This document shows, one piece after another, positions 1-41,201 of a stretch of 41,201 nt of DNA; position 1 is the first letter of the stretch, and every line of letters starts with the position of its first letter. The DNA comes from Desulfobacca sp. 4484_104. Lineage in GTDB: Bacteria; Desulfobacterota; Desulfobaccia; Desulfobaccales; Desulfobaccaceae. The stretch spans positions 1 through 41,201 of the forward strand of contig MUKC01000029.1 of NCBI GenBank assembly GCA_002049795.1. Direction: 5' to 3'. Made by a program: the position numbers and the translations under genes. The notes under the pieces were generated by a model. That model worked only from the letters and a program-made list of their open reading frames with translations, was not told the origin of the DNA and ran no database searches.

Positions 1-525
1 GCCCTGGTTACTATGCTGGGGGCTAAAAACCCGGAGGCCACCGCCTATAATCTTCCCTCACATCCGGTCGCGTCGCGGGAAGCATATGAACAGCAACTGC
101 TGGCCACTCCGGAAATACTGGATATCTATAAAGAGATTTGGGATGTCGAGATCATGTTTGTCGGCATCGGCTCGATTCAGGTCAGAAGCCCCGGTTTTAT
201 CGCCCTGGCCTTGCAGGAGTTGGGTATAAATACCGCTCAATTAGCAGAATTAGGCATCATTGCCGAAATTAACCATAATCCCCTTAAGGCCGATGGCCAA
301 CCGTTGGTGAGCTTTGATGATCCAGAATTGCAAGCCCTTAGCCAACGCCTGATTGGCGTCAGTCCGACGGAACTCCGGGATCGCGCCGCCCTGGCCGACC
401 GCTACGTGGTGGGTGTGGCCGGAGGTTTGGAAAAGATCGAAGCCATCCGTGCCGTCCTCCAGGGGCGGTATCTCAATGTGCTGATCACCGACGCCTATGT
501 GGCCGAGGCCCTGGTCAAAGCCTAA
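1..525 (+). CDS. SorC/DeoR-family transcriptional regulator, C-terminal effector domain (5' partial)
   Basis: The frame is open to the left edge of the window, so the N-terminal DNA-binding part lies outside. What is seen matches the sugar-phosphate-binding domain of SorC-family regulators: a VGIGSI segment about residue 50, a LAELGIIAEIN segment equivalent to the family's GAVGDI block, and the C-terminal GGLEKIEAIRAVLQG and NVLITD blocks that line the effector site. Such proteins sense a phosphorylated sugar and control carbohydrate genes (family knowledge); the actual effector cannot be told here. The next gene, a potassium channel, starts 52 bases downstream with no obvious terminator between. 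The end is the TAA just after VEALVKA-like residues; there is no sign of damage in the visible part. Confidence 0.85.
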   Translation, partial: ALVTMLGAKNPEATAYNLPSHPVASREAYEQQLLATPEILDIYKEIWDVEIMFVGIGSIQVRSPGFIALALQELGINTAQLAELGIIAEINHNPLKADGQPLVSFDDPELQALSQRLIGVSPTELRDRAALADRYVVGVAGGLEKIEAIRAVLQGRYLNVLITDAYVAEALVKA

Positions 526-577
526 CTGCTGAGCAGCAAGGCCATTAAACCTATCTGGTTTTAGAGACCAACCGACC

Positions 578-1573
578 ATGACCGTTTTTAAGAGGGCGCT
601 TTTCGGCCTTGCCGTGCTCTGCTTTATCATCGCCTTGGGCAGCTTAGGTTATGCCTTAATCGAAGGCTGGAACTTTTTTGAAGGTCTTTACATGACGGTC
701 ATCACCCTGACCACGGTGGGATACGGGGAAGTAAGACCCCTGTCCCGAGCGGGTCGGGCCTTTACCATGGTGCTCATCTTTACCGGCACCGGCTTCATGC
801 TGTACATGGTCGGATACTGGGCGCAGGTAATTGTGGAAGGGCAAATCCGCGATGTCCTGGGAAGACGCAAAGTGGAAAAAGAGATTCACAGTTTGAAGAA
901 TCACTATATTGTTTGTGGTTATGGTCGCATTGGGGAAGTAATTGCCAAGGAACTGCGCCAGGCCGGGATCCCCTTGGTGGTGATCGAAAACCGTCCGGAA
1001 GCCATTGCCAAATTAGAGCGCGGCGGCTATCTCTACCTGGAGGGCGATGCCTCGGACGAAGAAATTTTGCAAGTCGCCGGAGTGACCCAGGCCCGCGGCC
1101 TGGTGGCGGTGGTCTCCTCCGATGCTGACAATGTCTACATTATCCTTACCGCCCGCACCCTCAACCCCGGACTGCTGATTGTGGCCCGGGCCGGTGAGGA
1201 AGGCTCGGAGCAGAAGCTGCTCCGGGCCGGAGCCGACAAAGTGGTGTCTCCCTATATGCTCGGCGGCTATCGTCTGGCCCAGACCATCTTGCGGCCTAAC
1301 GTCGTCAATTTTATTGAAATCGCCATGCACGGCGAAGTGGACCTGACTCTCGAGGAAATTCCGGTAGGGGGAACCTCGGAGATCATCGGCCGGCCTCTCA
1401 AAGATTCCGGCATCCGGCAAAAGCTGGGCCTGATTATCGTGGCGATCAAACGGGCCGATGGCCAGATGCTGTTCAATCCCCCACCCGATACCCATATCTT
1501 GCTGGGTGATACCCTGATTGCCATCGGTCCGCGGGCTAAACTCGACCAGCTCATCCAACTCTTGGAACCTTAA
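578..1573 (+). CDS. Potassium channel with TrkA-N/TrkA-C (RCK) regulatory domain
   Basis: A 331-residue Kch/MthK-type channel of the inner membrane. Residues 5-28 form the first membrane helix, residues 46-51 carry the selectivity filter TVGYGE, and residues 61-88 form the second helix. The cytosolic RCK part follows with the nucleotide-binding glycine motif GYGRIG at 114-119 and a VIEN acidic end of the second beta strand about 135. A TrkA-C domain covers roughly residues 245-331. Length and order fit a complete two-helix channel subunit that assembles as a tetramer and is gated by a ligand on the RCK ring. The ATG at 578 is the first in frame; no strong Shine-Dalgarno is seen. It may be cotranscribed with the SorC-type gene before it. 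Confidence 0.93.
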   Translation: MTVFKRALFGLAVLCFIIALGSLGYALIEGWNFFEGLYMTVITLTTVGYGEVRPLSRAGRAFTMVLIFTGTGFMLYMVGYWAQVIVEGQIRDVLGRRKVEKEIHSLKNHYIVCGYGRIGEVIAKELRQAGIPLVVIENRPEAIAKLERGGYLYLEGDASDEEILQVAGVTQARGLVAVVSSDADNVYIILTARTLNPGLLIVARAGEEGSEQKLLRAGADKVVSPYMLGGYRLAQTILRPNVVNFIEIAMHGEVDLTLEEIPVGGTSEIIGRPLKDSGIRQKLGLIIVAIKRADGQMLFNPPPDTHILLGDTLIAIGPRAKLDQLIQLLEP

Positions 1574-1657
1574 CTTCAGTGTGCAGGGGCCAGGAGTGGT
1601 GGTCAGCAGTGATTGACTAAAACCAAAACTATCATCTTTCTACCCCAGGAGTGCTCC

Positions 1658-2380
1658 ATGAACGCAGCGAACGCAGCGTGGATTGGCAAAGGGATTAAAA
1701 TTACTTTTTATGGACACTCGGCGTTTAAACTGGAAGGCGCCGGCAGCTCGGTGCTCATCGACCCCTGGCTTGACAATCCTTTGTTACAGACCCCGATTGC
1801 GGCTCTGGGGACCGTAAACCTGATTCTGGTGACTCACGGCCACGCCGATCACTTGGGCAATACCATGGAAATCGCCCAAAAGGCCGGGGCCCCGGTAGTC
1901 GCCATCCACGAACTGGCCTGCTACTTAGCCGGGAAAGGGCTTGAGGTGATCGGCATGAACAAAGGCGGCACCTGTAGCGTCGGTGGCGTGAAGGTAACCA
2001 TGACCCAGGCGCTGCACTCCTCTAGCCTGGAGGAAGGCGGGCGGCTGCTGCCGGCCGGGGACCCGGTCGGCTTTGTGGTAGAATTCGCCAATGGTTTTCG
2101 AGCCTATCACGCCGGGGATACCGCGGTATTCAAGGATCTGGAGCTGATCCGAGAGCTTTATCACCCTGAGCTGGCCATGCTGCCCATCGGCGACCATTAC
2201 GTTATGAGTCCGGCGGAAGCTGCTCTGGCCTGCCGGTTGCTGCGCCCTAAATTCGTCATCCCCATGCATTATGGGACTTTTCCGGTACTGACCGGCACGC
2301 CGGAAACCTTAAAGAGCTTACTGCAAGACCAGCCGGATATTCAAATTGTGGTCCTGAAACCGGGGGAAACGGTCGAATAA
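1658..2380 (+). CDS. UPF0173-type metal-dependent hydrolase (metallo-beta-lactamase fold)
   Basis: A 240-residue cytosolic hydrolase of the metallo-beta-lactamase superfamily, UPF0173 group. Metal-binding motifs are seen: GHSAF near residue 19, THGHADH at 59-65, HAGDT at 151-155 and MHYG at 203-206. These match the usual zinc ligands of the fold; the physiological substrate is unknown for the family. The reading frame is open further upstream from a TTG at 1613, but the ATG at 1658 has an AGGAG six bases before it and gives the usual family length, so I chose it. The first codons hold a tandem duplication of AACGCAGCG (1661-1678), giving NAANAA. No operon partner is evident. Confidence 0.92.
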   Translation: MNAANAAWIGKGIKITFYGHSAFKLEGAGSSVLIDPWLDNPLLQTPIAALGTVNLILVTHGHADHLGNTMEIAQKAGAPVVAIHELACYLAGKGLEVIGMNKGGTCSVGGVKVTMTQALHSSSLEEGGRLLPAGDPVGFVVEFANGFRAYHAGDTAVFKDLELIRELYHPELAMLPIGDHYVMSPAEAALACRLLRPKFVIPMHYGTFPVLTGTPETLKSLLQDQPDIQIVVLKPGETVE

Positions 2381-2383
2381 AAC

Positions 2384-2408
2384 GGTTTTCGGTTTTCAGT
2401 TTTCTGTT
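2384..2408. repeat. Degenerate TTTTCNG heptamer tract
   Basis: Three to four imperfect copies of a heptamer like TTTTCGG/TTTTCAG/TTTTCTG lie between the UPF0173 gene and recJ. The same unit occurs as a clean tandem array at 9602-9639 and, on the other strand, at 35643-35675. Function is unknown. Confidence 0.6.
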
Positions 2409-2512
2409 ACGATGGACTTATTTAACCAATCAGTCGGGGAGAAGTTGTTTTTGAAGGTCTATTGGTATAAGGCGACCCCACCACCTCAAAGTTGTTGTTC
2501 CAAGATCCAGAA

Positions 2513-2580
2513 ATGATTCGCCGCCAACAGGATTGGATATTCTATGAAGGCCATCCGGAGCAGATCCGGAGTCTGAGTGA
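2513..2580 (+). pseudogene. recJ: Out-of-frame N-terminal segment of recJ
   Basis: In frame 2 an ATG at 2513 begins a peptide MIRRQQDWIFYEGHPEQI followed by RSLS. This resembles the conserved RecJ start (a Trp, then a Pro/Glu stretch and a SL(A/T) segment before LPPLVARLLVNRG). The rest, ALPELVARIILNRG, continues in frame 3 from about 2580. In frame 3 the codon before the GTG at 2577 is a stop, so the open frame cannot extend upstream. A frame change between about 2573 and 2582 would join them into a protein of about 571 residues, the usual RecJ length. This is a reading of family conservation, not an alignment. Confidence 0.6.
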
Positions 2581-4226
2581 GCGCCCTGCCAGAGTTGGTG
2601 GCCCGGATTATACTCAACCGGGGTCTGGAACAGGCCGATGCGATTGAGGCCTTTCTGGAGCCGACACTTAACCGGATGCTTTCGCCGTTAGAACTCCAGG
2701 ACTTGGAGCCAGCTCTGGAGCGCCTGGTTACTGCGGTGCGCCGCCAGGAGCCGATAATCATCTATGGCGACTACGATGCGGACGGCTTAACCGCGACGGC
2801 CTTATTGGTACAATTCTTCCGTAGCTTAGGGTTGTCCGTCAGCAGTTATATCCCCGATCGCCTGCGTGAAGGTTACGGTTTGCAGAGCGGCGCCCTGCCT
2901 GCCCTGGCCCGACAAGCGCGCTTGCTGGTGACGGTGGATTGCGGCATCAGCAATGCTGAGGAGGTCGCCCAGGCCCGCGACCTGGGGCTTGAAGTGATTA
3001 TTACCGATCACCATGAAGCACCCGAAGGTTTACCGGAGGCGGTCGCGGTCATCGACCCCAAACGCCCCGATTGTTCTTATCCGTTTAAAGAATTAGCCGG
3101 GATCGGGGTGGCCCTCAATCTGGCGATCGCGCTGCGGGCTCGGCTCCGAGATGAAGGCTGGTTTGACCAGCGATCCGAACCCAACCTCAGGACCTATCTT
3201 GATCTGGTGGCCCTGGGTACCGCGGCCGATGTAGTGCCGCTCGTCGGCCAGAACCGCATTCTGACCAGCCAGGGGTTAAAGGTTCTGGAAGAAACTAAGC
3301 GGCCAGGTCTGGTCGCCTTAAAAGAGGTGGCCGGGCTGGAGGGAAAGCCTCTAGGGCTCCGGGACTTGGTTTTTCGACTGGCGCCGCGCCTCAATGCCGC
3401 CGGACGTCTGGGTCAGGCCCGGCTAGCCCTGGAATTGCTGCTCACTGATGACCTGCCTCAGGCCCGCCGGATAGCCCGGCATTTAGCAGGCCTCAATCAA
3501 CAACGCCAGGCTCTGGAGGCAGATATCCTGCACGAGGCCGAGGCTCAGATCCAGCGATATGGTTATCATCAGTCTCCGGCCCTGGTCTTGGCCGGAGAAG
3601 GCTGGCATCCGGGCGTGATCGGTATTGTGGCGGCGCGTCTGGCTGAAACCTATTTTCGGCCGGTGGCGCTCATCGGCTTGCAGGACGGGGTGGGCAAAGG
3701 CTCGGCCCGCTCCATTGCCCCTTTCCACCTTTATGAAGGCCTCAAGGCCTGTCAACCTTATCTGCTCAAGTTTGGGGGCCATCAGGCGGCCGCGGGATTT
3801 TCCCTGGTGGCCGACCAGTTGGATGCCTTCCGCGCCGCCTTTGAGCAGTCAGTGGTTCAGGCCCTGGGTTCTCAACTGCAGCGCCCCACCCTCGCAGTCG
3901 ATGCCCAGGTATGTCTGGAAGACCTGGACGACGAATTTTTCCACCACCTGGAACGCCTCCGGCCTTTTGGCCAGGGCAATCCGGAACCGGTTTTGGCCTG
4001 CCTGGAAGTCGAGGTGCTGAATTCCTGGGTAGTGGGCAACCGCCATCTCAAACTCCAACTGGCCGGACCGAAGAAAATGGACACCATCGCCTTTGATAAG
4101 GCGGACTTACATCCCCTGCGCGGCCCGGTAGACCTGGCCTTTAGTCCACGCCTGACCTATTTTCAAGGCCGGTCCCTTAAAGAACTGCGAGTACGGGATC
4201 TGGGAAAAATTTCCAGCCGGGATTAA
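2577..4226 (+). CDS. recJ: Single-stranded-DNA-specific exonuclease RecJ
   Basis: RecJ is the 5'-to-3' single-strand DNA exonuclease of the DHH superfamily used in recombination and mismatch/excision repair. The DHH domain is clear: YGDYDADG at residues 63-70, VDCGIS about 120, ITDHHE about 142, and the NAAGRLGQA block about 274. The DHHA1/OB part follows with GWHPGVIGIVAARL, KGSARS and the GGHQAAAG motif near residue 400. All expected metal-binding Asp/His residues are present. As it stands the frame must begin at GTG 2577, which follows an in-frame TGA directly and has a GGAG five bases upstream. However, the conserved N-terminal 20 or so residues sit in another frame just upstream, so the gene looks frameshifted or misassembled at its 5' end. 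Confidence 0.93.
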   Translation: MSALPELVARIILNRGLEQADAIEAFLEPTLNRMLSPLELQDLEPALERLVTAVRRQEPIIIYGDYDADGLTATALLVQFFRSLGLSVSSYIPDRLREGYGLQSGALPALARQARLLVTVDCGISNAEEVAQARDLGLEVIITDHHEAPEGLPEAVAVIDPKRPDCSYPFKELAGIGVALNLAIALRARLRDEGWFDQRSEPNLRTYLDLVALGTAADVVPLVGQNRILTSQGLKVLEETKRPGLVALKEVAGLEGKPLGLRDLVFRLAPRLNAAGRLGQARLALELLLTDDLPQARRIARHLAGLNQQRQALEADILHEAEAQIQRYGYHQSPALVLAGEGWHPGVIGIVAARLAETYFRPVALIGLQDGVGKGSARSIAPFHLYEGLKACQPYLLKFGGHQAAAGFSLVADQLDAFRAAFEQSVVQALGSQLQRPTLAVDAQVCLEDLDDEFFHHLERLRPFGQGNPEPVLACLEVEVLNSWVVGNRHLKLQLAGPKKMDTIAFDKADLHPLRGPVDLAFSPRLTYFQGRSLKELRVRDLGKISSRD

Positions 4227-4451
4227 TCAATGAATTAATAATTTTTAAGTATGGCCGTTAAAATCAAACCCCTCATAAAATTTTCAGGGCCAGATTTGGG
4301 AGGATCACCTCCGGCTATCACCACCAAACAGTGCCTTATTCTGTTATTTTTAATAGCTTATCTGAATACAAGGACAAGACCCTTGCCAGTTTGACAAATT
4401 TATGGTACAGAAGGGTGAACTTGTGATAAATATTACATTTTTGGAGGGCAG

Positions 4452-4871
4452 ATGGGTGCTAGAGGAATAAATAAGGTTATTCTGATCGGCCACTTAGGAG
4501 CTGATCCAGAGCTACGCTATACCGCCAACGGGACCGCGGTAGCTCGTTTCAACCTGGCCACTAACGAAAGTTACACAGATAAAGACGGTAACCGCCAGGA
4601 ATGGACCGAATGGCACCGTATCGTCGCCTGGCGAAAGTTGGCAGAAATCTGCGGGCAGTATCTATCCAAAGGCAGACAAGTCTACATCGAGGGCCGCTTA
4701 AGGACTCGTTCCTGGGAGCAGGATGGGGTCAAGCGATATACTACTGAAATCGAAGCTCGAGATCTGCAGATGTTAGGCAGCCCCCAGGATCGTCCGGGAG
4801 CCAGAGAGGCGGAGCCACCTTTTCCGCCTCCCCAGGGGGGACCGGCAGACGAAGACGATATTCCCTTTTAG
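4452..4871 (+). CDS. ssb: Single-stranded DNA-binding protein
   Basis: A 139-residue SSB. The OB-fold occupies residues 1-110 with [18 protein letters not shown] at the start and the family blocks [32 protein letters not shown] and [13 protein letters not shown] short Pro/Gly-rich linker ends in the acidic tip DEDDIPF, the peptide that docks partner proteins. The ATG at 4452 has a TTGGAGGG three bases before it with good spacing. It protects single-stranded DNA in replication and repair; RecJ, which is known to bind the SSB tip in other bacteria, is the gene just upstream. The 225 bases between them hold a TTGACA at 4391 but no convincing -10 at the right distance. Confidence 0.97.
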
Positions 4872-4931
4872 GACGCTGGCAACTGTCGCAACAATCCTAA
4901 CTACCGGATAGCTGCTCTGATAAAGGAGCCT

Positions 4932-5570
4932 ATGGCCAATAAACATAAAGTCCGACGGGAAAAGGTAATCGCTTGCCTGCTCAACGGCGATTTTAACTCC
5001 CTGGTAGAACTGGCGGGCCGCGAAACCGCGGTAAGTTCAATACTGCTGCAATTGACCTACTCTTTGGATGACCTGCTCAGTTGGCGGGCGGTGGAGGGTT
5101 TAGGATACCTGGCTCATGCTCACCCTGAGAAAGTAAAAATCATCATTGGCCGTCTGCTGTGGCTGCTGAACGAGGATTCCGGCAGTTTCGGTTGGGGAGC
5201 GCCCGCGGTATTGGGGGAAATCGGCCGGAGAAATTTTAGTTTGGTCGCGGATATCGTCGAAGTGCTGTTTGGCTATCTGGAGGAAGAGTTTTCTCGGTCA
5301 CCCATGCTCTGGGGGCTGGGGCGCTTGGGAGAGAAGCACCCGGAAGTGGTGCAGCCGGGCATCCCCCAGATTATGAAATATGTCCTGGATGCAGATCCGC
5401 AAGTGCGGGCTCATGCCGCCTGGTGCCTGGGAGCCATTGGCGCTTTAGCGGCCGTCGCCTCGCTGGCCCAGCTGAGCGATGATCCGGAACCGGTAAAACT
5501 ATATGAAAACGGAGAGTTACGGCAAACTACGGTGGGAGCCATAGCCCGGCAAGCATTGGCACCTTTATAA
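4932..5570 (+). CDS. HEAT-repeat protein of the deltaproteobacterial DVU0298 type
   Basis: A 212-residue soluble, all-helical protein. Repeating two-helix units are visible, for example SWRAVEGLGYLAHAHPEKVK, GWGAPAVLGEIGRRN, SPMLWGLGRLGEKHPEVV and VRAHAAWCLGAIGA, which are typical HEAT/PBS-lyase-like repeats. The layout resembles the DVU0298 family of sulfate reducers, recalled from memory. HEAT proteins act as scaffolds; no catalytic motif is seen and the partner is unknown. The ATG at 4932 follows AAAGGAG (4922-4928) closely. It lies 60 bases after ssb on the same strand and may share its transcript. Confidence 0.75.
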   Translation: MANKHKVRREKVIACLLNGDFNSLVELAGRETAVSSILLQLTYSLDDLLSWRAVEGLGYLAHAHPEKVKIIIGRLLWLLNEDSGSFGWGAPAVLGEIGRRNFSLVADIVEVLFGYLEEEFSRSPMLWGLGRLGEKHPEVVQPGIPQIMKYVLDADPQVRAHAAWCLGAIGALAAVASLAQLSDDPEPVKLYENGELRQTTVGAIARQALAPL

Positions 5571-5581
5571 ACGTAAGGTAC

Positions 5582-5603
5582 TTGCTAGGACAGCAGCTAG
5601 CAA
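5582..5603 (+). other. Inverted repeat after the HEAT-repeat gene
   Basis: TTGCTAG (5582-5588) and CTAGCAA (5597-5603) form a perfect 7-base-pair hairpin with an 8-base loop, 11 bases after the stop codon. There is no T run after it, so it may be a processing or weak termination site and not a standard intrinsic terminator. Confidence 0.4.
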
Positions 5604-5646
5604 ATGGCGCTGGAATATAAATTAGGAAAGGAAGGGGTCATCAGAA

Positions 5647-5796
5647 ATGGTGTTGGTAATCATTGCTTTTGTGGTAGGAGTGTTTATCGGATACAAATAC
5701 CCTCAACAGGTCAAAAGTACGATGGAGTCAGGTAAAAAGCTGTTTAATGATCTAAAAGGAAAATTGTCGAAAAAAAGGGAAACACCCGGCCCCTAA
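5647..5796 (+). CDS. Small single-span membrane protein
   Basis: A 49-residue protein beginning MVLVIIAFVVGVFIGYKYP: one hydrophobic span (residues 2-15) followed by a basic cytosolic tail with KSTMESGKKLFNDLKGKL. The shape recalls YtxH-like small membrane proteins, but I do not recognise a family. The ATG at 5647 is preceded by a purine-rich AGGAAGGGG about nine bases upstream, which supports translation. It follows the HEAT-repeat gene on the same strand. Function unknown. Confidence 0.6.
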   Translation: MVLVIIAFVVGVFIGYKYPQQVKSTMESGKKLFNDLKGKLSKKRETPGP

Positions 5797-5897
5797 GGGT
5801 CTAATCTTGCCTTGGCCGTGAGTCGCCCAATTTTTTACCATGGAGAGGGCGGGACGTCTCGCAGAGAAGTGCCCAATCGTCCCCTCCCAGACCAACC

Positions 5898-6022
5898 TTA
5901 AAAATCAAAGTTCAGAAATAGGTCCCCCCCTGGATTCCGGCGGCCAAACTGATTTTCCAGGCTGAGATATTTATTGAGCTGGTATTCCACCCGGAATTGA
6001 TTAATGTCTTCACCGCTTAACC
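5898..6022 (-). pseudogene. tamB: Out-of-frame conserved C-terminal end of tamB
   Basis: Just past the tamB stop, a different frame on the same strand reads LSGEDINQFRVEYQLNKYL, then SLENQFGRRNPGGDLFLNF and a final DF before TAA (5898-5900). This is the typical last beta-hairpins of TamB proteins, which end in a GxDLFxxFxF signature. The annotated tamB frame ends instead in GVGKKLTK plus three unrelated residues. The usual strand between KYLTPRL and the GEDIN-like part (a LYxxYG-type strand) is not seen in either frame, so a short segment as well as the frame seems lost. Confidence 0.7.
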
Positions 6023-9000
6023 TTGGTAAGTTTTTTGCCTACTCCTAATGAGCCCTCGCTCCCCGTGACATTCAAGCTACCCACTAACGGGATGGCCTCG
6101 CCGAAGAGCTCCTTCATTTTTTCCGCGCTAATCCCCCCTAAAATGCCCATCGCTGCCTGGTCGCGGGTGATGGCGCGGGCCGGACGATCAAATAGCAGAT
6201 ACGATAAGATATCGGATTGAGGCAACGGCGGCATACTTTCCAGTTGGGTACGAGGGTTAGTGACCGGCCCCGTGGCTATTATAATCAGGCTGTGATCTTC
6301 CATTTCATGACGGGCCCGAGCATTTAACAGGATCGGACCTTCAGGTGTCCCAGGAAAAGTGACAAAGGCGTGTTCGATATCGAAGACCTTGCGCTTCAAA
6401 ATAATATTGCCCTGCAAAGCCCGGATTTTGCCAGCCAGGTAGAGCGGTCGGGGGGGAATCTTAATTACCTTGATCTCGCCACTCATTTTAGCTTTTAAAT
6501 CTTTCTCCCGGACCCATACTTTCCCCGGAAGCTTTATCTCCAATTTAATCAGAAGATTTTTCCACAAGGTCCAATCGACTGCTTCTTCGGGAGCAGCAAC
6601 CTGGGGCGGCATGCATTCACTGGGCCGGATGACCCTGATCTCCGGGTGCCCTTCGGAGCGGAACAGGGTAAAGCCGACCTGGGCTTCAGGTATAGTCACC
6701 TGACCTTCAACTGCCAGTTTCGGCCAGGTACCGGTTAGATTTATCCGGCTATGCACCACGGCCCGCGAACCGGCCCGCTTTAGGGCCAAAAAGTTAGTGG
6801 CTTCCAAACGACCATTTACCGTTTGGGGTTCCCAGCCCGCCAGGGTCATGGTCCCGTTCAGGCTGGCTTGACCCTTACCGCTTGTTAAATTTAGACCAGG
6901 TAGGCTGATCTTCTCCGCTTCCAGGCGCAATTCCCCGGGTGCCAGATCATAGGGCACTCCGGCTTCCTGTAATTTAAAAAAACCGGCTCCCCACTTTACC
7001 TTCCCGGCGAGCTGAGGATTTTTTAGACTCCCGGTTATCTGAGCTTGAATATCGAGGTCACCTTGAGCGTCCTCCACTTTTGTCGTCAGACCGGCCAGGT
7101 AGGCCAGATTGAGCTTCTCACCTCTGAGCCGGACCAACAGGCCGTTTTCTGGAACCTTAGCCACGAGTGGACGCAAAGACAGTGTTAAGGGAATCTGCCC
7201 CTCCGCCAGCAATCCAGGACCCTTTGCCTTTTCCATGAGTTGACTGTCCAGCCGGAGCTGATTGCTGGCATAGGTCCAGCCCAGTTTAAAATCATGGAAC
7301 TGAAAATCAGCCATCCGACCTGGACTTACAGTCAATTTGCCGGTAATTATTGGTGATCGCAAGCTTCCGGTAGCCTCGGTCTGGAGGTCCAAGGCACCCT
7401 TAAGCGGCGGTATCGAGGGCCAAAAATTGTTAAGCACGTCTACCGGGAAATGCTCAACTCCCAGGCGAAAGGCTAAGATATGCGCCTCGGCGCGGCCGCT
7501 CAGCTTGAGATTGGCCTCACGGTAGCGGAAGGCGGCCGGGGCCAGTTCCAAGCCTGGCATAAATCGGATCTGGATGGGAGCCAGACTGCGCAACTGCTGC
7601 TGGCCAACGCCGAACCAACAGGTATTTACTAATAACAGATAGGGCTGACGCTGCACATCGATAGTGCCGCTCACCTGGCCCACCGACTGTTTGGCCTGAT
7701 CGAGCCGCAAATCAAAGGCCAACTGCTGCGGTTCGGCCTGAGCGGTTAACTGCACTTGGGAGAGGCTGAGCCAGGGAGACCTAAATTTTTCCCCGGTCAG
7801 GTCCAGTCGGCCTGAGGCTGGCGGCCATCCCCGGGAATCAGCGGACAGTTGGAGCGTAGCTACCGAAAATTGATCCCAGGAAAGCTGGCGGCCGGAGGCG
7901 GTCAGGCGTAAATGGGGAGCCGACCAGGTGCCGGTGCAACTCCCCTGAGCCTGGAGCTTGCCCCTAAGTTTAGCAGGTAGAAAGGGCCAGGGGGCCTGGG
8001 GCGACAGCCCCAAAGTGAAGTTCAGATCAGCCCTGCTTTTTTGTACTGACCCCTGAAGATCAGCCCGCAGACCGCCGAGCCGCAGTCGGACCTGGGATAG
8101 TTTGAGGACCTCCTGCTGCCACTGGCCCTGAACCCGCAACTCTTGAAAATTATAGTCTTGCAGGGTCCCCTGGGCGCTCAGGGTTCCTGTCGCTTCCAGT
8201 CGGGGCAGGTTTCCGGGCTCAGCCCAGTTAAATTGACCGGCAAAACTCCCCTCCAGCCGCCCTGGAGGCGCGGTCGGACCAGCCAGCAGGGCCGGATTGA
8301 GTTCCTTCACCTTAAGCTCGAACTCTCCCTTAATGCCGGGGTCAGGCCCTGAGCCCGGCAGCAGACGCCCTGAGCCTTGGACGCTCAGCATGCCGAAATT
8401 GCCTTGCAGCCGGGCTTTAAGTTGTTGCTTCCCATCCGCCTCTAGGTCAAAATTTATCTGAGCTGCGGCTACCTCAGCCTGATCATATCGGAAGGGTTCA
8501 ATTTTCAGGCTGCTTTGCACGCGACCCCCGGCCCAGGGCCAGCCAGTTCCAGCCAGGGCCAGAGTAGCATTGAGGGGGGTTAGCCTGGCCTCAGCCGGAA
8601 ATCGACTTCCGGCCCACGCCTGCAGGATGTCGGCGCGCAACGATTCCATCCGGACCTTCAGGCGGTAATCGAGCTTTGCAGAATTTTCGTAATTCAGGCC
8701 GCCGTGTAGATCTAGCTGACAATCTCCCAGATGCAGTTTTCCGCTCCACTCCAGATGGCGGATTGCGCCAGTAAGTTGCAGGTTTCCCGACATTTCTTGG
8801 CTTAAGGGCCATTCTGACCAAATGCCCTGCATCTGTTGGCCGCTCAGGGGCAGCGCCCGCAGATGCAGGTTGAGCTTCGCCACTTTATCTAATTGCGTCA
8901 CACTGCCAGTGACTGCCCCCACCGGCTGGTCATTCAAGATAATGGCCAGTTCGTCCAGTCGAAGCTCTTGGCGGCTAAGGGACAGCTTGGATTCCACGGC

Positions 9001-9654
9001 TAAGCGGGGGAACCCGGCGGGAGTAAACGCCAGATGACCATATTGTACCTGAACAGTTTGCTCTAAACGCCCAGGCGCCTTGATCACCACTCCATCAAGG
9101 TCCAGGTCAAGATCGCGGATCAATAATTCTTGCCCGGGCCGGGTCAGTCGGACCTCTCCTTGCGTGATGATGATGTCGGGGAAGCGTAATTCCGCAAACG
9201 GCGGCGGCGGCCTTTTTTTTAAGAGGCCGGTGACATTCCACTGTCCTGGTTGATCCTGGCGGAGACTGAGCCGCGGCGCCCTGATCTCAATAACCTTGAT
9301 CTCCGGTTCCAGTTTCAGGAAAGAGAGCAGAGATAGACTGATCTGCAACTGGTCGGCCCGCAGCACCTCCCCCTGGAAGCCGCTGACCACGACTTTCTCA
9401 AAGACCAGGGCGGTTAAGGGATTGCCATACATCTTTTCCACCGTCACCTGGCCGTTGACCCGGTCATTGACCGCCACGATGATCTTGGGGCTAAACCATT
9501 TCCAGAACAGATCAGTGGTGACCAGCAGGCTGAACAGGGCCAGAAGCAGAAGCAGGAACCCCAGAATGCCACCTAACCAGCACCACAGCCGTGATTTTTT
9601 ATTCTGTTTTCTGTTTTCTGTTTTCTGTTTTCTGTTTTTCAAAGCAATATCCAA
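6010..9654 (-). CDS. tamB: Translocation and assembly module subunit TamB (DUF490 family)
   Basis: A 1214-residue AsmA-like/TamB protein that spans the periplasm and works with the TamA barrel or moves phospholipids between membranes (family knowledge). After a basic N-terminus there is one membrane anchor at about residues 22-47, then a long beta-rich repetitive body and the C-terminal DUF490 domain, seen in ILKRKVFDIEHAFVTFPGTP, ILLNARARHEMEDHSLII and LPQSDILSYLLFDRP. The start is uncertain: the frame opens with a TTG and the first 20 residues (KNRKQKTENRKQNKK) are simply translated heptamer repeat. The 3' end is frameshifted relative to the family, with the missing tail at 5898-6022. It lies directly downstream of tamA on the same strand, the usual tamA-tamB order. 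Confidence 0.9.
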   Translation of the reverse strand: MDIALKNRKQKTENRKQNKKSRLWCWLGGILGFLLLLLALFSLLVTTDLFWKWFSPKIIVAVNDRVNGQVTVEKMYGNPLTALVFEKVVVSGFQGEVLRADQLQISLSLLSFLKLEPEIKVIEIRAPRLSLRQDQPGQWNVTGLLKKRPPPPFAELRFPDIIITQGEVRLTRPGQELLIRDLDLDLDGVVIKAPGRLEQTVQVQYGHLAFTPAGFPRLAVESKLSLSRQELRLDELAIILNDQPVGAVTGSVTQLDKVAKLNLHLRALPLSGQQMQGIWSEWPLSQEMSGNLQLTGAIRHLEWSGKLHLGDCQLDLHGGLNYENSAKLDYRLKVRMESLRADILQAWAGSRFPAEARLTPLNATLALAGTGWPWAGGRVQSSLKIEPFRYDQAEVAAAQINFDLEADGKQQLKARLQGNFGMLSVQGSGRLLPGSGPDPGIKGEFELKVKELNPALLAGPTAPPGRLEGSFAGQFNWAEPGNLPRLEATGTLSAQGTLQDYNFQELRVQGQWQQEVLKLSQVRLRLGGLRADLQGSVQKSRADLNFTLGLSPQAPWPFLPAKLRGKLQAQGSCTGTWSAPHLRLTASGRQLSWDQFSVATLQLSADSRGWPPASGRLDLTGEKFRSPWLSLSQVQLTAQAEPQQLAFDLRLDQAKQSVGQVSGTIDVQRQPYLLLVNTCWFGVGQQQLRSLAPIQIRFMPGLELAPAAFRYREANLKLSGRAEAHILAFRLGVEHFPVDVLNNFWPSIPPLKGALDLQTEATGSLRSPIITGKLTVSPGRMADFQFHDFKLGWTYASNQLRLDSQLMEKAKGPGLLAEGQIPLTLSLRPLVAKVPENGLLVRLRGEKLNLAYLAGLTTKVEDAQGDLDIQAQITGSLKNPQLAGKVKWGAGFFKLQEAGVPYDLAPGELRLEAEKISLPGLNLTSGKGQASLNGTMTLAGWEPQTVNGRLEATNFLALKRAGSRAVVHSRINLTGTWPKLAVEGQVTIPEAQVGFTLFRSEGHPEIRVIRPSECMPPQVAAPEEAVDWTLWKNLLIKLEIKLPGKVWVREKDLKAKMSGEIKVIKIPPRPLYLAGKIRALQGNIILKRKVFDIEHAFVTFPGTPEGPILLNARARHEMEDHSLIIIATGPVTNPRTQLESMPPLPQSDILSYLLFDRPARAITRDQAAMGILGGISAEKMKELFGEAIPLVGSLNVTGSEGSLGVGKKLTKVKR
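9602..9639. repeat. Tandem heptamer array (TTTTCTG)n
   Basis: About five clean head-to-tail copies of the 7-base unit TTCTGTT. It lies inside the annotated 5' end of tamB, where it codes for the KTENRKQ-like residues before the membrane anchor. Related tracts occur at 2384-2408 and 35643-35675. Confidence 0.85.
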
Positions 9655-9702
9655 AACCTCTTATACTGATTAGCTTTCAAATGAGTACTTTTTATCCTTT
9701 AT

Positions 9703-9743
9703 CCCTCTCACCCGCTGGCGGGGAGAGGGCGAGGGTGAGGGGG
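9703..9743. repeat. REP-like GC-rich hairpin between tamA and tamB
   Basis: CCCTCTC (9703-9709) plus CCCGC (9711-9715) pair with GCGGG (9718-9722) plus GAGAGGG (9723-9729), a 12-base-pair stem with one bulged A and a two-base loop, followed by a GAGGGTGAGGGGG tail. Such elements are dispersed intergenic repeats in many proteobacteria. Degenerate relatives are at about 15491-15525 and 25945-25975. It could also stop or stabilise the tamA transcript. Confidence 0.65.
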
Positions 9744-9825
9744 CATTTTAGCTCTTTGATCGCAACTTGGTATTAAGTCTGAGGGGACTTTTTCTCAAAA
9801 CTAAACCCTAAAAACTCGAAACTCA

Positions 9826-11664
9826 TTAAAAGGCCTGGCCGATGGTAAAATAAATCTGATAATTGTCTCGATGCCGGTCAATGGGATTCAAGGGGAAACC
9901 AAAATCCAGTCCCACCGGGCCGATCAGCGTCTGATAGCGTAAGCCGAAGCCTGCGCCATATTTGAGCTGTCCGAGGTCGGTGTCAGCTAGCTCCAGAAAC
10001 ACATTTCCACAATCTACAAAGGCCACCCCTCTCACCTCTTTGTAGATTGGAAAGCGGAATTCCAGGCTGCCCTCCAATAAGGCATCACCGCCCAGGGGAT
10101 CGCCCCCGACATTGCGGGGTCCCAGAAAATCCAGGCGATATCCCCGGACACTGCCCATACCACCGCTAAAAAATCGACGTACGATGGGTATTTCATCGGT
10201 CTGCTGAATCGGGTTAATCAGACCAAACTTCACCCGGCCGGCCAGCACCAAGTTTTTGCGCCCCAGGTTTTGGTAACGCCGGACTTCCATCAGGCTGCGG
10301 ATAAATTGCAGACGCGAGCCTAAAAAGTCCGGGGCATATTCACCGGCCAACGACAGCAGGCCGCCCCGTTGCGGATCGGTGGGGTTATCGGTCGAATCCC
10401 GGTTAAGTCCCCATAACAACATGGAGGATTGATAGGTTTTGCCGGTCTCGGTAGCCTTTAGCAGTTCCAGGGTCTCTTGAGCAATATTGAACGGGCGGCT
10501 GAATTCCAGTCCATGGCCGATATAGCCCCTGATTTTCCAGGGGAACTCCCTTTCCAAGACCTCTCGGGTATAGAACGACCGATCCGTAAAACTGGGGAGA
10601 TAACGGCGAAGCAACCCCGAATCAAACTTCAGGTCGGCATTAGTATTGAAAATTTGGGGACTATCGAACGTGCCTACGAACCGGGTTTCCAGGCGGGAAT
10701 ATTTCGTGTTTAAATCCAGCATGCGGCCGCCGCCGACTAGGTTGCGGAACCGCAGGATCGCCCGGCCCCGGAATTCGTCCTCACTGCCATAGCCTACGCC
10801 TAGCTTGAAGGAGCGTTTCTTCTTTTCGCTCAGGGTCACATTAATCGGAATCTTCGTCTCACGCGGCGGGACTTTTTCGGGCGTCACCAGCACGCTCTGA
10901 AACAGATCCAGGGCATAAAGGTTATTCTGGCTGTCATAGATTTTGGCTAAGGAGAAGAGCTCTCCGGCCCGAAAGGTCAGGTTACGACGGATCAAAGCTT
11001 CCGGGGTCTCCAGGTCTTTCCCGGTGATGTTAATCGCCCCGAACCGGCAGAGCGGCCCCGGCCAGGCCTGAACGTTAACCTTGGCCAGGTTTCGTTCCGG
11101 ATATAACAATACCTCCCCCTCGACTCGAGCCTTGGGATAGCCGTGGTCAAGCAGATAATTCATCACCTGACTTTTGATGTCTTCATAACCCGATTCTGTA
11201 AAGCGCTGGCCGGGCTGAAGCGAGCCTTCCCTGAAGATCGGGGTCAGATCGATCGGTTCGGCCGCCGCCGCCATACTGAGGTTCAACCGGTCCACTCTGA
11301 TCCACCTGCCTTCGGTAATGTTTAGACGGATATCTACCTGATTCCCTGGGAGTTTATTGACCTCCGGGACAATTCGGGTATGATAAAATCCCTCGCGGCG
11401 ATACAGGATCTGAATACGTTTTACATCTAATTGCAATTCCTCCGGATCGTAAATCGGCGGCTTTTTCCAGGGCCACAGCGACGGGCGAGGAGTCATAATT
11501 TCGTCCCAGATGGCTTTGGGTTTGACTATCCGGGCTCCAAATATCCTGAAGGAGCGGATAGTCAGGCGAGGCTCCGGCGGGGCCGGGGTCGCGGCCACCG
11601 GAACGACCAGCCCCCACCACATCAGACCCGTTATCAAAAAAATCGAAAGCCGGATGATAGCCAT
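9826..11664 (-). CDS. tamA: Outer-membrane Omp85/BamA-family protein TamA
   Basis: A 612-residue outer-membrane protein. Residues 1-25 are a signal peptide ending at VPVAATPA. POTRA-type domains follow to about residue 280, with segments such as VKRIQILYRREGFYHTRI and GDI-like INITGKDLETPEAL. A 16-strand barrel fills the rest and contains the Omp85 lid-lock motif GGMGSVRGYR near residue 498. The protein ends in the aromatic F of IYFTIGQAF, as outer-membrane barrels do. TamA inserts or assists autotransporters and other barrels together with TamB, whose gene is next downstream on the same strand. No strong Shine-Dalgarno is seen before the ATG at 11664; length is normal. Confidence 0.92.
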   Translation of the reverse strand: MAIIRLSIFLITGLMWWGLVVPVAATPAPPEPRLTIRSFRIFGARIVKPKAIWDEIMTPRPSLWPWKKPPIYDPEELQLDVKRIQILYRREGFYHTRIVPEVNKLPGNQVDIRLNITEGRWIRVDRLNLSMAAAAEPIDLTPIFREGSLQPGQRFTESGYEDIKSQVMNYLLDHGYPKARVEGEVLLYPERNLAKVNVQAWPGPLCRFGAINITGKDLETPEALIRRNLTFRAGELFSLAKIYDSQNNLYALDLFQSVLVTPEKVPPRETKIPINVTLSEKKKRSFKLGVGYGSEDEFRGRAILRFRNLVGGGRMLDLNTKYSRLETRFVGTFDSPQIFNTNADLKFDSGLLRRYLPSFTDRSFYTREVLEREFPWKIRGYIGHGLEFSRPFNIAQETLELLKATETGKTYQSSMLLWGLNRDSTDNPTDPQRGGLLSLAGEYAPDFLGSRLQFIRSLMEVRRYQNLGRKNLVLAGRVKFGLINPIQQTDEIPIVRRFFSGGMGSVRGYRLDFLGPRNVGGDPLGGDALLEGSLEFRFPIYKEVRGVAFVDCGNVFLELADTDLGQLKYGAGFGLRYQTLIGPVGLDFGFPLNPIDRHRDNYQIYFTIGQAF

Positions 11665-11828
11665 GTTTTACGCCAGATGAGGTTAATTAACATTTATCAA
11701 AAAGAATGGCGGCAAGCATCTATTTTGTAGACTGGCGCCTGGTCCTTAAGCTATCCGACGATTCGACGGCCGATTGCTGGAGTAGATCAAATAGCCCTGG
11801 CTGTAGGGCCTGGCGAGCCTGGCCAGAT

Positions 11829-14525
11829 TTATACCGAGTCAGAGGGTTCGACAATAAAAATATAGGGGAACTCCAAACCCTTAGCAGCATGCAGGGTAAG
11901 CAGCGACACCTTTTCGGCCTGAAAATCGACACCGGTGAATTCCGGGCCGACAGTTTCCTGGGCCTGCTGGCAGGGGATGCCGGCGGCCTGCAGTTGCTGT
12001 TCCAGCACAACTCCCAGGGCATGGACGCGGTAGAGGATGGCAATATCCCGAAAGCTGGCCAGGCCTTGGGTCTCTGCTTGCCGGATCTGTTCGTTTTCCA
12101 GGGCCAGGTGACTGGTACCGCCGACCAGCGAGTCAATCTGGCGGGCGATCTGGCGGGCTTCAGAGGTTTCCGAGCCCGCTTCGAGCAAAACCAGGGGTAG
12201 GTTGCCGGGACGCCTGGAGACCAGATCAGAACCCGAGGCCGTAGGGGCCATTAGCTGTTGGGCGGCAGTTAAAATGGGTAAGGGCAGGCGATAGGTCTCG
12301 GTGAGCGTCAATAATCGGGCTTGAGGCCAGTCCTGGGTAAAACGCCGGAAATATTGCGGCTGCGCCCCGCGAAAGCCATAGATGGCCTGATTGGGGTCGC
12401 CAATCACAAATAATCCCGGAGCCGGCTCAGGTGCCAGTAACCGCAGTAGGGTGTACTGAGCCTGATTGACATCCTGGTATTCATCCACCAGCAGGTGGAG
12501 ATAGCGGTTTTGGTAACGCCGTTGCAATTTTGGCTGACTTTGCAGCAGGCGCACCGGTCGGGCCACCAGATCTTCAAAATCCCAGCAACCGTTTTCCACC
12601 AGGGCCTGTTCATACGCCCGGTAGGGGGCCAGGTAACCCGCTTCCGGCTGCGGCCCGCCCAGGTCCTCGGGATAGATCAACTGCTGTTTATAATCGATAA
12701 TGGCTTGATCCAGCGCCTTTAGAGAACAATCATGCCTTTTGGCGATCTGGCCTACCAGGTGGCGACGGTCCGCTTCGGACAATACCTGACGCTCGCCATA
12801 GCCGCACTCTTGCAGAATCTGCACCCCCAGGGCATGAAAGGTCTTGATCGCCACTTGCTCCAGATGTGGATAGTTGGGCAACAGCGTGCTCAGCCGGGTG
12901 CGCATCTCCGCGGCGGCCTGGCGGGTAAAAGTCAGGCCCAGAATCTGATCGGGGCGGGCCTGACTGTTGTGGAGCAGATAAGCAATGCGATGGGTCAAGG
13001 CCCGGGTCTTGCCGGTTCCCGGTCCGGCCTGGACCAGCAGGGGGCTACCGGTATGGGTCACCGCGGCCTGTTGGCCGGAATTAAGAGAGGCCAGGATGGG
13101 GTTGGCCGCTCCGGGAGCCACACCATCGCCCGCTCCCAACGGCACTGCGACGTTTAGGGGCTGGGGACTTAAAGGCGGCGGCGCATTCAAGACCTCAGGA
13201 GGGGACGGCAACGCCGAAGCCGCAGGGTAATCAGCCGGAATCTCCCAAAACGCCGCCTGCCGGCTTAGTTCCTGACGTTCGCCGGGATTAAATAAACGGA
13301 TGGTGCCGTATTCGCCATCATACCCGGCTTCGATATGAACTTCCCGGCGCCTGATCTTGGCGATGGCCGCGGCCAGCAGCGGCCCCCCCTGGCGAGCCAA
13401 TTCCACTTCGGAAACCTCTCGCAAGACAGCCAGTTCCGGTCCCAGGCCGTCAAGCACCCGGAAGTAGGCCTCTTGCACCTTTTTACTGCCCGAATTGACC
13501 TGGTAAATTTCGGCCAGAATCTCAGGCAGCGGGATCAGCGACTCAAAGGACGGTGCGGCGGTCGGACGCTGACTGAGATCACGGTCGGCCAGTTCGAGGA
13601 CCCGATGCAGCACCCCCAGGGTTACGGGCTTTTGGCAAACCGGACATAGCCCCTGCCATTGCTGGGTCTGGGCCGGGTCCAGCCGCTGTCCGCATTTCCG
13701 ATGACCGTCCAGATGATATTTGCCCTCTTCGGGGAAAAACTCGATGGTCCCGGCAAAACCCTGCCCCGTTTTCAAAGCTTGGGCCAGAGCCGGATAAGTC
13801 GGCGGCACGGTTAGAATATTGGCTTCCCGGCCAATCTTGGCAGGCGAATGGGCGTCGGAATTAGAGACTAACAGGTAGCGGTCCAGGGCACTCCAGCGCC
13901 AGTTCATCGGCGGATCGGAGGACAACCCGGTTTCCAGCGCAAAAATCTGGTCGGTCAGGTCTTCATAGCACTCTTCCAGGCTGTCAAAACCACTTTTGGA
14001 GCCAAACACCGAAAACCAAGGGGTCCAGACATGAGCCGGGATGACCAGAGCCTGGTGGTCCACCTCCAACACCAGTTCGAGCAGATGTTTGGCATCCAGC
14101 CCCAGAATCGGACGGCCGTCTGAGGTAACGTTACCCAGTCGACCCAGACGGGCCGACAGACGCTGGGCCGCCTCCAAGGAGGGGAGCACGACCAGGGTGT
14201 GGACCTTGCGAGTGCGACCCTGTTTTTTATAAATGCTGCTGATTTCCCCAGAGATTACCAAGCGCGGGGAAGATAGCGAGACCCAGGCTGGCCCCGATAC
14301 CCGCCGGGGCAGGGCCAGTTCGGGGCGCAGTTGATAAACGCCGTCAGCAATCGGGACCAGTTTGGCAGCCATTTCCTCCAGCCAACCCGGATGGGTGCAA
14401 TCGCCGGTACCCAGCAGCGTCACCCCTTTATAAGCGGCCCACAGGTCCAGATGTTCCAAATCGGCCGTTTTGCCGGTAGCCCGGGAATAATGGGAATGAA
14501 TGTGCAGATCCGCGATGATTTCCAT
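11829..14525 (-). CDS. EndoQ-like PHP nuclease fused to a UvrD/PcrA helicase (C-terminally truncated)
   Basis: An 898-residue fusion. Residues 5-13 are the PHP motif DLHIHSHYS; further PHP blocks are TGDCTHPGW, VIPAHVWTPW and SNSDAHS, and a four-cysteine zinc site follows (CGQRL ... GLCPVCQ). This whole part resembles endonuclease Q-type proteins that cut at deaminated bases. From about residue 480 a superfamily-1 helicase begins: Walker A QAGPGTGKTRAL near 500, LTFTRQAAAEM, LLVDEYQD near 678, GDPNQAIYGFRGA, and TLHAAKGLEF near 875. It stops shortly after, at IVEPSDSV, so motif VI (the VxxTRA block with the arginine finger) is absent. A tail-like peptide in another frame follows (11720-11850). 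I start at the ATG 14525, just before the PHP motif; the frame extends 13 codons further. Confidence 0.85.
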   Translation of the reverse strand: MEIIADLHIHSHYSRATGKTADLEHLDLWAAYKGVTLLGTGDCTHPGWLEEMAAKLVPIADGVYQLRPELALPRRVSGPAWVSLSSPRLVISGEISSIYKKQGRTRKVHTLVVLPSLEAAQRLSARLGRLGNVTSDGRPILGLDAKHLLELVLEVDHQALVIPAHVWTPWFSVFGSKSGFDSLEECYEDLTDQIFALETGLSSDPPMNWRWSALDRYLLVSNSDAHSPAKIGREANILTVPPTYPALAQALKTGQGFAGTIEFFPEEGKYHLDGHRKCGQRLDPAQTQQWQGLCPVCQKPVTLGVLHRVLELADRDLSQRPTAAPSFESLIPLPEILAEIYQVNSGSKKVQEAYFRVLDGLGPELAVLREVSEVELARQGGPLLAAAIAKIRRREVHIEAGYDGEYGTIRLFNPGERQELSRQAAFWEIPADYPAASALPSPPEVLNAPPPLSPQPLNVAVPLGAGDGVAPGAANPILASLNSGQQAAVTHTGSPLLVQAGPGTGKTRALTHRIAYLLHNSQARPDQILGLTFTRQAAAEMRTRLSTLLPNYPHLEQVAIKTFHALGVQILQECGYGERQVLSEADRRHLVGQIAKRHDCSLKALDQAIIDYKQQLIYPEDLGGPQPEAGYLAPYRAYEQALVENGCWDFEDLVARPVRLLQSQPKLQRRYQNRYLHLLVDEYQDVNQAQYTLLRLLAPEPAPGLFVIGDPNQAIYGFRGAQPQYFRRFTQDWPQARLLTLTETYRLPLPILTAAQQLMAPTASGSDLVSRRPGNLPLVLLEAGSETSEARQIARQIDSLVGGTSHLALENEQIRQAETQGLASFRDIAILYRVHALGVVLEQQLQAAGIPCQQAQETVGPEFTGVDFQAEKVSLLTLHAAKGLEFPYIFIVEPSDSV

Positions 14526-14690
14526 GATCCGATACCATACCACAAGATTACTGTTACGGGGCAAATATCCCGAACCCTAGGTTTACAAACTGTTTCCCCA
14601 ACTCCGCTGGAGAACCAGGAAACGTGGGCTTCTGGGCTTCAATAAAAAGGAAAGGGTTGATAAATAAGAGCAAAGTGGCAAGGAACACCG

Positions 14691-15374
14691 CTACCGGCTG
14701 CTCGCTCCGCCCGCGGGGTCCGGGGCAATGGTTGCCTTGACGATCCGGGGCGTTACGCTGGATCGCGGTTTGGCGGATTTCGGCGGTTTGGCAGACTTGA
14801 CAGCTTGGGTAACATTGGACCTGGCCTTGGTTACCACGCGCGGTTGGGAGCCGGTTGAACTCGGCTTGGTCCCCGCAGCCACCGCCCTGGACTTCTGCAC
14901 CGCCCTGGACTTTTGGACCTTCACCTGTTTGGTTGGGGTATGATCGACGCTGTTTTGGAAAATAAATTTTTGGGCGACCGGTTTTTTAGAAGCCTCTTTT
15001 TTAGAGGGCAGAGTAGTCGCCTGGGCCGGCGGTGATTTCGACGTTGCCGCGGCCAGCGGGGCCGGTTTTTCCGTTGGGGCCGGAGACAAAGTTCCTGACT
15101 GGTTGGCGGGCACCATGGCGCCGTTGAGCGGAGCCGAGACCGAGGCCACCGGAGGCAATCGGTTGGAATTCACCAACTCGGCCTTGAGCAATCCCCAGTT
15201 ATGCAATACACGGTAAACATCGCCGCGTCCTACCAAAACCCCCAGGATAAAAACCCAGATCAGGACCCCCATGAATCCCAGGCTGGTAAACACCAAGGTT
15301 TTTAACCCCAGAGTAATTTTCTTACCCTCCTGGAGCTTGGGCGGCTTGGGCTTTTTACTCCTTCCCGTGGCCAT
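14691..15374 (-). CDS. Single-span membrane protein with Lys/Pro/Ala-rich periplasmic tail
   Basis: A 227-residue protein with a short basic cytosolic start (KKPKPPKLQEGKK), one membrane helix at about residues 25-50 (VFTSLGFMGVLIWVFILGV) and a long low-complexity tail rich in Ala, Pro, Ser and Lys, including a tandem VQKSRAVQKSRAV. In related bacteria the gene next to argS often codes for a SPOR-domain cell-division protein with exactly this start; here no SPOR domain is visible at the end or in other frames nearby. It may be a shortened relative. The ATG at 15374 has GGGGGAAG three bases upstream on the coding strand, so it is preferred over the first codon seven residues earlier. Function unknown. 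Confidence 0.65.
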   Translation of the reverse strand: MATGRSKKPKPPKLQEGKKITLGLKTLVFTSLGFMGVLIWVFILGVLVGRGDVYRVLHNWGLLKAELVNSNRLPPVASVSAPLNGAMVPANQSGTLSPAPTEKPAPLAAATSKSPPAQATTLPSKKEASKKPVAQKFIFQNSVDHTPTKQVKVQKSRAVQKSRAVAAGTKPSSTGSQPRVVTKARSNVTQAVKSAKPPKSAKPRSSVTPRIVKATIAPDPAGGASSR

Positions 15375-15490
15375 GGTCTTCCCCCTACCTAGCAATTGGT
15401 TTGAAGTATAAAAACCGCCTAATAAACATCAACTCTAAAAAGTCTGCCATGCTTCATCAAGGCAGTATGTTGAAATTATATGATATTTTT

Positions 15491-15590
15491 CACCCCACCC
15501 TCATCTTCCCCTTCAAGAGGGAGGAGAACCATGGGTTTCTGGATGGACACTAACTATTTTTTTAACTAAAAACTAAAACTAAAAACTATC
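15491..15590. repeat. Degenerate REP-like remnant and AAAACT-rich tract downstream of argS
   Basis: CACCCTCATCTTCCCC with a facing AGAGGGAGGAG (about 15494-15525) looks like a worn copy of the hairpin at 9703-9743. From about 15558 a tract of AAAACTA units runs up to the argS stop codon. The same kind of tract precedes the tamA stop at about 9798-9825. Confidence 0.45.
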
Positions 15591-17261
15591 TTACATACTT
15601 TTTGGAGCCTTGACTCCCAATAATTGCAGACCCTGAGCCAGTACGGTTTTGATGCCTTGCACCAAGAACAGGCGGGCCTGGGTCAACTCCTCGGACTCGG
15701 AGATAAACCGGTGTTTATAATAGTAGCTGTGGAACTGGGCGGCGAGATCGGTCAGAAAATAGGTGACCCGGTGCGGTTCTAGAGCTTGGGCTGCAGCTTC
15801 TACTACATCCGGATAGCTGGCCAAAAGTTTGATCAGAGCGATCTCTTCCGGCAGGTTCAATCGGTTCAGATTCGCTTCCCCCAGACCCTTCAGGTCAATC
15901 TCCCGCTCGGCGGCCAGGCGAAAGACACTGGCCAGCCGGGCGTGGGCATACTGCACGTAATAGACCGGGTTTTCGGCGCTCTGCTGCTTGGCCAGGTCCA
16001 GGTCAAAGTCCAAATGGGCGTCGGAGCGGCGACTGAGAAAGATAAACCGCGCCGCGTCTTTCCCGACTTCGTCGATGACTTCCCGCAGGGTAACAAAGGT
16101 CCCTCCCCGGGTGGTCATAGCCACGGGTTGACCCTGACGCAGCAGGCTGACCAGTTGCACCAGGATTACTTTAAGGAATTGTGCGTCGGTTCCCAGGGCC
16201 TGGACCGCGGCTTTCAGACGCGGCACATAACCATGATGGTCCGCGCCCCAGATGTCCACTACCTGATCATAGCCCCGCTTGATTTTATTCCAATGATAGG
16301 CTACATCCGAGGCAAAATAAGTGGTGGCGCCATTGCGCCGCCGGACTACCCGGTCTTTTTCATCCCCCCAGGCGGTGGCCTTAAACCATAAGGCTCCCTC
16401 AGTTTCATAAAGATAGCCCTGATCTTGCAGGAAAGCCAGGGCGCGCTCCAGGCTGCCATTCTGGAAGAGTTGGGCCTCACTGAACCAGTGATCAAAGTGG
16501 ACGCCGAAGTCATCCAGGTCCTGGCGAATTTCGGCTAAAATGGCGGCCCCGGCATATGCCCCCAAGGCCTGCAAATCCGCCTCCGAAGGTTCGCCTGCCG
16601 CCAACGGGCCGTGGTTGGCCTGATATTGCCGGGCCAGGTCGATGACATAGTCGCCCTGGTAACAGGTGTCCGGAAAGTCAACTTCCTGGCCCTGCAACTG
16701 CCGCAACCGCAGATACAGCGATAGCCCCAGGGTGCGCATCTGGGTGCCGAGGTCATTGATATAATATTCCCGTTCCACCTGATAGCCGCAGGCGGCCAAA
16801 ATGTTGGCCAGGGCATCGCCCACGGCCGCGCCCCGGCCATGACCGATATGCAGCGGTCCGGTAGGATTGGCACTGACAAATTCGACCTGCACTCTGAGGC
16901 CCCGCCCGCGGTCACTTTGGCCATAGGCCTCCCCTTCGGTCTGAATGTCCTTCAGCACCTGATACCAGTAAGACTCCTGAATAAAAAAATTGATGAACCC
17001 TGGACCGGCGATTTCCAGCCGATCCAGCATACCGGCCGGGGCGTCCAGGTGTTGGATGATGATCTCCGCCACCTGACGGGGTGGCCGCCGGATTTGAGAG
17101 GCCAGGATCATGGCCACGTTGGTGGCAAAATCGCCGTGTTCGGTGATTTTGGGAACCTCTATCTGCACCGTCGGCCTCTCAGTCAGATTTAAGCTCCCGG
17201 TGGCTTGCGCCTGCTGCAAAGACTGGTTAATAACTCGGGCCAAACGCCGTTTCATGCTCAT
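15591..17261 (-). CDS. argS: Arginyl-tRNA synthetase
   Basis: A 556-residue class I tRNA synthetase that charges tRNA-Arg. The N-terminal Add1 domain is seen in VEVPK-like VQIEVPKITEHGDFATNVAM. The ATP-binding HIGH motif is PLHIGHGRGAAVGD about residue 135, and the AMTTRGGTFVTLREV block near 380 takes the place of KMSK, as in many ArgRS. The anticodon-binding DALR domain fills the last 120 residues, ending in the usual LLGVKAPKSM. Length is complete and I see no damage. The small Cys protein and alr are upstream on the same strand, so a shared transcript alr - small gene - argS is likely. Confidence 0.97.
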   Translation of the reverse strand: MSMKRRLARVINQSLQQAQATGSLNLTERPTVQIEVPKITEHGDFATNVAMILASQIRRPPRQVAEIIIQHLDAPAGMLDRLEIAGPGFINFFIQESYWYQVLKDIQTEGEAYGQSDRGRGLRVQVEFVSANPTGPLHIGHGRGAAVGDALANILAACGYQVEREYYINDLGTQMRTLGLSLYLRLRQLQGQEVDFPDTCYQGDYVIDLARQYQANHGPLAAGEPSEADLQALGAYAGAAILAEIRQDLDDFGVHFDHWFSEAQLFQNGSLERALAFLQDQGYLYETEGALWFKATAWGDEKDRVVRRRNGATTYFASDVAYHWNKIKRGYDQVVDIWGADHHGYVPRLKAAVQALGTDAQFLKVILVQLVSLLRQGQPVAMTTRGGTFVTLREVIDEVGKDAARFIFLSRRSDAHLDFDLDLAKQQSAENPVYYVQYAHARLASVFRLAAEREIDLKGLGEANLNRLNLPEEIALIKLLASYPDVVEAAAQALEPHRVTYFLTDLAAQFHSYYYKHRFISESEELTQARLFLVQGIKTVLAQGLQLLGVKAPKSM

Positions 17262-17276
17262 CTTAATTCAGGACTG

Positions 17277-17477
17277 TTACTCGTCTTGCGGGCTAGTTTT
17301 TTCAGTAGGTTGGGCCGTCGGTGTTTCGCGCAGCGGCTCCTTGACTGAAACATCCCGGCTATAATCCGGGCAGTAGTTGCCGGTAAAGTAGAATTTTTTC
17401 TGGCAGGTGGCCCGCCAGGCACAGGTTAGACAAATCAACGGACCTTTGATCTCTTGCTGGTCTTGCTGGTTTTTCAT
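17277..17477 (-). CDS. Small cysteine-motif protein
   Basis: A 66-residue protein with a possible metal site: CLTCAWRATCQKKF followed by NYCPDYSRD, i.e. C-x2-C-x4-C and a later CPDY. This pattern recurs in unannotated small proteins of deltaproteobacteria, recalled loosely. The ATG at 17477 has AGGTGAG seven bases upstream, which decides the start; this Shine-Dalgarno lies inside the last codons of alr, whose stop is at 17482-17484. The acidic, Thr/Pro-rich C-terminus looks disordered. It sits between alr and argS on the same strand. Function unknown. Confidence 0.65.
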   Translation of the reverse strand: MKNQQDQQEIKGPLICLTCAWRATCQKKFYFTGNYCPDYSRDVSVKEPLRETPTAQPTEKTSPQDE

Positions 17478-17481
17478 AAAC

Positions 17482-18591
17482 TTACTCACCTAAAAAACGT
17501 CGGGGATTACTGTTCCCCAACAGACAATAAAATTCATAGCTGATGGTCCCGGTCCAGGCCGCCAGGTCATCGGCGGTAATCCGGTCGCCCTGATCCGCCC
17601 CTAACAGGGTAACAAGGTCGCCTTCCTGGGCTGCCGCAATATGGGTGACTTCCACCATGGTCAGATTCATGCATACCCGGCCGCGGATCGGCGCCCGCTG
17701 TCCGCGGATTAAGACTTCTCCGCAGTTGGACAAATGGCGACTGTAGCCATTACAATAGCCCACCGGCAAGACCGCCACCAGACATTCGGCCGAAGTGGTA
17801 AAAGTACAACCATAACTGATAGAACAGCCCGGTGGCAAGCGCTTGAGCTGCAAGATCTGGGTCTGCATGGCCATCACCGGCTTCAGAGTGACCGGCGGCG
17901 GACGATCCGGGGCCGGCGGGGAACCATACAGCATGATCCCGGGACGTACCATGCCCAGATGCGCCGCGTCTAGTTCCAGGCAAGCCGCACTATTGGATAT
18001 ATGGCTTAAGGGCACCGACCAGCCCGCGTGACGGGCCTCCTGCAAGAGAGCCGTAAACCGGGCCAGTTGTTGTAAAGTATAAAATTTATCGGCCTGATCC
18101 GCCACTGCAAAATGAGAGATCAGGCCCATCACCGATAATTCCGGAAAGCCCCGCAGCCAGTTCAGGAAGTCCATGACTTCCTCCGGCGGTAACCCCAAAC
18201 GTCCCATGCCGGTATCGACTTTGAGATGAACCAGAATACGTTTTCCCTGCTGGCGGGCCTGGGCCACCAGTGCTTCGACGACGTCGGCCCGGAAGACCAC
18301 CACTTCCAGATCATGGGCCACCACCGACGCCGCGTCCTGGGGCAGGATGCCCATGAGCATCAGGATAGGAGTAGTAATCCCGGCCTGCCGCAGCGCCAAC
18401 CCCTCGCCCAGATAAGCCACTCCCAGGTAATCCACCGCCTCGGCAACCAGGGCGCGGGAGACCGGCACCAGGCCATGCCCGTAAGCATCGGCTTTGACCA
18501 CGGCCAGCATTTTTACCCCCGGCCCACAACACTGCCGAATCTGTCGGTAGTTGTGGCGCAGGGCCGCCAGATCAATGCTTAAATCAATCAT
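17482..18591 (-). CDS. alr: Alanine racemase
   Basis: A PLP enzyme that interconverts L- and D-alanine for peptidoglycan. The PLP lysine lies in AVVKADAYGHG; further blocks are SHFAVAD, ISNSAACL, VRPGIMLYG, the catalytic tyrosine in SYGCTF and the C-terminal GRVCMNLTMVEVT. With the start at 18591 the protein has 369 residues, the usual length. The frame is open to an ATG at 18654, 21 residues earlier, and neither start has a clear Shine-Dalgarno, so the N-terminus is uncertain. The D found in the CMDxxMVD motif of many homologues is N here, which also occurs naturally in the family as far as I recall. purE lies upstream, the small Cys protein and argS downstream. Confidence 0.94.
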   Translation of the reverse strand: MIDLSIDLAALRHNYRQIRQCCGPGVKMLAVVKADAYGHGLVPVSRALVAEAVDYLGVAYLGEGLALRQAGITTPILMLMGILPQDAASVVAHDLEVVVFRADVVEALVAQARQQGKRILVHLKVDTGMGRLGLPPEEVMDFLNWLRGFPELSVMGLISHFAVADQADKFYTLQQLARFTALLQEARHAGWSVPLSHISNSAACLELDAAHLGMVRPGIMLYGSPPAPDRPPPVTLKPVMAMQTQILQLKRLPPGCSISYGCTFTTSAECLVAVLPVGYCNGYSRHLSNCGEVLIRGQRAPIRGRVCMNLTMVEVTHIAAAQEGDLVTLLGADQGDRITADDLAAWTGTISYEFYCLLGNSNPRRFLGE

Positions 18592-18701
18592 CGGGGTTGA
18601 GCCGCTTGCCGAAATGTCATTGAAGCGGGGCCGTTTTGGCCTTATGAGAGACATTGTCCCAGTAGAATAATATCCCCAGCGGGTCTAAAGAAAAAGTAAT
18701 A

Positions 18702-19238
18702 TCAATCATCCTGGCCATGCGGGTCGGTTACGGCCAACTCGGCCTGGAGCCGGGCATTTTGCTCTTCGATCTGGTGGATCAAGTCCTGTTTATGTTTTAG
18801 CAAAGTTTCACGCAGGCGCTCGTCACTCAGGGCCAGAATCTGGGTGGCCAAAATGGCGGCGTTGCGGGCCCCGGCGCTGCCCACCGCCATGGTGGCCACC
18901 GGCACCCCGGCTGGCATCTGCGCCGTAGCCAGCAAGGCATCCCAACCCTGTAAAGCCGAACTAGGCAGCGGTACGCCGATAACCGGCAGGATGGTCTGTG
19001 CGGCTAAGACTCCGGCCAGATGCGCGGCGGCGCCAGCCACGGCAATCAGCACCTTCAAGCCCCGCGCCTGGGCCTGCTGGACATAACTCTGGAGCCGGGC
19101 CGGGGAACGATGCGCTGAGGCCACGGTGACTTCGTAGGCCACTTCCCACTTTTGCAATAACCGGACGGCGGGTTCAACTTGCGCCCAGTCTGACCCGCTT
19201 CCCAAAATAATTCCCACCTGCGGCTCTGATTTGTTCAT
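18702..19238 (-). CDS. purE: N5-carboxyaminoimidazole ribonucleotide mutase
   Basis: PurE class I catalyses the transfer of the carboxyl group of N5-CAIR to give CAIR in purine synthesis. The 178-residue protein has GIILGSGSDWAQVEPAV at the start (the GS.SD phosphate loop), VASAHRSPARL with the active-site histidine region, and GAAAHLAGVLAAQT plus VIGVPLPSSALQGWDALL. Length is normal. There is no purK next to it in the window; purM is 11 kb away. The ATG at 19238 opens the gene, which lies between the MltB-like gene and alr on the minus strand. Confidence 0.96.
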   Translation of the reverse strand: MNKSEPQVGIILGSGSDWAQVEPAVRLLQKWEVAYEVTVASAHRSPARLQSYVQQAQARGLKVLIAVAGAAAHLAGVLAAQTILPVIGVPLPSSALQGWDALLATAQMPAGVPVATMAVGSAGARNAAILATQILALSDERLRETLLKHKQDLIHQIEEQNARLQAELAVTDPHGQDD

Positions 19239-19272
19239 GACGAGGTTATCAGTGATTTAGCTTAAGTTCTGA

Positions 19273-20100
19273 TTAATACCAATGAGCCAGCGTCAACACC
19301 GCCTCCACATAGGCATCGGAAGGATTATAGGCATGCACCGCCCGACTCCAGGTGCTCCGCACGTGTTGTTTGAAGCCGGCCCGTTTTAAATAATTGGCGA
19401 TGCAGAAAATGGCATCCGCATCACAGAACACATCGATCTGACCATCGTCATTACCATCGTATCCGCAACGCAACAGGCTGGAAGGCAAAAACTGGCAGTA
19501 GCCAAAGGCCCCGGCCCAGGAACCTTTAAGGCTGAAGGGATCCTGATTATTCTGTCGGCAACAGATTAAGAAGGACTTGAGCTCCCGCCGGGCCCAAGCG
19601 GCTTTACTTTTGAGTCGGCTGGACAGACGCCGGTCTAGAGCTAAATCTTGAATGACCTCCGGGGTGTCCATCACCGCCAGCGAGGCAAAGACATTAAAGA
19701 CCGGATAGCGGCCCGTAACCTCCCCCAGATTGGTCTCCACCGTCAGGATGGCGACGATCACCTCTTTTTTAACCCCAAAGGCATCTTCGGCTTGTTGCAA
19801 TGATTCAGCATGCTTAACTAAATAGCGGCGGCCTTTGTCCACCACTTCGGGCCGCATGAAGTGCCCATAATCGGCCCGACGTTCTTTTTTCAAATAGGCG
19901 ATCTTGTCGACCACCTTGGACAGAAACTCGACTCGCTCATCCTGGAAGATTTGGGTGATATAGTTCCGATCAAATCCCGCATTGATCAGATCATATTTTA
20001 AATCCACAAAGGCGATCGGCACCTCCCTAGCCTGAGCCAGAGCCGGTAAGGTCAGAAGTAGCGCCAGGCCCCCGACGAACGCCCAATACCTTGCTTGCAT
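19273..20100 (-). CDS. Lytic murein transglycosylase, MltB-like (SLT_2 family)
   Basis: A 275-residue exported enzyme that cleaves peptidoglycan glycan strands with formation of the 1,6-anhydro end. Residues 1-20 (MQARYWAFVGGLALLLTLPA) are a signal peptide with cleavage near AQA-RE; no lipobox Cys is seen, so it is probably periplasmic and soluble. The catalytic glutamate lies in LTVETNLGEVTGRYPVFN, and the family blocks GSWAGAFGYCQFLPSS, DGNDDGQIDVF and ANYLKRAG follow. The frame is open 16 residues further, but the ATG at 20100 has GGAG six bases upstream and starts directly at the signal peptide. Length is at the short end of the family but all core motifs are there. Confidence 0.92.
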   Translation of the reverse strand: MQARYWAFVGGLALLLTLPALAQAREVPIAFVDLKYDLINAGFDRNYITQIFQDERVEFLSKVVDKIAYLKKERRADYGHFMRPEVVDKGRRYLVKHAESLQQAEDAFGVKKEVIVAILTVETNLGEVTGRYPVFNVFASLAVMDTPEVIQDLALDRRLSSRLKSKAAWARRELKSFLICCRQNNQDPFSLKGSWAGAFGYCQFLPSSLLRCGYDGNDDGQIDVFCDADAIFCIANYLKRAGFKQHVRSTWSRAVHAYNPSDAYVEAVLTLAHWY

Positions 20101-20324
20101 AACTCTCTCCGTTGTCCAGGAATGGTCATACGCTACCCTGTTTCCCAAGCTTTGTCAAGGCTAGGCCGGATCAACAGCTGACTCCGTCCCGTAAAATCCT
20201 CCCCGGGGAGTCCGTTGCCGTATCGGTTACGAGAGATCGTTTAACCAGAGGCATGAGAATTGCAGAGTCCCGTACAAGTAAAAGAAAATGGAACAAACCT
20301 TTGCCGTTGATCAGGCTAACGCCC

Positions 20325-20672
20325 ATGATATCCAGTTTTGAGAAGCGTCGTCACCAACGCTTGAACCTGGCGTTACCATTGATATACAAATTGTATAATC
20401 AAGAGGGTAAAGATTATAAGAAATTAAAAGGAGTTACGAAAAATATCAGCATGGGCGGAATATATTTTGTCTGTCTGGCGCCTCAGAGCTTGGCAATAAA
20501 ACAAGTCATGGAAATTGCTATTGAATTGCCGAAACAGGACTTTGAATTGCCGGGTACCAATATCTTGAAAACGCGAGGCGAAGTGTTGCGCATCGAAAAA
20601 CTGCCGCAGCGCCCTTATGCCAAGGGGGTAGCATTGCAACTTATTGAAAATCTTAGCTTTCCTGAACCATAA
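20325..20672 (+). CDS. PilZ-domain protein (c-di-GMP binding)
   Basis: A single-domain PilZ protein. The c-di-GMP-binding arginines are in RRHQRLNL near the N-terminus and the D/NxSxxG motif is NISMGG, followed by IYF and a beta-barrel. It probably acts as a c-di-GMP-responsive adaptor for motility or surface polysaccharide, but nothing here names the target. The start is ambiguous: the ATG at 20325 gives a typical stand-alone domain; in-frame ATGs at 20253 and 20112 would add 24 or 71 basic residues without a family match. It is transcribed away from the MltB-like gene. Confidence 0.82.
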   Translation: MISSFEKRRHQRLNLALPLIYKLYNQEGKDYKKLKGVTKNISMGGIYFVCLAPQSLAIKQVMEIAIELPKQDFELPGTNILKTRGEVLRIEKLPQRPYAKGVALQLIENLSFPEP

Positions 20673-21004
20673 TCCCTTTGTTTACTCCATAACATCCTGC
20701 TCTCGGATCGGAAACGCTTAAAGACAATCCCCTAGTCCATTAAAAAGCATAATATTTCAATACCTTCTATAGCAAAATAACTGCTCTGCCGCCCTTTGCT
20801 CTACCTCAGGGGTCAAGTTTGGCAATCCCAGATTTTTACGTTTTTTCAAGCCAATCTCCTAATAATTTTATAAATGTTATATAATACAAAAGAAATACCC
20901 CAGACAGGGGAGCTTTCGCAAAATTGAACATTTTGTTAACAATCTTAAACAAGAGCAATATTAATTTATAGAAATCTGTAGTAAATTTTATGCAAAAAAA
21001 ATAG
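20673..21004. other. Intergenic region between the PilZ gene and mnmA
   Basis: AT-rich space of 332 bases. It holds a TATAAT at 20880-20885 without a good -35 box, a short CCCC-agaca-GGGG hairpin at 20898-20910, a possible minus-strand 30-codon ORF at 20757-20849, and an ATG-CAA-AAA-AAA-TAG mini-frame at 20990-21004 that ends directly before the mnmA ATG and is in frame with it. Confidence 0.5.
20757..20849 (-). CDS. Possible 30-residue small protein
   Basis: A TTG at 20849 with GGAG six bases before it on the minus strand opens a 30-residue frame, MKKRKNLGLPNLTPEVEQR followed by AAEQLFCYRRY, ending in TGA. The composition (a basic start, then a helix) is protein-like, and it could also be the tail or remnant of a larger gene. 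I do not recognise it. Confidence 0.25.
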   Translation of the reverse strand: MKKRKNLGLPNLTPEVEQRAAEQLFCYRRY

Positions 21005-22060
21005 ATGCGCCCCGAGAAAAAGCTTATCGTATTATCTCTAAGCGGGGGCTGGGACAGCGCTGTGGCCGCTGCTTTACTCCGCCAACAGGGGTGGACGGTT
21101 AAGGCTGTTCATCTGCGGCTGGCAGGAGAAGCCACGGCATCCAGCCATCTGGTCGCCCTGGCCCAGCAATTAGGAGTAGACCTGCTGGAGCTTGATCTCC
21201 AAGAGGATTTTTCCCAGTCAGTGATAGATTACTTTATCAGGGAATATCAGCAGGGCCGGACTCCTAATCCCTGTGTCCGCTGCAATGCCGCCATTAAATT
21301 CGGCCGCCTGGCCCAGATCGCCCAACAGTGGGGGATTGATTATCTGGCTACCGGTCATTATGTCCGCTGCCAACCCTTGCCGAATGGAGAACCAGCCCTC
21401 TGGCAAGGGGTGGACCAATTTAAAGATCAGTCGTATTTTATCCATCGCTTGCCGCGGGAGATCTTGCCTCGTTTAATCTTTCCTTTGGGCCACCTCACCA
21501 AGACTCAGGTGTTGGCCCTGGGGCAGCAACTAGACCTGGCGTCTTTGGTGCGGCAACCAGAAAGCCAGGAAATCTGTTTCATCGGCCAAGAAAATTATGT
21601 TGAATTCCTCAGGTCCAGGAAGCCCCAGGGCTTAACCGGAGTAGGAGACATAGTAAATCGTCAGGGCCTGGTGCTGGGCCGGCACCGCGGTTTAGAGGGC
21701 TTTACGGTCGGCCAACGCCGGGGCTTAGGGCTGACAGCGCCGGAGCCTTATTACGTGCTGGAAATTTTACCGGAGAGCAACCGGCTAGTGGTCGGCTTCC
21801 GGGATGAGCTGTTCTCCTCCGGACTGGTGGCGGAGCACATCAATTGGCTGATCGACCCGCCGGAACAGCCCATGACCGCGCTGGCGCGGATTCGCTATCG
21901 ACATCCAGGAGTTACCTGTCAGATCAAACCGTGGTCCATTGATCAGGGGGAAGTGATTTTCTCCCAGCCCCAGGCCGCGGTGACGCCAGGCCAGGCAGTA
22001 GTGTTCTATGACCGCGACCGGCTTTTAGGGGGCGGCTGGATTGAACGTCGGATAAGCTAA
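21005..22060 (+). CDS. mnmA: tRNA-specific 2-thiouridylase MnmA
   Basis: MnmA puts sulfur on C2 of wobble U34 in tRNA-Lys, -Glu and -Gln. The 351-residue protein has the PP-loop SGGWDSAVAA at residues 13-22, the first catalytic cysteine in NPCVRCNAAIKF, TGHYVR, FKDQSYFI-type contact block, and the second cysteine in QEICFIG near residue 197. The C-terminal beta-barrel contains FTVGQRRGLGL and PYYVLEI. Length and motifs are complete. The ATG at 21005 lacks a Shine-Dalgarno and follows directly on an in-frame TAG. mtaB begins at the base after its stop, so both tRNA-modification genes form one unit. Confidence 0.96.
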   Translation: MRPEKKLIVLSLSGGWDSAVAAALLRQQGWTVKAVHLRLAGEATASSHLVALAQQLGVDLLELDLQEDFSQSVIDYFIREYQQGRTPNPCVRCNAAIKFGRLAQIAQQWGIDYLATGHYVRCQPLPNGEPALWQGVDQFKDQSYFIHRLPREILPRLIFPLGHLTKTQVLALGQQLDLASLVRQPESQEICFIGQENYVEFLRSRKPQGLTGVGDIVNRQGLVLGRHRGLEGFTVGQRRGLGLTAPEPYYVLEILPESNRLVVGFRDELFSSGLVAEHINWLIDPPEQPMTALARIRYRHPGVTCQIKPWSIDQGEVIFSQPQAAVTPGQAVVFYDRDRLLGGGWIERRIS

Positions 22061-23365
22061 ATGCCTGGCGCCGCGATCCTTACCTTGGGCTGCAAGGTCA
22101 ATCAGTATGAATCAGCCTTTTTGGCAGAGACGCTGACTCGCCACGGTTGGCAGCTGGTAGCATTGAACGCCCAGCCGGATTTAGTGGTGGTCAATACCTG
22201 TACGGTCACCGCGGCCGCGGATCGCCAGGCCCGGCAGTATATCCGGCGTCTGGCCCGCCGCCATCCCAAGACCGTGGTGCTGGTGACCGGCTGTTATGCC
22301 CAGCGGGCTCCAGAGGAGTTGGCCGCCCTACCTGGGGTGCGCGGGGTGCTGGGCAACCGCGAAAAGCCCCGGTTATTAGAAATCTTAGCAGAATCTCGCC
22401 GCTCAACTGCCCCGGTTATCCAGGTGGGATCAATGGCCGAGGCGGAAACCCTGGAACCGATGCCCATTACCAGTTTTATCGGACATACCCGGGCCTTTGT
22501 GAAGATTCAGGATGGCTGTCAGAACTACTGTAGTTATTGTATCATCCCCCATGTCCGGGGTCCCTGCCGCAGTCTCCGCCGAGAGCAGATCATCGACCAA
22601 CTCCGGCAGTTAACTTCCCGGGGGTATCGGGAAATCGTCCTCACCGGCATTAATTTAGGTAAATATGGACATGATCAATCGCCTGGTGAAAGTTTGGCGG
22701 GTCTGGTGCAAGAGCTGGCCCAGGCCGGATTGTTGGGCCGCTATCGTCTGAGTTCCATTGAGCCACAAGAATTAACTCCGGTGCTGCTGCGTCAACTGGC
22801 CGCCTGGCCGCAGTTCTGCCCTCATTTTCATCTACCGCTACAGAGTGGCTCGGCCGCGATTCTGAACAGCATGCGCCGTCCTTATGGCCCAGAGGAGTTT
22901 CGGGAGCTGGTCAACCAGATCCACCAATACTTCCCCCAGGCCGCCATAGGTGTCGATGTCTTGGTGGGTTTTCCAGGAGAAACAGAACTCGATCTGGCTC
23001 ACACCCGAGAGCTTATCGACGCCTTGCCGATCAGTTATCTGCATGTCTTTCCCTTTTCGCCGCGCCCGGGCACCCCGGCCGCCCGGCTGCCCCAGACTGT
23101 ATCCGGAACTGAGATGAAAAGACGGGCTCAGAGCTTGCGAGAATTGGGTAAGCAAAAAAAGTTGGCGTTCTATCAGCAACAGGTGGGTCAAGAATTCGAG
23201 GTGTTAATCGAACGATGCAGTTCTGGCCCTCCCGACCGGATGACGGGTTTATCGGCCAATTACCTGCGTTTGGTCCTAAAGGATGATGGTCAGGGGATTA
23301 ATCGACTAGTACGGGCCCGTCTTGTCCAGATCGTCGCCGATCAGGCAGTAGCCTTGCCGGTTTAA
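22061..23365 (+). CDS. mtaB: tRNA t6A37 methylthiotransferase MtaB
   Basis: A 434-residue radical-SAM methylthiotransferase that converts t6A37 to ms2t6A in ANN-decoding tRNAs. The UPF0004 domain has its three iron-sulfur cysteines in LGCKVNQYES, NTCTVT and GCYAQ. The radical-SAM cluster motif is CQNYCSYC at about residue 155, and LPLQSGS, VGFPGET and PFSPRPGT follow. A TRAM-like tail ends the protein. The LGCKVNQYE start is characteristic of MtaB and separates it from MiaB and RimO. The ATG directly abuts the mnmA stop codon, so translation is probably coupled. No damage seen. Confidence 0.95.
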   Translation: MPGAAILTLGCKVNQYESAFLAETLTRHGWQLVALNAQPDLVVVNTCTVTAAADRQARQYIRRLARRHPKTVVLVTGCYAQRAPEELAALPGVRGVLGNREKPRLLEILAESRRSTAPVIQVGSMAEAETLEPMPITSFIGHTRAFVKIQDGCQNYCSYCIIPHVRGPCRSLRREQIIDQLRQLTSRGYREIVLTGINLGKYGHDQSPGESLAGLVQELAQAGLLGRYRLSSIEPQELTPVLLRQLAAWPQFCPHFHLPLQSGSAAILNSMRRPYGPEEFRELVNQIHQYFPQAAIGVDVLVGFPGETELDLAHTRELIDALPISYLHVFPFSPRPGTPAARLPQTVSGTEMKRRAQSLRELGKQKKLAFYQQQVGQEFEVLIERCSSGPPDRMTGLSANYLRLVLKDDGQGINRLVRARLVQIVADQAVALPV

Positions 23366-23448
23366 TGTTGTTTTAAGCACCTAAAGGCGCAATGAATTGT
23401 GTCCCTACAGTCAAGGTAAAAAGTTTTTTAACGGCGATTGGTTTAAAA

Positions 23449-24366
23449 TTAGGCCAGAGCCAGCTTTAAGCGGGCGGGGGCCGAGAGTCCCCCTTCCGCT
23501 GGTGTGCCCGATGGCCAACCCAGAGTGCTCAGCCGCCAGGTCTGGGGCCGTTGGGAGAGAACTTCTAAAAAGCGATGATGCAAAGCATGACTACCTTTGG
23601 TAACCCGGATATGGCCGTGCAGGGGCCAGCCCCACAGGGCCAAATCGCCGATCACGTCCAGGATCTTGTGGCGCACAAACTCATCCCTAAACCTGAGGCC
23701 GTCGGGATTCAGGAGCCCGGCCTTAGTCAGCACCAGCGCATTGTCGAGGGAGCCTCCCAGGGCCAGCCCCTGGGCCTGCAGGGCCTGGACATCTTTTAGA
23801 AAACCAAAGGTCCGGGCCGGGGCAATTTCTCGACAAAATTTCTCGGACCGCATCCGAAAACTGAGCTGTTGCCGCCCGATCAAGGGATGCGGAAAATCTA
23901 TGGCATAGCTCAGGCATGGTTCCCAGGCCGGTTCCACCCGGATGGATTTATCTCCCTCGACCACTTCCAGAGCTTGATGAATCACGCAGTAGGTCCGGGG
24001 AGCTCTCAAAGCCCGCACCCCTGCCCGCCGTAACAATCGGACAAAGGGAGCCGCGCTGCCATCCAGAATGGGCAGTTCAGGACCCCAGACTTCCACCCGA
24101 GCATTATCGATGCCTAATCCGGCCAAGGCCGCCAGCAAATGCTCGACGGTGGATATAGTAGCTCCCGGCACCCCCAGGGTAGTAGCCAGAGCGCTATCAA
24201 CTACCTGGCAGTAGGAGGCCCGAATCATGGGCCGGCCCGACAGATCGGCCCGGATAAAACGGATGCCGCTATTAGCATGTGTCGGCAGGTCAACTAAATT
24301 AAAAATACCGTGGACAAAAAAACACATACTTGGCGGGAAGATTGGCAAAATTGCCACAACCGTCAA
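23449..24366 (-). CDS. lpxC: UDP-3-O-acyl-N-acetylglucosamine deacetylase with abnormal N-terminus
   Basis: LpxC is the zinc deacetylase that commits to lipid A synthesis. Catalytic parts are intact: STVEHLLAALAGLGIDNARV (Glu and the first zinc His, residues 72-77), DGSAAPFV, ARTFGF, LGGSLDNA, EFVRHKILDVIGDL (second zinc His and Asp) and KGSHALHH (third zinc His region). The first 30 residues are odd. LpxC normally has a GxGLHSG block before a PAxANSGIxF segment; here only IFNLVDLPTHANSGIRFIR is found and the GLHSG block is missing. The frame opens at a TTG (24366) six bases after the upstream gene's stop, with a weak AAGG before it. A short deletion near 24300-24330 would explain this. Confidence 0.9.
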   Translation of the reverse strand: MTVVAILPIFPPSMCFFVHGIFNLVDLPTHANSGIRFIRADLSGRPMIRASYCQVVDSALATTLGVPGATISTVEHLLAALAGLGIDNARVEVWGPELPILDGSAAPFVRLLRRAGVRALRAPRTYCVIHQALEVVEGDKSIRVEPAWEPCLSYAIDFPHPLIGRQQLSFRMRSEKFCREIAPARTFGFLKDVQALQAQGLALGGSLDNALVLTKAGLLNPDGLRFRDEFVRHKILDVIGDLALWGWPLHGHIRVTKGSHALHHRFLEVLSQRPQTWRLSTLGWPSGTPAEGGLSAPARLKLALA

Positions 24367-24372
24367 AAAACC

Positions 24373-25851
24373 TTATTGACGTTGACATTGACGAATGATG
24401 TTATTTAATAACAACGCCGGGCCCGGATGGCTCCTTTGCAGATCCCTGATCACCGTTTTGGCCTTTTCATGTTTCTGAGCACCGATATAGGCCAGGGCTA
24501 ATTCTGAGGCAATCACGGTATTATCGGTGTCCAGGGCGTAAGCCTGCTCCAGTTTTTGGAGGGCCTGATCCTGAAGCCCCTGAAAAAGATAAGCCTGGGC
24601 CAGATGATGATGGACCTGTTGATGGTTCGGTTGATGCACCAAAATCTTCTGATATTCAGCTACTTCCCTTGCATAATCTTGTTTTTGGCGATAATAATAG
24701 GCCCCTAATAAAAATCGGGCGGGGAGCAATTCAGGCTTTAGAGCCACGGCCTGTTGAAGATGTGTGCCAGCGTCTTCCAGGCGATTAGCATCAGCGGCCA
24801 GCAATCCTTTGAGATAAGCATCATAGGCCTGGGCAATATGGCTGGGGTGAGGCAATTGGGCCACCGGAATGGGCCCCCTCCGGAAGCGCGATTTCCCCAC
24901 ATCCCCTAAAGGGACCGCAAAACTGGCGGTCTTTTGATAGCTTAGGGTTAGTCCGACAAGCTCCCCTTGAGCATTAAGCAGGAATCCCTGCAAGCGCCGC
25001 TCCTCCAAAGAGACCACCTGCATAACCATGATTGGCTGGAAAGTCGGGGTGGGGGCCACGGCATCATTATCAACCAGAATCCCGGCTTGCCATTCATGGG
25101 ATTGCGGACTGGCTGCAGCAAAAATTTGGTCGCCGATCCGATAACTGTCGGGGGAGGCGATGCTGACCGCGGGACAGGATTTTCGGTCACACGGAATCAG
25201 GGCCAGCCCCCGTTCTTCGTCAGTGTAAAGCCGGTCAAGATGCTGCACCGAAAGATCAAAGAAGGTTAGTTCCAGGGCCTGGGCCCCGGCAACCTGGTTC
25301 AGGGGTACGGCCACTTCGGCCCCGCTGCCAATTACTATCCCGAAGGTCGTGCCCCGCTTCTGGCCCTGAGCGTCCAGCAAAGTTATCTGGACCCAACTCT
25401 GAGGATTAATGCTGGGCCAAACCCCCGGTTGCCGGCGCAGTTGCGGCAGATACCATCCCGCCAGGAAAGCTAGGATTACCATGGATACGGTTACCGCTGG
25501 CCACCAGCGTGAGCTACCCACGTGGCCCAGCTGTTCCCCGAACCGCCGGACTGCCACAGAAACGCGGTGCCACCGTGAAGGTTTGACACCAACCACTTCC
25601 TGCTCCCAGCGTTGTTGCCAAGCCGCCGGTAATGGCGGGCCATGCTCCACCAGATGGAGCAAATCTTTCAGCTCTAAGAGCTGGTTCTGACAATAAAGGC
25701 AGTTCTGCAGGTGGGACTCTAGACGGTGGCGTTCTCCCGGTTTCAGACGGCCTTCCAGATATTGGCCGAGCAGATTCAGATCTGGACAATCCTGGCTTTT
25801 TTCTTGTTCCAGCCCCTGAATGATTAACTTCTGCCAATCCTCGCCGGCCAT
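24373..25851 (-). CDS. Zinc-finger membrane protein with trypsin-like and TPR domains, probable anti-sigma partner
   Basis: A 492-residue protein. An anti-sigma-type zinc finger lies near residues 40-60 (HLQNCLYCQNQL, with the preceding HRLESH). One membrane span is seen at about 115-140 (AVTVSMVILAFLAGWYLPQL). The next 200 residues look like a degenerate trypsin fold (TTFGIVIGSGAEVAVPLNQV, RGLALIPCD, GFLLNAQGELVGLTL), but the GNSGGP catalytic serine motif is not present. From about residue 340 at least three TPR units follow (AQAYLFQGLQDQALQKLEQA, ELALAYIGAQKHEKA). The ATG at 25851 has GAGG five bases upstream; a GTG two codons earlier is less likely. It is just downstream of the ECF sigma gene, so I infer it restrains that sigma factor and senses something in the periplasm. 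Confidence 0.7.
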   Translation of the reverse strand: MAGEDWQKLIIQGLEQEKSQDCPDLNLLGQYLEGRLKPGERHRLESHLQNCLYCQNQLLELKDLLHLVEHGPPLPAAWQQRWEQEVVGVKPSRWHRVSVAVRRFGEQLGHVGSSRWWPAVTVSMVILAFLAGWYLPQLRRQPGVWPSINPQSWVQITLLDAQGQKRGTTFGIVIGSGAEVAVPLNQVAGAQALELTFFDLSVQHLDRLYTDEERGLALIPCDRKSCPAVSIASPDSYRIGDQIFAAASPQSHEWQAGILVDNDAVAPTPTFQPIMVMQVVSLEERRLQGFLLNAQGELVGLTLSYQKTASFAVPLGDVGKSRFRRGPIPVAQLPHPSHIAQAYDAYLKGLLAADANRLEDAGTHLQQAVALKPELLPARFLLGAYYYRQKQDYAREVAEYQKILVHQPNHQQVHHHLAQAYLFQGLQDQALQKLEQAYALDTDNTVIASELALAYIGAQKHEKAKTVIRDLQRSHPGPALLLNNIIRQCQRQ

Positions 25852-26039
25852 AAGCACCTCTTCCCTTGCCTGTTAAAAAGACCACCAGACCAACTAAATT
25901 CTTCCTGGATTTGTAAGTTTGTTCAATATGTTGAAATTTACATTCCCCCTCCCCCCAACCCCTCTCACCAGGGGCGGCGGAGTTTAAGGATAGAAAAAAT
26001 TAATAGAATATGTCAAACTTGCCGATCAGGGCTTGATTT

Positions 26040-26597
26040 TTAGCACTCATCCGGCTCCATTGTCCGGCGCAGCCGTTCCAACAGGCGAAAATACTTTGAT
26101 TCCACCGTGCCTTGGGGAATTTTTAACCTTTGGCTGATTTCCCGATTTTTAAGACCCTGCAATTTTAACAGGATAATCTCCCGTTCCTGGGGCGGCAGGG
26201 ATAACAGCCAGGCCCGGACGGCATCCCATACTTCAAGCTGATCCGAAAAATCAGCGTTATTGGGCATATTGCCTGCGAACCGGAAATCAGACTTATGATT
26301 GACCGGTGGCCTCCCGCGTTTCTGACCATAGGTCCGCGCCGCATTCAGGATAATGGTCTTATAATAAGCCAAAAACTCATAGATGGTAGTCCCTTTAAAC
26401 TGGGCCAAGCCACCCTTATAGAGCCGGAGCATGATCTCCTGAATCAGATCCTGGATCTCGGTGTCGGAAAATCCGCCCCAGCGATATAGCAAGCCCTTGG
26501 CGACCCGGCCAAAATGGCGATAAAATTCCGCCCAAGCCTGCTGTTCGCCAGCCAGGCAGCCATCTATGATGGCCATCAGGTCTTTAGCGTTATCCAT
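26040..26597 (-). CDS. ECF-type RNA polymerase sigma factor
   Basis: A 185-residue sigma-70-family protein. Region 2 is seen in FSDTEIQDLIQEIMLRLYKG and FLAYYKTIILNAARTYGQKRG; region 4 is LSLPPQEREIILLKLQGL followed by the helix-turn-helix NREISQRLKIPQGTVES and KYFRLLERLRR. Length fits an extracytoplasmic-function sigma factor. The gene is followed on the same strand by a zinc-finger membrane protein, the usual sigma/anti-sigma order, then lpxC. The ATG at 26597 is the only reasonable start, yet GGGGAG touches it with no spacer, so translation may be weak or the site may act differently. Confidence 0.9.
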   Translation of the reverse strand: MDNAKDLMAIIDGCLAGEQQAWAEFYRHFGRVAKGLLYRWGGFSDTEIQDLIQEIMLRLYKGGLAQFKGTTIYEFLAYYKTIILNAARTYGQKRGRPPVNHKSDFRFAGNMPNNADFSDQLEVWDAVRAWLLSLPPQEREIILLKLQGLKNREISQRLKIPQGTVESKYFRLLERLRRTMEPDEC

Positions 26598-26746
26598 CTC
26601 CCCAAGCTCGCGGCTAATTATTTCATATTAGGAATTTTTTCTCGAAAAGGCAAGTTTTCCTAAATCTCGGGAAGAAAAATGTCGCGCCCCTGGTCTTTAA
26701 AGTTAAACAATCTTTTAAGGTTTGTAGACCGGAGGTCAATTTTCTC

Positions 26747-27523
26747 ATGCCAATCCTGGACGCCAGCCACTTACGACGCATAAGCTCCAACCAGGCGATT
26801 CTGATCAGGCAATTGCTGGTCGAAGTTCTGAATAGCCCCCTGAAGCTTGGCCCTAATAGCTCGAACCTGTCGCGGTCTACCCCCGGCCCGGAAACTAAAC
26901 CCTGGAGCGATGCTATCGAACTACAAAACACTTTGGTGGCCGGGGTCTTTTGGGAAGAGATTATCACCATGGTGACCACTCCCCCCTGTGGCTGGCTTTG
27001 CAATCGGATGAAGAAGGCCTTGGTCCAGAAGCTAGGAGGATATATCAGCTTACAGGGATTCTATCAGCTCATGGCCCGGGTAGATCTTCTGACCCCCGAA
27101 TTTTTAAGGGCCTGGACCGCAATGCAACGCTCGGATGAAGAAAATTCTACCCCGAACGGGTATTCCCTTCCAGCCTCAGCCGACCAGCAACCGGAGCAGG
27201 GTGCATTGGACTGCTTAGGTAGAGTTAATCCCGCTGGCGCCGATCAGCCAAACTCTGCCGCAGATGCACCCGCCCCGGAAGGCTCCGGGGTAGATGTTGA
27301 TTTAACCTTCACCGACCTCCAGAATTTCTTTAAGACCTTGGATAACCTGGAGTTTCGTCTGAAAGACTTTGAAGATTTTTTCCAAGTCAATAAAGCCCGG
27401 GCCTTTCTTTACGTCACGGCGCTAATTAAAGAGGGCATCATCTGTCACAATGGCAAAAAGACCGTCGGCGTCCGCTATACTCCGGCCCCTGATTGGGCTG
27501 AATTGCTCAAGGCAGATTTATAG
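26747..27523 (+). CDS. Unknown protein with C-terminal winged-helix-like region
   Basis: A 258-residue soluble protein I do not recognise. The N-terminal 130 residues are mixed helices (LVAGVFWEEIITMV, MKKALVQKLGGYISLQGFYQ). A Pro/Ala/Glu-rich linker covers about 130-185. The last 70 residues (DLQNFFKTLDNLEFRLKDF, then VNKARAFLYVTALIKEGI and a hairpin CHNGKKTVGVRYTP) have the order of a winged helix: helices, then a two-strand wing. The ATG at 26747 has CCGGAGGT ten bases upstream. It is divergent from the ECF sigma gene, with 149 bases between, and converges on pyk. A DNA-binding role is only an inference. Confidence 0.65.
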   Translation: MPILDASHLRRISSNQAILIRQLLVEVLNSPLKLGPNSSNLSRSTPGPETKPWSDAIELQNTLVAGVFWEEIITMVTTPPCGWLCNRMKKALVQKLGGYISLQGFYQLMARVDLLTPEFLRAWTAMQRSDEENSTPNGYSLPASADQQPEQGALDCLGRVNPAGADQPNSAADAPAPEGSGVDVDLTFTDLQNFFKTLDNLEFRLKDFEDFFQVNKARAFLYVTALIKEGIICHNGKKTVGVRYTPAPDWAELLKADL

Positions 27524-27561
27524 TGATAAACTTTGCTTATCTGATTCTAAGCCCACCAAAA

Positions 27562-28992
27562 TCAGGTGATGATATCGGCCTTGATCAGGTTGGTAGTGCC
27601 CCGCGTGCCAATCGGCGTGCCAGCCGTAATGATTACCCGATCCCCTTTGGTCACCCAGTCCAACCGCGCCGCTTCGTCCTTCACCAGGGTAAGCATATAG
27701 TCGGTATTTTTCAGATCTCGACTTAATAGCGGCACCACTCCCCAGGACAGACACAGGCGTCTCCAGGTCTCCATGAAAGGGGTAATACCAATGATCGGCG
27801 TGCGTGGTCGGAAGCGGCTAATCAGTCGGGCGGTGCTGCCGGAGGCGGTAGTAGCCAGAATGGCCTTGGCCTTGAGATCGTCGGCGATTTTGCAGGCCGC
27901 ATAGCTGATCACATCGGAGATATCCTCACCGCAAAATCTAGCCCGGGTAAGCAGCCAGTCCTCGTACGGCAAACTGGCTTCCGTGGCCCGGGCGATGCGA
28001 TCCATAAATTTGACCGCTTCCACGGGATAAAGCCCGACCGCGGTCTCCTCGGAGAGCATCACCGCATCGGTGCCGTCCAGGATCGCATTTGCCACATCAG
28101 TGGCCTCGGCCCGGCTGGGAGTGGGATGGGCGACCATCGAGGCCAGCATCTGGGTGGCGGTAATCACCGGCTTGCCAGCCCGGTTGGCCGCTTCAATAAG
28201 GCGTTTTTGCACCAGCGGAACCCGCTCCAAGGGCGTTTCTACCCCTAAATCTCCTCGCGCCACCATCAGGCCATCGGCTACGGCCAGGATTTCTTCCAGA
28301 TTTTCTAAAGCCTTGAGTTTTTCTATCTTGGCGATGACCGGCGTGTCGCAGCCGTAATTTTTAATTAGCCGTTTAATCTCTTCAATATCTTGACGAGTCC
28401 GGACATAAGACAGGGCGATGAGATCCACCCCGTTTTCCAGACCAAAGCGCAGGTCCTCCCGGTCTTTAGGGGTCAACGCCGAAATCGGCAAACCCAAGGA
28501 GGGCAAATTAATCCCTTTATGGGAACTGAGGCTACCCCCCACTATCACTTGACAGATGAGGTCAGTGTCGGTTTTGCTCTTGACCTGTAATTGGATACTG
28601 CCATCGGCCAGCAAGATGGTAGCTCCTACCGGCACCGCCCTAATCAATTCGGGGTAGTTAACCGACCCCTGCAGTTGATCACCGGTGATCGGGCGATTGG
28701 TCAGGGTAAAGTCCTGGCCAGGGGGCAAATTGACACGTTCGGGGGAAAATTCCCCCAAGCGAATCTTGGGTCCGCCCAGATCTTGTAAAATTGCCACCGG
28801 TTTTCCCTGGGTTTGAGACGTCTGGCGCACCTGGCTGATCCACTGGTAGTGCGTTTCGTGATTACCATGAGAAAAATTAAGCCGGGCCACATCCATGCCG
28901 GATTTGATCAGGCGAGGGAGAATCTCCCCGCTACAGGCCGGTCCTAATGTGCACACAATCTTGGTACGTCGTAGGGTCTGCAAATCTAACAT
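27562..28992 (-). CDS. pyk: Pyruvate kinase
   Basis: A 476-residue pyruvate kinase, making pyruvate and ATP from phosphoenolpyruvate and ADP at the end of glycolysis. Seen in order: RTKIVCTLGPACS, MDVARLNFSHG, the B domain around residues 70-170, VIAKIEKLKALENLEEI with the catalytic lysine, MVARGDLGVETP, ITATQMLASM and the TDAVMLSEETAVGLYP block. The C-terminal domain ends in a RGTTNLIKADIIT strand as usual. The ATG at 28992 has AAGGTG five bases upstream; a GTG one codon earlier is also open. The long AT-rich region before it should hold its promoter. Confidence 0.97.
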   Translation of the reverse strand: MLDLQTLRRTKIVCTLGPACSGEILPRLIKSGMDVARLNFSHGNHETHYQWISQVRQTSQTQGKPVAILQDLGGPKIRLGEFSPERVNLPPGQDFTLTNRPITGDQLQGSVNYPELIRAVPVGATILLADGSIQLQVKSKTDTDLICQVIVGGSLSSHKGINLPSLGLPISALTPKDREDLRFGLENGVDLIALSYVRTRQDIEEIKRLIKNYGCDTPVIAKIEKLKALENLEEILAVADGLMVARGDLGVETPLERVPLVQKRLIEAANRAGKPVITATQMLASMVAHPTPSRAEATDVANAILDGTDAVMLSEETAVGLYPVEAVKFMDRIARATEASLPYEDWLLTRARFCGEDISDVISYAACKIADDLKAKAILATTASGSTARLISRFRPRTPIIGITPFMETWRRLCLSWGVVPLLSRDLKNTDYMLTLVKDEAARLDWVTKGDRVIITAGTPIGTRGTTNLIKADIIT

Positions 28993-29318
28993 CACTACAC
29001 CTTCATTTTTTTGACCTGGTGTAAGCCAAATTTGACAAAATATTTATCTTAGGAAATTAAATAGGTTATATCATCATCATTTTTTTTGCTAGTTTTTTAT
29101 AACCCCACCGGGGGCCAAAAGCTACATTTTTAACAAAAATCAAATATAACCATATTGCATTCGGCAACATAATATATTATTTTATCAGATAATAAAGCAT
29201 ATCATAAAATTTTTGGACTCGATAACCTCTCTCCCAGCTAGTGATTATTAAAAATTTATTAACAAAAGTTAACCATCAATTTCTGGCAAACTACTCTGCC
29301 ATCAGGGAGGCAAACTCC

Positions 29319-29390
29319 ATGAGTTCAAGGTTTATCGTTAAAAATGGTATAATAATTGCATATGGTAAGTTTAAATTTCTTTTTCAATAA
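29319..29390 (+). CDS. Possible 23-residue leader peptide before the FmdB-like gene
   Basis: An ATG at 29319 is preceded by GGGAGG with eight bases spacing, a better ribosome site than most genes here. It codes for a 23-residue basic, hydrophobic peptide (MSSRFIVKNGIIIAYGKFKF and three more) and stops 13 bases before the next ATG. The length, position and lack of family suggest a leader ORF or a chance frame. Confidence 0.3.
   Translation: MSSRFIVKNGIIIAYGKFKFLFQ
29348..29353 (+). promoter_or_regulatory. Candidate -10 box (TATAAT)
   Basis: A perfect TATAAT 50 bases upstream of the FmdB-like ATG. At 17-18 bases upstream only TTCAAG-like sequence is found, so the -35 is weak. If used, transcription would start inside the possible leader ORF, so the two calls compete. 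Confidence 0.35.
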
Positions 29391-29403
29391 GGGGGTGAAA
29401 TAA

Positions 29404-29595
29404 ATGCCAGCCTATGAATATCAGTGTATCAATTGTCTCACCAAAGAGGTGCGGTTCGGCGGGGTTGATGATAAGACAGCCATCTGTATGGAATGTGGCC
29501 ATCTGATGTTGCGAGTGGACGTAGATGTTTTCCGGCCCTACTTTGATAAGCAGGAAAAGGAAGCCGAGGTCCGGAAAAACACCAATGTGGCCTGA
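29404..29595 (+). CDS. FmdB-type zinc-ribbon protein
   Basis: A 63-residue protein with the FmdB/CxxC-CxxC regulatory-protein fold: MPAYEYQCINC at the start and CMECGH about residue 30, two cysteine pairs that can bind one zinc. After the ribbon the tail is charged (FDKQEKEAEVRKN). The family is associated with regulation of formamide/acetamide genes and with small ribosome- or RNA-linked roles, but no function is established for most members. AGGGGGTG lies six bases before the ATG. Confidence 0.8.
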   Translation: MPAYEYQCINCLTKEVRFGGVDDKTAICMECGHLMLRVDVDVFRPYFDKQEKEAEVRKNTNVA

Positions 29596-29842
29596 CTAGC
29601 TCGCCGGCTTATTGAGCCGTAAGGGTTCCTGAGGGATAGGGGGAAAAGTTAGCGCCGGGAACTCTTATAGAGAAAAGAGCGACACGCGGGTGCGCGTCTC
29701 TTCCTGATAAATTATCTTTTGATACAATAAGTTAGCATAAAGGTGGGGATCGCTCGGTCGATTTCGAGCGGACAGGAATGTACTTATCAACCGCAAAGGC
29801 ACTAACTAGCGGGGTTATGGTCTTTGAATCAATCCTTAAGGG
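29596..29842. other. Intergenic region with two hairpins
   Basis: Between the FmdB-like gene and the DUF523 stop. An imperfect stem near 29675-29703 pairs GACACGC with GCGCGTC flanked by AGAG/CTCT, and CGCTCG (29751-29756) pairs with CGAGCG (29765-29770). A promoter-like pair TTCCTG (29701) and TACAAT (29723) with a 16-base spacer lies between. This could be a terminator-like end of the FmdB gene or a small RNA; nothing further supports the latter. Confidence 0.35.
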
Positions 29843-30274
29843 TTAGCGACCATCGGCCTCGGCGGGGATTACTTGATATCCCGCCTGGACCAGTAATGCC
29901 GCCCAGACGCCGATGACGCCATTGGTATCTCCGGGTTGACTCCAGCCACAAGAGGGGCTGCGGCTCTTAAGATAACAGACGGATGTCGCTAGGGAACGAA
30001 CCAGATCCAGGCCGCGCTGCGCTCCCTGGAGAAATTGATCGGTAACATCCTGTTCCTGGTGGTTTATCAACCGGGCCCGGCCAGCCAAGACGTCAAAGCC
30101 GTTTCCACCGACTATTTCGGCCGGAGGGCGTGGGATAGGCAGCCCTCCCAAGACTTCCGGGCAGAGCGCCAGAAATGGAGTCTGGCGTAAGTGCTGGACC
30201 AGGGCCGAGGACCGGCAATGACCGCCATTATAACGGCAAGGGATGCCGATCAGACAGGCGCTGACGACGATCAC
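29843..30274 (-). CDS. DUF523-family protein
   Basis: A 143-residue cytosolic protein of the DUF523 family. Diagnostic blocks are VSACLIGIPCRYNGGHC at the start, LALCPEVLGGLPIPRPPAEI, DVTDQFLQGAQ and the LKSRSPSCGW near residue 100. The conserved cysteines suggest metal or iron-sulfur binding; no function is established. It starts only seven bases after the purM stop on the same strand, so both are probably cotranscribed. Length is slightly short but all family blocks are there. Confidence 0.9.
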   Translation of the reverse strand: MIVVSACLIGIPCRYNGGHCRSSALVQHLRQTPFLALCPEVLGGLPIPRPPAEIVGGNGFDVLAGRARLINHQEQDVTDQFLQGAQRGLDLVRSLATSVCYLKSRSPSCGWSQPGDTNGVIGVWAALLVQAGYQVIPAEADGR

Positions 30275-30281
30275 TGACAGT

Positions 30282-31334
30282 TTATAACTCTTTAGGGTAA
30301 ATTAGGGGTGGGTCATCGGGGTTACGGGACACTACCTCGCCGATTACCAGAGCCTGCTCATTAACCGCCTGCAGGCGGTGCAAGACCTCGTTCACTAATT
30401 CTTCGGCTACCACCACTACCATACCAATGCCATTGTTGAAGGTCCGCCACATTTCGGTTTCGGGGATATTGCCGCGTTGTTGAATAAGGTCGAAAATGGC
30501 CGGTCTGGTCCAATATTGGCGATGAACTACGGCCTGGCAGGATCTCGGCAAAATTCGGGGAATATTTTCCGTCAAGCCGCCGCCGGTAATATGAGCCAGG
30601 CCGGCAATGCGAAAATCCCGAAGGAGATTCAGGATGGTTTCGACATAAATCCTTGTCGGTTTTAGGAGTTCCAGGCCCAATGGTCCTCCCAGTTCCGGGA
30701 CCTCGTCCCAGACGGTAAATTGGCCCGCTTCCAACAAGACCTTACGGACCAATGAAAAACCGTTGGCGTGCAAGCCATTGGAAGCAATGCCAATCAAGCG
30801 ATGGCCGACGGCAATCTCAGAGCCATCGAGAAGGCGGTCCCGATCTACTACTCCGACGACAAATCCGGCCAGATCATAATCCTGCTCCTGATAGATGCCG
30901 GGCATTTCCGCGGTTTCACCGCCGATCAGGGCACAACGAGCCTGCAGGCAACCATCGGTGATGCCTCTGATGATCTGGGTGGCCACCTCTGGGTGAAGCT
31001 GGCCCATAGCCAGATAATCCAAAAAAAACAGCGGCGTCGCCCCATGGACAATGATGTCATTGACACACATGGCCACCAGATCTATTCCGATGGTATCATG
31101 CTTGTTCATCAGGGTAGCAATCTTTAGTTTGGTGCCGACCCCGTCGGTGGCCGAAACCAAGATCGGATGCTGATATTTTTCCCGATTCAGATGAAAAAAG
31201 CCGCCAAACCTCCCGAGATCACCCATAACCCCGGTCCGATAGGTGGATTTGACCAGATCTTTGATGCCCTTTAGAAAGGCATCGGCCTTATCAATATCGA
31301 CCCCGGCTTTACTATAGGTCATAGCCTCAGTCAT
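30282..31334 (-). CDS. purM: Phosphoribosylformylglycinamidine cyclo-ligase
   Basis: PurM (AIR synthetase) closes the imidazole ring using ATP in purine synthesis. The 350-residue protein opens MTEAMTYSKAGVDIDKAD and shows VSATDGVGTKLKIA, DLVAMCVNDIIVHGATPLFF, the GGETAEMPG loop, IGIASNGLHANGFSLVRK and ITGGGLTENIPRILP, all typical. Length is standard. The frame is open 15 residues further, but the ATG at 31334 has GGGAG six bases upstream and begins where the family begins. DUF523 follows immediately. Confidence 0.97.
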   Translation of the reverse strand: MTEAMTYSKAGVDIDKADAFLKGIKDLVKSTYRTGVMGDLGRFGGFFHLNREKYQHPILVSATDGVGTKLKIATLMNKHDTIGIDLVAMCVNDIIVHGATPLFFLDYLAMGQLHPEVATQIIRGITDGCLQARCALIGGETAEMPGIYQEQDYDLAGFVVGVVDRDRLLDGSEIAVGHRLIGIASNGLHANGFSLVRKVLLEAGQFTVWDEVPELGGPLGLELLKPTRIYVETILNLLRDFRIAGLAHITGGGLTENIPRILPRSCQAVVHRQYWTRPAIFDLIQQRGNIPETEMWRTFNNGIGMVVVVAEELVNEVLHRLQAVNEQALVIGEVVSRNPDDPPLIYPKEL

Positions 31335-31434
31335 TGTTAACTCCCGCCTCACCCTCACGTTCCTTATTGCCCAGGCCACACCGTCCCTTTGCTCTAATTC
31401 TGATATTCCCGCGTGGTCATAAACTCAGATTTGC

Positions 31435-31851
31435 TTAAGTAGTGTTGCGTTCCAGAGGCTGTATAGCCTTCCCCTGACATTGAGGACAGAGAGGCGGTGG
31501 GGTTTCACCGGCAGGAGTAATCCAGGTATGAGCGCAGGTCTGACAATAAAATCGCTCTTTGGCAATTTGGTATTCACCACCCTCAATCTTGATGGCTTTG
31601 CCATGGACCAAGGCGTCAGCTATCGCCTGATGCGCTCGGGCCAGCATCCGGGTCACCGTTGGTCGGGAAACGTTCAATCCCTGGGCCACATCCTCCTGAT
31701 TCATGCCCAAATAATCTGCCAGCCGCAAGGCCTCCAGTTCATCCACACTAACTACCACCTGTTCCAAGCCCCGGAGTGGAATATCCTTTGGCTTGAAAAA
31801 GGTGACATTCGGTTCGCTCTCTACCCAGCGGGATTTTCTCGGTCGGGCCAT
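31435..31851 (-). CDS. UPF0251 (DUF134) DNA-binding protein with C-terminal zinc ribbon
   Basis: A 138-residue protein starting MARPRK, as UPF0251 members do. A sigma-70-region-4-like helix-turn-helix lies at about residues 40-75 (VDELEALRLADYLGMNQEDV, then GLNVSRPTVTRMLARA). A zinc ribbon follows (FYCQTC ... PPPLCPQC). The family is thought to be regulatory. A perfect 11-base-pair palindrome 28 bases before the start codon is a good candidate for its own operator. The gene is upstream of purM on the same strand and divergent from the PNP gene. Confidence 0.88.
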   Translation of the reverse strand: MARPRKSRWVESEPNVTFFKPKDIPLRGLEQVVVSVDELEALRLADYLGMNQEDVAQGLNVSRPTVTRMLARAHQAIADALVHGKAIKIEGGEYQIAKERFYCQTCAHTWITPAGETPPPLCPQCQGKAIQPLERNTT

Positions 31852-32177
31852 GATCTTGGTTCTCTATATAAGTCTTGGGGTTGATAAGCAAAAGCTTATC
31901 AACCGATTGAAAAATTTATTAAAACAACAACTTTCCCTAAATTCCTCAGAACCCTTCGGCTTCCATTCCGGTGCTTCGTCCGAACTAGCTGGGACGCGGC
32001 CCCCTTGATAAAAAGATTGACAGCCGAAGGAAGGCACTTTATTTATTTCTAAATTAACAAATTTTTTGGCATTTGCCCAGAAGTTTTTCTTGGTCGCAAC
32101 ATCAGAATTATTTTAAATAGTTCCATTTTAAGCTAGCCTTTGAGACCGCTTAACTTCGGCCGCAGGGAGGGAAAATT
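31852..32177. other. Divergent intergenic region between UPF0251 and the PNP gene
   Basis: 326 bases between two divergently transcribed genes, so it must hold both promoters. Besides the palindrome at 31879-31904 I see a TTGACA-like ATTGACAG near 32017 and a run of AT-rich sequence to 32125. No riboswitch is recognised. Confidence 0.5.
31879..31904. promoter_or_regulatory. Perfect palindrome, candidate operator of the UPF0251 regulator
   Basis: GGTTGATAAGC and GCTTATCAACC are perfect inverted 11-mers separated by AAAA. The site lies in a divergent promoter region, 28 bases before the UPF0251 start and about 270 bases before PNP. No T run follows on the coding side that would make it a terminator of a known gene. 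One arm recurs almost exactly at 29782-29792 (ACTTATCAACC). Confidence 0.6.
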
Positions 32178-33029
32178 TTGGATCTCGTAGAGTCAATGAC
32201 GCGTTATCGGCAACAGGTTGACGAAAGTGCGGCGTTCTTGCAGCCGCGCCTGGGGGGCCGGCCCCAGGTGGGGATTATTCTGGGCACTGGTTATAGCGGC
32301 TTGGCCCAACATCTGAACGTTGCGCAGAGCCTGTCTTATGCCGAAATTCCCCACTTTCCCCGCCCTACCGGTCCTAGCCACGCCGGCTCACTCATCAGCG
32401 GCAGTTTGGGTGGCAAAGCAGTATTAGTGTTGCAGGGGCGCGTTCACGCCTATGAAGGATATGCTTTAACCCAGGTAACCTTTCCGGTGCGGGTCATGGC
32501 CGCGCTGGGCCTGAAGTTGATCATCATAACCAATGCCGCCGGCGGTCTCAACCCGCTGTTTCGGCCCGGGGATCTGATGCTGATCAGCGATCATATCAAT
32601 CTTTTAGGCGATAATCCGCTGGTCGGTTATAATGTGGATGACTGGGGGCTGCGATTTCCGGATTGCAGCGCGGTCTATGACCGGCGGTTACGGGAATTGG
32701 CGGAACAGGTTGCTCTGCAGCTCGGCTTGCGGCTGCGACAGGGAGTATATGTAGCAGTTAAAGGGCCCAGTCTGGAAACCCCGGCCGAAACCCGGTTTTT
32801 ACGACTTATCGGCGCTGACGCGGTGGGGATGTCGAGTGTTCCTGAGGCGATCGTCGCCCTGCATGCCGGGATGCGCATTTTAGGACTGTCGGTGATCGCC
32901 AATGTTAATCTACCCGACGCCATGGCCGCGATTGAGATTAGCGAAGTTATCCGAGTGGTTCAGCAGGCGGAGCCACCTTTGGTCCGCCTCCTGGTTGGCT
33001 TGCTGGAGCAAATAGCCACAGATTATTAA
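32178..33029 (+). CDS. Purine nucleoside phosphorylase, trimeric type
   Basis: A 283-residue class I nucleoside phosphorylase that splits inosine or guanosine (or methylthioadenosine) with phosphate. Seen: GIILGTGYSGLA at the phosphate loop, HAGSLISGSL, LQGRVHAYEGY, ITNAAGGLNPLFRPGDLM, the base/ribose block GPSLETPAETRFLRLIGADA and VGMSSVPEAIVALHAGMRI. The start is a TTG at 32178, supported by AGGGAGGG six bases before it. The Asn/Asp that sets base preference falls in IANVNLP; I cannot assign the substrate with confidence. It is not in an operon with the purine synthesis genes. Confidence 0.93.
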   Translation: MDLVESMTRYRQQVDESAAFLQPRLGGRPQVGIILGTGYSGLAQHLNVAQSLSYAEIPHFPRPTGPSHAGSLISGSLGGKAVLVLQGRVHAYEGYALTQVTFPVRVMAALGLKLIIITNAAGGLNPLFRPGDLMLISDHINLLGDNPLVGYNVDDWGLRFPDCSAVYDRRLRELAEQVALQLGLRLRQGVYVAVKGPSLETPAETRFLRLIGADAVGMSSVPEAIVALHAGMRILGLSVIANVNLPDAMAAIEISEVIRVVQQAEPPLVRLLVGLLEQIATDY

Positions 33030-33193
33030 TCTGAATAATGAAGGTAATGCTTGGCCAGGAATTTAATGGAGGTATAAATGGCGCCGACTGTAACAGGTCG
33101 CCGCCTGCCAGCCTGCCCCACCGGGCCTAACGTTATTAGCCCACCAAAAATCTATGGGTATATAAAGCCCCCAACTGCCGGTCAATCATTAGC

Positions 33194-33574
33194 TTACTCG
33201 GCTTCAGCGGCCGCTTTTTTCTTCTTGCGGGTCCGCTTTTTCTTCTTCGGCTCTTTTTCAGGTTTCTCGGCCGCCTCATTAACTTCCGCTGCCTTGTCGC
33301 TAGCCGCGGCTTCGGTCTTCTCCTTTGCCGCGGGAGGGGCCTCGGGAGCAGGGGCCTCTGGTTCTGGAGTTGCCGCGGCTAACTCGACCGCGGCTTCGGG
33401 CTCAGGACTAACCTTCTGTTCCGGGGCGGCCGCGGTTACCTCTTCTAGTTTCCCCAGAAAATAACGACGTTGCTCTGGTGGCAGGTCTTTAAGATGGGCC
33501 CCGCATTGGGGGCAGGTTTGGAATTGCATCAGTACCTTAGCCTGGCATTGTGGGCAGATCAAAAAAAGCCCCAT
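33194..33574 (-). CDS. Zinc-ribbon protein with acidic linker and Lys-rich tail
   Basis: A 126-residue protein. The first 25 residues are a zinc ribbon (ICPQCQAKV ... CPQCGAHL). A Glu/Ala/Pro low-complexity middle covers about 45-105, and the tail is strongly basic (KKKKRTRKKKK) before AAAEAE. The ATG at 33574 has GGAG seven bases upstream. Basic tails and zinc ribbons suggest binding to nucleic acid; I do not recognise the family. A plus-strand frame across the same bases (33078-33464) looks like a shadow. Confidence 0.65.
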   Translation of the reverse strand: MGLFLICPQCQAKVLMQFQTCPQCGAHLKDLPPEQRRYFLGKLEEVTAAAPEQKVSPEPEAAVELAAATPEPEAPAPEAPPAAKEKTEAAASDKAAEVNEAAEKPEKEPKKKKRTRKKKKAAAEAE

Positions 33575-33946
33575 AATGATTCTCCTTTATAACTCCCGGG
33601 TCTGATTAACTTTATACCAATAGCAGAGATAAAGTCATTTTTCAAGTCTTTTTCTGCGAAAAATTTCACATTTTTACTTTTTGGTAAAAAATCATCCATA
33701 GTATAACTCTATGGCCCTACGGCTTTAAAGGGCTCGATGGTCCGTAAAAAATTTTTGGTCCTGCGGCTTCATAGTCGGCAATAATCACTTAGATGATTAA
33801 CCTTAATATTTTCAATCCTTAATATACTGGATAACCTAACTTGAAAAAGAGCGGCATTAAAATTTTTTACCAATTGTAGGACCTGTTATCATTTTGAGAA
33901 TGAATATAATTAGGTTCTGGCTTTTCTCTCAAAAAGAGAAACAGCA

Positions 33947-33975
33947 GGCGGAAAAATTCTCCGCTCATTTCCGCC
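33947..33975. promoter_or_regulatory. Inverted repeat, candidate activator site
   Basis: GGCGGAAA (33947-33954) and TTTCCGCC (33968-33975) are perfect inverted 8-mers with 13 bases between, about 70 bases before the -24 element of the sigma-54-type promoter. That spacing suits an enhancer-binding protein. A second inverted repeat lies just upstream at 33923-33941. Confidence 0.45.
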
Positions 33976-34043
33976 GGGGCTGCACCGTGACATTAAATTA
34001 TAATATTTACCTATAGTTATATAATATTAAAAACTACGCCAGT

Positions 34044-34059
34044 TGGCAAGGCTTTTGCA
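34044..34059 (+). promoter_or_regulatory. Candidate sigma-54 promoter (-24/-12)
   Basis: TGGCAAGGCTTTTGCA matches the consensus TGGCACG-RNNN-TTGCW at all but one defined position, with GG and GC exactly 10 bases apart. A start about 12 bases after the GC would leave a leader of some 85 bases before the glycosyltransferase ATG. Confidence 0.65.
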
Positions 34060-34156
34060 TTTATCCAATAACGGCGATTATCGGCCACTACGAGGCTGAG
34101 CCGACCGCTGGCCTACAAATCCCGCTGATTAGAAATTAGGAGGAAGAGCTCCGCTC

Positions 34157-35434
34157 ATGCGCACTGCGACTTCGACTGTAAGTTTGCCGTCCCTGGGGAA
34201 ACCACTCACTAATGGACGTTTGGCTCTGGAGCTGAAAAAGATGCAATGGGTGGATTTGGGACTCAAGATTCTGATTCCCCTGCTGCTGTTCGGTCTGTTG
34301 GTGATTTCGCTGCACTATGGGTCTTTAACAAGTTATTTCCGGCTCTTAGATCACCACCAGTATGTTTCCTGGTTAACGGTATTGGGCGGCGGCTTCACTT
34401 TGTCCCTGATACTCTTTCAGATCATTCGGACCATGCTCTGGGCCCGTTATAAACCGTATCCGTTGGCTACCGGCCCGTTACCCCGGATCAGCGTGATTAT
34501 TCCGGCCTACAATGAAGGGGCCATGGTCGAACAGGCCCTGGATTCAGTCGCCGCCTCCAATTATCCGGCTGATCAATTGGAAATTATCTGTATTGATGAC
34601 GGCTCCAAAGACGATACCTGGTTTTATATCAACCGGGCCCGGCAACGTTATCCGCAGCTTATCAAGGCCATCCGCTTCCCCCAGAACCGCGGCAAAAAAG
34701 AAGGACTTTATGCCGCGTTCCGGGAGGCCACCGGCGAGTTTTACGTGACCATCGACTCCGATTGCGTCATGGACCCGGATGCCCTGCGGCAGATCGTCGC
34801 CCCTATGGTGGCCGACCGTCAGATTGGCGCGGTGGCCGGCAATGTCAAGGTTTATAACCGCCATCAGAGCCTGTTCGGTAAGATGCTGGCGGTTCGTTTT
34901 GTCTTGGCCTTTGACTTTTTACGGGCCTCGCAATCCCGTTATGGGGCCGTAGTGTGCACGCCAGGGGCCCTGTCAGCTTATCGCGGTTCGGCCATCAGGC
35001 CATACCTGGAAGCCTGGCGGCACCAAACCTTCCTGGGCGCCCCTTGCCATCATACCGAAGACCGGGCCTTGACCAACTTCATCTTGCGGGCCGGACATTA
35101 CACGGTCTATCAGCGGACCGCGGTTCACCATCGCTTCCTGCCGGTTTTGGACTTCATTATGACCCAGTTGGAGTTCTCTCTGGCCTTTATTTCTCTACCC
35201 TTAATGGTGCCGGTATTACTGGCGTCGTTAATCCTGCAGCCGTTGGTGATCCTGAAATTCTGTACGGTCCTGGGCATCATTTCCTTGATTTATATGATCC
35301 ACTATATCTGGCTGGAACGTGACCTCGAATTCGTCTACGGGGTAATTTATGGTTATTTTGCCTTTTTCCTGTTGCAATGGATCTACCCGTACGCCTTCCT
35401 GACCGTGCGCGACCGCCGCTGGCTGACCCGCTAG
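34157..35434 (+). CDS. Membrane glycosyltransferase family 2 (polysaccharide synthase type) lacking the RW motif
   Basis: A 425-residue processive-type GT2. Two N-terminal spans (about 31-53 and 69-91) precede a cytosolic GT-A domain with VIIPAYNEG, CIDDGSKDDT, the DxD motif in TIDSDCVMD and TEDRALTN. Three to four spans follow, ending in LQWIYPYAFLTVRDRRWLTR. The domain order is that of hyaluronan/chitin-type synthases. Between the QRTAVHHRF segment and LDFIMTQLEFSL, where such enzymes carry a QxxRW or LRW motif plus about 40 residues, the sequence jumps straight across, so an internal in-frame loss near 35130-35150 is suspected. AGGAGG lies nine bases before the ATG. A sigma-54-type promoter is upstream and a strong terminator downstream. 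Confidence 0.85.
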   Translation: MRTATSTVSLPSLGKPLTNGRLALELKKMQWVDLGLKILIPLLLFGLLVISLHYGSLTSYFRLLDHHQYVSWLTVLGGGFTLSLILFQIIRTMLWARYKPYPLATGPLPRISVIIPAYNEGAMVEQALDSVAASNYPADQLEIICIDDGSKDDTWFYINRARQRYPQLIKAIRFPQNRGKKEGLYAAFREATGEFYVTIDSDCVMDPDALRQIVAPMVADRQIGAVAGNVKVYNRHQSLFGKMLAVRFVLAFDFLRASQSRYGAVVCTPGALSAYRGSAIRPYLEAWRHQTFLGAPCHHTEDRALTNFILRAGHYTVYQRTAVHHRFLPVLDFIMTQLEFSLAFISLPLMVPVLLASLILQPLVILKFCTVLGIISLIYMIHYIWLERDLEFVYGVIYGYFAFFLLQWIYPYAFLTVRDRRWLTR

Positions 35435-35473
35435 CCGTCTGATCATAACTTCCTCCCTCTCTCCCAATAACGG

Positions 35474-35500
35474 CCGGGCTGTGAATCGCAGCCCGGTTTT
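35474..35500 (+). terminator. Intrinsic terminator after the glycosyltransferase
   Basis: CCGGGCTG (35474-35481) pairs perfectly with CAGCCCGG (35489-35496), followed by TTTT and an AT-rich stretch, 40 bases after the stop codon. Confidence 0.8.
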
Positions 35501-35642
35501 ATATCGTCCGGCCCCAGCCCCCTTTCCGCCCCTTGGAAAATCCATTGACCCTCAGATTGATTCCTGTTAGTCTACTTATACCAAGTTCTTATTCAAATGC
35601 AACAAACTCATGGCTTAATACATTGATTAAATTAAGTATTTC

Positions 35643-35675
35643 AACAGAAAACAGAAAACTAAAAACAGAAAACGG
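35643..35675. repeat. Heptamer tract (CAGAAAA) at the broken 5' end of the pfkB-type gene
   Basis: AACAGAAAACAGAAAACT followed by AAAAACAGAAAACGG: the reverse strand of the array in tamB. The recognisable kinase sequence begins only a few codons after it. Confidence 0.7.
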
Positions 35676-36525
35676 TCTGAGCGCCTCCCATGAAGCCGGG
35701 CTCTTGGACCGATTAGCCCAGGAAGCAACTATGACCGGTCGCAGCGGCGGCGGCCAGGCCGCCAATACTGCCTTTGCCCTGGCCCGCTGGGGTCTACCCG
35801 TTGCTTTAGTGGGCCGTCTGGGGGCCGACGATGACGGTGATTTTCTCTTAAATGGTCTGGCCGGAGTAGATTGCCATCTACAACGCCAGGGGGCTAGTGG
35901 TCGGGCCTATATCCTGGTGGACCAGGAGGGGGAACGGACCATCCTGGTGGCGCCCAATACCAATGACTTGCTGGCCTGGTCCGATCTGCCGCTCTACTTA
36001 ATTCAAGAGGCCCGGTTTCTGCATCTTACTTCCTTTGTCGGCGAGCAGCCCTTGAAGGTGCAGATAGCTCTAGCCCACCAGTTAACCGATGGCCCCCATG
36101 TCAGTCTGGATCCGGGCGAGCTTTACTCCCGGCGGGGGCGGTCGTCGCTGGCCCCACTGCTGGCCAGGCTAGAGACGCTGTTGGTGACTGAAACGGAGTG
36201 GCAGTTGCTGGGCGGTGAGGCCTTTAGCTGGCCGGATTGGGCTCCCCAGACTGTAATACTAAAATTAGGGGCGCAAGGGGCGCGTCTGATCTCCCCGACG
36301 GGCATAATTGAGGCCCCGACCGAGACCGACGTAACGGTGGTAGATACTGTCGGAGCTGGGGATGTCTTTGCCGCCGGCTGGCTGGCGGCTCAATTGGCCG
36401 GGCTAGATCCCCGGGCTACCCTGAGATTGGCCAACCGAATGGCCGCGGCCAGTCTGGCCGGTTACGGACGGCAGGGTTATCCGGATCGAGCCTTTCTGTT
36501 GCAACAATTAGACGCCTTGACATAA
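35676..36525 (+). pseudogene. PfkB-family sugar/nucleoside kinase, 5' truncated
   Basis: Ribokinase/PfkB-type kinase. Seen: GRSGGGQAANTAFALARWG (the first PfkB signature region), VGRLGADDDGDFLL, EGERTILVAPNTND, a TETEWQLLGG block and the catalytic TVGAGDVFAAGWLA near the end. The normal first 35 or so residues, with the GALNxDLxY-type substrate strand, are absent; in their place the frame reads back through the CAGAAAA repeat into AT-rich intergenic sequence. No ATG lies in frame before 35731, and the only upstream start is a TTG at 35533 without a ribosome site. So the gene is either a pseudogene or has lost its start to a deletion. Next gene begins two bases after the stop. Confidence 0.75.
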
Positions 36526-36527
36526 GC

Positions 36528-37355
36528 ATGCTAACCTTTGGCTGGTTTTCCAGCGGCCGCGATCAGGCCGCTATTGATCTACTGGCCGCGATCCATGACC
36601 GGCTGGTGTCGGGATTTATTCCTGGGCAATTCGCCTTTGTCTTTTGTGACCGGGAGCCAGGTGAAGATCAGGCCGCCGATCAATTCCAGGCCGCGGTCCA
36701 GGCTCGCCAGTTACCCCTGGTGACCTATTCCTCGCGAAGCTTGCGAGAAAAAATTCGCCAGCGCGCCCCTGACCTGGAAAAGGCACGCACCGCCTTTGAT
36801 CAGGCGGTTATTGAGCAGGTGCAAGGCTATGAGGCTCAGCTAATAGTCTTGGCGGGCTATATGCTGGTGCTGAGCCCTAAATTATGTACCAAATTTTTAT
36901 GCCTGAATCTGCATCCGGCCCTGCCCGGCGGTCATATTGGGACCTGGCAGCAGGTGATCTGGCAGCTTATTGCGGATGAAGCCAGCTCTGCCGGGGCCAT
37001 GATGCATCTGGCCACCCCGGCCTTGGACCGCGGTCCCGCGGTCACCTATTGCCATTTTTCGCTTACCGGGCCGGATTTTGCCCCTTTTTGGCAACAACTC
37101 CGCAAGAAACGCCAACTTTTAGGTCTAAGAGAGATTATCCAGCAAGAGGGGGAAGCGGAACCGTTGTTTGCCCGCCTGCGAGCCGAGGAGCTCAAACGGG
37201 AATTTCCCTTGATTATTCTCACCCTGAAGCTTCTGGCCGAGGGTCGTTTGCAGTTGACCCCCGCGGGTGTCCAGGCCGCCGGCCAGTTGCTCCCCCAGGG
37301 CCAATGTCTTACCGAGCAGGTGGAGGCCTTCTTAGCCGACCGAAGCGAAAACTGA
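36528..37355 (+). CDS. PurN-like formyltransferase-family protein
   Basis: A 275-residue protein of the formyltransferase fold. The catalytic Asn-His pair is in LNLHPALPGG (about residues 125-134), and the third residue, Asp, is in ALDRGPAVTY. GYMLVLSP precedes it as in glycinamide formyltransferases. The N-terminal WFSSGRDQAAIDLL replaces the usual GSGSNxQA loop, and about 80 extra residues follow the catalytic domain, so this is probably not standard PurN but a paralogue with its own substrate. The ATG at 36528 is two bases after the pfkB-type stop; the stop TGA overlaps the next ATG (TGATG). I infer it belongs to a four-gene unit with the kinase, HAD and PmbA-like proteins. Confidence 0.8.
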   Translation: MLTFGWFSSGRDQAAIDLLAAIHDRLVSGFIPGQFAFVFCDREPGEDQAADQFQAAVQARQLPLVTYSSRSLREKIRQRAPDLEKARTAFDQAVIEQVQGYEAQLIVLAGYMLVLSPKLCTKFLCLNLHPALPGGHIGTWQQVIWQLIADEASSAGAMMHLATPALDRGPAVTYCHFSLTGPDFAPFWQQLRKKRQLLGLREIIQQEGEAEPLFARLRAEELKREFPLIILTLKLLAEGRLQLTPAGVQAAGQLLPQGQCLTEQVEAFLADRSEN

Positions 37356-38446
37356 TGCGCGCCATCCAGTTAAACACCGATTGCGAAGGCCCCCTGTGCC
37401 TGAATGACAATGCCTTTGAACTGTGCCGGGACTTTATTAAGCCAAACGGCGACCGGTTTTTTATCCAGATCAGCCGCTATGATGACTATCTGGCTGACTA
37501 CCTTCACAAGCCCGGGTATAAGGCCGGCGATACCCTGAAGCTGATTCTGCCCTTTCTCAAGGCCTATGGCCTAAATAATGAAAAGCTCTTAAATTACTCC
37601 TGGCAAAGTATGATGCTGGTGCCTGGGGCCGAAGAAGCATATCGCTTTCTCAAGGGTTTGCAGTTGCCGATCTTTGAAATCAGCACCAGCTACCATCAGT
37701 TTGCGCAGGCCGTCGGGCAGCGGCTGGGCCTGGACGAAGCAAACATCTTTGCTACCCAGTTAGATCTTGACCGTTACTCACTTTCCCCGCTGGAAGCTGA
37801 GTCTTTGATAAAGTTAACCTCGGAAATCGTCGCCTTACCGGAAATCAAGTTGCCGGAGACGACCTCGAACCCTAATAACCTGGATGGCCCCAGCCAGCAG
37901 GCCGTTGCCCGTCTTGATCAGATCTTTTGGGAGATAATCCCGTCGATGGAGATCGGCCGCTTCTATCAGGAAGTTAATCCCATCGGCGGGGTGGAAAAAG
38001 AACGGGCCTTGCGAGAAAGCCTGGCCCGGACCGGGCTGTCCCCGGCCGCGGCCATTTATGTGGGGGATAGCATTACCGATGTGCAGGCCTTCCAGGCCAT
38101 TCGAGCCCAGGACGGCCTGGCCGTGTCCTTTAATGGAAACCGTTACGCGGTGGCTCAGGCGGAGATTATCGTAATCGCCGACACGGCCTGGCCCGTAGCC
38201 CTGATCGCCGCGGTCTTCGCCAGCCACGGCAAGAGCCGGGTGCTGGCCTTGGCCCGTCAAGGGCTCCCGGCCGATCTGGCTGCCTTGGAACTGCCCCCGG
38301 AGTGGACTGCGGCCCTGGCCACCGGCCTGAAGAATCGGGATGTAACTCTCTATGTGGCCAACCCGGCGCGGCTGGAGCAGATCGCCCAACAAAGTATAGC
38401 CCTGCGGACCCGGCTGCGGGGCGCGGCGATTGCGGCCCTGAGTTAA
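37355..38446 (+). CDS. HAD-superfamily hydrolase similar to methanogen EhaR
   Basis: A 363-residue protein that I recognise as the archaeal-type HAD family annotated in methanogens as energy-converting hydrogenase A subunit R. Signature blocks are NTDCEGPLCLNDNAFELC at residues 7-24, ISRYDDYLADYL, GYKAGDTLKLILPFLKAYG and the HAD motif IV YVGDSITDVQAF near 235. HAD motif I is DxE and not DxD. It likely hydrolyses a phosphate ester; no hydrogenase gene lies near, so an Eha role is unlikely. The ATG at 37355 overlaps the previous stop (TGATG), which shows tight coupling; the open frame runs 102 codons further upstream inside the formyltransferase gene and is discounted. Confidence 0.8.
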   Translation: MRAIQLNTDCEGPLCLNDNAFELCRDFIKPNGDRFFIQISRYDDYLADYLHKPGYKAGDTLKLILPFLKAYGLNNEKLLNYSWQSMMLVPGAEEAYRFLKGLQLPIFEISTSYHQFAQAVGQRLGLDEANIFATQLDLDRYSLSPLEAESLIKLTSEIVALPEIKLPETTSNPNNLDGPSQQAVARLDQIFWEIIPSMEIGRFYQEVNPIGGVEKERALRESLARTGLSPAAAIYVGDSITDVQAFQAIRAQDGLAVSFNGNRYAVAQAEIIVIADTAWPVALIAAVFASHGKSRVLALARQGLPADLAALELPPEWTAALATGLKNRDVTLYVANPARLEQIAQQSIALRTRLRGAAIAALS

Positions 38447-38487
38447 ATATTTTTTAATCGTTTTAATTAATTGGAACGGAGAAGGGG

Positions 38488-39677
38488 ATGGACCAGTCCC
38501 GACAAAATTTAGAGTTAATTGATCAATTAGTCCTTCTGTTGCAGCAGGCTGACCTTTATGGCTGGGAATTGCGGCGGGTCCGGCAGAGCAGTGATCAGCT
38601 CTATCTGATCTTTGATGAGGTCGAATCCCTGCGCCGGGTCGAGACCGATACGGTTCAGGTCCAGATTTATTTGGCCCAGGAAAAAGACGGGCAGCCGGTT
38701 TTAGGGGAATCGGGCTGGGTAGCCTATCCCGGCGACGATCTGCAAGCCGGTCTGGTCCAGGCTCAGGCCCGGGCCCAGTGGGTCGCCAACCGGCCTTTCA
38801 CCCTGCCCGGTCCAGAACAAGTTTACCAGCCGCTGGCCACAGTAGATCATACCTGGCACCAGCAACCCCAGGAGGTGCTGTGGCGGGTGCGGGCCGATCT
38901 CAACCAGGGCCAGGCCCAGTTGAACAACATTCGCCTGGCTTCAGCGGAGGTATTTGCCGAATACCGTGAAATCAGCCTGATTAATCACCGGGGTCTTAAA
39001 GCCGAACACCAGGAGACCGAACTCTTTGTGCAATTTGCCCTCCTGGCCCAGCAAGGGGCAGAGGAAGCCGAAAGCCTGGGGTATCGTCGGGCCCGGTTCT
39101 ATCAGGATCTGGATTTAATAGAGATGGTGACCCGATATGGGGTTTACGCCCAGGATAGTCTGAGGGCCACTTTGCCCCCTAGCGGCCGATATCCGGTGGT
39201 CTTTGGGGAAGAGGCCCTGGATACCCTGTTTAACTATTTCAGCGCCCAGGCCGGAGGTACGGCCCATTTTCAGGGATGGTCCCGACTCAAAGCCGGCGAG
39301 CCGATTATCTTGGCACCGCAAGGCGACCTCTTAACCCTGAGCAGCGATCCCTGGCTGCCCGGCGGCCTGGCCAGCCGCCCGTTTGACACCCAGGGTTTGG
39401 CCCTGCAGCCGGTCACGTTTATCAAAAACAATATCTTCCAACAGGTGCTGGCCGATAAACGCTATGCCGACTATCTGAAGCTGGCTTCTCCGGCGAAATT
39501 CGTACCGGCTATCTTATCGACCACGGTCAGGTGACCCCGATCAAAGGCGGTTCGGTAAGCGGCCGCCTGGACGAGGCCTTTGCCCAGGCCACCCTGTCCC
39601 AAGAAGTGGTGCAGCGGGAAGCCTATTATGGACCGGCCGGGGTCCGGCTCGAAAATATGTCTTTGGCGGGAGCCTGA
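38488..39677 (+). pseudogene. PmbA/TldD-family protein, frameshifted near the 3' end
   Basis: The TldD/PmbA metalloprotease fold takes part in peptide maturation (microcin, antitoxin) in other bacteria. The body is seen in the first frame to about 39483: PVVFGEEALDTLFNYFSAQA and DPWLPGGLASRPFDTQG are typical C-domain blocks. That frame stops at 39534 after unrelated residues, while another frame from 39486 continues as FSGEIRTGYLIDHGQVTPIK, then GGSVSGRLDEAF and a YYGPAGVRLENMSLAGA end at 39677, the standard family C-terminus. No HExxxH is present, so it is PmbA-like, without the catalytic metal site of TldD. GGAG lies upstream of the ATG at 38488. It ends the pfkB - formyltransferase - HAD cluster. 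Confidence 0.8.
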
Positions 39678-39799
39678 GTGCCCAACGCCAGATTCAAAAA
39701 TTGTCGGGCCTAAATCTGATCGGTTGACAAACTTATTAAAATAAAATAGCATCGTATAATCTGAAAAATTTGGGCTAGATGCGTGGACAGGGGAGATTT

Positions 39800-40036
39800 A
39801 TGGAAAAAAGGGATGAACAGCTGATTGCCCAATGGATTGATCATGATGACGAATTGAAAAAATTGATGATCGAACACCTGGAATTTGAACGGCAGTTAGA
39901 AGACCTGAATCGACGGCTTTATCTGACCCCCGAGGAAACCGTCAACCGTAAAAAAATTCAAAAACTAAAATTAGCTGGACGGGATCGCATCGAACAGCTC
40001 CTGGCGAAATATAGAGCAAAGGAATCAGAATCATGA
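39800..40036 (+). CDS. DUF465 (YdcH-like) small helical protein
   Basis: A 78-residue protein, all helical, with the DUF465 pattern: a [18 protein letters not shown] helix, the turn [13 protein letters not shown] and a last helix [15 protein letters not shown]. The charged heptads look like a coiled coil. The ATG at 39800 has GGGGAG four bases before it; the open frame starts seven codons earlier without support. Its TGA overlaps the ATG of the acetolactate synthase gene, so the two are translated in coupling. Function unknown. Confidence 0.85.
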
Positions 40037-41201
40037 CTATGACCGGCGCCATCTTTGGCTTCCCCGGCGGGGCGGTAATCGATCTTTACGATGAACTAAG
40101 CCGTTGCCCGACCATTAAGCATTTTTTGGTCCGCCATGAGCAAGGGGCCATCCATGCCGCGGATGGCTATGCGCGGGCCGCGGCCCAGGTCGGGGTCTGT
40201 TTGGTAACCTCCGGTCCGGGTGCCACTAACACGGTGTCCGGCATCGCCTCGGCTTATATGGACTCAATTCCAGTGGTCATTTTCACCGGCCAGGTACCGA
40301 CCGCCCTGATCGGCAATGATGCCTTTCAGGAAGTAGATATTGTCGGCATTACTCGTCCCTGCACCAAACATAATTACCTGATCAAATCGGTGAATGACCT
40401 GGCCCGCGTGGTCCACGAAGCTTTTCATATCGCCCGTTCCGGCCGCCCCGGCCCGGTGCTGGTGGATTTGCCCAAGGATGTGCTAGGGGGCCGGGGCACT
40501 CCCAAATTCCCCGAGCAGGTCAAGATAAAGAGTTATAATCCGACCTATCATGCTAATCCGCGGCAGATCAAAAGAGCCCTGGACCTGATCCTCAAGGCCC
40601 AGCGGCCAGTGATCTATGCGGGCGGTGGAGTCATCTCTTCCGGGGCGGCCGAGGAATTGACCCGCTTGGCGGAAACGCTGCAAATCCCGGTGACCAATAC
40701 CCTGATGGGGCTGGGGGGCTTCCCCGCGCCGCATGACCTCTGGCTGGGAATGCTGGGCATGCATGGCACTTTTTATGCCAATATGGCTATTCACCACGCT
40801 GATCTATTGATCGCCATCGGGGCCCGGTTCGATGACCGGGTGACCGGCAAGATCGAAGAATTCGCCCCCGAGGCCAAGATCATCCATGTCGACATCGACC
40901 CCACTTCCATCAGTAAAAACGTGGTAGTGGACATTCCGATCGTCGGTGATTGCCAAGATGCCTTGAGCCAGTTTAACGAATTAATCGCGGCCCTGGAACC
41001 CCGAGACTGGGCCCAAGCGCATCAGCCCTGGCTAGACCAGATTGCCGCCTGGAAACGGGACCATCCTCTGAGCTATGACCGTAACAGTGATGAACTCAAG
41101 CCCCAATTTGTGGTAGAAAAGCTCTATGAATTGACTAAAGGCGAGGCCATCATTACCACCGAAGTCGGACAGAATCAGATGTGGGCGGCCCAGTTTTATC
41201 C
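40033..41201 (+). CDS. ilvB: Acetolactate synthase large subunit (3' partial; N-terminal block missing)
   Basis: The thiamine-diphosphate enzyme that makes acetolactate in branched-chain amino acid synthesis; this gene runs off the right edge. Seen: [15 protein letters not shown], the catalytic glutamate in [81 protein letters not shown] and [13 protein letters not shown]. The thiamine motif lies beyond the window. The start MTMTGA normally continues with about 14 residues (QxLxxxLxxEGVxx) before FGFPGGA; here it joins IFGFPGGA directly, an in-frame loss near 40050. The ATG overlaps the DUF465 stop (ATGA). Confidence 0.92.

Follow-up and report, generated by a model that had tools for sequence, protein, structure and literature searches.

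The closest known relatives of the formyltransferase considered here are GAR transformylases of the PurN type (TIGR00639; E. coli structure 1cde), with which it shares the fold, the N-H-D catalytic triad, the AG(F/Y)M folate loop, and the C-terminal part of the protein. PurM acts downstream of GAR formylation and its product, FGAR. The formate-dependent GAR transformylase, PurT, has an unrelated fold but would give the same product. In PurN, H108 and D144 have been named as catalytic, and seven archaea with otherwise intact purine pathways, among them Archaeoglobi, Methanopyrus kandleri, and Methanothermobacter, have been found to be without PurN or PurT (PMC3261824). The three proteins encoded next to our formyltransferase also have known counterparts. 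The kinase shares with the PfkB family its domain and the DTxGAGD motif; the HAD phosphatase shares with AF1437 (1y8a) its whole-length fold and motifs (TM to target, 0.88); and the fourth protein shares with PmbA/TldE the C-terminal domain PF19289, the pmbA proteins of the PDB matching the intact sister at 4e-9. We found no paper on this formyltransferase family in the literature, including that on Desulfobacca or Dehalococcoidia PurN, and nothing relevant in that on COG4030, AF1437, or EhaR.

The window analyzed, 41,201 nucleotides long, is one whole contig (C89) of the 2.65-Mb MAG of Desulfobacca sp. 4484_104. It is close to Desulfobacca sp. STE_27, whose formyltransferase is 92% identical (FT hereafter, our shorthand for the PurN-like formyltransferase of the window cluster). 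An earlier note on this DNA had described four closely packed genes, a layout borne out by ORF and family checks: the spacings are a gap of 2 nucleotides, a 1-nucleotide overlap in which the ATG of the HAD gene overlaps the FT stop codon as TGATG, and a gap of 41 nucleotides (Table 1). An Rfam search of the window gave no match.

Table 1. Features of the FT cluster and of nearby purine genes in the window
Feature	Position	Strand	Evidence
purM (AIR synthetase)	30282..31379	-	TIGR00878, 444 bits (cut-off 236)
Purine-nucleoside phosphorylase	32178..33029	+	PRK08202, 348 bits (cut-off 218)
PfkB-family kinase, 5'-truncated, likely pseudogene	ORF 35533-36525	+	PF00294, 3e-36, profile 27-295 only
AT-rich segment in place of kinase start/N-terminus	35581..35674	+	Alignment with L041 2200-2640; TRF
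FT, divergent PurN-type formyltransferase, 275 aa, proposed GAR transformylase	36528..37355	+	PF00551, 9e-15
HAD phosphatase, AF1437 (archaeal, EhaR-like) family, catalytic motifs intact	37355..38446	+	1y8a profile
PmbA/TldE-like gene, broken	38488..39677 (ORF 38488-39534)	+	PF19289, 2e-13

Two of the four genes, those for the kinase and the PmbA-like protein, are damaged relative to the sister genome (L041); FT and the HAD gene are intact. The sequence upstream of the kinase is common to the window and L041 up to the position of the kinase ATG, after which the window carries about 94 nucleotides of AT-rich DNA with a 7-nucleotide tandem repeat at 35643-35673 (TRF), copies of this repeat being present elsewhere in the window. 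Homology to intact kinases begins only at about position 35668, the alignment to L041 and to a further locus, L023, starting at residue 55. A complete PfkB domain with the N-terminal strand that binds substrate was accordingly not found in the window copy, which is without about its first 54 residues, whereas the L041 kinase is intact and begins MKAAVVCLGALNVDRLYRV. Judged by its sequence, the window kinase is likely a pseudogene. The kinase is also frame-broken in L042, another member of the window's genus, and thus in two of the three genomes of that genus. The nearest named models of the kinase are ribose-1-phosphate kinase (NF053626) and ribokinase, both scoring far below cut-off, with 120 bits against 330 even for the intact sister kinase.

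The PmbA-like gene lacks 130 nucleotides at about 39486 relative to the intact L041 gene, where the frame shifts and leaves the last ~64 codons (39483-39677) in another frame; it is intact in both L041 and L042. Because dN/dS relative to the sister is 0.12 to 0.16 for the kinase and PmbA genes, as it is for GT2, FT, and HAD, both damaged genes were under constraint until recently, and their lesions may represent either recent decay or assembly error, both of which fit these values. The limits given for the cluster in the earlier note, 35676 and 39677, extend beyond both lesions.

The best NCBIfam model for FT is TIGR00639, but its score of 62 bits lies below the curated cut-off of 150.1, so that FT is not filed as a canonical PurN. 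A profile of 21 FT sequences compared with the PDB nevertheless places GAR transformylases first (8e-19); compared with 12 canonical PurNs from the window's phylum, it reaches a profile-profile probability of 99.6%. The predicted model of FT (pLDDT 94.5) has the PurN fold: its first 17 Foldseek matches are GAR transformylases, with PurU, Fmt, and sugar formyltransferases ranking behind, and the best E value against PurN structures is 1.5e-12, with about 250 columns aligned, the C-terminus included. The active site is conserved as well, PurN residues N106, H108, and D144 corresponding to FT residues N127, H129, and D167, which, like the AGY of the folate loop, are invariant in 21 of 21 FT sequences.

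FT also differs from PurN in several respects. Identity is only about 21%, and the PurN-like SGxGSN phosphate loop was not found: FT has FS(S/T)GR(D/G) instead (FSSGRD in the window), with an invariant R11. In the tree, FT forms a separate clade (100/99); canonical PurN falls outside it, as do two more PurN-like clades, which we name A and B. FT is set apart further by its linkage to PfkB and HAD genes. What had been described as an extra C-terminal domain corresponds to the C-terminal part of PurN itself, with about 40 to 50 inserted residues, as indicated by the model, by the profile alignment, and by Foldseek, whose alignment spans the PurN C-terminus. An Fmt identity for FT was considered and rejected, given that the PurN model scores best and that the genome contains two more PurN-model matches of Fmt length (326 and 336 aa), its sole other PurN-type matches.

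The gene-neighborhood comparison took one locus from each of 50 genomes, which belong to Chloroflexota and to relatives within the Desulfobacterota phylum. FT is adjoined by the kinase at 23 of the 50 loci, by HAD at 25, by both at 20, and by the PmbA-like gene at 7, all of the latter within the window's family; the four genes occur together at only three loci, all in the window's genus. In the neighboring (sister) genus, represented by L045 to L048, FT is followed by PmbA, and neither kinase nor HAD is adjacent; at most Chloroflexota loci FT stands without kinase, HAD, or PmbA, a PHP-domain hydrolase preceding it in several. The earlier note had treated the four genes as one linked set and had named their being unlinked in relatives as grounds for giving up its reading. 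The kinase, FT, and HAD genes do hold together across many families, while the set of four does not: the conserved unit is kinase-FT-HAD, and the four-gene set is local. The PmbA-like gene, broken in the window and linked to FT only locally, is a late local neighbor, and we rejected it as a core part of the cluster since it adjoins FT in one family only.

Across genomes, FT and canonical PurN exclude each other. In a Desulfobacterota-phylum set of 148 genomes at least 90% complete, with canonical PurN counted at E values up to 1e-28, FT occurs in 36, PurN in 82, and both in none (Fisher p 2e-16; the co-occurrence counts given here ignore kinship, for which only the family-level count allows). 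By family, FT is found in 19 and PurN in 40, and in the one family shared (f35) the two are in different genomes. Among 151 Chloroflexota genomes, 20 carry FT, 102 carry PurN over the cut-off, and none carries both (p 7e-12), with the qualification that PurN-model matches of 290 to 340 aa (about 108 to 131 bits) in eight FT-carrying Chloroflexota were taken as PurU by length alone. A separate route led to nine FT-carrying Chloroflexota, including one that also belongs to the set of 151, and PurN is missing from all nine. One genome, G023 (6% contamination), carries both FT and the other PurN type seen in place of FT in some relatives, which counts against the reading of FT as a GAR transformylase. 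Most genomes without FT and PurN carry an enzyme of clade A or clade B or a match of that length, and the exclusion pattern is the one expected when interchangeable enzymes perform a single essential step. PurM is present in 34 of the 36 FT-carrying Desulfobacterota genomes; PurT, found in 3 of the 148, is present in none of the 36. FT thus occupies the genomic niche of PurN, with PurM and without PurT, which argues that it fills an otherwise missing GAR formylation step.

Replacement of FT can be seen within its own operon. At L023 (genome G024), the operon consists of the kinase, a 36-residue FT stub, a clade-A PurN-type gene, and HAD, and in G014 and G019 it consists of the kinase, HAD, and the same clade-A gene. 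FT has thus been replaced in situ by another PurN-type enzyme. Purine genes also lie in the vicinity in three Desulfobaccaceae genomes, in which purM is about 5 to 9 kb from FT (5 kb in the window and 5.5 and 8 kb in the two others); in the window, the purine-nucleoside phosphorylase gene sits between them. In most families FT is unlinked to purine genes, which counts against the reading of FT as a GAR transformylase, and among the neighbors scanned in distant families no purine genes were seen beside FT.

We consider it very likely that FT represents a divergent, unrecognized class of GAR transformylase, with proposed PurN function. We infer that FT would use 10-formyltetrahydrofolate to formylate GAR, with FGAR as the product, and would so stand in for PurN in the de novo purine synthesis of bacteria without canonical PurN and PurT. 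Many Desulfobacterota and some Chloroflexota may have in FT their ancestral or displaced PurN, and its gene commonly sits between those for a PfkB kinase and an AF1437-type HAD phosphatase. These two would probably belong to the same metabolism, that of purines or ribose phosphates (the assignment we think most likely), for instance as a nucleoside or ribose kinase and a nucleotidase. Both are dispensable for FT, as shown by the broken or lost kinase in the window's family and the disappearance of both genes from the neighboring genus that keeps FT. Because the kinase and HAD are lost while FT stays and are kept when FT is replaced, they appear to be partners of the pathway and not of the FT enzyme.

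The earlier note had instead suggested a pathway that modifies or repairs a small molecule or peptide. In that case, FT would formylate a substrate other than GAR, and its exclusion of PurN would be a phylogenetic accident. The low PurN-model score, the altered phosphate loop, and the insertion mean that another phosphorylated amine could be the substrate, and the company of a kinase and a phosphatase would suit such chemistry. Yet the exclusion holds separately in two phyla, FT-carrying genomes have PurM and neither PurN nor PurT, and FT has given way in situ to another PurN-type gene; this genome-wide signature matches a missing GAR transformylase, and we regard a non-GAR substrate as improbable. 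The broader form of the proposal, in which all four genes including PmbA make up a single peptide or small-molecule maturation pathway, draws on the compact layout in the window and on the FT-PmbA neighbors of the sister genus. It is extremely improbable given that the full set is confined to 3 of 50 loci in one genus, that its PmbA and kinase genes are damaged in the window, and that the annotated neighborhood showed no recognizable precursor peptide and no further maturation gene.

A GAR transformylase role alone leaves the tight tie between HAD and FT unexplained. The closest solved structure to the HAD is AF1437 from Archaeoglobus fulgidus, both by profile (E 5e-59) and by fold (E 2e-20), which upholds the archaeal type assigned to it earlier; we take this AF1437/EhaR-like family to be COG4030. 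Its motifs I to IV (TDCEGP, STSY, K, and VGDSITD) are intact and conserved, but unlike AF1437 it is bacterial and linked to a formyltransferase. Archaeoglobus, the source of this structure, is one of the archaea listed as being without PurN or PurT. The HAD occurs in 32 of 36 FT-carrying but only 1 of 112 FT-lacking Desulfobacterota-phylum genomes, including those in which it is unlinked, and in none of the 82 with PurN; FT-carrying genomes without it include G063, G097, G164, and G003, a member of the neighboring genus with none anywhere. This distribution, along with the adjacency of all three genes at 20 loci, would be expected if kinase, FT, and HAD were the three enzymes of an alternative route leading to FGAR or to a related compound, with the kinase and phosphatase sharing FT's intermediate, for instance a differently phosphorylated or non-phosphorylated riboside. 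Such a route seems unlikely to us because FT is kept without adjacent kinase and HAD in L045 to L048 and without any HAD in the four genomes just named, because the kinase is broken in most of the window's genus, and because kinase and HAD remain where another PurN type has replaced FT.

The HAD might alternatively be a stand-in phosphoserine phosphatase (SerB), which would link it to serine, glycine, and one-carbon supply; after AF1437, both profile and fold comparisons place SerB closest to it among families whose function is known. We rejected this identity, which we hold to be quite improbable: the HAD scores 29 bits on TIGR00338 against a cut-off of 144, no replacement pattern is apparent across genomes, and true SerB is rare (8 of 148 over cut-off), so that its absence is no mark of HAD-carrying genomes, several of which also carry a SerB-like protein. 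A more far-reaching idea, which we offer as a long shot, is that the kinase, FT, and AF1437-type HAD make up an alternative module of ancient origin for FGAR formation and that this module, or FT alone, is the missing GAR formyltransferase of Archaeoglobi, Methanopyrus, and Methanothermobacter, possibly using a formyl donor other than 10-formyltetrahydrofolate.

If FT is a GAR transformylase, as we think very likely, purine synthesis would no longer appear to have a gap in roughly one quarter of the Desulfobacterota sampled and in part of the Chloroflexota, and both the annotation of these uncultured groups and their listing as auxotrophs would be corrected. The step would also be a clean example of an essential function exchanged among divergent PurN-type enzymes (at least four clades), one of the exchanges being visible in mid-course. 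The more interesting question is then why an archaeal-type phosphatase and a kinase accompany FT, and their tie to it is a lead into archaeal purine synthesis, in which the same step is unassigned in some species.

The operon in which a decapitated stub of FT, the divergent PurN-type formyltransferase, is followed by a PurN-type gene distinct from it (locus L023) is a half-way stage in the displacement of FT. FT appears together with a clade-A PurN-type gene in a single genome among those seen, G023 (loci L044 and L089), whose 6% contamination makes the pairing doubtful. An additional PurN-like clade, clade B, comprises proteins of about 265 to 280 aa, and on contig C125 of genome G168 a divergent purM adjoins a match of clade B length.

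The window itself contains an AT-rich tandem repeat of period 7 (AACAGAA / TTTTCTG type) at three sites, two of which lie at or close by gene 5' ends. Near-matches to the repeat number 8, versus 0.06 expected by chance, and related stretches are found in L082, L083, and L086. The N-terminal ~490 residues of a UvrD-type helicase, also encoded in the window, matched no Pfam family.

Coordinates of the features discussed
Feature	Location	Positions
FT stub	L023 (G024:C119)	1501-1608
Other PurN-type gene	L023 (G024:C119)	1732-2391
Clade B gene	L092	5045-5848
Clade B gene	L093	3989-4783
Clade B gene	L094	about 6100-6900
Period-7 repeat	window	2383-2408
Period-7 repeat	window	9602-9638
Period-7 repeat	window	35643-35673
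UvrD-type helicase	window	11829-14564
PHP-domain hydrolase	L032	7307-7963
PHP-domain hydrolase	L033	7330-7998
PHP-domain hydrolase	L034	3413-4078

At the Chloroflexota loci L032, L033 and L034, the gene immediately 5' of FT encodes a PHP-domain hydrolase. Perhaps this hydrolase stands in there for the AF1437-type HAD phosphatase beside FT.
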